Translations under genes and position numbers: made by a program | Notes under the pieces: generated by a model | What the model was told of the DNA's origin: nothing | The model's input: only the letters and a program-made list of their open reading frames with translations | Database searches by the model: none | From: Anaeromyxobacter paludicola | GTDB taxonomy: Bacteria; Myxococcota; Myxococcia; Myxococcales; Anaeromyxobacteraceae | Direction of reading: 5' to 3' | Assembly: GCF_023169965.1 (NCBI RefSeq) | Contig: NZ_AP025592.1 | Coordinates: 2,046,001-2,110,000 of the forward strand | Length of the DNA stretch: 64,000 bases | Shown: positions 1 through 64,000 of the stretch, one piece after another | Numbering within the stretch: position 1 is the first letter of the stretch | How the letters are laid out: the number at the start of each line of letters is the position of its first letter

Positions 1-1272
1 TTCCGGGTCGAGGCGGCCCGGCCGCTCGCGCGCGAGGAGCGGGTCCGCGCGCTGCGCCTCCTCGAGATGGAGCGCCAGGCGCTCCGCATGTACACGAGCT
101 GCGGCTGGTTCTTCTCGGAGCTCTCGGGGCTCGAGACCGTGCAGGTGCTCAAGTACGCGGCGCGCGCCATCCAGCTCGCCCGCGAGGCGGCCGGCGAGGA
201 CCTCGAGCCGGAGTTCGCCGAGGCGCTCGGGCGGGCGCCGTCCAACGTGCCGGCGCTCCGCGACGGGCGGCGCGTCTACGAGCAGCTGGTCCGGCCCAGC
301 GTCGCCTCGCTCGAGCGGGTCGCCGCGCACCTCGCCATCGCCGGACTGGTGCAGCCGCTCCCCGACTCCGGCCGGCTCTTCTGCTACCGCTACCGCGTCC
401 GTGGGCGCCGGGTCGGCCGCGCCGGGGCGGCCACCCTGGCCCTCGGCCGCCTCGAGCTCGAGAGCCTCGCCACCGGCGAGCGGCTCGACGCGCTCGTCTG
501 CGTGATGCACTTCGGCGCCGCCGACTTCCGCTGCGGCGTGGAGCCCTGGCCCGGCGAGGCGGCGCAGGCCGCCGTCGAGGAGGCGCTCTTCGCGCGCGGC
601 GAGGCGGCCTCGCTCCCGGAGCTCCTGCGCGCGGTGGACCGCGCCTTCGGCGGCCGCGACTACACGCTGCGCGATCTCTTCCTCGACGAGCGGCGGCGCG
701 TCGCCGAGATCCTCCTCGCCGACTCGATGCGGCGCTACGAGTACGACTTCACCCGGATCTTCGAGGACAACCGGCGGCTCATGGAGTTCCTGCGCGAGCT
801 CGACTCGCCCGTGCCCGGGCCGCTGCGCGCCGCCGCCGACGTCTCGCTGAGCCGCCGCCTCTCGTCCCTCACCCGCCGGATCGGCGCGGGCGAGGTGGCG
901 CTCCGCGACGGCGAGCCGGAGCTGCGCGGCACCGTCGAGCTCGCGCGCCGGCTCGGGGTGGGGCTGCACCTCGACCCGGTGCGCCGCCAGGTGCTCGAGG
1001 TGGTCGAGGCGCGCATGGCCGACGTCGCCGCCGGCCGGGGCGCGGCGGCGCGGGCGGCCGAGCTCGTCGAGGTGCTCTCGCTCGCGAGCCGGCTCGGCCT
1101 CACGCTCGACCTCTGGGCGGCGCAGAACCGGCTCTGGGACTGGGCCGGCGCGAACGGGGCGGCCCTCGACCGGGACAGCCTGGCCGCGCTGGGGCGCGAG
1201 CTCTGGTTCGACGAGGAGACGCTCCTCGCGCGGGCCGGTTACGCGCCGCTCGCCCCCGAGGCGATCGCCTGA
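1..1272 (+). CDS. DUF3536 / glycoside hydrolase 57-like protein, C-terminal part (5' end outside window)
   Basis: The frame is open from base 1 and in phase with the downstream ATG at 67, so the gene begins left of the window and only its last 423 codons are here. The visible part contains the conserved segment MYTSCGWFFSE followed by a run of helices (LETVQVLKYAARAIQLA), which I recognise as the DUF3536 region found C-terminal to a GH57-type polysaccharide hydrolase domain. Members are usually cytoplasmic alpha-glucan-active proteins; the catalytic half is not in the window, so the substrate is not shown. A GC-rich hairpin follows the stop. Family call fairly sure; function inferred from family only. 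Confidence 0.8.
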   Translation, partial: FRVEAARPLAREERVRALRLLEMERQALRMYTSCGWFFSELSGLETVQVLKYAARAIQLAREAAGEDLEPEFAEALGRAPSNVPALRDGRRVYEQLVRPSVASLERVAAHLAIAGLVQPLPDSGRLFCYRYRVRGRRVGRAGAATLALGRLELESLATGERLDALVCVMHFGAADFRCGVEPWPGEAAQAAVEEALFARGEAASLPELLRAVDRAFGGRDYTLRDLFLDERRRVAEILLADSMRRYEYDFTRIFEDNRRLMEFLRELDSPVPGPLRAAADVSLSRRLSSLTRRIGAGEVALRDGEPELRGTVELARRLGVGLHLDPVRRQVLEVVEARMADVAAGRGAAARAAELVEVLSLASRLGLTLDLWAAQNRLWDWAGANGAALDRDSLAALGRELWFDEETLLARAGYAPLAPEAIA

Positions 1273-1275
1273 GCG

Positions 1276-1302
1276 GCCCCTGAATTCCCGGAAACCAGGG
1301 GC
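1276..1302 (+). terminator. Hairpin after the GH57-like gene
   Basis: A 7-bp perfect inverted repeat GCCCCTG/CAGGGGC surrounds a 13-nt loop, starting 3 bases after the stop codon. No T-run follows, so it is either a weak terminator or a 3'-end stabilising hairpin. Confidence 0.35.
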
Positions 1303-1390
1303 GCCACCTCCGGGGCTCCGCACCGCCGGGCGCGAGGCGCAGGATGTGAGCTTGCGGCGCCACGACGCTTGCCTGGAAGGAGACGCACAC

Positions 1391-1540
1391 ATGGCCGAGC
1401 AGAAGAAACGCGGGTTCCACGCGCTCGAGCAGCGCATCCACCAGATCGAGGAGGAGGACCAGAAGCAGCAGACCGCGAAGCCCAAGGAGCAGCCCCAGGC
1501 GCCCCGCACCGAGCCGAACCAGCCCAAGGGCGGGAAGTAG
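1391..1540 (+). CDS. Small charged hypothetical protein (49 aa)
   Basis: An ATG preceded by AAGGAG eight bases upstream starts a 49-residue hydrophilic protein. It begins MAEQKKRGFHALEQRIHQIE and ends in a Lys/Gln/Pro-rich tail. The first half could form a short amphipathic helix; there is no signal peptide or membrane segment. An in-frame ATG at 1346 lacks a ribosome site, so 1391 is preferred. I do not recognise a family. The clear Shine-Dalgarno sequence is the main support for it being real. It precedes a secreted protein gene by 32 bases and may share its transcript. Confidence 0.55.
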   Translation: MAEQKKRGFHALEQRIHQIEEEDQKQQTAKPKEQPQAPRTEPNQPKGGK

Positions 1541-1572
1541 TCGAGCGGAGGCGCGCGCCACACCTTCACGGC

Positions 1573-2256
1573 ATGCGCGCGCCTCCTCTCTGCCTCGCCG
1601 CCGCCGTCGCCGTCCTCCCGTCCCTTGCGCTCGCCGGGCCAGCGCCCGCCGAGGCGCCGGCCGGGCGCTCGGCCAGCGGCCCGGCGACCGGGCGCACCAT
1701 CCGGACTCCGGAGGGCTTCCTCCGCGTCGAGGAGCCGGAGGAGCCCGGGCCCGGCGGGACCCTGTCGATCGTCCCGGCCGCCGAGCCGGCGCGACCGCCC
1801 GCCGCCCCGCAGCCCGGCGTGGGCGAGGCGGAGGGACGGACGCAGCCGCCGCCCGCCCCGAGCGCCCTGCCGCGCCGGCCGCGCGGCATGGGGCTCTGCG
1901 AGCCGGAGCGGGCCGCCTTCCTGAAGGAGCTCTTCCGGATCGCCGGCGTGGACGTGGAGGATCCGCTCGCGCTGGTGGCCGCCTTCACCGGCGAGAACGC
2001 GGGCGACGTGCCGTCGCTCCGCTTCCCGGAGTGGGGGCTCGTGCCGGTCGATCCGGTGCGCGCGCTGGCGTGGAACTTCGAGCTGCAGATCCGGGCCCGC
2101 GAGCTCTCGCAGTGCGTGCGCGACCCTGGCCGGCCCCGCGTCGATCCGCGCTTCCACCCCCGGCCGGCGGAGGGCGCGTCCCCGGCCCCGTCCTCGGCGC
2201 CCGCCTCCCCGCCCGCCCCCGAGGCTCCCGGGACCCTCGTGGCGCGCCGGCCCTGA
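1573..2256 (+). CDS. Secreted proline-rich hypothetical protein
   Basis: The 227-residue product starts MRAPPLCLAAAVAVLPSLAL and is followed by AGPAPAEAP, a typical Sec signal peptide with an Ala-x-Ala-like cleavage region, so export to the periplasm or beyond is likely. Residues 25-105 are Pro/Ala/Gly-rich and probably disordered. A compact segment of about 70 residues follows (MGLCEPERAAFLKELFRIAG, then a W- and L-containing stretch), and the C-terminus is again Pro/Ala-rich. Two Cys flank the compact part. I know no family match. The ATG at 1573 is chosen because the signal peptide begins there; upstream in-frame codons overlap the preceding small gene. Confidence 0.6.
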   Translation: MRAPPLCLAAAVAVLPSLALAGPAPAEAPAGRSASGPATGRTIRTPEGFLRVEEPEEPGPGGTLSIVPAAEPARPPAAPQPGVGEAEGRTQPPPAPSALPRRPRGMGLCEPERAAFLKELFRIAGVDVEDPLALVAAFTGENAGDVPSLRFPEWGLVPVDPVRALAWNFELQIRARELSQCVRDPGRPRVDPRFHPRPAEGASPAPSSAPASPPAPEAPGTLVARRP

Positions 2257-2290
2257 AAGCGCTATACGGTGCGGTCCCATAGGAGACCAT

Positions 2291-3577
2291 TTGAAGTCAT
2301 TCGCCGAGCTGAACCTCTCCGAGAAGACCCAGCAAGCCCTCCGCCGCGCCGGCTTCGAGCACCCCACCCCGATCCAGGCGCAGGCGATCCCGCCCGCGCT
2401 CGCCGGCCACGACGTGATCGGCACCGCCGCCACCGGCACCGGCAAGACGGCCGCCTTCCTCCTCCCCATCCTCGAGCGGCTCTCCGCCGGGCCGCGCGCC
2501 ACCCGCGCCCTCGTGCTCGCCCCCACGCGCGAGCTCGCCATCCAGATCGGCGAGGAGCTGGAGCGCTTCGGCCACGGCCGCCACGTGCGCGGGGCGGTGG
2601 TGATCGGCGGCGTCGGCATGGGCAACCAGGCCGCGGCGTTCCGCGAGGGGCGCGAGGTGATCGTGGCCACCCCGGGGCGCCTCGTGGACCACCTGGCGCA
2701 GGGCACCGCGCGGCTCGCGGACGTCGAGGTGCTGGTCCTCGACGAGGCCGACCGGATGCTCGACATGGGCTTCAAGCCCCAGCTCGATCGGATCCTGGCG
2801 AAGCTGCCCCGGGACCGGCAGACGCTGCTCTTCTCGGCCACCACCGGCGGGGAGGTGGCCGAGTTCGCGCGGCGCCACCTGCGCGAGCCGGTGCGGGTGG
2901 AGGTGACCCGGAGCGGGACCACCGCCGAGCGCGCCGAGCAGCAGGTGTACCTCGCGAGCCAGGACGAGAAGGTGCCGCTCCTGCTCGCGCTGCTCGAGGT
3001 GGACGACGAGAGCACCCTCGTCTTCACCCGCACGAAGCACCGCGCCGACAAGGTGGCGCGCCTGCTCGAGCGGGCCGGGCACAAGGTCTCGCGCATCCAC
3101 GCCAACCGCTCGCAGGGGCAGCGGCGCGCGGCGCTCGACGGGTTCAAGGACGGCACCTTCCGCGTGCTCGTGGCCACCGACATCGCCGCCCGCGGCATCG
3201 ACGTCGCCGAGATCGGGCACGTCGTGAACTTCGACCTGCCGCACGTGGCCGAGGACTACGTCCACCGCGTCGGCCGGACCGCGCGCGCCGCCGCGAGCGG
3301 CCGCGCCTCGAGCTTCGCCTCCCCGGAGGAGCTGCCGCTCCTGCGGGGGATCGAGAAGCTCACCCGCCGGGAGCTGCGGCGGGCCGCCGTCCCGCGTGAG
3401 GCGAGCGCCTTCCGGGACGAGCTCGCCCGCGCCCAGACGGCCCGGGCCGCGTCCGGCCCGGCGGGCCGCGCCGCGGCCGGCGCGCAAGGCCAGCACCACG
3501 GCCGCCCCGCCGCGCGGCCGGGCCGCGGGCGGTCGCGCGGCGCTCGCAGTGGGCACTCGACGGGTCGGGGGCGCTAG
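2291..3577 (+). CDS. DEAD-box ATP-dependent RNA helicase (RhlE-like)
   Basis: The 428-residue protein has all core helicase motifs: Q motif PTPIQ at 25-29, Walker A ATGTGKT at 47-53, DEAD in VLDEADRMLDMGF, SAT in LLFSATT, and motif VI HRVGRTARA. It therefore unwinds or remodels RNA duplexes using ATP, probably in ribosome assembly, mRNA decay or cold adaptation as for the RhlE/CsdA group. The C-terminal 80 residues are basic and Gly/Arg/Ala-rich, a usual RNA-binding tail. The start is TTG at 2291, set by AGGAG five bases before it. A G+C hairpin with a T-rich tail follows the gene. Which paralogue (RhlE, RhlB, DeaD) cannot be fixed from one sequence. Confidence 0.92.
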   Translation: MKSFAELNLSEKTQQALRRAGFEHPTPIQAQAIPPALAGHDVIGTAATGTGKTAAFLLPILERLSAGPRATRALVLAPTRELAIQIGEELERFGHGRHVRGAVVIGGVGMGNQAAAFREGREVIVATPGRLVDHLAQGTARLADVEVLVLDEADRMLDMGFKPQLDRILAKLPRDRQTLLFSATTGGEVAEFARRHLREPVRVEVTRSGTTAERAEQQVYLASQDEKVPLLLALLEVDDESTLVFTRTKHRADKVARLLERAGHKVSRIHANRSQGQRRAALDGFKDGTFRVLVATDIAARGIDVAEIGHVVNFDLPHVAEDYVHRVGRTARAAASGRASSFASPEELPLLRGIEKLTRRELRRAAVPREASAFRDELARAQTARAASGPAGRAAAGAQGQHHGRPAARPGRGRSRGARSGHSTGRGR

Positions 3578-3646
3578 ACTAAGGTGTCGCGTTCGTCCTC
3601 GCCCCCTCGGGGGCCCGGCGCGGCATCTCGGGCGAGGAACTGCTCG

Positions 3647-3676
3647 GCCCGGCCTCGCGGCCGGGCTTTGCTTTCT
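3647..3676 (+). terminator. Hairpin terminator between helicase and next small gene
   Basis: GCCCGGCC/GGCCGGGC forms an 8-bp stem with a TCGC tetraloop, followed by CTTTGCTTTC. It lies 69 bases after the helicase stop and 17 bases before the ribosome site of the next gene, so it could end the helicase transcript or act in the leader of the small gene. Confidence 0.5.
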
Positions 3677-3693
3677 GGCAAGGAGAAGAAGGA

Positions 3694-3882
3694 ATGGCTC
3701 AGAATCCGGGACAGCTGAAGCGCATCAAGGAAGCGGGGCGCCGCGAGCACCAGAAGGACAAGGCGGAGCGGAAGGAGCAGCGCCGCCGCGAGGCCGAGGA
3801 GCGCCGGAAGAACCTCCCGCCCGGGGAGGATCCGGACCTCGCCGGCATCAAGCCCGGCCCGCAGCCGCCGCTCGAGGACTGA
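3694..3882 (+). CDS. Small highly basic hypothetical protein (62 aa)
   Basis: A strong AAGGAGAAGAAGGA ribosome site precedes ATG 3694. The product begins MAQNPGQLKRIKEAGRREHQ, and its first 40 residues are Lys/Arg/Glu-rich with no aromatic residues, consistent with a single charged helix. The C-terminal 20 residues are Pro/Asp-rich (PGEDPDLAGIKPGPQPP). It has no signal peptide. The pattern suggests a cytoplasmic RNA- or ribosome-associated small protein, but that is inference from composition and from its position next to an RNA helicase. No family name is assigned. Confidence 0.7.
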   Translation: MAQNPGQLKRIKEAGRREHQKDKAERKEQRRREAEERRKNLPPGEDPDLAGIKPGPQPPLED

Positions 3883-3922
3883 CGTCCCCGGCGCCGCGAG
3901 GTCTCCCCGGCCCCGGCGCCGC

Positions 3923-4120
3923 TCACTCGCCCCGCACGTCGCAGCCGCCCGGCCGAACCTCGAAGGATTGGCCCGCGTGGCGGGCGCGCAGGAAGGCGGC
4001 CCAGTCCTCCAGCCGCTGCCGGTCGCGGCTCCCGCAGAGCGGGAACTCGAGCCGCTCCTCCGCCGGAAGCCAGTCCGCCGCGCAGGCGGGCGCTCCGTCC
4101 ACGAGCAGGTGCCAGATCAC
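3923..4120 (-). CDS. Small hypothetical protein (about 65 aa), start uncertain
   Basis: This minus-strand frame encodes a compact, protein-like sequence (IWHLLVDGAPACAADWLPAE, then LEFPLCGSRDRQRLEDWAAF) with well-spread Trp, Phe, Cys and charged residues, unlike the Arg/Pro/Ala shadow frames around it. The GTG at 4120 lies inside GGAGGTGATC, a near-complete complement of the 16S rRNA 3' end, so the true start may be CTG 4108 or GTG 4102 downstream, or ATG 4174 upstream. There is no membrane segment. It fills the gap between two plus-strand genes, converging on the 62-residue gene. No family recognised. Confidence 0.5.
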   Translation of the reverse strand: MIWHLLVDGAPACAADWLPAEERLEFPLCGSRDRQRLEDWAAFLRARHAGQSFEVRPGGCDVRGE

Positions 4121-4223
4121 CTCCGCAGGATAGCACCCAGCTTGGCCCGCCGGCGCGCCGGCGGGCCGCTTCATCATGGGATCGCCGCCGCGGCCGCCTC
4201 CCGCCGCGGCCGGGGAGGCCCCC

Positions 4224-5534
4224 ATGACCGCCGCCGCGACGCACGCTCGCGAGCCGCTGACCGCGCTCGACGCAGCCTGGCTGCACATGGATCGCCCCGG
4301 GAACACGGCCGACGTGGTCGGGCTGCTCGCGCTGTCGGGGCCCCTCACCGTCTCGGCCCTCCTGCGGCTCCTGGAGGAGCGGCTCCTCGTGCACCGCCGC
4401 TTCCGCCAGCGCGTGCACCCGGAGCTCCTCGGGCCCGGCGCCTGGGAGGACGATCCGGCGTTCGCCCTCTCGCGCCACGTGATCCTCCACCGGCTCCCGG
4501 ACGGCGGCGCGGCGCTCCGCAAGCTGGTGGGCAGCGTCGCCTCCGAGCCGCTGCCGCACGGCGGCTCTCCGTGGGTCGTCCACCTCGCCTCCACCGGCGG
4601 GCGCTCCTCGCTGGTGCTCAAGCTGCAGCACGCGATGGGCGACGGCTTCGCGCTCGTGGGCGTGCTCCTCTCGCTCTGCGACGAGGCCCTCTCGGCGGGC
4701 CCGTCCCCGGCGGTCCCGGCGCCGCCCGCCGCGGTGGCCGCCGCCGCTCGGCTCGCGCCGCCCGAGCTCGCGGCCCGCTCCGCCGCCGCGCTGGCGCGGC
4801 TCGCCGGGCTGGCGCCGGACCCCGCGACCCCCCTCACCCGCCCGACGTCCGGGGTGCGGCGGGTGGCCTGGACGCGCGGCCTGCCGGTGGCGCCGCTGCG
4901 CGCCGCGGCCCGGCACGCCGGCGCGGGGCTCAACGACCTGCTGGTCGCCGCGGTCGCCGGCGGGCTGCGCCGGGTGCTCGCCCGCGAGGTGGCCGGCGTG
5001 GACCGGCTCTCGCTGCGCGCCCTCGTCCCGGTGAACCTCCGGCGCCACTTCCCCGGCACCGCCGGCGAGGCGCCGCTCGGGAACCGCTTCGGGCTCGTGT
5101 TCCTCGAGCTGCCCGTCGGGGAGCGGGCGCCGCTCGCGCGGCTCCGGGCGGTCCAGGCGCGCATGGCGGAGCTCAAGGCGAGCCTCGACCCGGTGGTCAC
5201 GGCGGGCGTGCTCTCCGGCCTGGGCCGCTGCCCGCCGGCGCTCGAGCACGTCGCCGCCGACTTCTTCGCCCGGCGCGCCTCGCTCGTGCTGAGCAGCGTG
5301 CCTGGGCCGCCGGTGCGGCTCCACCTCGCGGGGAGGCGGATCGACGGCGCCATGTTCTGCGTGCCCCACCCGGCCACGCTCGGGCTCGGGGTGAGCCTCC
5401 TGCGCTACGCCGGAGAGGTCCGGCTCGCCGTCCGCGCCGACGCGGCGGCGCTCGAGCACCCGCTCGCGCTGGTGCGGGCGGTCGAGCAGGAGCTCGCGGG
5501 CTTCCTCGCCGGCGGGGCGCGCGCCTCGGCGTGA
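4224..5534 (+). CDS. WS/DGAT-family acyltransferase (wax ester synthase / diacylglycerol acyltransferase-like)
   Basis: The 436-residue protein matches the WS/DGAT family along its length: an N-terminal PLTALDAAWLHMD segment, the active-site region LKLQHAMGDGF at about 133-143, and the late conserved LSSVPGPP and LGLGVSLL regions. Family enzymes transfer acyl groups from acyl-CoA to fatty alcohols or diacylglycerol to make storage lipids at the membrane. The motif is normally HHxxxDG; here it is Q135-H136-AMGDG, so the first His is replaced while the catalytic second His and the Asp-Gly remain. ATG 4224 is chosen for its GGGGAGG site; the in-frame ATG at 4176 has none. The gene stands alone before glcD. 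Confidence 0.85.
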   Translation: MTAAATHAREPLTALDAAWLHMDRPGNTADVVGLLALSGPLTVSALLRLLEERLLVHRRFRQRVHPELLGPGAWEDDPAFALSRHVILHRLPDGGAALRKLVGSVASEPLPHGGSPWVVHLASTGGRSSLVLKLQHAMGDGFALVGVLLSLCDEALSAGPSPAVPAPPAAVAAAARLAPPELAARSAAALARLAGLAPDPATPLTRPTSGVRRVAWTRGLPVAPLRAAARHAGAGLNDLLVAAVAGGLRRVLAREVAGVDRLSLRALVPVNLRRHFPGTAGEAPLGNRFGLVFLELPVGERAPLARLRAVQARMAELKASLDPVVTAGVLSGLGRCPPALEHVAADFFARRASLVLSSVPGPPVRLHLAGRRIDGAMFCVPHPATLGLGVSLLRYAGEVRLAVRADAAALEHPLALVRAVEQELAGFLAGGARASA

Positions 5535-5597
5535 GGGGCGCGTCACCGCTCCGTCGAGGGCGGAGCGCCCGCCCCGGCGCGCGCTTATCGCAGGAGC

Positions 5598-7064
5598 ATG
5601 GGAACCCCGGCGCGCGCGCAGGCCGGCCTCGGCGAGCTCGTGGCCCGCGTGGTGGGCGCGCGGAACTGCATCCGCGACCCGGCGGATCTCGCCACCTACG
5701 CCTGCGACGGGCTCACCAACGCCCGCGTCGCGCCGGCGCTGGTGGCCCTCCCGGGCACCACCGAGGAGGTGGCGGAGGTGGTCCGGCTCGCCTCCGCGGC
5801 GGGGGTGCCGATCGTGCCGCGCGGCTCCGGGACCGGCCTCTCGGGGGGCGCCCGGCCCGTGCCGGGCTGCCTCGTCCTCGGGCTCTCCCGGATGCGCCGC
5901 ATCCTCGAGGTCGATCTCGAGAACGGGCGGATGCGAGTGCAGCCCGGCGTCATCAACCTCGAGGTCTCGAGCCGGGTCGGCGCCGCCGGCTGGTACTACG
6001 CGCCCGATCCCTCGTCCCAGAGCGTGTGCACCATCGGCGGCAACGTGGCCGAGAACTCGGGCGGCGCGCACTGCCTCAAGTACGGGTTCACCACCCACCA
6101 CGTGCTCGGGGCGACGGTGGTGCTCGACGGCGGCGAGGTGGTGACCCTCGGCGGGCCGGTGCTCGACGCCCCGGGCTACGACCTCCTCTCGGCGCTGGTG
6201 GGGAGCGAGGGGATGTGCGGCGTGGTCACCGAGGTCTGGCTCCGCCTGCTGCGCAAGCCGGAGGCGACGCGCACCTTCCTCGCCATCTTCCCCTCCACCG
6301 ACGAGGCGGGCGCGGCGGTCTCGGGCATCATCGCCGCGGGCATCCTCCCGGCCGCCATCGAGATGATGGACCGGCTCGCCATCGCCGCCGCCAAGGCGGC
6401 GACCGGGCTCGACTGGCCGGACCAGGGCGCCCTGCTGCTCATGGACGTGGACGGCCCGGCGGAGGAGGCGGAGCACACCGCCGCCCGCGCCGTCGCCATC
6501 GCCGAGGCGGCCGGCGCCCTCGAGGTCCGCCGGCCGCGCGACGACGCCGAGCGGCTGCTCATGTGGAAGGGGCGCAAGAGCGCCTTCGCCGCGGTCGGCC
6601 GCATCAGCCCCGACTACGTGGTCGAGGACGGCGTCATCCCGCGCTCCGAGATCGCCCGCGTGCTCCGCGAGATCGCGGCCCTCGCGGCGGGGCACGGGCT
6701 GCGGGTCGCGAACGTGTTCCACGCCGGCGACGGCAACCTCCACCCGCTCGTGCTCTACGACGCCCGCGTCCCCGGGGAGCTGGCGCGCGCCGAGCGGCTC
6801 GGCGGCGAGATCCTCGCGCTCTGCGTGCGCGCCGGGGGCTCCATCACCGGCGAGCACGGCGTCGGGGCCGAGAAGGCGGCCTACATGGCGGTCCAGTTCC
6901 GGGAGGAGGACCTCGCCGCCATGGCGCAGGTCCGCTGCGCCTTCGACCCGCTCTGCCGCTTCAACCCCGGCAAGGTCTTCCCCACGCCGCGCCTCTGCGG
7001 CGACCGGCCCGGGCCGTACCACCCCCACCCGGCCGAGCTCGCGGGGCTCGCGGAGCGGGTCTAG
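5598..7064 (+). CDS. glcD: Glycolate/lactate oxidase FAD-binding subunit GlcD-like
   Basis: At 488 residues this is a full-length FAD_binding_4 plus FAD-oxidase_C flavoprotein. The PP-loop appears as VPIVPRGSGTGLSGGA near 75-90 and the second FAD contact as GGNVAENSGGAHCLKYG. The C-terminal half has the conserved NVFHAGDGNLHPL and ITGEHGVGAEK segments. With GlcE and GlcF it forms a membrane-associated complex oxidising 2-hydroxy acids (glycolate, and in related D-lactate dehydrogenases, D-lactate) and passing electrons to quinone. AGGAG lies only one base before ATG 5598, closer than usual. The next gene starts 9 bases after the stop. The substrate is not decided by sequence alone; the downstream lactate permease suggests lactate. 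Confidence 0.93.
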   Translation: MGTPARAQAGLGELVARVVGARNCIRDPADLATYACDGLTNARVAPALVALPGTTEEVAEVVRLASAAGVPIVPRGSGTGLSGGARPVPGCLVLGLSRMRRILEVDLENGRMRVQPGVINLEVSSRVGAAGWYYAPDPSSQSVCTIGGNVAENSGGAHCLKYGFTTHHVLGATVVLDGGEVVTLGGPVLDAPGYDLLSALVGSEGMCGVVTEVWLRLLRKPEATRTFLAIFPSTDEAGAAVSGIIAAGILPAAIEMMDRLAIAAAKAATGLDWPDQGALLLMDVDGPAEEAEHTAARAVAIAEAAGALEVRRPRDDAERLLMWKGRKSAFAAVGRISPDYVVEDGVIPRSEIARVLREIAALAAGHGLRVANVFHAGDGNLHPLVLYDARVPGELARAERLGGEILALCVRAGGSITGEHGVGAEKAAYMAVQFREEDLAAMAQVRCAFDPLCRFNPGKVFPTPRLCGDRPGPYHPHPAELAGLAERV

Positions 7065-7073
7065 GAGCGCGCC

Positions 7074-8303
7074 GTGATCCCGACCCCCAGCCCCGACGCG
7101 GCCCCGGCGGCCCGGCCGGCGCCGCGCCCCGCCGCCCCGGAGGGCCCGGCGCGGTACGCGCCCGCCACCGTCGCCGAGGCCGCCGAGCTCCTGCGCCAGG
7201 GGGCGGCCCGGCGCGAGCCGCTCCTCTTCGAGGGAGGCGGCACCGACCTCGGCCCGGACGAGCCGGGCGCCTGCGCCGTCCTCGAGACCGGCCGGCTCGC
7301 CCGCGTCGTCGAGTACGCCCCCTCGGACCAGGTGGTGGTGGCGGAGGCGGGGCTCACCCTCGCCGCGCTGCAGGCGGTGCTCGGGCGCGAGCGGCAAAGG
7401 CTCGCCCTCGACCCGCCGCTCCCGGAGCGCGCCACGCTGGGCGGCCTGCTCTCCGCCAACGCCTTCGGGCCGCTGCGCACCCGCTACGGCGGGCCGCGCG
7501 ACCTCGTCATCGGCATCGCGGTGGTGACCGCCGGCGGGACGCTCGTGCGCGGCGGCGGCAAGGTGGTGAAGAACGTGGCCGGCTTCGACCTGCCCCGCCT
7601 GTTCTCCGGCGCGCGCGGCACGCTCGGGCTCGTCGCCGAGGTGAGCTTCCGGCTCCACCCGCTCCCGGAGACCTCCGCCACCCTGGCGCTCCCCGGCCTC
7701 GGCGCGGACGCGGCCTGGGAGCTCGCCAGGGCGCTGCGCGAGGCGCAGCTCGAGCCGGCCGCGGTGGCGGCCCTCTGCGAGGGAGGCCTTTGGGACCTCG
7801 GCGTCCGCTTCGAGGGGTTCGAGGCGGCGGTGTCGGCGCAGGCCCGCCGCGCGCTCGCCCTCGCCGGCCGGCGCGGCGCCGCCCTCCTCGCCCCCGGCGA
7901 GGCGGCGGCGTTCTGGCGGCGGCACGACGCGCTCCGCCGGCGCGGCGCCCTCCGGGCGAAGCTGGCCGCGCTCCCCTCCGACCTGCCCCGGGTCGCCGCA
8001 GGGCCGCTCGCCGGGCTCCTCGCGGCGATGGAGGGCGGCGCCGCCGTCTGGTACCCGCTCCTCGGGCTCGGCTTCGCGGGCGGGGAACCGTCGGCCGAGG
8101 CGCCCGCCGCCGTCGCCCGCGCCCGGGCGGAGCTCGTCGGCTGGCGCGGCAGCCTCGTCGTCCAGGCCTGCCCGGCGTCGCTGCGCGAGGCGGCGGACCC
8201 CTGGGGCCCGCCGCCCGCGGCGCTCGGCGTCATGCGCCGGCTGAAGGAGCGGTTCGACCCCGACCGGCGGCTCGCCCCCGGCCGCTTCGTGGGAGGCATC
8301 TGA
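7074..8303 (+). CDS. glcE: Glycolate/lactate oxidase subunit GlcE-like (second FAD-binding subunit)
   Basis: The 409-residue protein has a shorter FAD_binding_4 domain (YAPATVAEAAELL, LFEGGGTDLG, LGGLLSANAFGPLRTRYGG, GGGKVVKNVAGFDLPRLFSG) typical of GlcE, the second flavoprotein-like subunit of the three-part oxidase. Its first 20 residues are Pro/Ala-rich and probably a disordered leader. The start is GTG 7074 with TAGGAG eight bases before. It lies in an operon: 9 bases after glcD and one base before the glcF ATG, so translation is probably coupled. The C-terminal half is more divergent than in GlcD, as usual for the family. Confidence 0.9.
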   Translation: MIPTPSPDAAPAARPAPRPAAPEGPARYAPATVAEAAELLRQGAARREPLLFEGGGTDLGPDEPGACAVLETGRLARVVEYAPSDQVVVAEAGLTLAALQAVLGRERQRLALDPPLPERATLGGLLSANAFGPLRTRYGGPRDLVIGIAVVTAGGTLVRGGGKVVKNVAGFDLPRLFSGARGTLGLVAEVSFRLHPLPETSATLALPGLGADAAWELARALREAQLEPAAVAALCEGGLWDLGVRFEGFEAAVSAQARRALALAGRRGAALLAPGEAAAFWRRHDALRRRGALRAKLAALPSDLPRVAAGPLAGLLAAMEGGAAVWYPLLGLGFAGGEPSAEAPAAVARARAELVGWRGSLVVQACPASLREAADPWGPPPAALGVMRRLKERFDPDRRLAPGRFVGGI

Positions 8304-8304
8304 G

Positions 8305-9645
8305 ATGACCGCCGCGCACCTGTCGGCGCCGCCGCCGCTCCGCAAGGACCCCCTCGACGACTGCGTCCACTGCGGCTTCTGCCTGCCGCACTGCCCGACC
8401 TACGTCTCCTGGGGCGAGGAGATGGACTCGCCGCGCGGGCGCATCGAGCTCATGCGCGGGCTGCGCGACGGGCGCCTCGCGCTCACCGGCGAGGTGGCGA
8501 GCCACTTCGACCGCTGCCTCGGCTGCCTCGGCTGCGTCACCGCCTGCCCCTCCGGCGTGCGCTACGGCGAGCTCATCGAGCGGACCCGGGCGCAGGTCGA
8601 GGCGGCCCGGCCGCGGCCGCTCCCGGACCGGCTCTTCCGCGGGCTCCTCTTCGCGCTCTTCCCCTACCCCGCCCGGCTCCGGGTCCTGCTCCCGCTGCTC
8701 TGGGCCTACCAGGCGAGCGGGCTGCAGCGGCTATTGCGGGCGACCGGCCTCGTCCGGCTCCTGCCGGCGCGGCTCCGCGCGCTCGAGGGGCTCCTGCCGC
8801 GGCTCCGGCTGCGGGAGCTGCGCGGGCGGCTCCCGGCGCGCACGGCGGCGCGCGGCGAGCGCCGGCTCCGGGTGGCGCTCGTCACCGGCTGCGTGCAGCA
8901 GGTCTTCTTCCCCGGCGTGAACGGCGCGACCGCCCGGGTGCTCTCGGCCGAGGGCTGCGACGTGCTCGCGCCGCCGCAGGGCTGCTGCGGCGCGCTCTCG
9001 ATGCACGCCGGGCGCGAGGCCGAGTCGCTCGCGCTCGCCCGGGCGCTCGTGACCCGGCTCGAGGCGACCCGCGCCGACGTCTACGCGGTGAACGCCGCCG
9101 GCTGCGGCTCGCACCTCAAGGACCTGGGCCGGCTCCTCGCCGGCGACCCGGCGTGGGCGGAGCGGGCCCGCGACTTCTCGGCCCGGGTGCGCGACGTGAG
9201 CGAGGTGCTCACCGCGCTGCCCGCCCGCGCCGTCCGTCACCCCGTCCAGGCTCGCGTCGCCTACCAGCCGTCCTGCCACCTCTTCCACGCGCAGGGGCTC
9301 CGCTCGGAGCCGCAGGCCTTGCTGCGCGCCATCCCGGGGGTGGAGCTGGTGGAGGTGGGCGACCAGTGCTGCGGGTCGGCCGGGGTCTACAACCTGCTCG
9401 AGCCGGCGAGCGCCGCCGAGATCGGCGCGCGCAAGGCCGAGGCGATCCTCGCGGTCCGGCCGGATGTCCTCGCGAGCGCCAACCCGGGCTGCCTCCTGCA
9501 GCTCGGCGGGCACCTTCGCGGGCGCGGCGCGGCGCTCCCGGCGCTGCACCCGATCGAGCTGCTCGACGTCTCCATCCGGGGCGCGCGCCGGACGCCGCCG
9601 CCGGCCCCGGCGCCGGGCCAGACACGCTCCGTGAACGATCGTTGA
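8305..9645 (+). CDS. glcF: Glycolate/lactate oxidase iron-sulfur subunit GlcF-like
   Basis: The 446-residue protein carries two ferredoxin-type 4Fe-4S motifs, Cys20/23/26/30-Pro and Cys71/74/77/81-Pro, followed by two CCG domains of the heterodisulfide-reductase type (TGCVQQVFFPGVN...CCGALSMHAG and QPSCHLFHAQG...CCGSAGVYN). It takes electrons from the GlcD/GlcE flavins and hands them to the quinone pool, probably at the inner membrane face. ATG 8305 directly follows the glcE stop. The C-terminal 20 residues are Pro-rich and variable. The same architecture occurs in LutA/LldE-GlpC relatives, but the preceding GlcD and GlcE make GlcF the right call. Confidence 0.93.
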   Translation: MTAAHLSAPPPLRKDPLDDCVHCGFCLPHCPTYVSWGEEMDSPRGRIELMRGLRDGRLALTGEVASHFDRCLGCLGCVTACPSGVRYGELIERTRAQVEAARPRPLPDRLFRGLLFALFPYPARLRVLLPLLWAYQASGLQRLLRATGLVRLLPARLRALEGLLPRLRLRELRGRLPARTAARGERRLRVALVTGCVQQVFFPGVNGATARVLSAEGCDVLAPPQGCCGALSMHAGREAESLALARALVTRLEATRADVYAVNAAGCGSHLKDLGRLLAGDPAWAERARDFSARVRDVSEVLTALPARAVRHPVQARVAYQPSCHLFHAQGLRSEPQALLRAIPGVELVEVGDQCCGSAGVYNLLEPASAAEIGARKAEAILAVRPDVLASANPGCLLQLGGHLRGRGAALPALHPIELLDVSIRGARRTPPPAPAPGQTRSVNDR

Positions 9646-9687
9646 CCGCCGCCCCCCTGCGATTTCCTTGACGTTCGGCGCGAGCAT

Positions 9688-9703
9688 GGGCACGCCTTGT
9701 GCT
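9688..9703 (+). promoter_or_regulatory. Sigma-54-like promoter upstream of lctP
   Basis: GGGCACG, four bases, then GTGCT gives the -24 GG / -12 GC spacing (GG-N10-GC) of RpoN promoters, with 10 of 12 consensus bases. It is centred about 55 bases before the lctP GTG and would give a leader near 37 bases. The same bases lie within an imperfect dyad GAGCA-N13-TGCTC (9682-9704), so an operator is an alternative reading. Confidence 0.45.
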
Positions 9704-9750
9704 CGGGCAGTCGAGCGCACCGCGGCCGAGCGCCGCGCAGGGAGGCACCC

Positions 9751-11451
9751 GTGAACTGGTCGCAGGTCTACACGCCGCTCGGAAATTTGTACCTCTCGGC
9801 CGTCGTGGCGGCGATCCCGGTCGTCGTGCTGCTCGGGGCCCTCGCCTTCTTCCACGTGAAGGCCCACCTCGCCGCGCTGCTGGGCCTGCTCTGCGCCCTC
9901 GCCATCGCCATCGGCGTGTACGGCATGCCGGCGAAGATGGCCGGGGTGACCGCGCTCTACGGCGCGGCCTTCGGGCTCTTGCCCATCGGCTGGATCATCC
10001 TCAACGCCATCTTCGTCTACGACCTCACGGTCGAGACCGGGAAGTTCGAGGTGGCGAAGCACACCATCGCCGGGCTCGCGAGCGACCGGCGCATCCAGGT
10101 GCTGCTCATCGGCTTCGCCTTCGGCGCCTTCATCGAGGGCGCGGCCGGCTTCGGCACGCCGGTGGCCATCTCCGCCGCGATGCTCATCGGCCTCGGCTTC
10201 CGCCCGCTCCCGGCGGCCGGCCTGGCGCTCATCGGCAACACCGCGCCGGTCGCCTACGGCGCGCTCGGCACGCCGGTCATCACGCTCGCCAAGGTCACCG
10301 GGCTCGACGTGAACCTGCTCTCGGCCATGGTCGGCCGGCAGCTCCCGTTCTTCTCGGTGATCGTGCCGTTCTGGCTGGTCTGGGCCATGGCCGGGTTCAA
10401 GGGGATGAAGGAGGTCTGGCCGGCCTGCCTCGTCGCCGGCGTGAGCTTCGCCATCCCGCAGTACCTCGTCTCGAACCACTTCGGCCCGTCGCTCGTGGAC
10501 ATCGTGGCGGCGGCGGTCTCGATCGGCGCCACCTACGTCCTGCTCCGGTTCTGGCAGCCGCCCAGCATCTGGCGCTTCCCGGACGAGCGGGAGGACGCCC
10601 GGCTCGGCGCCGGGGCGGTGCCGCGCTCGGTGGGCGCCGCGTCGGCGCAGCCGGCGGTCTCGACCAAGGACGGCTGGCTCGCCTGGATGCCCTGGATCGT
10701 CCTCTCGGTCTGCGTGTTCGTGTGGGGCCTCCCCGACGTCAAGGCGTGGCTCGGGAACCTGCACACCTCGATGTACAAGCTCCACCTCGCGCCCAAGCCG
10801 GCCTTCGAGATCCCCGGCCTGCACAACCTCGTGATGCGCGTGCCCCCGGTGGTGAAGAAGCCGACCGCGGAGGGGGCCATCTACAGCCTCAACGTCCTGC
10901 AGGCCACCGGCACCGCGCTGCTCCTCTCGGGCATCGTCTCCGGCATCTTCCTGAAGGTCTCGCCGGGCCGGCTGGCGCGCATCTACCTGCACGCGCTGAA
11001 GCGCGTCCGCTTCTCGCTCCTCACCATCGCGGCCATGCTCGCGCTCGGGTTCACCACCCGCTACTCGGGGTCGGACACGACCATGGGGCTCGCCTTCGCC
11101 TCCACCGGCGCGCTCTTCCCGTTCTTCTCGCCGATGCTCGGCTGGCTCGGCGTCGCGCTCACCGGGTCGGACACCTCGTCCAACGTGCTCTTCGGGAACC
11201 TGCAGGTGGTGAGCGCGCAGCAGATCGGGATGAACCCGATCCTCGCCGCCGCCGCCAACAGCTCCGGCGGCGTCATGGGCAAGATGATCGACGCGCAGAG
11301 CATCGTGGTGGCCGGCGTCGCCACCGGCCAGCAGGGGCACGAGGGGCCCATCCTCCGGTACGTGTTCTGGCACAGCCTCGTCCTGGCGTGCCTGGTCGGG
11401 GTGCTCGTCCTCGTGCAGTCGCTCTTCTTCCCCGGGATCGTGCCGCATTAG
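9751..11451 (+). CDS. lctP: L-lactate permease family transporter (LctP/LldP)
   Basis: The product is 566 residues with about 12-14 hydrophobic segments through its whole length, matching the lactate permease (LctP) family in size. Typical family stretches include [20 protein letters not shown] near 125-145, [36 protein letters not shown] and [14 protein letters not shown]. It imports lactate, and in some members glycolate, in symport with protons across the inner membrane. GTG 9751 is set by AGGGAGG six bases upstream; a longer in-frame extension to 9697 has no hydrophobic or conserved character. Its position 105 bases after glcF supports a joint uptake and oxidation role. A possible sigma-54 promoter precedes it. 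Confidence 0.93.
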
Positions 11452-11517
11452 CCGCGCGGGCCGCCGCGCCCCACCCGGCCGCGCGCCGGGGCGGGCGCGC
11501 GGCGGTACCATCGCGCC

Positions 11518-11907
11518 GTGAAGCACGGGAGCACGGGGAAGCACCGCATCGTCGCCCTGGCCGCCCTCGCCGGCGCCGCCGCGCTCGACTGCGCAGCGCC
11601 CGGCGCGGGCGGCAGGCCGGTCCCGGTCGCGCCCGCCGAGCGCGCCCTCCCGGAGCCGGATCCCTCCTGCCGCAACCGCGTCCAGGGCCCCATGCGCCTC
11701 TCCGGCGTGGAGCAGGTCACGGCCAAGGTGGCGGTGGACGCCGCCGGCCGCGTCACCCTGGTGCAGTTCCTCGCCCCCGACCTCACGCCGTCGCAGCGGG
11801 TCGAGCTGCGGCGCGCCATGGAGGGCTGCCTCTGGCGCCCGGCCATCGGCCCCGACGGCAAGCCGGAGCCGGGGGACCGGACGCTGGTCATCGGCGTGGC
11901 CCGCTGA
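11518..11907 (+). CDS. Exported TonB C-terminal-like domain protein
   Basis: The 129-residue protein starts at GTG 11518 with a hydrophobic N-terminal segment (RIVALAALAGAAALDCAAPG) that looks like a signal peptide. The Cys is preceded by Asp, so a lipobox is doubtful. Residues 55-129 follow the TonB_C pattern: VTAKVAVDAAGRVTLVQFL, a helix (SQRVELRRAMEGC), then LWRPAIGPDGKPEPG and a closing beta strand. Such stand-alone domains are frequent in myxobacteria, where they are thought to act in the periplasm rather than as energy transducers. No membrane partner genes are adjacent. Confidence 0.7.
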   Translation: MKHGSTGKHRIVALAALAGAAALDCAAPGAGGRPVPVAPAERALPEPDPSCRNRVQGPMRLSGVEQVTAKVAVDAAGRVTLVQFLAPDLTPSQRVELRRAMEGCLWRPAIGPDGKPEPGDRTLVIGVAR

Positions 11908-11955
11908 CCCGTCGCCGCCGCTCCGGCGCGGCGCTCCCGCGGGGCGCCGCCGCGC

Positions 11956-12642
11956 TCACCCGAGGGCGAGCAGCGCCTCCGCCACCTCCACCAGATCCAC
12001 GCCGCGCACGTCGGGCGGCGGCATCGCCGGCTGCCAGCGCCGCTCGAGCCGGCTCGCCCAGCCGGTGAGGAGCCCGGCCGCCCTCGCGCCCTGCACGTCC
12101 CAGGCGTGCACGGCGACCAGCGCCACGCGCTCGGGCGGGAGCGCCAGGGCGTCGCAGACGTGCCGGTAGACCGCGGCGTTCGGCTTCCAGCGGCGCACCT
12201 CGTCCACCCCGGCCACCCGGGCCACGAGCGGCAGGAGCCCGGCCCGCTCCAGGAGGGCGCGCGTGGGGCCGACCCCGCCGTTGCTCACCGTCGCCACCGC
12301 GACCCCGGCCTCGGCGAGGCGCCGGAAGGCCGGCGCCGCGTCCGGGTGCGCCGGCAGCTCCGCCAGCCCGTCGAGCACGGCGGCCGCCTCCGCCTCGCCG
12401 CAGGAGACGCCGTGCTGGCCGCAGACCACCTCGAGGGCGCCCGCGCCCACCTCGCGGAAGCTGGCGAACCGGCCGGCGGCGTCGAGCGCCATGGCGTCGC
12501 GCAGCAGGCGCGTGAACCAGAGCTCGAGCGCGTGCGGCGGGAGGCCGAGGGCCACGAGCCTCGGCCGGAGCGGCTCGAGCGGGAAGAGGGTCTCGACGAC
12601 GTCGAACGCGACCGCGGCCGGCCGGGAGGGCATCCGACCCAT
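11956..12642 (-). CDS. Haloacid dehalogenase type II-like HAD hydrolase
   Basis: The 228-residue protein has the HAD nucleophile motif FDVVETLF (Asp14), motif II VSNGG, the conserved Lys in RRWKPNAAVY and the acidic motif AVHAWDVQGARAAG, an order and size characteristic of (S)-2-haloacid dehalogenases (type II). These hydrolyse the carbon-halogen bond of short 2-haloacids in the cytoplasm, although many family members have other substrates. Two in-frame ATGs (12642 and 12633) lack a clear ribosome site, so the start is approximate. It is divergent from the SDR gene beginning at 12731, sharing an 88-base intergenic space. Confidence 0.8.
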   Translation of the reverse strand: MGRMPSRPAAVAFDVVETLFPLEPLRPRLVALGLPPHALELWFTRLLRDAMALDAAGRFASFREVGAGALEVVCGQHGVSCGEAEAAAVLDGLAELPAHPDAAPAFRRLAEAGVAVATVSNGGVGPTRALLERAGLLPLVARVAGVDEVRRWKPNAAVYRHVCDALALPPERVALVAVHAWDVQGARAAGLLTGWASRLERRWQPAMPPPDVRGVDLVEVAEALLALG

Positions 12643-12730
12643 TTGCGCCGCGAGGCGCCCCGCCGCCTGGCCAGGACGGGTGGCGCGGCGGCCCGGCCCG
12701 GCGCATCCTTCTGGCCGAGGGAGGTGGCCC

Positions 12731-13564
12731 TTGGGGAAGGTGGCGCTCATCACCGGGGCGACGGACGGCATCGGCCGGGCGTCGGCGATCGCGCTCGCGC
12801 GCAAGGGGCTCGAGGTGCTGGTGCACGGGCGCGACCCGGGCAAGGTGCGCGAGACGGTGGCGGAGGTCGAGGCGGCGGGCGGGCGCGGGCAGGGGGTCGT
12901 CGCCGACCTCTGCCGGCTCGACGAGGTGCGAGCGCTCGCGGCGGAGGTGGCGCGGCGGGCGCCGGCGCTGCACGTGCTGCTCGCGAACGCCGGCGTGTAC
13001 GCGAGCGCCCGCACGGTCACGCCCGACGGGCACGAGACCACCTTCCAGGTGAACTTCCTCGCGCCGTTCCTGCTGACGCGGCTCCTCGTGCCGCTCCTCC
13101 TGCGCTCCGCCCCCGCGCGGATCCTGCTCACGAGCTCCACCGCCCACGGCCAGGCGCGGCTGCACCTCGACGACCTCGACTCGGAGCGCCGCTGGGATCC
13201 CTACATGGCCTACGCCGAGAGCAAGCTCGAGCTCATCCTCTTCGCCCGCGCGCTGGCGCGGCGGCTGCGCGGCACCGGCGTGACGGTGAACGCCTTCCAC
13301 CCCGGCGTCATCTCCACCAAGCTCCTGCACCGGGGGTTCGGCGCGGGCGGCGCGCCGGTCGAGGTGGCGGTCGAGGCGGTGCTCCGGCTCGCCACCGCGC
13401 CCCAGCTCTCCAAGACCACCGGCCGCTACTTCGACGTCACCGACGACCGCCGGCCCTCGCCGCAGGCGCGCGACGACCACCTCGCCGAGCGGCTCTGGCA
13501 CGTCGCCGACGCGCTCACGGGGCTCTCCGAGACGACCGCGGGCGAGGCGGGCGCGCCGCACTGA
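12731..13564 (+). CDS. Short-chain dehydrogenase/reductase (retinol dehydrogenase-like)
   Basis: The 277-residue protein begins GKVALITGATDGIGRASAIA, the classical SDR nucleotide-binding TGxxxGIG motif, followed by LLANAGVY, catalytic Ser in LLTSSTAHGQ and YxxxK in YAESKLELI. NAD(P)-dependent oxidoreduction of an alcohol or ketone is therefore expected. The late segment HPGVISTKLLHRGF and the small-molecule pattern resemble the retinol dehydrogenase/WWOX-like group, but the substrate is unknown. The start is TTG 12731, set by GAGGGAGG six bases upstream; upstream frame continuation is Arg/Pro-rich shadow. It converges on a second SDR gene 14 bases downstream. Confidence 0.87.
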   Translation: MGKVALITGATDGIGRASAIALARKGLEVLVHGRDPGKVRETVAEVEAAGGRGQGVVADLCRLDEVRALAAEVARRAPALHVLLANAGVYASARTVTPDGHETTFQVNFLAPFLLTRLLVPLLLRSAPARILLTSSTAHGQARLHLDDLDSERRWDPYMAYAESKLELILFARALARRLRGTGVTVNAFHPGVISTKLLHRGFGAGGAPVEVAVEAVLRLATAPQLSKTTGRYFDVTDDRRPSPQARDDHLAERLWHVADALTGLSETTAGEAGAPH

Positions 13565-13578
13565 CCGGCGGCCGCCGC

Positions 13579-14373
13579 TCACACGATGGCGCGCACCACC
13601 CCGCCGTCCACGCGCAGCGCCGCCCCGTTCACCGCCGCCGCCCGCGGGCTCGCCACGAAGGCGACGAGCGCCGCCACCTCCTCCGGCGTGGCGAACCGCT
13701 GCAGGAGCGAGCTCGGGCGCGCCTCGCGGAAGAAGTCGCGCTCCACCTCGGCGGCCGGCTTGCCCTGCTGGCGCGCCAGCCCCTCCACGAAGTCGCCCAC
13801 CCCCTCGCTCCGGGTCGGCCCGGCCAAGATGGCGTTCACCGTCACCGCGGTGCCGCGGGTCAGCTCGGCGAGCCCGCGCGAGAGCCCGAGCTGGGACGTC
13901 TTGCTCACGCCGTAGTGGATCATCTCGGCCGGGATCTGCAGCGCGCTCTCGCTCGAGATGAAGAGGATCCGCCCCTCGTTCCGCGACAGCATCCGCGGGA
14001 GGTGGTGCCGCGAGAGCCGCACGCCCGAGAGCAGGTTCACCTCGAGCATCCGGGCCCACTCGCCGTCCCCGATCTCGGCGAAGGGCCGGGCCGCGAAGAT
14101 GCCGACGTTGTTCACGAGCACGTCGCAGTCGGGCGCCGCCGCGATCAGCGCGTCGCAGCCTTCGGCGGTGCCGAGGTCGGCCGCGACCCCCGCGACCTCG
14201 CCGCCCGGGACCCGCGCGCGCAGCGCCCGCTCCGCCTCCCGCACCCGCGCCGCGGTCCGCCCGTTCACGACCACCCGCGCCCCCTCGCGCAGGAGCGCCT
14301 CCGCGATGGCGAGGCCGATGCCCGCCGTCGATCCGGTCACCACCGCCCGCTTGCCGCCCAGTCCGAGGTCCAT
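13579..14373 (-). CDS. Short-chain dehydrogenase/reductase (3-oxoacyl-ACP reductase-like)
   Basis: The 264-residue product starts MDLGLGGKRAVVTGSTAGIG and shows the full SDR set: TGxxxGIG, NNVGIF (a variant of NNAG), Ser in LFISSESALQIP, Tyr/Lys in YGVSKTSQ, and a FabG-like ending (LVAFVASPRAAAVNGAALRVDGG). It should be an NAD(P)H-dependent oxidoreductase in the cytoplasm. NVG instead of NAG at the active-site Asn is a small deviation. ATG 14373 is the only start at the beginning of the Rossmann fold. Neighbouring genes do not reveal the pathway. Confidence 0.88.
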   Translation of the reverse strand: MDLGLGGKRAVVTGSTAGIGLAIAEALLREGARVVVNGRTAARVREAERALRARVPGGEVAGVAADLGTAEGCDALIAAAPDCDVLVNNVGIFAARPFAEIGDGEWARMLEVNLLSGVRLSRHHLPRMLSRNEGRILFISSESALQIPAEMIHYGVSKTSQLGLSRGLAELTRGTAVTVNAILAGPTRSEGVGDFVEGLARQQGKPAAEVERDFFREARPSSLLQRFATPEEVAALVAFVASPRAAAVNGAALRVDGGVVRAIV

Positions 14374-14435
14374 GGGCGGCGAATGTAAGCGCGGCAGGTC
14401 GCCGGCGCGACGGCGGAGCGGGGGCGCTCCCGCGC

Positions 14436-14846
14436 TCAGCGGTTCCTGCCCGCCGGCGCGTCGGAGCGCTCGCCGCCGCTGGCGGCCTGCTCCGCCTGCA
14501 CGTCGGCCGGCTCGCGCTTGCCCGGGTTCTCCTGGTCGCCGGTCCGCGCCGCGTGGATGGCGTCCACCGACGCCGAGGGCACGCCGTTGTAGCCGGGGCC
14601 CAGGGCCGGATCGCCGGACGCGCGCGGCTCCGCGGCGGCCATGGGAACGCCCTGCGGCGTCCCGTACTCGGTCCCGGTCGCGCCGCTCTTGCCGGTCCGG
14701 GACCCGGCGCCGCTGCCGCCGGCCCAGGCCCCGGAGCCGAAGGATCCCGTGCTCCCCGCGCTCGAGCCGCCGGTCTGGCCCCAGGCCGCCCCCGGGATCG
14801 CCAGGGCCAGCGCGAGCAGCCGGCCGAGCGCACGTCGCCTCGCCAT
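14436..14846 (-). CDS. Secreted Gly/Ser-rich hypothetical protein
   Basis: An ATG preceded by GGAGGTG starts a 136-residue protein with a clear Sec signal peptide ([21 protein letters not shown], cleavage probably after AWG). Residues 25-55 are a low-complexity Gly/Ser/Ala/Thr run ([19 protein letters not shown]), and the remainder is hydrophilic, ending in a Glu/Gln/Ala-rich tail. It has no Cys in the mature part. I do not recognise a family; it looks like a small exported, largely disordered envelope protein. It lies upstream of the SDR gene on the same strand but 62 bases apart. Confidence 0.65.
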
Positions 14847-14902
14847 GTCGCACCTCCGGGGCTTCAGGCTACGCACGCCCGGCGGCCGCGCCAGGGGTGG
14901 AC

Positions 14903-15316
14903 CTAAACGAAGCGCACTTCCTTGCCGGCCAGCGCGCCGGCGAGCTTCTTGTCCACGGCGCCGATGTGCTGGACGAGCCAGCCGCAGATGAGCTTCTGCA
15001 GCCCGATGGTGAGCACCGGCGACTGCCCGCGGGCCCGGAACTGGGCCACCAGGTCCTGGAACTGCTTCACGAAGATCGCGTGCTGCGCGACGTGCTCGTC
15101 GTAGCCCGCGTACCGCTGCTCCCGCATGACCTTCTCCTCGCAGGCGAAGTGACGCGAGCAGTAGTCGTCGAGGAACGCGAGGAGCTTCAGCACCTCGTCG
15201 CCGGAGCGGCCCTGCTTCATGGCCTCGAGCAGCGCGTCGGCGCGCCCGAAGAGCTCCTTGTGCTGCGCGTCGATCGCGTTCACCCCGACGGCGAGCGTCG
15301 GATTCCAGGTCGGCAT
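14903..15316 (-). CDS. Bacteriohemerythrin
   Basis: At 137 residues with [20 protein letters not shown] at the N-terminus this is a single-domain bacteriohemerythrin. All seven expected di-iron ligands are visible: His19, His56, Glu60, His75, His79, His117 and Asp122. It binds O2 at a non-heme di-iron centre in the cytoplasm, serving O2 delivery, storage or sensing in microaerophilic or facultative bacteria. A purine-rich GGGAAGGGA precedes ATG 15316. The gene is monocistronic by its spacing. The upstream region holds a 21-base-period direct repeat. Confidence 0.93.
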
Positions 15317-15390
15317 GTGGGTCCCTTCCCAAGGTTCCCGGCCAGGGTCGTCCGGCAGGGGTCTCGGTCAGGCAGGCATGCAAGCGTGAC

Positions 15391-15427
15391 ACCGGGTGCC
15401 AGGCGATGGGGACCGGGTGCCACCCGG
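15391..15427. repeat. Short direct repeat with embedded hairpin upstream of bacteriohemerythrin
   Basis: The 11-mer ACCGGGTGCCA occurs at 15391-15401 and 15412-15422, 21 bases apart. The second copy is part of the perfect palindrome CCGGGTG-C-CACCCGG (15413-15427). It lies 75 bases before the hemerythrin start, so it may be an operator or a fragment of a dispersed intergenic repeat. Confidence 0.45.
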
Positions 15428-15560
15428 CTCGGAATCTCGGAGGAAAATGCGCGCTCGGGCGGTCCACGCGCGTCCCTCGCGACCCTCCGGAAACGGGGCT
15501 CACCCGACCCCGGGTCTCGCCTCACCGGGCGGCGGCGTCTGGCGGCGTCGGGGCCAGGCA

Positions 15561-15606
15561 GAAAAGGAACCGGCCGCGGCCTCCCGCTCGGGGAGACCGC
15601 GGCCGG
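15561..15606 (-). terminator. Rho-independent terminator of pal
   Basis: Read on the minus strand, CCGGCCGCGG pairs perfectly with a second arm 17 bases on (10-bp stem, the loop itself containing CTCCC/GGGAG), followed by TTCCTTTTC. It lies 20 bases after the pal stop codon. Apart from this and the repeat at 15391, I see nothing else in the 309-base gap. Confidence 0.75.
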
Positions 15607-15625
15607 CGGGTGCTGCCTCAGGAGA

Positions 15626-16195
15626 CTAGCGGGTCGCGACGGGGGTGCCGTTGGCGAGCTTCTCGCCAGGGCCGCGCAGCTCGGCCCGGCGGTTCTGCTT
15701 CCAGGCGGCCTCGTCGTGCCCGTCGACGGCCGGGTACTCCTCGCCGAACGAGATGGTCTGGACCGCGGCGGGGACGCCGAGGGCGGTGAGGTAGCGCTTC
15801 ACCGACTGGGCGCGCCGCTCGCCGAGGGCGAGGTTGTACTCCTGCGTGCCGCGCTCGTCGCAGTGGCCCTCGACCTCGACCACCGGCAGCTTGCGCGCGC
15901 GGATGCAGTCGGCGACGCCCTGGAGGGCGTGGCGGGCGTCGTCGTTCAGCGTGGCGTCGTCGTAGGAGAAGCTCACCTTCGAGAGGGTGCAGGCGTCCAC
16001 CTTGGCGACCGGCGCCGGGGCCGGCGCCGAGGCCTCGGCCTTGGCGGCGGCGTCGGACTTCCCGACCGGCGCGGTGGCGGCGGGCTTGGCGTCCTTCTCG
16101 GTCAGCTCGCGCTGGGACTTGTTCGCGCCGGCGCAGCCGGCGAGCGCGCCGGAAGAGACGGCGGTGAGGAGCAGCATCAGGGAAACGCGCTTCAT
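15626..16195 (-). CDS. pal: Peptidoglycan-associated lipoprotein Pal (OmpA-like)
   Basis: The 189-residue protein has a lipoprotein signal peptide with lipobox LAGC (MKRVSLMLLL...SSGALAGC), an Ala/Pro/Lys-rich linker, then an OmpA C-terminal domain: FSYDDATLNDDARHALQGVA, VEVEGHCDERGTQEYNLALG and RAQSVKRYLTALGV, including the diaminopimelate-contacting Asp and Arg of the GHxDxRGTxEYN motif. It anchors the outer membrane to peptidoglycan as part of the Tol-Pal system; the other tol genes are not in the window. The ATG at 16195 is where the signal peptide begins, with GGAGG and AGGA upstream. Confidence 0.88.
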   Translation of the reverse strand: MKRVSLMLLLTAVSSGALAGCAGANKSQRELTEKDAKPAATAPVGKSDAAAKAEASAPAPAPVAKVDACTLSKVSFSYDDATLNDDARHALQGVADCIRARKLPVVEVEGHCDERGTQEYNLALGERRAQSVKRYLTALGVPAAVQTISFGEEYPAVDGHDEAAWKQNRRAELRGPGEKLANGTPVATR

Positions 16196-16440
16196 GATGG
16201 TCCTGCCTCCAGTGGCGCCGCGGAATGTCGGCGCAGGGTGACGACCCTCCCTGCAGGAGGGGGGTCCACTCCCTCTGTTCCTCGGTCGGCCGCAGATCTC
16301 TCTCTCGCCCTCCTCTTTTTTTTCGCGGAGCGCGGTCAGGCGGCTGGGGCGGACGGGACCCCGCCCAATGGTTTCAGCCACTTGCAAAGTTCCGCGTCCC
16401 GCGCGAGAGATGGCGCCCGGCGGGGAGAATAGAGGTTGAG

Positions 16441-17175
16441 ATGCAGGAGGACCTCCGGCCGAGCGACGACCTCGACCTCGTGCGCGCCGCGGCCCGCGGC
16501 GACGAGGCGGCGTTCGCGCTGCTCATCGACGACTGCTGGGACGTGATCGCCGGCGAGGTGGTCCGGACGCGCTTCCGCGTGCTCGGCCAGCGGCTCCGGC
16601 GGGACGACGACCCGGTGCGCGACGCCACCGTGGACGTGCTCGCCCGGATCTCCGCGCCGGTCGCGAAGGGGCGCCCCGAGCTCAAGCTGTCGCGCTTCGA
16701 CCCAAGCAAGGCGAACCTCCGCACCTGGCTCCGCAGCGTGGCGCGCCACTGCACCTTCAACCGGATCTCGCAGGAGCTGCGGCGGCACCAGCTGCTCGAG
16801 GCGCTCGAGCGGATCGCCCTCGTCTACCCCGACCCGGACCGGGGGATGGACGAGGAGGACCACCGGCGGATGGTCGAGATGGCCATGGGGCGGCTCGCGC
16901 CGCACCACCGGCAGGTCATCGAGCTCAAGTACTACGCGACCACGCTGGAGCGGGTGGCCGAGGTGATGCGGCTGCCGCCGGCGGTGGTGCTCGCGAAGCT
17001 CGACCTGCGGGCCGACGAGCTCACGCTGCCGCTCCCGATCCGGCAGATGGCGGCCCTGCTCGACGAGACCCCCGAGGCCACCAACTCGCGGCTGGGCGTG
17101 GCGCGCAAGGAGCTGAAGCAGCTCTGCGCCCGGCTGCACTGGGAAGAGACGCATCCGGAGGAGGTGCTGGCATGA
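16441..17175 (+). CDS. Sigma-70 family (ECF-like) RNA polymerase sigma factor with unusual region 4
   Basis: The 244-residue protein resembles ECF sigma factors. Residues 10-110 give a region 2 (LVRAAARGDEAAFALLIDDC, then DATVDVLARI and FDPSKANLRTWLRSVARHCT). Residues 150-235 give a region 4-like segment, which begins as expected (LAPHHRQVIELKYYATTLER) but reaches the recognition-helix-like part (MAALLDETPEATNSRLGVAR) only after about 40 extra residues. ATG 16441 has only a weak purine site. The stop overlaps the next start by 4 bases (ATGA), the first of three such overlaps in this operon. It is probably a regulator of promoter choice; whether it still binds core polymerase is not shown. Confidence 0.75.
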   Translation: MQEDLRPSDDLDLVRAAARGDEAAFALLIDDCWDVIAGEVVRTRFRVLGQRLRRDDDPVRDATVDVLARISAPVAKGRPELKLSRFDPSKANLRTWLRSVARHCTFNRISQELRRHQLLEALERIALVYPDPDRGMDEEDHRRMVEMAMGRLAPHHRQVIELKYYATTLERVAEVMRLPPAVVLAKLDLRADELTLPLPIRQMAALLDETPEATNSRLGVARKELKQLCARLHWEETHPEEVLA

Positions 17176-17495
17176 CCCCGAAGCCCGAGGACCGGCGCGC
17201 GCGCGCCGCCGAGCGGGTCGCGCTGGTGCGCGCCCGCGTCGCCGAGCTGGAGCACCAGCGCGAGGTGCGCCGCCGCCGCAAGCGCGGGCTCGCCGGGGCC
17301 GCCGCGCTCCTGGCCTGCGCGCCGCTCGTCCTGCTCGCCACCCGCGACCGGACCGAGCGGCCCTACGTCGAGATCGTCTCCTCCGGGAAGGTCGAGATCG
17401 AGTACCAGGGGCGCACCCCGGCCATCCAGGTGCACCGCGGGCTGCTCGAGCGGCGCACGGTCCCGCACGCCGAGGTCCGGCGGAGGTCGCCGTGA
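17172..17495 (+). CDS. One-TM membrane protein, possible anti-sigma partner
   Basis: The 107-residue product has a charged cytoplasmic N-terminus of about 40 residues (coiled-coil-like RRARAAERVALVRARVAELE), a single membrane helix near 40-57 (LAGAAALLACAPLVLLA) with Arg/Lys on the inside, and a periplasmic tail of about 45 residues with beta-strand character (VEIVSSGKVEIEYQGRTPAI). It starts inside the stop of the sigma-like gene and its own stop overlaps the next start, so the three are translationally coupled. The topology and position fit a membrane anti-sigma or signal-transmitting protein, but no zinc-binding anti-sigma motif is present. That role is inference. Confidence 0.7.
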   Translation: MTPKPEDRRARAAERVALVRARVAELEHQREVRRRRKRGLAGAAALLACAPLVLLATRDRTERPYVEIVSSGKVEIEYQGRTPAIQVHRGLLERRTVPHAEVRRRSP

Positions 17496-18118
17496 GCGCG
17501 CTCCTCCTCGCCGCCCTCCTCGCCGCCGGCCCGGGGCAGGCCAGGCCCGACGCCGGGGCCCAGGGACCGCTCGTGGTCGGCTCCGAGCTGGTCTTCGCGA
17601 AGGACGCCACGCTCGAGGCCGGGGAGATCGTCTTCCGGCCCGGAGGCCGCATCCGGGTCGCGAACGGCGCCCGGCTCACGCTCAAGGCCCACCGCATCTC
17701 GGCGGAGGACGGCGCGGTCATCGACATCGACGGCAAGGGCGAGGCGGGCGAGCCTGGCAAGGCCGGCGCCCCCTGCCCGGGCTGCCAGGCCCCGGTGCAG
17801 CGCGTCCGGAGCGCCAGCGCCTTCGCCGCGGCGCTGCAGCAGTGCCAGGAGTCGGGCGTCGGCGGCCAGGGCGGCCAGGGCGGCGCCGGGAAGCCGGGCG
17901 CCAGCGTGGAGATCCAGGCCGAGGAGATCCGGGGCCGGGTCCGCTGCGACGTCTCGGGCGGCGAGCCGGGCCGCGGTGGGGCCGGCGGCCCGGGGCTCGT
18001 GCTCGAGCGGCCGTCGCCGGCCGGCGCGCCGAGCCGCACCGCCTGCCCCGCCGGTCCTTCCGGGCCGCCGGGCGCGTTCGGGGCCGACGGCCGCTGCGTG
18101 ATACGCTCGCGTCAGTGA
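17492..18118 (+). CDS. Secreted Gly-rich, collagen-like hypothetical protein
   Basis: The 208-residue protein starts at GTG 17492 with a short signal peptide (SALLLAALLAAGPGQA). Residues 25-80 look like beta-solenoid rungs (LVFAKDATLEAGEIVFRPGG, then IRVANGARLTLKAHRISAED). Residues 80-200 are Gly-rich with collagen-like Gly-x-y stretches (GEAGEPGKAGAPCPGC, GGQGGQGGAGKPG, AGPSGPPGAFGADG) and contain at least six Cys that could form disulfides. It is probably a surface or periplasmic structural protein. Overlapping starts and stops tie it to the genes on both sides. No named family is assigned. Confidence 0.65.
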   Translation: MSALLLAALLAAGPGQARPDAGAQGPLVVGSELVFAKDATLEAGEIVFRPGGRIRVANGARLTLKAHRISAEDGAVIDIDGKGEAGEPGKAGAPCPGCQAPVQRVRSASAFAAALQQCQESGVGGQGGQGGAGKPGASVEIQAEEIRGRVRCDVSGGEPGRGGAGGPGLVLERPSPAGAPSRTACPAGPSGPPGAFGADGRCVIRSRQ

Positions 18119-20178
18119 GCGGAGCGGCGAGGCACGGGCGAGCGCGAGGCGGGGCGGTGGGGCGGGCGGCGCTGGCCGCCCTGGCGCTCGCGGTGTGCGC
18201 AGGGAGCGTGCGGGCCGCCGGCGAGGGGGGCGTCGAGGATGGCAGGGGCGCCGCGACGGACCCGGCCGGCCCCCCGTCGCTCCTCGACCCGGTGGACTGG
18301 TGCCGGCGCGACTCGGCCGGCCGCACCTTCACCCAGCTCCGGGTGCGCGCCGAGTCGATCGTCCGGCGCGGGCTCGACGAGGCCGTGGACGCCTGGCCCG
18401 CCGACGACCTCACCGACCTCGCCTTCGACTGGCTCGGCCCGTTCGCCCGCGACCTCGTGCGGCCCGACGACCGCGGCCGGTTCGAGACCGCGCTCGCGGC
18501 GAGCTGGTTCCGGCTCCGGCGCGAGGGGCCGCTCGAGGACTTCGTCCGGTTCGGCCCCGACGCCTTCCCCGGCTGCGCCGCGCCCGAGGCCGAGCCGGCG
18601 GAGGCCCCGGCCCGCCTCGCCGCCACCGCGGCGCGGGTGGCGCTCGCCGAGCAGCGGCTCCGCGAGCTCCTGGCCCAGGAGTCGCCGGCCCAGCTCGTGG
18701 CGCGGCTGCGCGGCGTCTGCGACGAGGTCCGGGCGGGGCGCGAGCGGGCCGCCCGCGACGCCCGCGCCGCCCAGTCCGCCTGGGAGGCGCTGCACGACCG
18801 CGGCGCGCTCGCGGCGCCGCTCCAGCTCACCGCGCTCCAGTCGGTGCGGGCGAGGCTCGCCGCCCTCGACGCCGTCCCCTTCTGCCAGAAGAACGGCCTC
18901 AAGGGGCTCGCCGCCGAGGCCGCGCTGCTCGACGGCCGCCCGCCCGCGCTGGCGGCCCGCGCCGACGCCTTCCAGGAGGCCCGCGCCCGCGACGTGACGC
19001 GCGCGCTCGCCCTCGCCGCCTTCGACGCGGACGAGGCGCGGCGGCTCCTCTTGCTCCTGCCGGCCGCCGCGAGCGGGCCCGGCGCGGGCGACGACGTCTC
19101 GGAGGTGCAGCGGCTCGGGACCGAGCTGCTCCAGGAGTGGGACGGCCGCGGGCGCCAGCACCTCGCCCGGCTCTGCGACGGCGCGGAGCGGACCGAGCGG
19201 TCCCTCGTGACCGCCCGCCTGCAGGCGCTCGGGACGAAGCTCGCCGCGTCCGAGCCGTTCGTGACCTACGTCGAGGAGCGGACGCTCGGCGAGGAGCGCT
19301 ACGCCGGCGCGGAGCGGGTGTTCGGCGAGGTGAAGGCGGCGGTGCGCGCCCTCGCCGAGCGCGAGATCCTGCCCCGGCTCCGCCTCTCGCCCGAGGAGGC
19401 CCGCGGCGTGCTCGAGGGCATCTCCTCGCTGCAGCTCCTGCGGGCCCGGCCGCTGTTCGCGTCCGACTTCGCCCTCGACCCCGGCTTCCCGCTGCCGCTC
19501 CGGACCCGGGCGTCGCGCCAGGAGTCGCGCCCGGAGGAGGACCCGTTCGCCGACGCCGCCCTCCCCGGCCTGCGCGCGCTCGACGCGCACTTCCGGCCCG
19601 CCGCCCACGGCGAGCCGGCCGGCGTCTACCTGCAGCCGATCCTGCTCCTCGCCCGGGGCGACGAGGTGGAGGAGCTGCGGACGGTGCTCGCCCACGAGGT
19701 GGGCCACCAGCTCGCGCCCCGCACCGGGCGCGGGCCCGGCCCCGACCTGGGGCCGGCCTTCGAGCCGCTCCTCGAGTGCCAGCGGCAGCGGATCCCGATC
19801 GCCTCCGACGAGCGCGCCGCCGAGGTGCTGGCCGACTGGATCGCGAGCCGGCTCGCCGCCGCCCGCGTCGCCGCCGCCCCGCCCGCCGCGCGGGCGCGCC
19901 AGGTGGACGCGGCGCTCGCGCTCGAGTGCCGGCTGCTCGACGCCGAGGGCCCCTTCCTCGCGACCGGCTTCATCGGCCCGCTGGTGGACGACGAGCACCC
20001 GAGCCAGCTCGCGCGCATCAACGAGCTCTTCGGGCAGGACCCGCTCCTGCGCGGCGCCATGGGGCTCGCCCCCGCGCCCTACTGCACGCTCGGCGGCCCC
20101 GGCTCCGCCGAGGAGTCGCTCCGCGCCGCCCGCGCCGCCGGCTTCACCGGGCCCGGGCCGCTCACGGCGGCGCCGTAG
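18115..20178 (+). CDS. Exported HExxH zinc metalloprotein (gluzincin-like)
   Basis: The 687-residue protein begins at GTG 18115 inside the preceding stop. A signal peptide is present (VGRAALAALALAVCAGSVRA). About 480 mostly helical residues follow, then a metallopeptidase signature: HEVGH at 527-531 (from VLAHEVGHQL) and a candidate third ligand Glu570 in E-VLA-D, the ExxxD pattern of gluzincins such as M13. The sequence before HEVGH (AGVYLQPILLLA) also resembles M13 spacing. It should be a periplasmic or surface zinc peptidase. Its substrate might be the co-encoded Gly-rich protein, by operon position only. Family assignment beyond gluzincin is uncertain. Confidence 0.7.
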   Translation: MSGAARHGRARGGAVGRAALAALALAVCAGSVRAAGEGGVEDGRGAATDPAGPPSLLDPVDWCRRDSAGRTFTQLRVRAESIVRRGLDEAVDAWPADDLTDLAFDWLGPFARDLVRPDDRGRFETALAASWFRLRREGPLEDFVRFGPDAFPGCAAPEAEPAEAPARLAATAARVALAEQRLRELLAQESPAQLVARLRGVCDEVRAGRERAARDARAAQSAWEALHDRGALAAPLQLTALQSVRARLAALDAVPFCQKNGLKGLAAEAALLDGRPPALAARADAFQEARARDVTRALALAAFDADEARRLLLLLPAAASGPGAGDDVSEVQRLGTELLQEWDGRGRQHLARLCDGAERTERSLVTARLQALGTKLAASEPFVTYVEERTLGEERYAGAERVFGEVKAAVRALAEREILPRLRLSPEEARGVLEGISSLQLLRARPLFASDFALDPGFPLPLRTRASRQESRPEEDPFADAALPGLRALDAHFRPAAHGEPAGVYLQPILLLARGDEVEELRTVLAHEVGHQLAPRTGRGPGPDLGPAFEPLLECQRQRIPIASDERAAEVLADWIASRLAAARVAAAPPAARARQVDAALALECRLLDAEGPFLATGFIGPLVDDEHPSQLARINELFGQDPLLRGAMGLAPAPYCTLGGPGSAEESLRAARAAGFTGPGPLTAAP

Positions 20179-20193
20179 GGCGGCGGCTCCTCC

Positions 20194-29461
<9,268 letters not shown>

Positions 29462-29501
29462 GCTCCCCCCCGGCGACGACGCCCCGCAGCCCGGCCGGGC
29501 C

Positions 29502-30095
29502 CTACGGCCGGCGCCCCTGGCGCGTGGGCGACTGCTGCTCGTTCAGCGCGCTCCGCGTCGAGAACGCCATGTCGAGGTGGTGCTGCATCCGGTCCTTGGT
29601 GTCCGCCAGCAGCTTCTTCACCGTCGGGTCGCGGTCCGGCGCCTGGTCGCGCATCCGGGTGACGTCCTTCACGTCGTCCTGGTGATCGCTCACCATCATC
29701 TCGGCGTAGCCGCGGTCGAAGTCGGCGCCCGACTCCGCCTTCAGCTTCTCCATGGCCGCCTGCTGCTTCGCGTCCGCCCAGCTCGCCGCGGGCTTCGACG
29801 AGAGGTCGATGCCCCGCTGCTTCGCGAGCGCCAGCACCTGCTGGTCCATCTGGGTGTGCTCGGACAGCATGTGCTGCGCGAGCTGCTTCACCTGCGGGTC
29901 CGTGGACTTCTGGCTCGCGAGCCGCGCCCCCTGGATCTCGTGCTGGTTGCCGGCGTGCAGCTTGCCGAGCCAGTCGCGCAGTTGCGCGTTGTCCATGTCT
30001 CCCGTCTGGGCCTGGTTGCCGGTCGCCAGCGCGGTTCCGCCTGCCAGGAGCGCCAGCGCCAGTCCGGCCGCCCCCAGGATCCTCGTCGTCGTCAT
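29502..30095 (-). CDS. Exported DUF4142 protein
   Basis: The 197-residue protein has a signal peptide (RILGAAGLALALLAGGTALA) and a DUF4142-like four-helix region: WLGKLHAGNQHEIQGARLAS, VKQLAQHMLSEHTQMDQQVL, FDRGYAEMMVSDHQDDVK and LLADTKDRMQHHLDMA. The conserved His/Glu pattern (H..E, M..DH, H..) is ferritin-like, so metal binding is possible but not established. Family members are periplasmic proteins of unknown function. ATG 30095 (MTTTRILG) is preferred over an upstream in-frame codon at 30116. It converges on the homocitrate synthase gene. Confidence 0.75.
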   Translation of the reverse strand: MTTTRILGAAGLALALLAGGTALATGNQAQTGDMDNAQLRDWLGKLHAGNQHEIQGARLASQKSTDPQVKQLAQHMLSEHTQMDQQVLALAKQRGIDLSSKPAASWADAKQQAAMEKLKAESGADFDRGYAEMMVSDHQDDVKDVTRMRDQAPDRDPTVKKLLADTKDRMQHHLDMAFSTRSALNEQQSPTRQGRRP

Positions 30096-30148
30096 CGTGT
30101 CCGTCCCCCTTTGCACTCGTGCACCGCCATGAAAGGATGCGGCGCCCC

Positions 30149-30805
30149 ATGCTTCGCGGCGAGTTCCAGCTCCCCATCCACTTCGATCTGGCGGCGGTGA
30201 CGCTCCTCGCCGCCACCGGCGCGCTGGCGGGCGTGCGCAAGCGGTACGACCTCGTCGGCACCCTGTCGCTCGCGCTCGTCGCCGGGCTCGGCGGCGGCTT
30301 CCTCCGCGACGGCATCTTCCTCCAGGGGGGCCCGCCCGCCTCCCTCACCGACGGCCGCTACCTCGTGGCGGTGCTGCTGGGCGGCTCGGTCGGGACCTGG
30401 TTCGGCCGGCACCTGCAGCGGCTCCGGCTGCCCATCCTCGTGCTCGACGCGCTCGCGCTCGGGATCTACGGGGTGGTCGGCGCCCAGAAGTCGCTCGACG
30501 CCGGGCTCCCCGCGCTGAGCGCCGGTTTCGTGGGGGTGGTGAACGCCGTGGGCGGCGGCCTGCTGCGCGATCTGCTGACGCGCGAGGAGCCGCTCATGTT
30601 CCAGCCGGGCGAGTTCTACGCGCTCGCCGCGATCATCGGGCAGGCGGTGCTGCTCCCGCTCGTCATCGCCCTGCGGATGGAGCCGGCGCAGGCGGCGGTC
30701 TGGTCCATCGCCGCCACCTTCGCCGCCCGCCTGCTCTCGATCCGGCTCGGCTGGCGCACCGAGGCGCCGCCGCACGTCGAGCCCGACGAGCGCCCGCGCG
30801 CCTGA
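30149..30805 (+). CDS. TRIC-type channel / UPF0126 membrane protein
   Basis: The 218-residue product has about seven hydrophobic helices and two copies of the UPF0126 signature, GLGGGFLRDGIF and AVGGGLLRDLLTRE, about 95 residues apart, an internal duplication characteristic of bacterial TRIC-like trimeric cation channels. It probably conducts K+ or related ions across the inner membrane; for bacterial homologues the physiological role is unclear. ATG 30149 is chosen as the start nearest AAAGGA; ATG 30137 and GTG 30119 are in-frame alternatives. It is divergent from the DUF4142 gene and converges on the AsmA gene. Confidence 0.85.
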   Translation: MLRGEFQLPIHFDLAAVTLLAATGALAGVRKRYDLVGTLSLALVAGLGGGFLRDGIFLQGGPPASLTDGRYLVAVLLGGSVGTWFGRHLQRLRLPILVLDALALGIYGVVGAQKSLDAGLPALSAGFVGVVNAVGGGLLRDLLTREEPLMFQPGEFYALAAIIGQAVLLPLVIALRMEPAQAAVWSIAATFAARLLSIRLGWRTEAPPHVEPDERPRA

Positions 30806-30809
30806 TCGG

Positions 30810-33431
30810 CTACTTGCCGAAGAGCCCCTGCAGCCGGCTCTTCGCCTGGTCCTCGAGCTTCTTGCGCGCCTCGTCCGCCTGCTGCTGGGCCTGCTGCGAC
30901 GCCTTCTGCTTCGCCTCGTCCACGCTCTTCGCGCCCCCGAGCCCCGGCGCGCGCCCCAGCACGCGGCCCACCAGCGCCGAGCCGGCCTGCTTCGCGATCG
31001 CCTCCACGGCGGGCCGGAGCTGCAGATCGGCGAGGCTCGGGCTCCAGGCCGGTCCGGCGAGCCGGAAGGTGACCGGCAGCGGGGCCGCCGGCGTCACCTT
31101 GCCCCCGGTGAGGCTCGCCACGGTGGCGGGGGCGAGCTGGATGGTGGCCGGCATGTCGAGGTTGCCGTCGAGCCCGAAGGCGCCGGTGACGTCCAGGTCC
31201 CCCTGCGGCAGCTTCACCGCGAGCGGCTTGTCGAGCTTCGCCGTGCCGCGGTCGAAGTGGAGCGAGAACGGCAGGTCCTTGCCGAGCGGCGTGGCGCCGC
31301 CCTGCGGGACCTTGGCCGCGAGGCCGGCCGGCAGCGCCTTCGCGAGCGGCCCCACCACCCCGCCCACGAGGTCCTTCGACTGGAGCACGCCGCCCTGCAG
31401 GTTGCCCGCGAGCGCGCCGGCCAGCGACTTCGCGATCTCCTTCCCGGTGCGGCCGCCCCCGTCGAGGGCGAGCTTGCCCTGGAGCTTGCCGGTGGCCACC
31501 GGGTGATCGGCGAAGAGCCGGATGGCCTGGCCGAGCTCGAGGCCGGAGAGGTCGGCGGCGAGGTGGAACGGCTGCGCGGGGTGGGCGAGCGCGACGCGGG
31601 TGCCGGCCGCGGAGATCTTGCCGCCGAAGGCGACGAGCCGCGCCTGGTCGAGCGTGACCTCGTCGCCCTGCATCGTGAGCTGGACCACCGCGTCGCGGAA
31701 GTCCATCTTCTTGAAGCGGAGCGCGGCCACGTCGACGGTCGCCTTGCCGGAGAGGCCGGCGAAGGTGGCCGGATCGAGCGGCTTCGAGGGGGGCTGCTCG
31801 CGCTTCGGGCCGGCGTAGAGGATCCGGTCGAGGTCGAGCTGCTGGCTCCTCGCCTGCAGGTCGAAGCGGGTCTGGGCGCCCTTCCCCTGCCCCTGCATCG
31901 CCACCTTGCCGCTCCCGGTGATCGCGTCCCCCTCGATCCCCACCTCGAGGCGGGTGAGGTCCACGTCGCGCGCGCTCCCGGCGCTCCGCACCGTGCCGGC
32001 CGCGGCGAGCGTGAGCCGGTCGCCGGGGCGCTTGTCGAGGGCCTGGCCCGGGCGGAGGTCCACGCCGGCGAGGTCGCTCGCCACCTCGAAGCGGAAGGCG
32101 TTCGACTGCCCCTGCTCGCCGCCGCGGAGCGTGGCCTGCAGGGTGGCCCTGGCCCCGGCCGCCTTCTCGAGCTGGTCGGGGAGGCGCATCCGGACCGGCG
32201 TGAGGTCCACCAGGAGCTGCACCGCCTGGTCCGCCTGGCCGCCGGAGCCCTTCACGGTCAGGCCGATGGGGCCCACCAGCTCCTCGCCCAGCTTCCGGAT
32301 GGGCGGGTAGAGCGCGGCCAGCTTCGAGAGGTCGAGGTCGTGGGCCACGATCTCGAGCCCCTCCACCCGCGGCGAGGGGGTCTTGAGCCCCGACACCTTC
32401 CCCTGGCCCCGCAGCGAGGCCGGCCCGGCGTCGAGCCGCAGCGTCCCGATGCGGAGATCGCCCTTGTCGGCGTCGCCGTCGAGATCGGCGTCGAGCGCCA
32501 CGTCCAGCGCCTTCCCGCCCTCCTGCGCGGCGAACCGCAGCCCCGTGCCGCGCAGCGTGCCCTTCACCTGGAGCGGCCCCTTCCCGCCCGGCACCGCCGC
32601 GCCCAGCGCGGCGTCGAGATCGGCCTGGAAGCGCCCGCCGCGCAGCCCCACGCTCCTCGGCGTGAACGGGCCGAGCGGCGCGAGGTCGATGGGCTGGACC
32701 TTCAGGACCACGTGCTCCGGCGTCGGCACGAGCGAGGGGGGCAGCGGGGCGGCGCCGAGCCGCAGCTCGAGATTTTGCTGGGAGGCGAGCACCGCCGCGC
32801 GCACCACCACCTCGAGCGGCTGGCCGGCCCGGAGGCCGTCCACGGTGACGTCGAGGTGCTCCACCGCCAGCTCCTTCGCGCCGGGGGTGGCGTGGTCGAG
32901 GAGGGCGACGCGGGCGTCCTTCACCGCCGCGTGCCCGACGCGGAGCCAGGAGCGATCGGCGGGAGGCTGCTGCGCCTCCGGCTGCTCCGCCTTGGGCTGC
33001 TCCTCCGCGAGCTTCGCCTGCAGCCGCTCGACGTTGGTGGTGCCGTCCGGGAGCCGGACCACGTTGGCGCGGAGCCCCTCGACCTCGATCGAGCGCACCT
33101 CCACGTCCTTGCCGAACGAGAAGAGCGCCCGGAGCGCCGCGATCCGCACCGAGGCGGAGGGGAGCTCGAGCAGCGGGGCGTCCTCGCCGGGACCGGGCCC
33201 GATCCGGACGCCCTCGACGCGGGCGCCGAGCCCGGTGAGGATCCGGGTGGACACCTTGGAGATCTCCACCGGCCGGCCGAGCTTCTGCGACAGCTCCGCG
33301 GCGGCCGCCTGGGCCTTCCGCGTGAGGACGCCGTCGAGCACCAGCGAGCCCGCGACCAGAGCGGCGACCAGCACCGCGACGACGGCGCCGAGGACGAGCG
33401 GCCAGCGCCGCTTCTTCGAGGGAGTGGGCAT
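30810..33431 (-). CDS. AsmA-family envelope protein
   Basis: The 873-residue protein has a Lys/Arg-rich start, one membrane helix (LVLGAVVAVLVAALVAGSLV) and a long beta-rich periplasmic part. AsmA features include a start such as AELSQKLGRPVEISKVSTRI, repeated strand pairs of the type LRGQGKVSGLK / VEGLEIVAHDLDL, and a C-terminal AsmA_2-like region (GKLQGKLALDGGGRTGKEIA, then SLAGALAGNLQGGVLQSKDL). It belongs to the AsmA/YhdP/TamB-type group, inner-membrane-anchored and linked to outer membrane lipid transport or assembly. The last 40 residues form a Lys/Gln/Ala coiled helix. ATG 33431 begins the TM helix. Its stop is 4 bases from the converging TRIC-like stop. Confidence 0.85.
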   Translation of the reverse strand: MPTPSKKRRWPLVLGAVVAVLVAALVAGSLVLDGVLTRKAQAAAAELSQKLGRPVEISKVSTRILTGLGARVEGVRIGPGPGEDAPLLELPSASVRIAALRALFSFGKDVEVRSIEVEGLRANVVRLPDGTTNVERLQAKLAEEQPKAEQPEAQQPPADRSWLRVGHAAVKDARVALLDHATPGAKELAVEHLDVTVDGLRAGQPLEVVVRAAVLASQQNLELRLGAAPLPPSLVPTPEHVVLKVQPIDLAPLGPFTPRSVGLRGGRFQADLDAALGAAVPGGKGPLQVKGTLRGTGLRFAAQEGGKALDVALDADLDGDADKGDLRIGTLRLDAGPASLRGQGKVSGLKTPSPRVEGLEIVAHDLDLSKLAALYPPIRKLGEELVGPIGLTVKGSGGQADQAVQLLVDLTPVRMRLPDQLEKAAGARATLQATLRGGEQGQSNAFRFEVASDLAGVDLRPGQALDKRPGDRLTLAAAGTVRSAGSARDVDLTRLEVGIEGDAITGSGKVAMQGQGKGAQTRFDLQARSQQLDLDRILYAGPKREQPPSKPLDPATFAGLSGKATVDVAALRFKKMDFRDAVVQLTMQGDEVTLDQARLVAFGGKISAAGTRVALAHPAQPFHLAADLSGLELGQAIRLFADHPVATGKLQGKLALDGGGRTGKEIAKSLAGALAGNLQGGVLQSKDLVGGVVGPLAKALPAGLAAKVPQGGATPLGKDLPFSLHFDRGTAKLDKPLAVKLPQGDLDVTGAFGLDGNLDMPATIQLAPATVASLTGGKVTPAAPLPVTFRLAGPAWSPSLADLQLRPAVEAIAKQAGSALVGRVLGRAPGLGGAKSVDEAKQKASQQAQQQADEARKKLEDQAKSRLQGLFGK

Positions 33432-33523
33432 GGGAACGGGGCCTCTCGAGCCCTGTTCGTAACCTGCGCACGGCCCGGGTGCCGGTCCACGGGGGGGCCG
33501 CCGCCCAGGGCCCTCGCAGGCCC

Positions 33524-34927
33524 CTAGCCGGCCTTCGGCTCGCCCTCGATCCGCCCCGCCAGCACGGGCTTCAGCACCTCGCGGGCCTCGCGGAGCACCG
33601 CGGCGGTGTCGTCCCAGGAGAGGCAGGGGTCGGTCACCGAGCGGCCGAAGGTGAGCTTCGAGAGGTCCGCCGGGATGGGCTGGTTCCCCGCCTCGAGGAA
33701 GCTCTCGATCATGAGCCCCACCACGGAGCGGTTGCCGCGGCGGATCTGGTCCACCACGTCGTTCACCACCTTGGGCTGGAGCTCCGGCTTCTTCCAGGAG
33801 TTGGCGTGCGAGCAGTCCACCACGATGTTCCCCGGCAGGCCGGCCTTGGCGAGCGCCTCCTCGGCCATGGCGATGGAGACGCTGTCGAAGTTGGGCCGGC
33901 CGCCGCCGCCGCGCAGCACGAGGTGGCCGTGGCGGTTGCCGCGGGTCCGGATCACCGCCGAGCGCCCCTGGTCGTTGATGCCCAGGAAGGCGTGCGGCCG
34001 GGCCGCCGAGAGGATGGCGTTGACCGCGCCGTCGATCTCGCCCTCGGTGCCGTTCTTGAACCCGACCGGCGTGGAGAGGCCGGAGGCGAGGTTCCGGTGG
34101 GTCTGCGACTCGGAGGTGCGGGCGCCGATGGCGGTCCAGGCGATGAGGTCGCCGCGGTAGTGGGGCGCGATGGGGTCGAGCGCCTCGGTGCCGGCCGGGA
34201 GCCCGAGCTCGTTCACGTCGAGCAGGAACTTGCGGGCGCGCTCCATGCCCTGGCGGATGTGGAACGAGCCGTCGAGGTCGGGGTCGTTGGTGAACCCCTC
34301 CCAGCCGGTGGTGGTGCGCGGCTTCTCGTAGTAGACGCGCATCACCAGGAAGAGCGTGTCGGCGAGCTCGTCGGCGAGGGCGCGGAGGCGGCGCGCGTAC
34401 TCGAGCCCGGCGACCGGGTCGTGGATCGAGCACGGGCCGACCACCACGAGGAGGCGCGGGTCGCTCCGGTCGAGGATCGCCTCCACCGTCCGCCGCCCCT
34501 CGACCACGGTGACCGCCGCCTTCTCGGAGACCGGGAGCCGCTGCTTCAGCTGGTCCGGGGGCGGCATCGCCTCGAAGCTGCCCACGTTCAGGTTCTCGGT
34601 GCGCTCGAGCGGGTGCCCGCCGGCGGCCAGCTCCACCCGGACGAACCCCGCGATCATGTCGCGGTAGAGCGCCTCGACGAGGTCGGGCTCGATGTCCTCT
34701 CGCTGGGCGAGGCCGCGCACGTGCGCGATGACCTGCTCCTCGCGGGCCGGGTCCTTCACGCCGTCGGCGGTCCGCTTGAACCGGCCGGCGGCGAGCGCGT
34801 AGGCGCGGCGGCGGGCGAGCAGCGCGACGAGGTCCTGGTCGAGGGCGTCGATCCGCTCGCGGACCTCCTGGAGGGTCTGGCAGGGAGCGATCGTGGCGGA
34901 GCCGGCTTCCTTGGGGGGCGTGGCCAT
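33524..34927 (-). CDS. aroG: Bifunctional AroQ chorismate mutase - class I-alpha DAHP synthase
   Basis: The 467-residue protein fuses two shikimate-pathway activities. Residues 15-95 are an AroQ-type chorismate mutase helix bundle (VRERIDALDQDLVALLARRR with Arg23, Arg41 and Lys51 in the expected places, then PAREEQVI). From about 115 on is a class I-alpha DAHP synthase: VVVGPCSIHDP, YYEKPRTTTGWEGF, WTAIGARTSESQTHRN, GNRHGHLVLRGG and DCSHANSWKKP. It condenses PEP and erythrose 4-phosphate. The mutase domain may both act on chorismate and carry feedback control. AroQ is better known fused to the I-beta type, so this order is worth checking. ATG 34927 has no good ribosome site; GTG 34939 is an alternative. 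Confidence 0.9.
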   Translation of the reverse strand: MATPPKEAGSATIAPCQTLQEVRERIDALDQDLVALLARRRAYALAAGRFKRTADGVKDPAREEQVIAHVRGLAQREDIEPDLVEALYRDMIAGFVRVELAAGGHPLERTENLNVGSFEAMPPPDQLKQRLPVSEKAAVTVVEGRRTVEAILDRSDPRLLVVVGPCSIHDPVAGLEYARRLRALADELADTLFLVMRVYYEKPRTTTGWEGFTNDPDLDGSFHIRQGMERARKFLLDVNELGLPAGTEALDPIAPHYRGDLIAWTAIGARTSESQTHRNLASGLSTPVGFKNGTEGEIDGAVNAILSAARPHAFLGINDQGRSAVIRTRGNRHGHLVLRGGGGRPNFDSVSIAMAEEALAKAGLPGNIVVDCSHANSWKKPELQPKVVNDVVDQIRRGNRSVVGLMIESFLEAGNQPIPADLSKLTFGRSVTDPCLSWDDTAAVLREAREVLKPVLAGRIEGEPKAG

Positions 34928-35088
34928 GGGACCGATCACGCTACCACGGCCCCCAGGGCGCGCGCACCAGGGGGCCCGGCCCGGCCGGCGCCGCGCGCTT
35001 CACGCGGGGTGCCCCGAGGAGCCGGGGACCGGGCCGGGCGCGTCCCGGTCACCCGGGCTCGCGCGCGCTCGACGAAGGCGGGAGCGTC

Positions 35089-36438
35089 TCAGCGCGATCG
35101 CTCCACGAGCGCCACCCGCCCGTCGCGCGCCCGCTCCCGCCAGCCCGGCTCCGGCGCCGCGAGCCCGATGGTCAGGGCCACGCCGATCTCGGGAGGGAGG
35201 GCCGCGAGCGTCGGCCGGAGCCGCACGTCGCGCCCGGTGTGCTCGGCGAGGAGCGCCTGGTTCGGGTAATCGACCGGCACGAGCCCCAGGCTCGCGCCCG
35301 GGGGCGGGAGCGCGCCGGCCCGCGCCGCCAGGGCGCCGAAGCGGCAGGGGCGGACCGTGGGGGCGGCGAGCCGGAGCGGGAGCGCCGCCAGGAGCGCGAT
35401 CCCGGCGAGCGCCGCCAGCCGGGGCAGGAGCGCCTCCGCCAGCGGCGCGCGGCCGAGCTTCACGAGGAGGTCGTCGAGCGCCGCGCCGGCGAGCAGCGCC
35501 AGCGGCGGGAGGGCCGGCAGGAAGTACCACCAGAACGAGCGGGCCGCGGCGCTGAAGGCGCCGAGCACGAGCGCCGCCCAGAGGAGCAGCCCGAGCCGGC
35601 CCCGCCGCTCGCGGAGGAGCGCCAGCGGCGCGAGGGCCACGATCGGCAGGCCGCGGCCGAGGAGGTCCGAGAGGAGCTGCAGGTGGCCGCGCCCGTCGGT
35701 CCGGCGCCCGGTGATCGAGGCGAGGAGCTGGTCGTGGAGGTAGCCCTGGAGATAGGCGCCGCCGGTCGCGACGCGGTCGGCGGCGGCGAAGGCGGCGATG
35801 GGCAGGAGGACGCCCGCGAGCACGAGGGCCCAGGCGCGCCCCGAGCGCAGCGCCTCGCGCCGCCCGGCGCAGAGGAGCACCAGCGCCGCCGCCACCGGCG
35901 CCCCGAGCGCCGGCGCGCCCTTCACGAGCGCGCCCAGGCCGGCGAGGAGCCCGCCGAGGAAGAGCCGCCGCCCGCTCGTCCCGGCCCGGAGCAGCACCGC
36001 CACGCAGAGCGTGAACAGGAGCACGAGCGGCGGGTCGAGCTTGGCGGTCGGGCTCCAGCGGAAGAAGGAGTCGTTGGTGGCGAGGAGGAGCGCGCCCAGG
36101 AACGCCGCCCGCGGCCCGAGCAGGTCGCGTCCGATGGCGAAGGTGGCGGCGAGGGTGCCGAGCGCGCAGAGCGCGCCGAGGAGCCCGAGGTGGAGCCCGG
36201 GCAGGAGCGCGAGCGCGCCGGCCTGCGCCCAGATCCAGAGCGGCGGGTGCTCGTGGAAGGCCGGCAGCGCCTCCGCGAGGTAGCGCAGGTGGAACGGCGT
36301 GCGGTCCTGCGCGAGGTGGCGGGCGATGACCGCGTACACGGCGCCGTCGTTCTCGTCCACGTGCACCACGAGGAGCGAGAAGGTGAGCCCGGCGAGCAGC
36401 AGCAGGGCGCCGGCGAGGGGGAGGCGGTCGCGGGACAA
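35089..36438 (-). CDS. PMT/ArnT-type membrane glycosyltransferase
   Basis: The 449-residue protein has about 11-12 membrane helices and the GT-C pattern of the PMT_2 family: after TM1 the acidic periplasmic loop VHVDENDGAVYAVIARHLAQ, then HLRYLAEALPAFHEHPPLW and FRWSPTAKLDPPLVLLFTLC. Such enzymes transfer a sugar from a polyprenyl phosphate donor to lipid A, glycoprotein or another acceptor on the outer face of the inner membrane. The start is TTG 36438, with only a weak AGGG upstream. It is divergent from aceK; neither neighbour indicates the acceptor. Confidence 0.8.
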   Translation of the reverse strand: MSRDRLPLAGALLLLAGLTFSLLVVHVDENDGAVYAVIARHLAQDRTPFHLRYLAEALPAFHEHPPLWIWAQAGALALLPGLHLGLLGALCALGTLAATFAIGRDLLGPRAAFLGALLLATNDSFFRWSPTAKLDPPLVLLFTLCVAVLLRAGTSGRRLFLGGLLAGLGALVKGAPALGAPVAAALVLLCAGRREALRSGRAWALVLAGVLLPIAAFAAADRVATGGAYLQGYLHDQLLASITGRRTDGRGHLQLLSDLLGRGLPIVALAPLALLRERRGRLGLLLWAALVLGAFSAAARSFWWYFLPALPPLALLAGAALDDLLVKLGRAPLAEALLPRLAALAGIALLAALPLRLAAPTVRPCRFGALAARAGALPPPGASLGLVPVDYPNQALLAEHTGRDVRLRPTLAALPPEIGVALTIGLAAPEPGWRERARDGRVALVERSR

Positions 36439-36521
36439 GGCGGGGGCGACCCTAGCCCGGAACGGGGTCCCCGGTCATCCCCGGCGCGGCGAACGGGTTG
36501 CGCCGCCGCGCCGGCGCCCGC

Positions 36522-38279
36522 ATGAGCACCCGCAGCATGCGCGCGGCCCGACCCGAGAGCGAGCTCGACCTGGCGGAGTGGGGGGCCGACGCCATCCTGC
36601 GGTCGTACGAGCTCTTCCGCGAGGAGTTCAACCGGATCACCGGCCGCGCCCGCGCCCGGTTCGAGGCGCGCGACTGGCGCGGCATCCAGCAGGACGCGGT
36701 GGAGCGGCTCGACCTGCGCCCCCGCTCGGTGCAGGAGCTGGTGCAGGCCCTCGAGGCCCGCTGCGCCGGGGCGGCCGAGCGCCACGCCCTCTTCGCCGGG
36801 ATGAAGCGGCTCTACGCCGCCCGGATGGCCGGGCGGCACGACGTGGAGCTGGCGGAGACCTTCTTCAACTCGGCGACGCGCCGCGTGCTCGGGACGGTGG
36901 GGGTGCAGCCGGACCAGGAGTTCGTCGCCTCGGACTGGGAGCTCCTCGCCGCGCCCTCCGCCGAGCCGGTCTACGCCACCTACCGGCCGGAGGGCGGCAC
37001 CGAGGCGCTCTTCCGGCGGCTGCTCGGGGACCGCGCCTTCCGCGTGCCGTGGCGCGACCTCGCCGGCGACGCGCGGCTCGCGGCGGCGGAGCTCGACGCC
37101 TTCCTCGCGTCCACCCTCGACGGCCGCCCGCTCGACGCGGTCGAGCTCGCGCGGCCGGTCTTCTTCCGCAACAAGGGCGCCTACCTCGTGGGGCGGCTCC
37201 GGCGCGGCGACGCGCTCTCCCCGCTGCTCCTGCCCCTCCTGAACGGCGAGGGCGGGATCGCGCTCGACGCGGTGCTCCTCACCGAGCGCGACGCCAGCAT
37301 CGTCTTCAGCTTCACCCGCTCCTACTTCCACGTCGAGATCGACCGGCCGCACGACCTCGTCTGGTTCGTGAAGTCGCTCCTGCCCACCAAGCGGGTGTCC
37401 GAGATCTACATCGGGCTCGGCTACAACAAGCACGGCAAGACCGAGCTCTACCGCGAGCTGCAGGAGCACCTCGCCCACGGCCACGACCGCTTCCGGGTCG
37501 CGGCGGGGGTGCCCGGGATGGTGATGGCGGTCTTCACCCTCCCCTCGCTCGACCTCGTCTTCAAGGTCATCAAGGACCGCTTCCCGGCGCCGAAGAGCAC
37601 CACCCGCGCCGAGGTGATGAGGAAGTACGCCCTGGTGTTCCGGCACGACCGCGCCGGGCGGCTCGTGGACGCGCAGGAGTTCGAGCACCTCGCCTTCGAG
37701 CGGGCCCGCTTCGAGCCGGCGCTGCTCGAGGCGCTGCTCCGCGACTGCGGCGAGTCGGTCCGGCTCGAGGGCGACCGGGTGGTGGTCCGGCACCTCTACG
37801 CCGAGCGGCGGCTCGTGCCCCTCGACCTGTACGTGCGGGACCACGACGAGCCGGGCGCGCGCGACGCGGTGCTCGACTACGGGCAGTGCATCCGCGACCT
37901 CGCCGCCACCAACACCTTCCCCGGCGACCTGCTCCTCAAGAACTTCGGGGTCACCCGGCACGGCCGGGTCATCTTCTACGACTACGACGAGCTCTGCCCG
38001 GTGACCGAGTGCCGCTTCCGCGACCTGCCGGCGCCGCGCGACGACGGCGAGGAGACGGCCGCCGAGCCCTGGTTCTACGTGGCCGACGAGGACGTGTTCC
38101 CGGAGGAGTTCCTGCGCTTCCTCGGCCTGCCCGGCCCGCTGCGGGAGGCGTTCCTCTCGGCCCACGCCGAGCTCCTGACCGCCGGCTTCTGGCGCCGCTG
38201 CCAGGAGCGGCTCCGCGCCGGCGAGGTCATCGACATCTTCCCCTACCGGCAGAGCCAGCGGCTCGGTCACTCCGGCTGA
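36522..38279 (+). CDS. aceK: Isocitrate dehydrogenase kinase/phosphatase AceK
   Basis: The 585-residue protein matches AceK in length and motifs: FYNSATR-like AETFFNSATRRVLGTVG, RNKGAYLVGR (ATP-contacting Lys), MVMAVFTLPSLDLVFKVIKD, and the catalytic DYGQCIRDLAATNTFPGDLL / LKNFGVTRHGRVIFYDYDEL region. It phosphorylates and dephosphorylates isocitrate dehydrogenase to switch carbon between the TCA cycle and the glyoxylate bypass. ATG 36522 is preferred; 36498 and 36537 are alternatives and none has a strong ribosome site. The glyoxylate bypass genes aceBA, its usual neighbours in enterobacteria, are not adjacent here. Confidence 0.95.
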   Translation: MSTRSMRAARPESELDLAEWGADAILRSYELFREEFNRITGRARARFEARDWRGIQQDAVERLDLRPRSVQELVQALEARCAGAAERHALFAGMKRLYAARMAGRHDVELAETFFNSATRRVLGTVGVQPDQEFVASDWELLAAPSAEPVYATYRPEGGTEALFRRLLGDRAFRVPWRDLAGDARLAAAELDAFLASTLDGRPLDAVELARPVFFRNKGAYLVGRLRRGDALSPLLLPLLNGEGGIALDAVLLTERDASIVFSFTRSYFHVEIDRPHDLVWFVKSLLPTKRVSEIYIGLGYNKHGKTELYRELQEHLAHGHDRFRVAAGVPGMVMAVFTLPSLDLVFKVIKDRFPAPKSTTRAEVMRKYALVFRHDRAGRLVDAQEFEHLAFERARFEPALLEALLRDCGESVRLEGDRVVVRHLYAERRLVPLDLYVRDHDEPGARDAVLDYGQCIRDLAATNTFPGDLLLKNFGVTRHGRVIFYDYDELCPVTECRFRDLPAPRDDGEETAAEPWFYVADEDVFPEEFLRFLGLPGPLREAFLSAHAELLTAGFWRRCQERLRAGEVIDIFPYRQSQRLGHSG

Positions 38280-38410
38280 CGCCAGCCTGCTCCCGGGCCG
38301 GCCGGCGGAGCGCGTGCCCCGGCCGCGGCCGTAGATCCCCGACCGACCCGTCCGGATGCGTGTCTCGACGGGTGAAGGTCGGCTAGAACGGGGCCCGAGA
38401 GGGCGCTCCG

Positions 38411-40339
38411 TTGGTCGCAGACGACGACATCCCGCCGGCCTCGGGTCCGGGCGAACCGCTGGCGACGGCCATCTTCGAGCTGATGCCGGCCGGCGTCGCG
38501 CTGCTGCGGGGCGAGGAGCTCGTCTACGAGTACGTGAACCCGGCCTACCAGGCGATGGTGGCCGGCGCGTCGCTGGTCGGGCGGCCGTTCGGGAGCGCCT
38601 GGGTGGAGATGGGCGATCGGCTCCGCCCCGCCCTGCGCGAGGTGCTCCGGACCGGACGCCGGTTCGGGGGCCACGACCAGCCGCTGCCGGTCCGCCGCGG
38701 CCGCGGGCTGAGCACCGCCTGGTTCGACTTCAGCGTGGACCGCCTCACCGACCCGCGCGGCGGGCCGGACCGGCTCCTGATCCTCGCCACCGAGACCACC
38801 GCCACGGTGCACGCGCGCCGCGTCGCCGAGGAGAGCGCCTCCCACAGCGCCAAGGCCCTGCGCGACCTGCAGGCGGTGGTGGACGCGCTCTCGGTCGGCG
38901 TGATGATCGCCGACCCGGCCGGCAACCTGCTGGTCCTCAACTACGCCGCCGCGGCCCTGCACGGCTTCGGCACCGGCGAGGACTACCAGCTCGGCCTGCG
39001 CGAGCTGTCGTCCCTGTTCCGCGTGCGCGACCTCGCCGGGCGGGAGCTCGCGCCGGAGGACTGGCCGCTCGGCCGGATCGTCCGCGGGGAGTCGTTCGAC
39101 GACCTCGAGTTCGAGCTGGAGCGGCCGGAGCAGGGCTGGCGGCGCATCCTCTCGTACGGCGGCCGGCCGGTCGCCGGCGAGGGCGGGCGCCCCTTCGTGA
39201 ACGTGCTCACGATCCGCGACGTGACCGCGCTGCACCAGGCCGAGCGCGATCGCCGCCAGCTCTTCGAGCGGGTGCAGCGGCAGGCGGCGCAGCTCGAGGC
39301 GGTGCTCGCCGCCATCGCCGACGGGCTCATCATCTACGGCCCGTCCGGCGAGGTGCTCCACATCAACCCCGCCGGCCGCGACACCACCGGGTTCGGCGAC
39401 GAGCTGCTCGAGCGGCCGCTCGCGGCGCGCCTGCGCGCCGGCGACCTGGTGGACGACGCCGGGCGGCCGATCCCGATCGAGGAGACGCCGGCCTGGCGCG
39501 CGCTGCGCGGCGAGACGAGCCGGGGCCGGGTGGTCGGGATGCGCCGCCCCGACGGGCAGCGCATCTGGCACTCGGTGAGCGCCGCGCCCATCCGCGGCCC
39601 CACCGGCGAGGTGCAGGGCGCGGTGGTGAGCCTCACCGACGTCTCCGCCATCCGCGAGCTGCAGGAGCAGCGGGCGGACCTCATCCGCACCCTCTCGCAC
39701 GACGTGCGGACCCCGCTCAACGTGATCGTGAACCAGGCGGAGCTGCTCCGGATGAAGCCCTCGCTGGAGGGGCTGCCGCGGCGGCTCGCGTCGATCGCGA
39801 CCAGCACGCGCCGCATCACCGCGATGATCGACGACCTCGTCGAGATGGCGCGGATCCAGCTCGGCCGCGCGGCGGCGCAGCAGGCGCCGGTGGATCTCCA
39901 GGCCTTCCTCGCCGAGCTGCTCGACCGGCTCCGGGGGACGCTCCCCGTGGAGCGCGTCACCGCGGAGCTGCCGCCGGGCCTGCCGCGCGTCGCCGCCGAC
40001 CCCGGCCGGCTGGAGCGGATCCTGGTGAACCTGCTCGGGAACGCGCTCAAGTACTCCGAGGGGCCGGTGCGGGTCGGCGCCCGGGCGACCGGCCCGAACC
40101 TCGAGCTCGCGGTCGCGGACCAGGGGCGCGGCATCTCCGCCGAGGACCTGCCGCGGATCTTCGACCGGTTCTTCCGGGCCGGCGACGTCGGCGAGACCGA
40201 GGGGATCGGGCTCGGGCTCTACGTGGCGCGCTCGCTCGCCGAGGCGCACGGCGGGACCATCCGCGCCGAGAGCGGCGGCCCGGGCCAGGGCAGCGTCTTC
40301 ACGCTCGTGCTCCCCCTGGCGGCGGTGCCGGCGCCATGA
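38411..40339 (+). CDS. PAS-domain sensor histidine kinase
   Basis: The 642-residue protein has no obvious membrane segment. It contains three PAS-like units (about 20-130, 150-275 and 285-415, e.g. VVDALSVGVMIADPAGNLLV and VLAAIADGLIIYGPSGEVLH), a HisKA domain with the phosphorylated His430 in LSHDVRTPLN, and an HATPase_c domain with N box LVNLLGNALKYS, G1 DQGRGIS and G2 GLGLYVARS. It is a cytoplasmic sensor kinase, probably redox- or ligand-sensing through PAS. TTG 38411 is the start. The stop overlaps the response regulator start (ATGA), so that regulator is the likely partner. Confidence 0.9.
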   Translation: MVADDDIPPASGPGEPLATAIFELMPAGVALLRGEELVYEYVNPAYQAMVAGASLVGRPFGSAWVEMGDRLRPALREVLRTGRRFGGHDQPLPVRRGRGLSTAWFDFSVDRLTDPRGGPDRLLILATETTATVHARRVAEESASHSAKALRDLQAVVDALSVGVMIADPAGNLLVLNYAAAALHGFGTGEDYQLGLRELSSLFRVRDLAGRELAPEDWPLGRIVRGESFDDLEFELERPEQGWRRILSYGGRPVAGEGGRPFVNVLTIRDVTALHQAERDRRQLFERVQRQAAQLEAVLAAIADGLIIYGPSGEVLHINPAGRDTTGFGDELLERPLAARLRAGDLVDDAGRPIPIEETPAWRALRGETSRGRVVGMRRPDGQRIWHSVSAAPIRGPTGEVQGAVVSLTDVSAIRELQEQRADLIRTLSHDVRTPLNVIVNQAELLRMKPSLEGLPRRLASIATSTRRITAMIDDLVEMARIQLGRAAAQQAPVDLQAFLAELLDRLRGTLPVERVTAELPPGLPRVAADPGRLERILVNLLGNALKYSEGPVRVGARATGPNLELAVADQGRGISAEDLPRIFDRFFRAGDVGETEGIGLGLYVARSLAEAHGGTIRAESGGPGQGSVFTLVLPLAAVPAP

Positions 40340-40743
40340 GCGACCCCGGGGTCGGCGGCGGCGCGCCACAGGCGGAGCGCCTCCGGGTGCTGCTCGTGGA
40401 GGACGACGACGACCTCCGCGAGATCACCGCCGAGTGCCTCGGGATGGAGGGCTTCGAGACCGACGCGGCGCGCGACGGGCTCGACGCGCTCGAGCGGCTC
40501 CAGGCCGATCCGCTCCCGCACGCGCTGGTCCTCGACCTGGTCATGCCGCGCATGGGCGGCCTCGAGCTGCTGGAGCGGATGCGCGCGTCCTCGCGGCTCG
40601 CCGGGATCCCGGTGGTGGTCGTCACCGGCACGCCGCCCGCCACCCGCCCCGCCGCCGAGGCCCTCCTGCAGAAGCCGGTGGACTTCGGCCAGCTCTGCCG
40701 GGTGCTCCTGCGGATCCTGGAGCGCTCCGCCGCGAGCGGCTGA
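40336..40743 (+). CDS. Single-domain response regulator
   Basis: At 135 residues this is only a CheY-like receiver: acidic pair Asp23/Asp24 in LLVEDDDD, phosphoacceptor Asp67 in LVLDLVMPRMGG, Thr97 in VVVTGTPP and Lys113 in LLQKPVD. There is no output domain, so it signals by protein contact or serves as a phosphorelay intermediate for the kinase it overlaps. ATG 40336 shares 4 bases with the kinase stop, indicating coupled translation. It is followed by an 83-base gap before an unrelated enzyme gene. Confidence 0.9.
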   Translation: MSDPGVGGGAPQAERLRVLLVEDDDDLREITAECLGMEGFETDAARDGLDALERLQADPLPHALVLDLVMPRMGGLELLERMRASSRLAGIPVVVVTGTPPATRPAAEALLQKPVDFGQLCRVLLRILERSAASG

Positions 40744-40826
40744 GCCGGACCGCCGCCCCCGTTGGAGGACGAGCGCCGCCCGGGCGGAGGGGTTATGCTC
40801 GCGCCCCCCGCGCACTGGAGGAGTAC

Positions 40827-42014
40827 ATGACCGCCGCGTCCCTGTCAGAGCTCGCCCCGCCCACGCGCCTCCTGCTCGGCCCCGGCCCGAGCCCCGTGTC
40901 GCCCCGCGTGCTGCGCGCGCTCGGGACGCCGCCGCTCGGCCACCTCGACCCCGCCTTCCTCGTCATCATGAACGAGCTGCAGGCGGCCCTGCGCGAGGTG
41001 TTCCGCACCCGGAACCCCTTCACCATCGCCGTCTCCGGCACCGGCTCGGCCGGCATGGAGGCCGCGCTCGTGAACCTGCTCGAGCCGGGCGACACCGCCG
41101 TCGTCGGCGTGAACGGCGTCTTCGGGGCGCGGCTCGCCGACATCGCCGGCCGCTGCGGCGCGAAGGTCGTGAAGCTCGAGGCCCCCTGGGGCGAGGTCTT
41201 CACGCCCGCCGAGGTGGAGGAGGCGCTGGCGCGCGAGGGGAACGTGAAGCTGGTCGCCCTCGTCCACGCCGAGACCTCGACCGGCGCCCGGCAGCCCATG
41301 GAGGGGATGGGCGACCTCTGCCGCCGGCACGGCGCGCTCCTCGTCCTCGACACCGTCACCTCCCTCGGCGGCCTCCCGGTGGAGGTGGACGCGTGGGGCG
41401 TGGACGCCTGCTACTCGGGGACGCAGAAGTGCCTCTCCTGCCCGCCGGGCCTGGCTCCCCTGACCTTCAGCCCGCGCGCCGTCGAGGTGCTGAAGTCGCG
41501 CAAGCAGAAGGTGCAGAGCTGGTACCTCGACATGAGCATGATCGCGGACTACTGGACCGAGGGCAAGCGGGCCTACCACCACACCGCGCCCATCAACATG
41601 GTCTACGCGCTCCGCGAGGCCCTGCGGCTCGTGCTCGAGGAGGGGCTCGACGCCCGGTTCGCCCGCCACGCCCGCCACAGCGCCGCGCTCCTCGCCGGCC
41701 TCGCCGCCCTCGGCTGCCGTCCGGTGGCCGCGGAGGGGCGCCGGCTCCCCTCGCTGAACTGCATCTTCGCCCCCGATGGCGTGGCGGAGGCGCCGGTGCG
41801 CAAGGCGGTCCTCGAGGAGTTCGACATCGAGATCGGCGGCGGCCTCGGCCCGCTCGCCGGCAAGGTCTGGCGCATCGGCCTGATGGGCGACGGCGCCCGC
41901 CAGGGCAGCGTGGTGGCCGTCCTGTCGGCGCTCGAGCAGGTCCTGGCCCGGCAGGGAAAGGTCTCTCGCCCCGGCGTCGCCCTCGAGGCCGCGCTGCGGG
42001 TGTACGAGGGCTGA
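40827..42014 (+). CDS. Class V aminotransferase (alanine-glyoxylate / serine-pyruvate type)
   Basis: The 395-residue PLP enzyme has TRLLLGPGPSPVSPRVLRAL at the start, SGTGSAGMEAALVNLLEPGD, HAETSTGARQPM, LLVLDTVTSLGGLPVEVDAW and the Schiff-base Lys201 in YSGTQKCLSCPPGLAP. The pattern is that of the alanine-glyoxylate/serine-glyoxylate/serine-pyruvate aminotransferase branch, which links glyoxylate to glycine or serine metabolism in the cytoplasm. GGAGGAG three bases before ATG 40827 sets the start. It stands alone. With AceK and GlcDEF it adds to a loose glyoxylate theme, though the genes are not clustered. Confidence 0.9.
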   Translation: MTAASLSELAPPTRLLLGPGPSPVSPRVLRALGTPPLGHLDPAFLVIMNELQAALREVFRTRNPFTIAVSGTGSAGMEAALVNLLEPGDTAVVGVNGVFGARLADIAGRCGAKVVKLEAPWGEVFTPAEVEEALAREGNVKLVALVHAETSTGARQPMEGMGDLCRRHGALLVLDTVTSLGGLPVEVDAWGVDACYSGTQKCLSCPPGLAPLTFSPRAVEVLKSRKQKVQSWYLDMSMIADYWTEGKRAYHHTAPINMVYALREALRLVLEEGLDARFARHARHSAALLAGLAALGCRPVAAEGRRLPSLNCIFAPDGVAEAPVRKAVLEEFDIEIGGGLGPLAGKVWRIGLMGDGARQGSVVAVLSALEQVLARQGKVSRPGVALEAALRVYEG

Positions 42015-42077
42015 CGCGACCGGCGCGCGGGGCCGCCCCCTCCCCTCCCGCGTCGCGGGACCGGGGAGCGGCCCGCC

Positions 42078-43325
42078 CTACCCGCCGAACCCGAGGAAGA
42101 AGCTCCCGGCCGGCCCCCGCCCCGTCGTGCTCTGCGCCACGTCCAGGCCGATGGCCGGCAGCGCGACGTTGCGCAGGTAGAGGCGGACCCCGACGCCGGG
42201 GGACGCCCAGGAGACCCGCCGCCCCTCGTACCCGAGCACCCCCGCGTCCACGAAGCCGAGGGCCGTGAGCGTCCCGAAGGCGGGGCGCCAGATCGGGATC
42301 TGATAGTCCGCCGTGAAGGTGGCCGCCCGCTCCGCCCAGAGCCCCGCGTCGTCGAAGCCGCGGGTCCCCGGCCGTCCTCCGAGCCGGACCGCGTCGAGCA
42401 CCGCGTCCCCCTGGCCGAGGTGCAGCGCGGTGGAGAGCGACGCCGCGTGCCCGTCGAAGACGCGGAAGGCCCAGGTGCCCTGCACGAGCGCGGCGCGGAG
42501 GAAGCGGTCGCTCCCGAGCGCCGGGACCCCCTCCCGCCAGCGCGCCCGCAGCGCCGGCCCGACGTTGAGCCAGTCGCGGTAGTCCTGCCCCTGGTACTCG
42601 AGGTCGGCCGACGGCCCGTGCGCCGGGCGCGCCCGCGGCGGCGCCGCGAAGCCCGGCTCCGGCTCGCTCACCTCGCTCACCCCGAACCAGCCGGCCCGGA
42701 GCGCCAGCCGCGGCGTGAGGAGCCACCCCGCGCGCACCGAGACGTCGGCCCGCTTGTCGCGGAAGGAGTAGGCGCCCTCGCCGCCCTCGGTGCGCTCGCG
42801 GACGACGTCCTCGAGCGCCGCCTCGGCGGCGACCACCACCCGGCTCTGCGCCACGCCCGGATCGCGGTAGAGCGCGATGGCCTGGCTGCCGCGGGTGGAC
42901 CAGGAGCCGATGAGGACCAGCTCCTTGCGCAGGCCGAGCAGGTTGGTGTCCATGAGCGCGCCGCCCACGCGGAAGGCGCCGCGCGAGGCGCCCATGAGCG
43001 GGAGGAGGAGGAAGGTGCGCCGCTCCTCCACCGCGACCCGGAGCACCACCCCGCCCTGCGGCTCGCGCTCGGCCCGGACCCGGACCGAGCGGAAGATGCG
43101 GAGGTTGTAGACCTGCTGCTCGAGGGCCGAGAGGTCGTCGGGGTCCACCGCGTCGCCCGGCGACACGCCCAGCGCGCGCTCGATGACGTGGCGGCTGGTG
43201 CGCTCGTTGCCGTCCACCTCGACGGCCCGGACCCGCTCGGCGGCCGCCGCGGCGGGGCCGGGGGCGCCGGCCGCGACCAGCGTCGTCGCGAGGAGGGCCA
43301 GCAAGCGGGCGGGCGGCGGGGGCAC
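42078..43325 (-). CDS. Omp85-family outer-membrane protein with a single POTRA domain
   Basis: The 415-residue protein starts at GTG 43325 with a signal peptide (ARLLALLATTLVAAGAPGPA). Residues 30-105 form one POTRA domain (RVRAVEVDGNERTSRHVIER, then LSALEQQVYNLRIFRSVRVR). The rest is a barrel of the Omp85 type with typical LGGRPGTRGFDDAGLWAE region (the xRGF strand) and an aromatic-ended final strand GPAGSFFLGFGG. BamA has five POTRA domains, so this is a short member, perhaps a small BamA-like insertase or a patatin-type barrel without its passenger. Its upstream neighbour on the same strand is an MFS transporter gene. Confidence 0.8.
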   Translation of the reverse strand: MPPPPARLLALLATTLVAAGAPGPAAAAAERVRAVEVDGNERTSRHVIERALGVSPGDAVDPDDLSALEQQVYNLRIFRSVRVRAEREPQGGVVLRVAVEERRTFLLLPLMGASRGAFRVGGALMDTNLLGLRKELVLIGSWSTRGSQAIALYRDPGVAQSRVVVAAEAALEDVVRERTEGGEGAYSFRDKRADVSVRAGWLLTPRLALRAGWFGVSEVSEPEPGFAAPPRARPAHGPSADLEYQGQDYRDWLNVGPALRARWREGVPALGSDRFLRAALVQGTWAFRVFDGHAASLSTALHLGQGDAVLDAVRLGGRPGTRGFDDAGLWAERAATFTADYQIPIWRPAFGTLTALGFVDAGVLGYEGRRVSWASPGVGVRLYLRNVALPAIGLDVAQSTTGRGPAGSFFLGFGG

Positions 43326-43355
43326 GCCCTTGCCTACCCCGCGCGCCGGCGCCGT

Positions 43356-44657
43356 TCAAGAGGTCGGTTGGACGGCGCCGACCGGCGCCTCCTGCAGCTT
43401 CACCGCGAGCGCGGCCGCGCCGAGGCGGCCCAGCGCCCCCAGGCCGAAGAGCAGGTGGAGGTTCCCGCCCGGGCGCGAGAGCGGCTCCAGCGCGCGGGGC
43501 AGCGCGAGGAGGAGCGCGCCGCCCGCCGACGAGGCGAGCGCGTAGGCGAGGCCGCCGGCCGTCGCGAACGCCGCCAGGTAGAAGGGCCGCCCCTCGCGCG
43601 GCGCCGTCTCGAGCGGCAGGGCGAAGCTCGCGAGGGCGTGGCCGCCGAGGAGCGCGCCCGACACGAGGGCGTCGAGCGCGATGGGCCAGGGGAGCTCGGC
43701 GCTGGCGCCGATCCAGAGGAGCGGCGTCGCGGCGAGCCCGAAGGAGCAGGCGGCGAGCACGGGTCGCGCGCCGGCCCGGTCCACCGCCCTGCCGAAGAGC
43801 GGCGCCGCGGCCATCCGCGCCACCGCCGCGGCCGTCGCGTGGAGCGCCACCCGGGCGTAACCGAGCCTGAGGTTCTGGAGCAGGTGCACCTGGAAGAAGC
43901 TGCCGGAGAGCCCGACCGCGCCGTTCCAGGCCACGAGGAACAGGAGGACGCGCCTGGCGCGCGGGTCGCGCAGGGGCTGGAGCGCGGCGCCGAGCGCGAG
44001 CCGCGGCTCCGCCGGCCGCGCGGTGCTGCGGGCCTGCAGCGCCATGAGCCAGGTGGTCGCCGCCCCGGCGACGCAGGCGACGAGCGCGAGCGCGGAGAGG
44101 ACGCGGCCGGTGGCCGGCCCGGCCGCGTCGAGCGCCAGGCCGGCGGCGAGCGCCGCCGCGGTGCCCGCGAGCGTGCAGAGGGAGGTGCGCGCGCCGAAGT
44201 AGCGGCCGCGGACGCGGGCCGGCACGAGGTCGCCCATCCAGGCGGTCCAGGCGTTGTTGCCGACCACCGCGAGGAGGCTCGAGGCGGCGGCGACGGCGAG
44301 CAGGAGCGCGCGGGCCCCGCCCTGCGAGAGCGGGAGCCAGGGCAGGACGACGAGCGGCCAGAAGACCTGCCGCGACGCCGCGACGGCGGCGATCGCCACC
44401 CGGCGCCGGCCGAAGGCGCTCGTCACCAGCGCCGCCGGGAGCTGCGCCAGGTGGGCGAAGAACGGGAGCGCGCCGAGCAGCCCGAGCCAGAGCGGTCCGC
44501 AGCCGAGGTGCAGCGCCCACCCGGCGAGCACCGCGCCGGCGGCGAAGCCGCTGCCGACCGAGCAGGCGCCCACCACCTCGGCCGCCATCCCCTCGGCGGT
44601 GGAGAGCGACAGCGCGCGGCGGAGGGCGTGGTCGGTTCGGCGCTCGATCGTGGGCAC
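43356..44657 (-). CDS. MFS-type transporter
   Basis: The 433-residue protein has 11-12 hydrophobic helices and an MFS loop between TM2 and TM3 (VTSAFGRRRVAIAAVAASRQ), a second loop-type Arg-rich segment (DLVPARVRGRYFGARTSLC) and a repeat of the pattern in the C-terminal half (PLFGRAVDRAGARPVLAA). It is an inner-membrane solute carrier; the FGRR and RGRYFG sequences are common in drug/sugar efflux members, but the substrate is unknown. GTG 44657 is the start at the beginning of the fold. Gene order suggests possible co-transcription with the Omp85-like gene 30 bases downstream. Confidence 0.82.
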   Translation of the reverse strand: MPTIERRTDHALRRALSLSTAEGMAAEVVGACSVGSGFAAGAVLAGWALHLGCGPLWLGLLGALPFFAHLAQLPAALVTSAFGRRRVAIAAVAASRQVFWPLVVLPWLPLSQGGARALLLAVAAASSLLAVVGNNAWTAWMGDLVPARVRGRYFGARTSLCTLAGTAAALAAGLALDAAGPATGRVLSALALVACVAGAATTWLMALQARSTARPAEPRLALGAALQPLRDPRARRVLLFLVAWNGAVGLSGSFFQVHLLQNLRLGYARVALHATAAAVARMAAAPLFGRAVDRAGARPVLAACSFGLAATPLLWIGASAELPWPIALDALVSGALLGGHALASFALPLETAPREGRPFYLAAFATAGGLAYALASSAGGALLLALPRALEPLSRPGGNLHLLFGLGALGRLGAAALAVKLQEAPVGAVQPTS

Positions 44658-44746
44658 GGCGGCTCGCGCGCCGGGACGACGGCGCGGCGGCACTGTCCCA
44701 CGGCCCCACCGGGGCCTCAAGGACGGCCGGGCGAGCGGGCGAACGG

Positions 44747-45223
44747 CTACCGGTGCTTGCGGTAGGTGCCCATCAGCTCGGCCTGCGCGAGCACGTGGCC
44801 GGCCAGGGCGGCGAGCAGCTCCGCCTTGGTCGGCGCGCCGAGGTCGGGCAGGACCGCGTCGAGCGCGTAGAGCTTGAAGAAGTAGCGGTGCCGGCCGATG
44901 GGCGGGCACGGGCCGGTGTAGCCCGGCCGCAGCGCGTCGTTCTTCCCCTGGCGCGCGCCCTCGGGCAGCGGCGGCTGCGGCGCGCCCTCGGCCAGCGCCG
45001 ACGCGGTCGCCGGCAGGTTGTAGAGCACCCAGTGGACGAACACGCGCTGAGGCGCCGCCGGATCGGGGGCGTCGGGGTCGTCGGCGACCAGGGCGAAGCT
45101 CTGCGTCCCCCTGGGCGCGCCGCTCCAGGCGAGCGGCGGCGAGTGGTGCTTCCCCTCGCAGGTGTGCACCGCCGGGATCTCCGCGCCGGCGGCGAAGGCA
45201 GGTGAGCTGAGCGTGAGCGGCAT
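44747..45223 (-). CDS. YbhB/YbcL-type PEBP family protein
   Basis: The 158-residue protein shows the phosphatidylethanolamine-binding protein signatures PPLAWSGAPRGTQSFALVADDPDAP and FVHWVLYNLP, then GRHRYFFKLYALDAVL. These are the CR1 and CR2 ligand-pocket motifs with Asp and His in place. The bacterial YbhB/YbcL group has no established enzyme role; raf-kinase-inhibitor-like naming is only by homology. No signal peptide is seen, so it is cytoplasmic. ATG 45223 is the only start before the fold. Confidence 0.9.
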   Translation of the reverse strand: MPLTLSSPAFAAGAEIPAVHTCEGKHHSPPLAWSGAPRGTQSFALVADDPDAPDPAAPQRVFVHWVLYNLPATASALAEGAPQPPLPEGARQGKNDALRPGYTGPCPPIGRHRYFFKLYALDAVLPDLGAPTKAELLAALAGHVLAQAELMGTYRKHR

Positions 45224-45304
45224 GGCCGTGGACTGTACCCCGCGCCCGCCGGGCCGGCGGCGGTCATCCGGGGGCGCGCCGCCGATCCGGGGCCGCGGGG
45301 GCGC

Positions 45305-45823
45305 TCAGTGCAGCGCCTCGACGATCGCGTCGCTGAACTTCCCCAGGTCGTCCGGCTTGCGGCTCGTGATCCAGTTCCGATCGCGCACCACCGGGTCGTC
45401 CTTCACCTGCGCGCCCACCTGCCGCAGGTCGTCCTGCACCGTCGCCCAGGCCGTGAGCGTCCGCCCCTTCACCAGCCCCGCCGTCATGAGGAGCTGCGGC
45501 CCGTGACAGACCGCGGCGATGAGCTTGTCGTCGCGGTCGAAGGCCTTCACGAACTCCACGAACCTGCGGTCGATCCGCAGGTGGTCGGGGGAGTAGCCGC
45601 CCGGGATGAAGAGCGCCTGGTAGTCGCCCGGGCGCGCGTCGGCGATCCCCTTGTCCGCCTTCACCCGCTCCTTGCCCTGCTTGCCCGCGATCTCCTGGCC
45701 GGCGTGCTCGCCGATCACCTGGACCTCGTACCCCTGCGCCCGCATCCGATCGTACGGGACGCGGAACTCCGAGTCCTCGAAGCCGTCGCCCAGCACGCAC
45801 GCCACCCTCGCCCGCTGCGCCAT
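45305..45823 (-). CDS. DJ-1/PfpI family protein
   Basis: The 172-residue protein has the DJ-1/PfpI fold: VACVLGDGFEDSEF, YQALFIPGGYSPDHLR, the nucleophile elbow AAVCHGPQLLMTAG with Cys near 105, and LTAWATVQDDLRQVGAQ. These are usually described as intracellular glyoxalase/deglycase or stress-linked proteins, historically protease I. The conserved Glu (GFEDSE) and Cys-His are present, so a hydrolase or glyoxalase activity is plausible. ATG 45823 begins the fold. It is 81 bases from the PEBP gene on the same strand. Confidence 0.9.
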   Translation of the reverse strand: MAQRARVACVLGDGFEDSEFRVPYDRMRAQGYEVQVIGEHAGQEIAGKQGKERVKADKGIADARPGDYQALFIPGGYSPDHLRIDRRFVEFVKAFDRDDKLIAAVCHGPQLLMTAGLVKGRTLTAWATVQDDLRQVGAQVKDDPVVRDRNWITSRKPDDLGKFSDAIVEALH

Positions 45824-45933
45824 CGTCGCTCCTCTCCGCGGCGGTCCCGCCGCTCGACATGCGGAAACGTGGGCACGCGCGCCGGCGCGGGCCAGCGTGC
45901 GGCGCCGGCGCGCGCCGCTTAGGAATGGCGCGC

Positions 45934-46716
45934 ATGCCGGACCGTCCCCGCTCGCTCTTCCCCCGGGAGCACGGCGCCTATGGACAGGTGCTGCTCCCGC
46001 TCGTCGCCGGCCTCGCGGTGGGGCGGCCCACCGTCGCGGCGGCGCTCCTCGCGCTCGCGGCGCTCACCGCCTTCGGGGCCCACGAGCCGCTGCTCGTGCT
46101 CGCCGGCCTGCGCGGCCGCCGCCCCGCCGAGGAGGACCGGCCCCGGGCGCGGGTGCTCCTCGCCCGCCTCGCCGGCCTGACCGCCGCGCTCGGGCTCGCG
46201 GGCGTGGCGCTCGCGCCCCCCGAGGCCCGGGTCGCGCTCGCCGCCCCGGTCGTGCTCGGCGGCGGCGTGGTGCTGCTCGTCGCCTCGCGGCGGGAGAAGA
46301 CGCTCGCGGGCGAGGTGGTGGTGGCGGCGGCGCTCTCGTCCTGCGGGCTCCCGGTGGCGCTCGCCGGCGGAGCGACGGTCCGCGTCGCGCTCGCCTGCTG
46401 GATCACCTGGATCCTCGGGTTCGCGGCGGCGACGCTGGCCGTGCAGGTCATCCTGGTGCGCGCGCGGACGAAGGGCGGGCGCGATCCCGGCCCGCTCCAC
46501 GCCGCGCTCGCCGCCGCGCTCGCCGGGGCCGCCGCCGCGCTCGCCGCGGGGGGCGCGCTGCCCTGGGTGGTGCCGGCGGCGCTCGCCCCCATGGCGCTCG
46601 CGTCGATCGTGGTCTGCCTGGCCCGGGTGCCGCCCAAGCGGCTCAAGGAGCTCGGGTGGGCGATGGTCGGGACGTCGCTCGTGACCCTGGCGGTGTTGCT
46701 CGCCGGGTTCCGCTAG
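45934..46716 (+). CDS. YwiC-like integral membrane protein
   Basis: The 260-residue protein has about seven hydrophobic helices. The N-terminal RSLFPREHGAYGQVLLPLVA and the loops HEPLLVLAGLRGRR and REKTLAGEVVVAAALSS match YwiC-like proteins (PF14256), whose function is unknown. Unlike most YwiC proteins near nitrate genes, this copy has no such neighbour. AGGA lies nine bases before ATG 45934; the ATG at 45925 overlaps it and is less likely. The gene faces the GAF kinase gene and has 32 bases to its end. Confidence 0.75.
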   Translation: MPDRPRSLFPREHGAYGQVLLPLVAGLAVGRPTVAAALLALAALTAFGAHEPLLVLAGLRGRRPAEEDRPRARVLLARLAGLTAALGLAGVALAPPEARVALAAPVVLGGGVVLLVASRREKTLAGEVVVAAALSSCGLPVALAGGATVRVALACWITWILGFAAATLAVQVILVRARTKGGRDPGPLHAALAAALAGAAAALAAGGALPWVVPAALAPMALASIVVCLARVPPKRLKELGWAMVGTSLVTLAVLLAGFR

Positions 46717-46748
46717 GGGATCCTCGAAGGGGAACCCGGCACCGGCTC

Positions 46749-48536
46749 TCAGGGCGCGGGGGCGCCGGGCTCGGGGCGCTCGGCGCATCCGACCCGCGGC
46801 GCGAGCGGCAGGAGCACCGTGAAGGTGGATCCGCCGCCGGGCGTGCTCTCGACGGCGATCTTCCCGTCGAGCGCGTCCACGATCTGCCGCACGATCCAGA
46901 GCCCCAGCCCGAGCCCGCCGTAGTGGTGGCCGGTCACGGCCCGCTCGAACCGGCCGAAGATCCGCTCCTGGTCGGAGGGCGCGATGCCGATCCCGTGGTC
47001 GCGGACGGTGAGCCGGGCCCGCTCGCCCTCGCGGCGGAGCCGCACGTCCACCGGCTTGCCGCCGCCGTACTTGAGCGCGTTGGAGACGAGGTTCGTGACC
47101 ACCTGGTCGAGCCGCAGCCGGTCGCAGGTGGCGACGAGATCCCCCTCGAGCGCGCAGTGGATGGGGACCTCGCCGCGGGTCTCCTCGAGCGCCCGCGCCA
47201 CCACCTCGCCGGTCACCGCGGCGAGGTCGAGCTCCTCGAGTTGGAGCACCAGCTTGCCGGCGGTGATGCGGGAGATGTCGAGCAGCTTCTCGATGAGCCG
47301 CGCCAGCCGGTCGGTCTGCCGCTCCGCGCTCTTCACCCGATCGAGCAGGACGGTCCGGTCCACGACGCCGCGCGCGACCCCGCGCGCCAGGCTCTGCACG
47401 TTGAGCCGCAGCGCGGAGAGCGGGGTCTTGAGCTCGTGCGACGCCACCGAGAGGAACTCGTCCCGGATGCGGACGGCGTCCTGCGAGTCGCGGTAGAGCC
47501 GCGCGTTGTCGAGCGCCAGGGCCACGCGCCCGGCCAGATCCTCGGCGGCCGCGAGCTCGGGCGCGCCGTAGCGGCGGGCCCCGTCGTACGAGAGCAGCAC
47601 CATCGCGCCCGACACCCGCCCGCGCGCGGCGAGCCGGACCACCAGCGCCGACTCGGCCCGCAGCCCGCAGTCGCCCTCGGCCCGGGGCGGCGCCTGGCAG
47701 AGGGCCGGCTCGCCGGTGTCCACGACGTGGCGCACCCGCGCCATCGGCTCGAACCCGAAGAGCGCGCGGAGCTGCTGGTGCAGCGCCTCGGTGCTGCCCT
47801 GGGCGGACCGCCAGCCGCCGCTCGCCCCGGCGAGCCAGAAGCCGATCCAGTCGCCCAGCGCCGGGACCACCACCCGTCCGAGCCCCTCGAGCAGCTCGTC
47901 CTGCTCGAGCGAGCTGCCCACCAGCGCCGCGACGCGGTCGAGGAGCTCGAGCCGGCGCCAGGCCTCGGCCGCCCGCCCCTCCTCCCGGTCGGCGCGCCGC
48001 GCGGCCCGGGCGGCCCGGTCGCGCTCCCTCGTGGCGAGGAGCGCCAAGCCCGCCATCCGGCAGAGGGACTCGGCCACGGCCACGTGCACCGCCCGACCGG
48101 ATTCGCCGGGATCGGCCCAGCGGAGGTCGAGCCGGCCGAGGAGCGCGCTCGCGGCGGTGATGGGGAGGTCCGCCGGAACGTGCACCGGCGCGCCGGAGAG
48201 GCCGACGGTGGCGCGGTGCGCCGTGCGGCTCCCCTCGCCCTCGTCGAAGAGCTCCACGCCGGCCGAATCGGCGAGCGCCGGGACGGCCAGCGCCGCCAGC
48301 GCCGTCGCGAGCTCCTGCTCCGAGGCGCAGCCGCCGAGCGAGCGGGCCGCCTCCGCCAGGAAGGCCGCCGCGTCCGCGGCCCCGCCCAACGGCGAGACGG
48401 CCGGTGGCAGCAGCCTGCGAGGCAGTGTGGTCGTCCGTTCTGTCAGAAGCGCCCCCGCGCGGGGAGCATCTTCGCTCGCCGTCGAAAACCGGGTCAATCC
48501 CCTGTCGGGAGCCCCTCGCCAACTCCGCGAATCCAA
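46749..48536 (-). CDS. GAF-domain sensor histidine kinase
   Basis: The protein (up to 595 residues) has two GAF-like regions (about 55-190 and 210-345, the second with ALVVRLAARGRVSGAMVLLS), a HisKA domain with His367 in SVASHELKTPLSAL, and HATPase_c (N box VTNLVSNALKYG, G1 DHGIGIA, G2 LGLGLWIVRQ). No membrane helix is present. The first 40 residues are low in structure and the start is uncertain: TTG 48536 or TTG 48497. No response regulator is adjacent. It is divergent from surE, sharing only 47 bases of intergenic DNA. Confidence 0.87.
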   Translation of the reverse strand: MDSRSWRGAPDRGLTRFSTASEDAPRAGALLTERTTTLPRRLLPPAVSPLGGAADAAAFLAEAARSLGGCASEQELATALAALAVPALADSAGVELFDEGEGSRTAHRATVGLSGAPVHVPADLPITAASALLGRLDLRWADPGESGRAVHVAVAESLCRMAGLALLATRERDRAARAARRADREEGRAAEAWRRLELLDRVAALVGSSLEQDELLEGLGRVVVPALGDWIGFWLAGASGGWRSAQGSTEALHQQLRALFGFEPMARVRHVVDTGEPALCQAPPRAEGDCGLRAESALVVRLAARGRVSGAMVLLSYDGARRYGAPELAAAEDLAGRVALALDNARLYRDSQDAVRIRDEFLSVASHELKTPLSALRLNVQSLARGVARGVVDRTVLLDRVKSAERQTDRLARLIEKLLDISRITAGKLVLQLEELDLAAVTGEVVARALEETRGEVPIHCALEGDLVATCDRLRLDQVVTNLVSNALKYGGGKPVDVRLRREGERARLTVRDHGIGIAPSDQERIFGRFERAVTGHHYGGLGLGLWIVRQIVDALDGKIAVESTPGGGSTFTVLLPLAPRVGCAERPEPGAPAP

Positions 48537-48583
48537 GCCGTATTCTGGCCGCGGGGGTAGGACGTTGGTACAATTCCTCCCTC

Positions 48584-49345
48584 GTGCGAGTCCTGCTCTC
48601 CAACGATGACGGCGTCCAGGCCGCCGGCCTCGACGCCCTCGCCACCGCCTTCGAGGGAGACGAGGTCTGGGTGGTGGCCCCGGACCGGGAGCAGTCGGCG
48701 CAGAGCCACGCCATCTCGCTCCACCGGCCGCTCCGGATCTCCGAGGTCGGGCCCCGCCGCTACGCCGTGGACGGCACGCCGACCGACGCCGTCTACCTGG
48801 CGATGAACCACATCCTGCAGGGCCTGCGCCCCGATGTGGTGGTCTCGGGCGTGAACCACGGTCCCAACCTGGGCAACGACGTCCTCTACTCGGGGACGGT
48901 CGCCGCCGCGATGGAGGGGGCGCTGCTCGGCTGCCACGCCATCGCGGTCTCGCTCGCCTCCCCGCCGCCTCACGAGTTCTCCGACGCGGCCCGGTTCGCG
49001 GTGGCGCTCGCCCGGCGGGTGGTGGCGGCGCGGCCGCCGGCGCCGGTGCTCCTCAACGTCAACGTGCCGCCCGGGCCGGTGAAGGGCTTCCGCTTCGCGC
49101 GCCTCGGCCGCCGGAACTACGGCAACGCCGTGGTGGAGAGCGTCGATCCGCGCAACCGCAAGTACTACTGGATCGGCGGCGAGGCGGCGCCGCACGAGGA
49201 CCTCCCCGGCTCGGACTGCAACGCGGTGCTCGACGAGGGGCTCGTCTCGGTCACGCCCATCCACCTCGACGTGACGCACGACGCGCTCCTGTCCGAGCTG
49301 CGCAGCTGGACGCTCGAGGGGTTCCGCAAGGAGCCGGCCCGGTGA
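48584..49345 (+). CDS. surE: 5'/3'-nucleotidase SurE
   Basis: The 253-residue protein begins RVLLSNDDGVQAAGLDALAT, the metal-binding DD motif of SurE, and continues with VVAPDREQSAQSHAISLHRP, SGVNHGPNLGNDVLYSGTVA and TPIHLDVT. SurE is a cytoplasmic metal-dependent nucleotidase (and exopolyphosphatase) linked to stationary-phase survival. GTG 48584 is the start at the fold beginning, with no strong ribosome site. Its stop overlaps the nlpD start by 4 bases, the same surE-nlpD order seen in many proteobacteria; a pcm gene between them and rpoS after them are missing here. Confidence 0.95.
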   Translation: MRVLLSNDDGVQAAGLDALATAFEGDEVWVVAPDREQSAQSHAISLHRPLRISEVGPRRYAVDGTPTDAVYLAMNHILQGLRPDVVVSGVNHGPNLGNDVLYSGTVAAAMEGALLGCHAIAVSLASPPPHEFSDAARFAVALARRVVAARPPAPVLLNVNVPPGPVKGFRFARLGRRNYGNAVVESVDPRNRKYYWIGGEAAPHEDLPGSDCNAVLDEGLVSVTPIHLDVTHDALLSELRSWTLEGFRKEPAR

Positions 49346-50034
49346 GCCGCCGCGCGCTCGCCTGCGCCTTCCTCCTCCTCGCCGCCGGCTGCGGGCTGCA
49401 CCGCGGCGAGGCGATCGCCCCCTCGCTCCACCCCGAGCCCGACCTCGCCGGCGTGCTGCACGAGGTGAAGCGGGGCGAGACGCTCTACCGGATCGCGCGC
49501 GCCTACGGCCTGCCGCTCTCGGAGCTGATGGAGGCGAACGGGCTCAGCGATCCGCGCAAGCTCGAGCCCGGCACCTCGCTCTTCGTCCCCGGGGCCTCGC
49601 GCGAGGTGGAGGTCCCGGCGCTCGCCGCGGGCCGGCCGGAGGCGGAGGCCGACGAGCCCGCCGGGGAGCACGCGCTCCGCTGGCCGATCCGCGGGCTGCT
49701 CTACAGCCGCTACGGCCAGCGCCAGGGGCAGCGCCACGACGGCATCGACATCGCGGCGCCGGAGGGCACCGTCATCGGGGCCGCCGCGCCCGGCAAGGTG
49801 GTCTACGCGGGCGAGCAGTCGGGCTACGGCTCGATCGTGATCCTCAAGCACGCCAGCGGCCTCGTGACCCTCTACGCGCACGCCAGCGCGCTCCTCGTCC
49901 GGGAGGGCGAGGAGGTGGACGCCGGCGCGCCCATCGCGAAGGTGGGGCAGTCGGGCCGGACCACCGGCCCCCACCTGCACTTCGAGGTGCGAGAAGGTGC
50001 GCGGCCCCGGAACCCCATGCTGTACCTGCAGTGA
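49342..50034 (+). CDS. nlpD: NlpD-like LysM/M23 lipoprotein
   Basis: The 230-residue protein has a lipobox LAAGC17 in its signal peptide, a LysM domain at about 40-88 ([20 protein letters not shown]) and a LytM/M23 domain ([40 protein letters not shown]). The ligands HxxxD and HxH are present, so this copy may keep the zinc, unlike the degenerate E. coli NlpD. It is likely an outer-membrane-attached septal factor that hydrolyses or regulates amidases acting on peptidoglycan. GTG 49342 overlaps the surE stop. A hairpin-rich region ends the transcript. Confidence 0.9.
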
Positions 50035-50067
50035 TTCTACGCTCCGTCCGTGGAGCCCGATCCCGGC

Positions 50068-50156
50068 TTGTGAGACAAGATTGCCCAGAGAGACCCTCGA
50101 GGTCTTTCGGACCGCCTCGGCCGATACCCCCCCCATCGGCCAGGCGGTCTTTTTTT
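50068..50156 (+). promoter_or_regulatory. Three tandem hairpins ending in a terminator-like T-run just before apt
   Basis: Hairpin one is CTTGT-GAG-ACAAG (50068-50080). Hairpin two is AGACC-CTCGA-GGTCT then TTTC (50091-50108). Hairpin three is a 14-15-bp stem from ACCGCCTCGGCCGAT to ATCGGCC-AGGCGGT (50111-50148) around eight Cs, followed by CTTTTTTTG. It ends only 32 bases before the apt start. It may be the surE-nlpD terminator or a transcription attenuator for apt. Confidence 0.7.
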
Positions 50157-50188
50157 GCCCTCTCGCCGGCTCCGCTAAGATGCCCGCC

Positions 50189-50704
50189 ATGGACGCCATT
50201 CGAGCCCGCATCCGCGACGTTCCCGACTTCCCGAAGAAGGGGATCGTCTTCAAGGACATCACCCCGGTCCTGCAGGACGCCGCGACGTTCAAGCTGACGG
50301 TGGACGCGCTCGCGGACCGCTGGCGCGGCGAGCGGATCGCGAAGGTGGTGGGGATCGAGTCGCGCGGCTTCATCTTCGCGGCCCCCCTCGCCTACGCGCT
50401 CGGCGCGGGGCTGACCATCGTCCGCAAGCCGGGCAAGCTCCCGTGGGAGCGGATCTCGGAGGCGTACGCCCTCGAGTACGGCCAGGACGCGCTCGAGCTG
50501 CACATCGACGCCATCGGCCCGGGCGACCGGGTGGTGGTGGTGGACGACCTGCTCGCGACCGGCGGCACCGCCGAGGCGGTGGGCCGGCTGGTGGCGCGCC
50601 AGGGGGCGCAGCTCTGCGGGTACTCCTTCGTGGTCGAGCTCGCCTTCCTGAACGGGCGGCGGCGGCTCGGCTCCGAGCAGGTCAGCAGCCTCGTCACGTT
50701 CTGA
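50189..50704 (+). CDS. apt: Adenine phosphoribosyltransferase
   Basis: The 171-residue protein has the usual Apt size and motifs: [20 protein letters not shown] at the N-terminus, [20 protein letters not shown], and the PRPP-binding [16 protein letters not shown]. It converts adenine plus PRPP to AMP for purine salvage in the cytoplasm. ATG 50189 (MDAIRARI) is chosen; ATG 50180 is in frame and gives three more residues, and neither has a clear Shine-Dalgarno. A terminator-like hairpin ends 32 bases upstream, leaving hardly any room for a separate promoter. Later genes follow closely and may be on the same transcript. Confidence 0.96.
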
Positions 50705-50757
50705 GCCGCGCGGGCGCGCGCCGGGTCGCCCTTCGCCGCGCCGGCTATCTTCCCCTC

Positions 50758-51561
50758 GTGGAGGCCTCGCTCCAGTTCCTCGGCACCGCCGGCGCCCGGC
50801 ACGTCGTCGCCGCCCAGTCCCGCCACTCGGGCGGGCTGGTCTGGCGGGTGGCCGGCGCCACGGTCTGGGTCGACCCCGGGCCGGGCGCGCTCGTCCGCGC
50901 CCTCTCGGCCGCGCCGCCCCTCGACCCGGCGGCGGTCACCGCGCTCGTCCTCACCCACCGCCACCTCGACCACGCCGGCGACGCCACCGCCGCCGTCGAG
51001 GCGATGACCGGCGGCGGCTTCCACGCCCGCGGCGCGCTCTACGCGCCGGCCGACGCGCTCGACGAGGAGCCGGTGGTCTTCCGGTACGCGCAGCGCTTCC
51101 CGCGGGCGGTGGTGCGGCTCCGGGCCGGCGGCTCCTACCGGCTCGCGCCGGGGCTCACCCTGGAGACGCCGCTCGCCCACGACCACGGCGTCGAGACCTA
51201 CGGCTACCGGCTCGCGTTCGGCGGGCTCACCGCCTGCCACGTGGTGGACACCTTCTGGATGGACGCGCTGCCGGAGGCGTACGCCGGGGCCGACCTCCTC
51301 GTCGTCAACACCACCCGCCGCTCCGGCCGCGACCGGCGCATCCTGCACCTCGGCGCCGACGACGCCGAGCGGCTGGTGGCGGCGGTGCGGCCCCGGCTCG
51401 CCGTCCTGACCCACTTCGGCAAGCAGCTCCTGGCCGGCCCGCCGGCGCGGTTCGCCCTCGCCATCTCGGAGCGGACCGGCGTGCCGGTCGTGGCGGCGGA
51501 GGACGGGATGATCCTGCCGCTCACCCCGGAGGCGCTCGACGCGCCGGGCGCGCCGGGTTAG
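50758..51561 (+). CDS. Metallo-beta-lactamase fold hydrolase
   Basis: The 267-residue protein starts at GTG 50758. It has SLQFLGTAGARHVVAAQSRH, an MBL-fold opening of the RNase Z/arylsulfatase-like kind, the metal motif LTHRHLDHAGD (HxHxDH), a later LAHDHGVETYGYRL, DTFWMD and LAVLTHFGKQLLAG (H of site 4). The product is probably a Zn- or Fe-dependent hydrolase, with nucleic acid or phosphodiester substrates possible; none can be chosen. It lies 53 bases after apt and 11 bases before the reductase gene, so a shared operon is likely. Confidence 0.85.
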   Translation: MEASLQFLGTAGARHVVAAQSRHSGGLVWRVAGATVWVDPGPGALVRALSAAPPLDPAAVTALVLTHRHLDHAGDATAAVEAMTGGGFHARGALYAPADALDEEPVVFRYAQRFPRAVVRLRAGGSYRLAPGLTLETPLAHDHGVETYGYRLAFGGLTACHVVDTFWMDALPEAYAGADLLVVNTTRRSGRDRRILHLGADDAERLVAAVRPRLAVLTHFGKQLLAGPPARFALAISERTGVPVVAAEDGMILPLTPEALDAPGAPG

Positions 51562-51572
51562 GACCCCGCCGG

Positions 51573-52280
51573 ATGCACGTCGAGATCCCCTTCGCGCCGG
51601 CCGCCGTCGTCGCGGCGCACGACGAGACCGCCGCCCTCCGGGCCGTCTCGCTCCAGCTGCCGCCGGCGCTGGCGCGGTCCCACGAGCGCCCCGGACAGGT
51701 GGTGAAGCTGCGCGCGCCGTCGGGGGAGAGCTACTTCGCGCTCGCCAGCGCGCCGCGCGCCGACGGGCGGGTCGACCTCCTCGTGAAGCGCGGCGGGCGG
51801 GTCGCCGACGCCGTGGTGGCGGCGGCCGCGCCGGGCGCGCTCCTGGACGTGAGCCCGCCCATCGGCAAGGGCTTCCCGGTCGAGGAGGCGCGCGGCCGCG
51901 ACGTGCTCCTCTTCGCCGCCGGGTCGGGCATCGCGCCGATCCGCGCGGTGGTGCAGCACCTCGTCTCGCGGCGCGCCGAGGTGCGGCGCGTGACGCTCTT
52001 CTACGGCCAGCGCCACGGCTCGGAGTTCGCCTACGTCCGGGAGCACCTCGACTGGGAGCGCGCCGGGGTGCGGGTGGTGCTCTGCCCCTCCGGCGAGGAC
52101 GACGCCTGGCCCGGGCTGCGCGGCCGGGTGCAGGAGGTGGCGCGCACGCTCGCCTTCGGCGGCAGCGCGCCCGGCGAGTCGGTGGCGTTCGTCTCGGGGA
52201 TGACCTCGATGGTGGACGACGTGCGCGCCACCCTGGCCGAGGCGGGCGTCCCGCCGGGCCGGGTGCACCTCAACTTCTGA
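51573..52280 (+). CDS. FNR-like FAD/NAD(P)-binding reductase
   Basis: The 235-residue protein has a ferredoxin-reductase-like layout: a flavin-binding beta barrel (RPGQVVKLRAPSGESYFALASA instead of the usual RxYS), then an NAD(P) Rossmann domain (VLLFAAGSGIAPIRAVVQHL, VTLFYGQRHGSEFAY, VAFVSGMTSMVDDVRATL, ending VHLNF). It is related to the HmpA/dihydroorotate dehydrogenase electron-transfer and sulfhydrogenase gamma subunit family but lacks a C-terminal Cys cluster, so no 2Fe-2S is present. Its partner is not evident. Start ATG 51573 has AGGA ten bases upstream. Confidence 0.85.
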   Translation: MHVEIPFAPAAVVAAHDETAALRAVSLQLPPALARSHERPGQVVKLRAPSGESYFALASAPRADGRVDLLVKRGGRVADAVVAAAAPGALLDVSPPIGKGFPVEEARGRDVLLFAAGSGIAPIRAVVQHLVSRRAEVRRVTLFYGQRHGSEFAYVREHLDWERAGVRVVLCPSGEDDAWPGLRGRVQEVARTLAFGGSAPGESVAFVSGMTSMVDDVRATLAEAGVPPGRVHLNF

Positions 52281-52339
52281 CGCCGGCGCCTCGCAGTTTC
52301 GGCGCCGCGCGCGGGGCGGCGTCCGCTACACTCGCCCCC

Positions 52340-53383
52340 ATGGCGACCGCCACCACCGCCCGCGTCGCGCTCATCCTGCTCGTGGTCCTGGCGGCGGGGC
52401 TCCTCGGGGTCCTGCTGTCGCCGTTCGCGAGCCCGTTCTTCATCGCCGCGGTGCTGGCCGGCGCGGTCCACCCCTGGATGGAGTCGCTCTCCCGCCGCCT
52501 CGGCGGGCGCCGCCAGCTCGCCGGGACGGTGCTGCTGCTCGCGCTGGTCGTGGTGGTGCTCGTCCCGCTCGGCTGGCTCGGCACCGAGCTGGTGCGGCAG
52601 GTGATCGGCGCGGTGGGCTGGCTGCGCGAGGCGCTCCAGAGCGAGGGGACCGCGGGGCTCGTCTCCGAGCTGCCCGGCTGGGCGCGGCCGCTGGTGCAGC
52701 GCGCCCTGGACGGCCTGCCGCACGGCCTCGAGGAGCTGCAGTCGCTGGCGGCCAGGGAGGGCGGGCGGGCGGCGGTCGCCCTGGGCGGGATCCTCGGGAC
52801 CGCCGGGAGCTTCCTCTTCAAGACGGCGATGTTCCTCATCGCCTTCTTCTTCTTCCTCGTGGACGGGCCGAGGCTCGTGGCGTGGGGGAGCGCGGTGCTG
52901 CCGCTCAAGCGCGGGCAGCTCGCCGAGCTCCTCGGCGACTTCCGCAACGTGACCGTCTCGGTGCTCCTCTCCACCATCGCCACCGCCGGCGTGCAGACGG
53001 TGCTCGCGGTGATCGGCTACGTCGTGGCCGGGGTGCCCAACGCGCTCTTCTTCGCCTTCGTCACCTTCGTCCTCGGGCTCGTCCCGGCGGTCGGCGCGAC
53101 CGTGGTGGTCCTCGCCATGGCGCTCCTGCAGTTCGTGACCGGCCACCACGTCGCCGGCGTGGCGCTCGCGCTCTACGGCCTGCTCGTGGTCGGGATGATC
53201 GACAACGTGGTGAAGCCGCTGCTGATGCGCGGCCGGCTCGCCATCCACGGCGCGGTGATCTTCTTCGCGCTGCTCGGCGGCCTCGCGGTGTTCGGGCCGG
53301 TCGGGCTCGCGGCCGGGCCGCTCATCGTGGCCTTCTTCATCGCCGCGGTGCGCATGTTCGGGCGCGACTTCGGCGAGAACTAG
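52340..53383 (+). CDS. AI-2E family (PerM-like) membrane transporter
   Basis: The 347-residue protein has about eight membrane helices: two at the N-terminus, then a long amphipathic region of about 100 residues, then a C-terminal bundle with the family hallmark GVPNALFFAFVTFVLGLVPAVGATVVV and IDNVVKPLLMRG. It belongs to the AI-2E/PerM superfamily, whose members act as AI-2 exporters or Na+/H+ antiporters; the substrate here is undetermined. ATG 52340 begins the first hydrophobic segment. It converges on the AsnC-type gene 22 bases away. Confidence 0.9.
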   Translation: MATATTARVALILLVVLAAGLLGVLLSPFASPFFIAAVLAGAVHPWMESLSRRLGGRRQLAGTVLLLALVVVVLVPLGWLGTELVRQVIGAVGWLREALQSEGTAGLVSELPGWARPLVQRALDGLPHGLEELQSLAAREGGRAAVALGGILGTAGSFLFKTAMFLIAFFFFLVDGPRLVAWGSAVLPLKRGQLAELLGDFRNVTVSVLLSTIATAGVQTVLAVIGYVVAGVPNALFFAFVTFVLGLVPAVGATVVVLAMALLQFVTGHHVAGVALALYGLLVVGMIDNVVKPLLMRGRLAIHGAVIFFALLGGLAVFGPVGLAAGPLIVAFFIAAVRMFGRDFGEN

Positions 53384-53405
53384 CGCGACCGCGCGGCCGC
53401 GCCCG

Positions 53406-53654
53406 CTAGCCCTCCGGCTTGAAGGCGCGGAACGCGAGCAGCGTCTCGGTCTCGCGGATCCCGGGGACCCGCTGCAGCCGGCCGGGGATGAGGTCGCCGA
53501 AGGCCTCGGTCGTCGGGGCGTACAGCTTCACGAGCAGGTCGAACGGGCCGGTGATCGAGTGGACCTCCGAGACCCCGTCGATCTCCATCACCTTGTTCGC
53601 GACCTCGTCGATCCGGCCCAGCTCGCAGCGAATGAGCACGAAGGCGGCCTTCAT
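53406..53654 (-). CDS. Stand-alone Lrp/AsnC-type ligand-binding (RAM) domain
   Basis: The 82-residue protein is exactly an AsnC_trans_reg domain: AFVLIRCELGRIDEVANKVM, EVHSITGPFDLLVKLYAPTT, GDLIPGRLQRVPGIRETETL. It lacks the N-terminal HTH of Lrp/AsnC regulators. The family binds amino acids in an alpha/beta dimer or octamer; stand-alone versions are known in archaea and bacteria and may sense amino acids or interact with other proteins. ATG 53654 is preceded by a purine-rich GGAGGAAACG. The acyl-CoA dehydrogenase gene lies 186 bases upstream on the same strand. Confidence 0.9.
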   Translation of the reverse strand: MKAAFVLIRCELGRIDEVANKVMEIDGVSEVHSITGPFDLLVKLYAPTTEAFGDLIPGRLQRVPGIRETETLLAFRAFKPEG

Positions 53655-53840
53655 CGTTTCCTCCCGGGTGGGGGCCGCTCGGGCCCGCTCGCACGCTACC
53701 TCAGGACCCGCCCGCCGTCCCGTCCCTTGCGGCGCGGGCGCTCACTCCCCATCGTGCAGAGTGGTGGGTGGGGTCGGTGGACGACAAGGGAGGGGTCGAG
53801 GGCGGTCGCCGGACACGGCGGCCGCCCTTCGCTTGGGCGG

Positions 53841-55655
<1,815 letters not shown>

Positions 55656-55803
55656 GCGGTGCTCCTGGGCTGATTCTCGGGTCAACGCCCAGAACATGTT
55701 GTCCGTGACGTGTCGCGTCAACCCGGCCTGCCGAGGGCCTTTGGGTGCGGCGAGGTGGCGATCTCGGTCGAGGGGATCGGCCGTGCGGCCGGCCGGCCGG
55801 CGC

Positions 55804-56736
55804 TCACGGCCAGGAGGGCTCGGCGCCGTGCCAGTCGGCCGTGACCTCGAGCCACATGGCGAGGCCGGCCCAGCGTCCGAACGGGGCGTACATCCGTCGG
55901 ATCGCCCGGTCGGTCGGCTGCGTCTTCCGCCGGCGGAGCCGGGCCACCTTGGCGCGCGTCCACGAGTCGAGCGCCAGGTGGTCGTGGCGGCCGAGGAGCC
56001 GGAGCAGGTGCTCGGTGGCGTACGGGCCGAAGCCGGCGAGCTTCGCGATCTGCGCCCCCAGCGCCGCCGTGTCGAGCGGCGAGTCGCGCCAGGCCTCCAC
56101 GTCGAGCGCGCCGCTCGCGACGTCGCGGGCGAGGGTGTGGAGGAACGGGGCCCGGTAGCCGGCCCGGACCACCTCCCGGTAGAACCGCTCCCCCTTCGAC
56201 GCCATCGCCGCCGGGGTCGGGAAGGTCCGGCCGCCCCGGGGCGCGGGCTCGCCCATCTCGGTGACGAGCTTGGCGGTCATGGCCCGGGTGAGCGCCCAGG
56301 AGCAGTTGGTGGTGCAGAGGGTCTTCACCGCGTCCTCGAACACGGTGGGGGAGCGGAGCATGCGGCCCGCGCCGCGCTCGGCGGCCCAGCGGAGGTCGGG
56401 CAGCGCGGGGCGCCGTGGTGCCTGCTGCGCCGCGAAGCTCCGCACCAGCGCGTAGAAGGGCTCGAGGTCCTCGTCGAGCGCGAGCGCGGCCGAGAGCTGG
56501 CGGCGCGCCTCGGCCGCCTCGGCGGCGGAGAGCCGGCCCTCGGCGGTGAGCCGCACCGCGAGGCCGCCGCCCGGCCCGCCCCGCTCCGCCACCTCGGCGT
56601 GCACCGCGCGGCCGGGGCGCAGGAGCAGCGGGCGCGCCAGCACGCGCCGCTCGGCGTCCCAGGTCCAGGGCGCGAGGTCGTAGAAGCCGTGGGACCGGAC
56701 GGTGAGGTCGAGGTCGAAGGGGACGGGGGTGTTCAT
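55804..56736 (-). CDS. HhH-GPD DNA glycosylase (AlkA/3-methyladenine type)
   Basis: The 310-residue protein starts with an AlkA/OGG-like N-terminal beta domain (FDLDLTVRSHGFYDLAPWTW) and contains FEDAVKTLCTTNCSWALTRAM, then the helix-hairpin-helix LAGFGPYATEHLLRLLGRHD followed by the catalytic Asp in HLALDSWTRAKV. The helix-hairpin-helix has Gly-Phe-Gly and no Lys at the OGG1 catalytic position, so it is probably a monofunctional glycosylase that removes alkylated or otherwise damaged bases. ATG 56736 is chosen. It follows secA by a hairpin-rich spacer. Confidence 0.8.
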   Translation of the reverse strand: MNTPVPFDLDLTVRSHGFYDLAPWTWDAERRVLARPLLLRPGRAVHAEVAERGGPGGGLAVRLTAEGRLSAAEAAEARRQLSAALALDEDLEPFYALVRSFAAQQAPRRPALPDLRWAAERGAGRMLRSPTVFEDAVKTLCTTNCSWALTRAMTAKLVTEMGEPAPRGGRTFPTPAAMASKGERFYREVVRAGYRAPFLHTLARDVASGALDVEAWRDSPLDTAALGAQIAKLAGFGPYATEHLLRLLGRHDHLALDSWTRAKVARLRRRKTQPTDRAIRRMYAPFGRWAGLAMWLEVTADWHGAEPSWP

Positions 56737-56742
56737 ATCTCA

Positions 56743-56888
56743 CGGGGACTGCGTCCCCGCCCCGCCGGCAGAGCCGTCGGGGCCCCACCCCTGCTCGCCG
56801 GGGCCCTTGCGCCCCCGCGCCCGCCTTCGCGGGTCGCGGAGGCTCGCCCGGCTGGGAGGGGCTGCGCCCCTCCCCAGCTGCGCTGGGG
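56743..56888. repeat. Cluster of three perfect hairpins with an identical TGC triloop
   Basis: Arms are CGGGGAC/GTCCCCG (56743-56759), GGGAGGGGC/GCCCCTCCC (56854-56874) and CCCCAGC/GCTGGGG (56872-56888), each closing on TGC. The second and third overlap by three bases and are mutually exclusive. The region lies between the glycosylase start and the secA stop; no T-run follows. The gap also contains further GC-rich inverted sequence (56760-56850) and no gene that I can support. Confidence 0.6.
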
Positions 56889-56918
56889 CCCCTCCCCGCC
56901 GGCGTCCCTCCCCGCGGG

Positions 56919-59756
<2,838 letters not shown>

Positions 59757-59914
59757 CGAGTCCTCTGTGCTCCCAGAAAGCAAAAGCGCCTGCGGCCACG
59801 CCGGGTGGGTCCGTCGCGCGGCGGCAAGCGCTGCGAAACTACCTGCTTAGGTAACACCGCGCCAGCCGAAATCAAATGGGGCCGGCCCGCGGTGGAGGCG
59901 AGCCCTGGGGCCGG

Positions 59915-60877
59915 TCATTCCATGAGGAACTTCCGGGGGTTCTCGGCTGTTCCGTCCACCCGCACCTCGTAGTGCAGGTGGGGGCCGGTGGACTTGCCGG
60001 TGGACCCCACGGCGCCCACCTGCGTGCCCTTCGTCACCCGCTCTCCCCGGCGCACCAGGATGCGCGAGAGATGCCCGAAGCGGGTCTTCAGCCCGCCGCC
60101 GTGATCGAGGACCACCACGTTCCCGTACCCGTGCTCCACGCCGGCGAACTCCACCACCGCGTCGGAGGGCGCCAGGACCGGGTCGCCGGGGCGGGCGGCG
60201 ATGTCGAGCCCGCGGTGGATCGCCCGCTCGGCCGTGTAGGGGTCGAGCCGGGTGCCGTAGTCGCTCGTCACGTAGCCGCGGGCCGGCCAGACCGCCGGGA
60301 TCCGGTCGAGGAGCGAGCGCTGCGCGTCGAAGTAGGCGAGGGCGCCGCGGAGCTCTCCCGCCCCGCGCTCGGCGCGGTCCCTCAGCTCGCCGAGGGCGGC
60401 GCCGGCCCGGGAGGCGGGGCGCCCCTCCGGCGCGGCGGCGGGGGGGGCCAGGGGCGGCGCGGGCGCCGGGCCGCTGCGGCCGTCGGGCGCGGACGCCGGC
60501 GCCGCCTCGTCCTGCGGGCGGGGGCGCGGGGCGGCGCGGGCCGGCTCGAGCCGGCCGCTCGAGGCCCGGAGGCTGGCGTCGAGCCGCTCCACGTCGTCGA
60601 GCGTGGCGGAGACGTGGGCCACCTGCTGCTCCACGTCGGAGAGGCGGAGCCTCAGCGCGGCGTTCTCGTCCCGGAGCGCGCGGTTGGCCGCGGCCACGCC
60701 CAGGAGCGACGCGTAGTGGACGCCGGTGCCGCCGAGCGCGGCGAGCGCCAGCGCGGCGGCGAAGGCGAGCCGCCGCGGCAGCCCGCGCTTCACCTGGTAG
60801 CGCCGGACCGCCTCTCCGTGGGTGCCGACCACCAGCACGGTGACCGGGTCGCCCGGACCTCTTCCCCGGGGTCTCAT
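59915..60877 (-). CDS. M23 (LytM-type) peptidoglycan endopeptidase with coiled-coil
   Basis: The 320-residue protein is anchored by one N-terminal helix (LAFAAALALAALGGTGVHYA), has a coiled-coil (NRALRDENAALRLRLSDVEQ) and a Pro-rich linker, then an M23 domain with HRGLDIAA, HGYGNVVVLDHGG, GHLSRILVRRGE and HLHYEVRVDG. The zinc ligands HxxxD and HxH are in place, so it is probably an active periplasmic cross-link hydrolase, similar to EnvC/MepM-type proteins. ATG 60877 is preferred. It is separated from secA by 158 bases and from the phosphatase by 99. Confidence 0.88.
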   Translation of the reverse strand: MRPRGRGPGDPVTVLVVGTHGEAVRRYQVKRGLPRRLAFAAALALAALGGTGVHYASLLGVAAANRALRDENAALRLRLSDVEQQVAHVSATLDDVERLDASLRASSGRLEPARAAPRPRPQDEAAPASAPDGRSGPAPAPPLAPPAAAPEGRPASRAGAALGELRDRAERGAGELRGALAYFDAQRSLLDRIPAVWPARGYVTSDYGTRLDPYTAERAIHRGLDIAARPGDPVLAPSDAVVEFAGVEHGYGNVVVLDHGGGLKTRFGHLSRILVRRGERVTKGTQVGAVGSTGKSTGPHLHYEVRVDGTAENPRKFLME

Positions 60878-60976
60878 CGCGGCCAAACCTAGGGGCGGCC
60901 CGGCTGGCCGGGAAGCTCGCCGCGCCGGGGCACGAGGGGCGGCCGTCTCGGCGGGGGCGCGAGCGACCGCCGGGGA

Positions 60977-61735
60977 TCAGTCGATGCGGACCACCACCAC
61001 GGTGACGTTGTCGTCGCCACCGGCGGCGTTGGCGAGGTCCACGAGGCGCCGCGGCGCCTCCTCGACCGGCGCGCCGGCGACCACCTCGAGGAGCCGCTCG
61101 TCGCCCACCATGTTGGTGAGGCCGTCGGAGCAGACGAGCAGCCGGTCGCCGGGCTCCACCTCGAGCCCGATGAGGTCCACGAGCACCTGCTCCTCGAACC
61201 CCACCGAGCGGGTGATGATGTTCTTGAAGCGGCTGGTGCGGGCCTCCTCGGCGGTGATCGCGCCGGCCTTGAGCTGCTCGTTCACGAGCGAGTGGTCCTC
61301 GGAGACCTGGTAGATGCTCCCGCCGCGCACCAGGTAACAGCGGCTGTCGCCGACGTGGGCCACGAACGCGCCCACGCCGCGGAGCACCAGCAGCGCCGTG
61401 ACGGTGGTGCCCATGCCGGCGAGCGCCGGGTCGCCCTGGGCGGCGCGGTAGATGGCGGCGCAGGCGTCCTCGACCGCCTCCCGGAGGACGTTGCGCAGCG
61501 GGTGCTCGCCGAGCGGGCGCGAGCTCTCGAACAGCGCCGGAGCGGCCTCGCGGGCGCGCCGGACGCGGCCCTGGATGGTCTCGACCGCCATCCGCGAGGC
61601 CGTCCCCCCGCCCGCGTGGCCGCCCATCCCGTCCGCCACCACGAAGAGCCCGAGCGGCTCGTCCACGAGGAACGAGTCCTCGTTGTGGTCACGTCTCTGG
61701 CCGACGTCGGAGAGGCCGCGGGCGGCGATGGTCAT
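60977..61735 (-). CDS. PP2C-type serine/threonine phosphatase
   Basis: The 252-residue protein has the PP2C/PPM metal-binding motifs QRRDHNEDSFL, VVADGMGGHAGG, VGDSRCYLVRGG, LLVCSDGLTNMVGD and the terminal GGDDNVTVVVVRI. It dephosphorylates Ser/Thr proteins in the cytoplasm using Mn2+ or Mg2+ and is normally a partner of Hanks-type kinases, which are numerous in myxobacteria but absent from this window. ATG 61735 starts the fold. It is 57 bases from the recN stop, on the same strand. Confidence 0.95.
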   Translation of the reverse strand: MTIAARGLSDVGQRRDHNEDSFLVDEPLGLFVVADGMGGHAGGGTASRMAVETIQGRVRRAREAAPALFESSRPLGEHPLRNVLREAVEDACAAIYRAAQGDPALAGMGTTVTALLVLRGVGAFVAHVGDSRCYLVRGGSIYQVSEDHSLVNEQLKAGAITAEEARTSRFKNIITRSVGFEEQVLVDLIGLEVEPGDRLLVCSDGLTNMVGDERLLEVVAGAPVEEAPRRLVDLANAAGGDDNVTVVVVRID

Positions 61736-61791
61736 GGCGGGGCGCGCCCGTGAGCGCGGAGCGGGATCGTACCCCTGCCGCGCCGCGGGGG

Positions 61792-63636
61792 TCAACGCGA
61801 TCCGCCCGCGCCGGCGCTCCTCTTCTTCGCCGCGACCCGCGCCGCCGTCCGCACCGGAGCGGCGCGCCGGCCTTGTCGCGGCGCAGGCTCGGCCGCGGCC
61901 CCGCCGCCCGCCCCCTCCGCTGCCCCCGCCCGCGCCGCCTCGAGCAGCGCCGCCGCGTGCTCGAGCGCGGACGGCCCGAGGGTGGCGCCGGCGAGCATCC
62001 TCGCCACCTCCTCGCGCCGCGCCGCGTCGCCCTCGAGGAGCCGGACCGCCGTGAACGTCCGGCCGCCGGACACCCGCTTCTCCACCCGGTGGTGCCGGTC
62101 GGCGAAGGCCGCCACCTGCGGCAGGTGGGTGACGCAGATCACCTGCCGGCCCCGGGAGACCTCGAGCAGCCGGCGCCCCACCGCCTCGGCGACGGCGCCG
62201 CCGATCCCGGAGTCCACCTCGTCGAAGACGTAGGTGCGCATCGGGTCGGTGCGCGAGAGGGCGCGCTTCACCGCGAGCAGCACGCGGGAGAGCTCGCCGC
62301 CCGAGGCGATGCGGGCGAGCGGGCGCGGCGCCTCCCCGGGGTTCGGGGCGATGAGCAGCTCCGCCTCCTCGGCGCCGCCCGGCGCGAGCCGCCGGCCGGC
62401 CACCTCCACGCCCCCCTCCGGCGGCCGGAAGGCCACCTCGATCCGGCAGCGCCCCATGGCCAGGGCGCCGAGCTCCGCCTGCACCTCCGCGCAGAAGGCG
62501 CGCGCCGCCGAGGCCCGGGCGCGCGTGAGCTCGGCGGCGCCGGCCGCGGCCCGGGCCGCGAGCGCCGGCTCGGCGGCGGCGAGCTCCTCGAGCCGCCCGG
62601 CCCCGCCCGCGGCGGCGGCCAGCTCCGCCCGCATCTCCCCGGCCCGCTCGAGCGCGCGCGCGAGGCTCCCGCCGTGCTTGCGGGCGAGGGCGCGCAGCGC
62701 ACCGAGCCGCTCGTCGAGCTCCGAGAGCCGCTCGGGGTCTCCGCCGAGGGCGGCGCCGTAGCGCGCCAGCGCCCGCCCCGCCTCGTCCACCTCGGCGGCG
62801 GCGGAGCGCAGGAGCGCGACGACCGGCTCGAGCCGCGGATCGACGTGGGCCGCCGGCTCGAGCGCCCGGAGCGCGAGCCCCAGCCGCTCGGCCGCGCTCC
62901 CCTCCTCGCCGTAGGCGCAGGCCTCGGCGCGAGCGGCCGCGTCGCGCAGCCGGGCGGCCTGGGCGAGGACCACCCGCTCCTGCTCGAGCCGCTGGTCCTC
63001 GCCGGCCTCGGGCGCGAGCGCGTCGATCTCGCGGAGCTGGAAGGCGAGGTAGTCGGCGCGGGCGGCCCGCTCGCTCTCCCCGCGCGCCAGCGCCTCGCGC
63101 TCCCGGACCGCCGCGGCGAGCGCGTCGAACCGCTCGCGGTAGCGCGCGAGCGCCCCCTGCGCCCCGGCGAAGGCGTCGAGCAGGCCGGTGTGCGACTCGG
63201 CGCGGAGCAGCGCCACGTGCTCGTGCTGGCCGCAGATGTCGAGCGCCCCGCGGAGCGCCGACTCGAGCATGCCGACGGTGCAGAGCGCGCCGTTCACGAA
63301 GGCCCGCCCCCGGCCGCCGCGGCTGGCCACGCGCCGCACGAGGAGCTCCGCGCCGCCCCCCTCCGCCGGCTCGGGCGCCGGGATCCCCGCCGCGGCCAGG
63401 CGCGCGAGGACGGGGTGGTCGGGCGGGAGCTCGAAGAGGGCCTCGACCACCGCCTCGTCGGCGCCGTCGCGCAGCACGTCGGCGCCCATGCGCCCCCCGA
63501 GCACGAGGTGGAGGGCGTTCACGAGGATCGACTTGCCGGCGCCGGTCTCGCCGGTGAGCACGTTCAGTCCCGGGCCGAAGCGCACCTCGGCGGCGTCCAC
63601 CACGGCGAGGCCGGAGATTCGGAGCGTCGTGAGCAT
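61792..63636 (-). CDS. recN: DNA repair protein RecN
   Basis: The 614-residue protein is an SMC-like ATPase: LTTLRISGLAVVDAAEVRFG, Walker A GETGAGKS near 35-42, a coiled-coil interior with the RecN zinc-less globular part (CGQHEHVALLR), the signature IASGGELSRVLLAVK, Walker B YVFDEVDSGIGG, and QVICVTHLPQVAAFAD. It holds broken DNA ends together during recombinational repair. The C-terminal 70 residues are Ala/Gly/Arg-rich and probably disordered. ATG 63636 (MLTTLRI) is preferred. A CTG-N10-CAG box lies 29 bases upstream, suggesting SOS control. Confidence 0.95.
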   Translation of the reverse strand: MLTTLRISGLAVVDAAEVRFGPGLNVLTGETGAGKSILVNALHLVLGGRMGADVLRDGADEAVVEALFELPPDHPVLARLAAAGIPAPEPAEGGGAELLVRRVASRGGRGRAFVNGALCTVGMLESALRGALDICGQHEHVALLRAESHTGLLDAFAGAQGALARYRERFDALAAAVREREALARGESERAARADYLAFQLREIDALAPEAGEDQRLEQERVVLAQAARLRDAAARAEACAYGEEGSAAERLGLALRALEPAAHVDPRLEPVVALLRSAAAEVDEAGRALARYGAALGGDPERLSELDERLGALRALARKHGGSLARALERAGEMRAELAAAAGGAGRLEELAAAEPALAARAAAGAAELTRARASAARAFCAEVQAELGALAMGRCRIEVAFRPPEGGVEVAGRRLAPGGAEEAELLIAPNPGEAPRPLARIASGGELSRVLLAVKRALSRTDPMRTYVFDEVDSGIGGAVAEAVGRRLLEVSRGRQVICVTHLPQVAAFADRHHRVEKRVSGGRTFTAVRLLEGDAARREEVARMLAGATLGPSALEHAAALLEAARAGAAEGAGGGAAAEPAPRQGRRAAPVRTAARVAAKKRSAGAGGSR

Positions 63637-63664
63637 GCGGGGAGTCTGCCACCCGGCCCTGACA

Positions 63665-63680
63665 CTGCGCAAATTTTCAG
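63665..63680. promoter_or_regulatory. CTG-N10-CAG box in the recN promoter region (possible LexA site)
   Basis: CTGCGCAAATTTTCAG is a palindromic-end 16-mer with AT-rich centre, the arrangement of the E. coli LexA consensus. It lies 29 bases upstream of recN, a classic SOS gene, and 85 bases before the divergent kinase gene. LexA sites differ in myxobacteria, so this is a suggestion only. Confidence 0.35.
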
Positions 63681-63765
63681 TAGTCTGGCGCCGGGCCCGG
63701 TCCCCCTCCTACTAGGCGACCAGTCAGGGGCTGGACCCGGCCGGTAGCTGGCGAGCGATATCGCG

Positions 63766-64000
63766 GTGGGCGTAAACGTCGGTGACCTGCTGCGAGGCTT
63801 GGGTGCGGGGGCGAAACTGGGCGACCGGATGCGATGGCGGCAGGGCGAGCACGAGGGGGGCCTCCTCTCGGAGTCCCCCGCCGCCCTCCGGGAGGCGCTG
63901 GTCGCGACCCAGGAGGCGCTGTCCCAGGCGGAGGCCGGGCTGCGCGACGCCCGGCGGCAGCGGGCCGAGTGGATGGCGCTGCTCGGCCACGAGCTGCGCA
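63766..64000 (+). CDS. Sensor histidine kinase, N-terminal part (3' end outside window)
   Basis: A GTG-started frame runs off the right edge after 78 complete codons. A short helical leader (DLLRGLGAGAKLGDRMRW) is followed by a helical EALVATQEALSQAEAGLRDA segment, then WMALLGHELR, which is the H-box of a HisKA domain (usual form LGHELRNPL). The gene would thus encode a soluble histidine kinase, probably a hybrid, with no N-terminal sensor domain before the H-box. It lies divergently from recN, sharing a 129-base space. Later domains cannot be seen. Confidence 0.7.
   Translation, partial: MGVNVGDLLRGLGAGAKLGDRMRWRQGEHEGGLLSESPAALREALVATQEALSQAEAGLRDARRQRAEWMALLGHELR

Follow-up and report, generated by a model that had tools for sequence, protein, structure and literature searches.

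The locus described here raises the question of what a sigma-like gene does at the head of an operon whose other members encode a membrane protein and two probable envelope proteins, and of which neighbour controls the sigma. It lies in a 64 kb stretch of DNA, hereafter the window, that is part of the complete 4.59 Mb genome G000 (G000:C1:2046001-2110000). An ORF check placed four genes, A, B, C and D, at window positions 16441-20178, all on the plus strand (Table 1), and recovered every reading frame and all three four-base overlaps listed in the original prediction: ATGA at 17172-17175 between A and B, GTGA at 17492-17495 between B and C, and GTGA at 18115-18118 between C and D. The overlaps are thus present, but they weigh less than had been claimed, since a four-base overlap is possible in 7 of the 17 close co-directional gene pairs of the 64 kb window and those of A-B-C-D therefore say little; they show an operon, not an unusual operon.

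Table 1. Positions of the operon, its flanking features and the related sigma-kinase loci (plain numbers are window positions; STPK, Ser/Thr kinase).
Feature	Position	Strand	Description
Gene A	16441..17175	+	244 aa, divergent ECF (group IV) sigma factor by sequence
Gene B	17172..17495	+	107 aa, single-pass membrane protein, candidate minimal anti-sigma
Gene C	17492..18118	+	208 aa, GTG start, Gly-rich, probably exported
Gene D	18115..20178	+	687 aa, GTG start, exported, gluzincin-like motifs
Pal-like OmpA-domain lipoprotein gene	15626..16195	-	189 aa, divergent from A, OmpA PF00691 2.4e-18
Intergenic block CAATGGTTTC-N4-ACTTGCAAAGT	16366..16390	+	Candidate regulatory element, two-species alignment
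TrmJ-like RNA methyltransferase gene	20194..20904	-	Convergent with D; right border, outside the unit
Pal-like / short ECF-like sigma / divergent PF07638 sigma + STPK	L090:2590-6476		Complete locus
Pal-like / short ECF-like sigma / divergent PF07638 sigma + STPK	L091:5041-8861		Complete locus
Pal-like / short ECF-like sigma / divergent PF07638 sigma + STPK	L167:2088-5898		Complete locus
Same sigma-STPK locus	L165:5028-8585		Pal-like gene a remnant
Same sigma-STPK locus	L166:5405-9262		Pal-like gene absent

The proposal that the four genes form one unit is supported by G012, the one further genome of the genus, which keeps the gene order. Its contig, identified by a scan of named genomes as JAJXVM010000203.1 of the MAG Myxococcales bacterium BP5.bin31, carries A, B and C with the same overlaps (89%, 74% and 75% identity, respectively) and stops within the first codons of D, where the GTGA overlap is still present. 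On the contig that bears the convergent TrmJ-like gene, 56 bases follow this gene before the end; with breaks inside D and just beyond the TrmJ-like gene, a second copy of D very probably lies in the assembly gap. Conservation of the operon is thus conservation in two species of one genus, one of them with most of D in a gap. Comparison of the two species (G000 versus G012) gave dN/dS values of 0.17 for A, 0.29 for B and 0.40 for C, indicating purifying selection on all three proteins, and A, B and C are real genes.

Protein A comprises a sigma2 domain (about residues 8-115) and a sigma4 domain (about 148-236). Profile search against NCBIfam matched it to 34 sigma families, and the description of A as sigma-like holds up through TIGR02937 sigma70-ECF (E = 4e-10, 39.6 bits), just under the curated cut-off of 42.9. 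The Pfam region 2 and region 4 scores of A itself fall below cut-off. Its homologues in G003 and G004 (L090 and L091) exceed the cut-offs of both Sigma70_r2 and Sigma70_r4_2, and a BLAST chain runs from A to the G015 protein and from there to the G003 protein, with E values of about 1e-12 at each step. As these relatives pass the cut-offs and are connected to A through the G015 protein, A belongs to the ECF lineage; judged by sequence, it is a divergent ECF (group IV) sigma whose membership is established through its family and is borderline for A itself. PADLOC and PHROGs added nothing useful beyond sigma, and a PDB fold search with the model of A (pLDDT 52.8) gave no significant match.

Two features set A apart. 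Region 2.3-2.4 (RFDPSKANLRTWLRSVARH) is intact and resembles that of other ECFs; at the DAED position of sigma2.2, A reads PVRD (58-61), the sister protein in G012 SVRD, the G015 protein DVRA, and those of G003, G004 and G023 DVED. This acidic core RNA polymerase motif is common among ECFs without being universal, and members of ECF43, which likewise lack it, still count as ECFs (PMC8999054). Its degradation in A could mean that the protein works weakly as a sigma or needs special activation. The second feature is region 4, in which A has two apparent helix-turn-helix (HTH) units, at about 165-187 and 196-236, and its relatives one. The Pfam region 4 profile falls on the first unit, and the second aligns with the recognition helix of the relatives and weakly with DUF746. 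Helices occur at both places in a low-confidence model of A with one relative (pLDDT 52.8), and an internal alignment of the two units was too weak to decide on duplication.

We then turn to B, whose start overlaps the stop of A by four bases in both species and of which two sequences are known, that of G000 and one other. It is predicted to consist of a basic cytoplasmic N-terminus of about 38 residues, a transmembrane segment at about 39-57 and a periplasmic tail of about 50 residues; the single hydrophobic stretch (mean KD 2.05), flanked by a charge of +8 on its N-terminal side, obeys the positive-inside rule and bears out the assignment of B as a one-TM protein. B matched no Pfam or NCBIfam family, nothing in PADLOC or PHROGs, and no PDB chain at E<=10. 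ECFs are regulated most often by membrane-anchored anti-sigmas, whose genes usually lie next to that of the sigma, and co-transcription of the cognate anti-sigma with positive autoregulation is frequent in ECFs, if no longer defining (PMC8103513). Class I anti-sigmas carry a four-helix ASDI domain averaging about 101 aa and not below 50, with an optional Hx3Cx2C (PMC7406223); B, with a cytoplasmic part of about 38 residues, neither that motif nor a profile match, does not belong there. Below 50 aa, a cytoplasmic anti-sigma domain is regarded as a possible class II member; in the complex of this class, two helices of CnrY wrap around CnrH (PMC7406223). B fits this form in size, transmembrane segment and position, and shows no sequence similarity to it. 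Position, size and topology thus make B the natural candidate, and most likely, for a minimal, CnrY-sized membrane anti-sigma of A. Of the earlier suggestion that B pairs with the sigma, the part resting on these three properties remains plausible, and homology support, with no family match, is absent.

Taken together, A-B-C-D could well be an envelope-signalling operon of the ECF sigma/membrane anti-sigma kind with two envelope products, a tentative reading that strikes us as quite possible if short of probable. A short N-terminal helix of B would bind A at the membrane, as its position, size and topology suggest, and the periplasmic tail of B may sense or relay an envelope signal. Release by B would allow A to transcribe its own operon and probably also the divergent Pal-like gene, and C and D would be envelope proteins made in step with A.

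An AAC/CGT promoter upstream of the sigma's own operon is a hallmark of ECFs and is not universal. When the intergenic alignment of the two species was inspected by eye, no conserved AAC-N16-17-CGT (ECF -35/-10) was seen towards A. The region between the Pal-like gene and A does contain the block CAATGGTTTC-N4-ACTTGCAAAGT, identical in both species except for the N4 and with a partly palindromic ACTTGCAAAGT; tested as a regulon signature, it has a single genomic copy. By eye, the block was also rejected as a sigma-54 promoter, as its GG-GC spacing is 12, not 10.

The distribution of the genes was searched in 195 myxobacterial genomes, of which 24 represent the host family. D was found in 1/195 (G000 alone), C in 3/195, the third being G049, and A, as a single query, in 3/195. 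These counts do not support the idea that the four genes are conserved together across myxobacteria. The original prediction had named their separation elsewhere as grounds for refutation: beyond the genus they were indeed not found together, whereas within it A-B-C and the start of D do so in G012. Collections of genome contigs, viral contigs and plasmids, at the search sensitivity applied, yielded no relatives of D; the plasmids likewise yielded none of C. The homologue of C in G049 (L018:1834-2625), a genome of another family of the order, is lipoprotein-like, has the same C-x2-C Cys pattern and is not linked to any sigma gene. Bar this one distant and unlinked homologue of C, the genes B, C and D are genus-specific. 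A profile search with relatives extended the family of A to 8/195 genomes, in four genera of one taxonomic family. Matches to A at E values of 1e-3 to 1e-5 (L005-L012) were rejected as orthologues from a comparable operon: each turned out to be either an ordinary ECF or an unrelated ORF.

What accompanies the sigma gene in these eight genomes is a different set of neighbours. The Pal-like gene adjoins it in six (G000, G012, G003, G004, G023 and G015, in the last one gene away), is reduced in G022 to a 60-codon remnant (L165:5028-5207) beside a sigma gene, second sigma and kinase that look intact, and is not found beside the sigma gene of G020. A PF07638-type ECF sigma and a Ser/Thr kinase (STPK) lie beside the sigma gene in six as well (G003, G004, G022, G023, G020 and G015), assignments that were tested on the G003 and G015 copies and extended to the other genomes by BLAST to these. 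B-C-D never occurs beside the sigma family outside the genus. By sequence comparison, the conserved association is therefore that of the sigma with a Pal-like lipoprotein and a kinase module, of which B-C-D is a genus-level variant, and the sigma/Pal pair is older than its association with B-C-D. The gene with the best comparative support as a partner of A is thus the Pal-like lipoprotein gene, which lies outside the interval first proposed. The genome also carries, at another place, a Tol-Pal-type gene whose product has a long Cys-rich N-terminus; the Pal-like gene beside A is a separate, second copy. We found no description of the Pal-like/sigma/PF07638 sigma/STPK locus in the literature searched.

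Several further features were seen around these genes. Two genes to the left of the Pal-like gene, window positions 14436-14876 encode a small exported Gly/Ser-rich protein without a family, which is also present near Pal in G012 (L003:2637-3053). In G015 (L014:3937-12568), the sigma/Pal-like pair stands beside a kinase, an FHA-domain-like protein and a ClpV/ClpB-like ATPase, surroundings that by eye resemble a type VI secretion neighbourhood. A gene resembling a vitamin K epoxide reductase/DsbA fusion follows the kinase in two genomes (L165:8943-10118 and L167:6384-7457, by eye), hinting at a disulfide or envelope theme.

This conservation lends itself to an alternative in which the functional pair is A with the divergent Pal-like lipoprotein. 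B-C-D would be genus-specific envelope cargo under the A promoter, B a small accessory membrane protein of C and D instead of an anti-sigma, and A would be controlled by its own expression or by an unlinked kinase. The Pal-like gene is kept in 6/8 genomes, with a remnant in one, the ECF-sigma and STPK in 6/8, and B-C-D never outside the genus; moreover, STPK-activated ECFs of group ECF43 lack DAED (PMC8999054), and A and the G015 protein have lost its charge pattern. However, a tblastn search of the 64 kb window of G000 with a related STPK was negative, most kinase-adjacent relatives of A keep DVED, and the size, topology and place of B fit a membrane anti-sigma, so that we regard this alternative as rather unlikely. 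Under the anti-sigma reading, the B-C-D unit would have been grafted onto an older sigma-Pal locus, and since it occupies the place of the ECF-sigma and STPK pair, this suggests that kinase input was exchanged for membrane anti-sigma input. In its fullest form, one genus would have replaced STPK input by a minimal membrane anti-sigma while acquiring a second region-4 HTH, reversing the charge of the core-binding motif and recruiting an exported Cys/Gly-rich protein and a metalloprotease. One ECF pathway would thereby have moved from control by phosphorylation to tethering at the membrane, a scenario that we consider doubtful as a whole.

The intact region 2.3-2.4, the dN/dS of 0.17 and the clear assignment of A to sigma by NCBIfam argue against A being sigma-like in fold and not a promoter-specific sigma, that is, a decoy, or a regulator that binds DNA, assembled from sigma2/sigma4 and carrying an additional HTH; this is improbable despite the sub-threshold Pfam scores of A, its PVRD in place of DAED and its apparent second HTH, on which such a reading would draw.

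The two remaining genes encode proteins that, like B, belong to families without described function. C consists of 19% Gly, with collagen-like Gly stretches, and contains six Cys, including a CxxC, all conserved in the sister species, in agreement with its description as Gly-rich with several Cys. The signal peptide of C lacks a basic n-region and is weak (best KD over 19 residues 1.12), but export of C is likely, and its distant homologue in G049 looks like a lipoprotein. C and the G049 homologue may represent a small family of exported Gly-rich Cys proteins. D, predicted to be mostly helical, bears what by eye is a credible signal peptide, together with the motifs HEVGH (527-531), EVLAD (570-574) and DEHP...RIN (626-636), as expected of the exported HExxH protein that had been proposed. 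Its C-terminal fragment scored 21.4 bits against the M48 profile (cut-off 20.3) over 22 residues round HExxH only, and alignments to local M13 and M48 sets were not significant beyond the HExxH stretch. An M13 assignment, hinted at by PAG-x-x-LQP, ExxAD and the H...RIN spacing, was unsupported by hhalign and hmmsearch against 19 M13 sequences, and the structure model of D alone (pLDDT 40.6) was unusable for fold. D thus appears to be a gluzincin-like metalloprotein of unassigned family, its motifs evident and its activity putative; that it cleaves C or B is speculation. Site-1 proteases such as DegS and PrsW belong to other families. Given this difference, the motif-limited profile matches and the unusable model, it is hardly likely that C or B is processed by D (site-1-type anti-sigma cleavage) and that the operon holds the whole cascade, even though D shares the operon, carries the metal-site motifs HEVGH and EVLAD, and proteolysis is the most frequent route of release for membrane anti-sigmas (PMC8103513).

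If the anti-sigma reading is true, one sigma family in related genera would be governed by two inputs, a kinase module and a small membrane protein, allowing a direct comparison of how ECF control changes. The association of the sigma with a Pal-like gene points to a function in the homeostasis of outer membrane and peptidoglycan in Anaeromyxobacter-type bacteria.

Among known systems, D shares HExxH, ExxAD and the later H-x5-R-I motif with the M48/M13 gluzincins and differs in that its M48 match spans 22 residues and its M13/M48 alignments are confined to motifs. The divergent gene encodes an OmpA-domain lipoprotein like the Pal/OmpA lipoproteins, but as a second, non-Tol-Pal copy. With the STPK-linked ECFs (ECF43, ECF59, ECF60 and related groups), A has in common that its relatives adjoin an STPK and a PF07638-type sigma and that it lacks the DAED charges; unlike them, it has no adjacent kinase and so falls outside the STPK adjacency that marks ECF43-like sigmas. 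Its PVRD contains no Ser/Thr, the sister SVRD has one, and most kinase-linked relatives keep DVED. From the ECF/anti-sigma operons such as RpoE-RseA and CnrH-CnrY, the locus differs in the degraded DAED motif and apparent extra HTH of A, in a B without a detectable anti-sigma domain, and in C and D, which match no known partner; it resembles them in its order of sigma gene, single-TM gene and envelope genes, and B shares the minimal class II size of CnrY.
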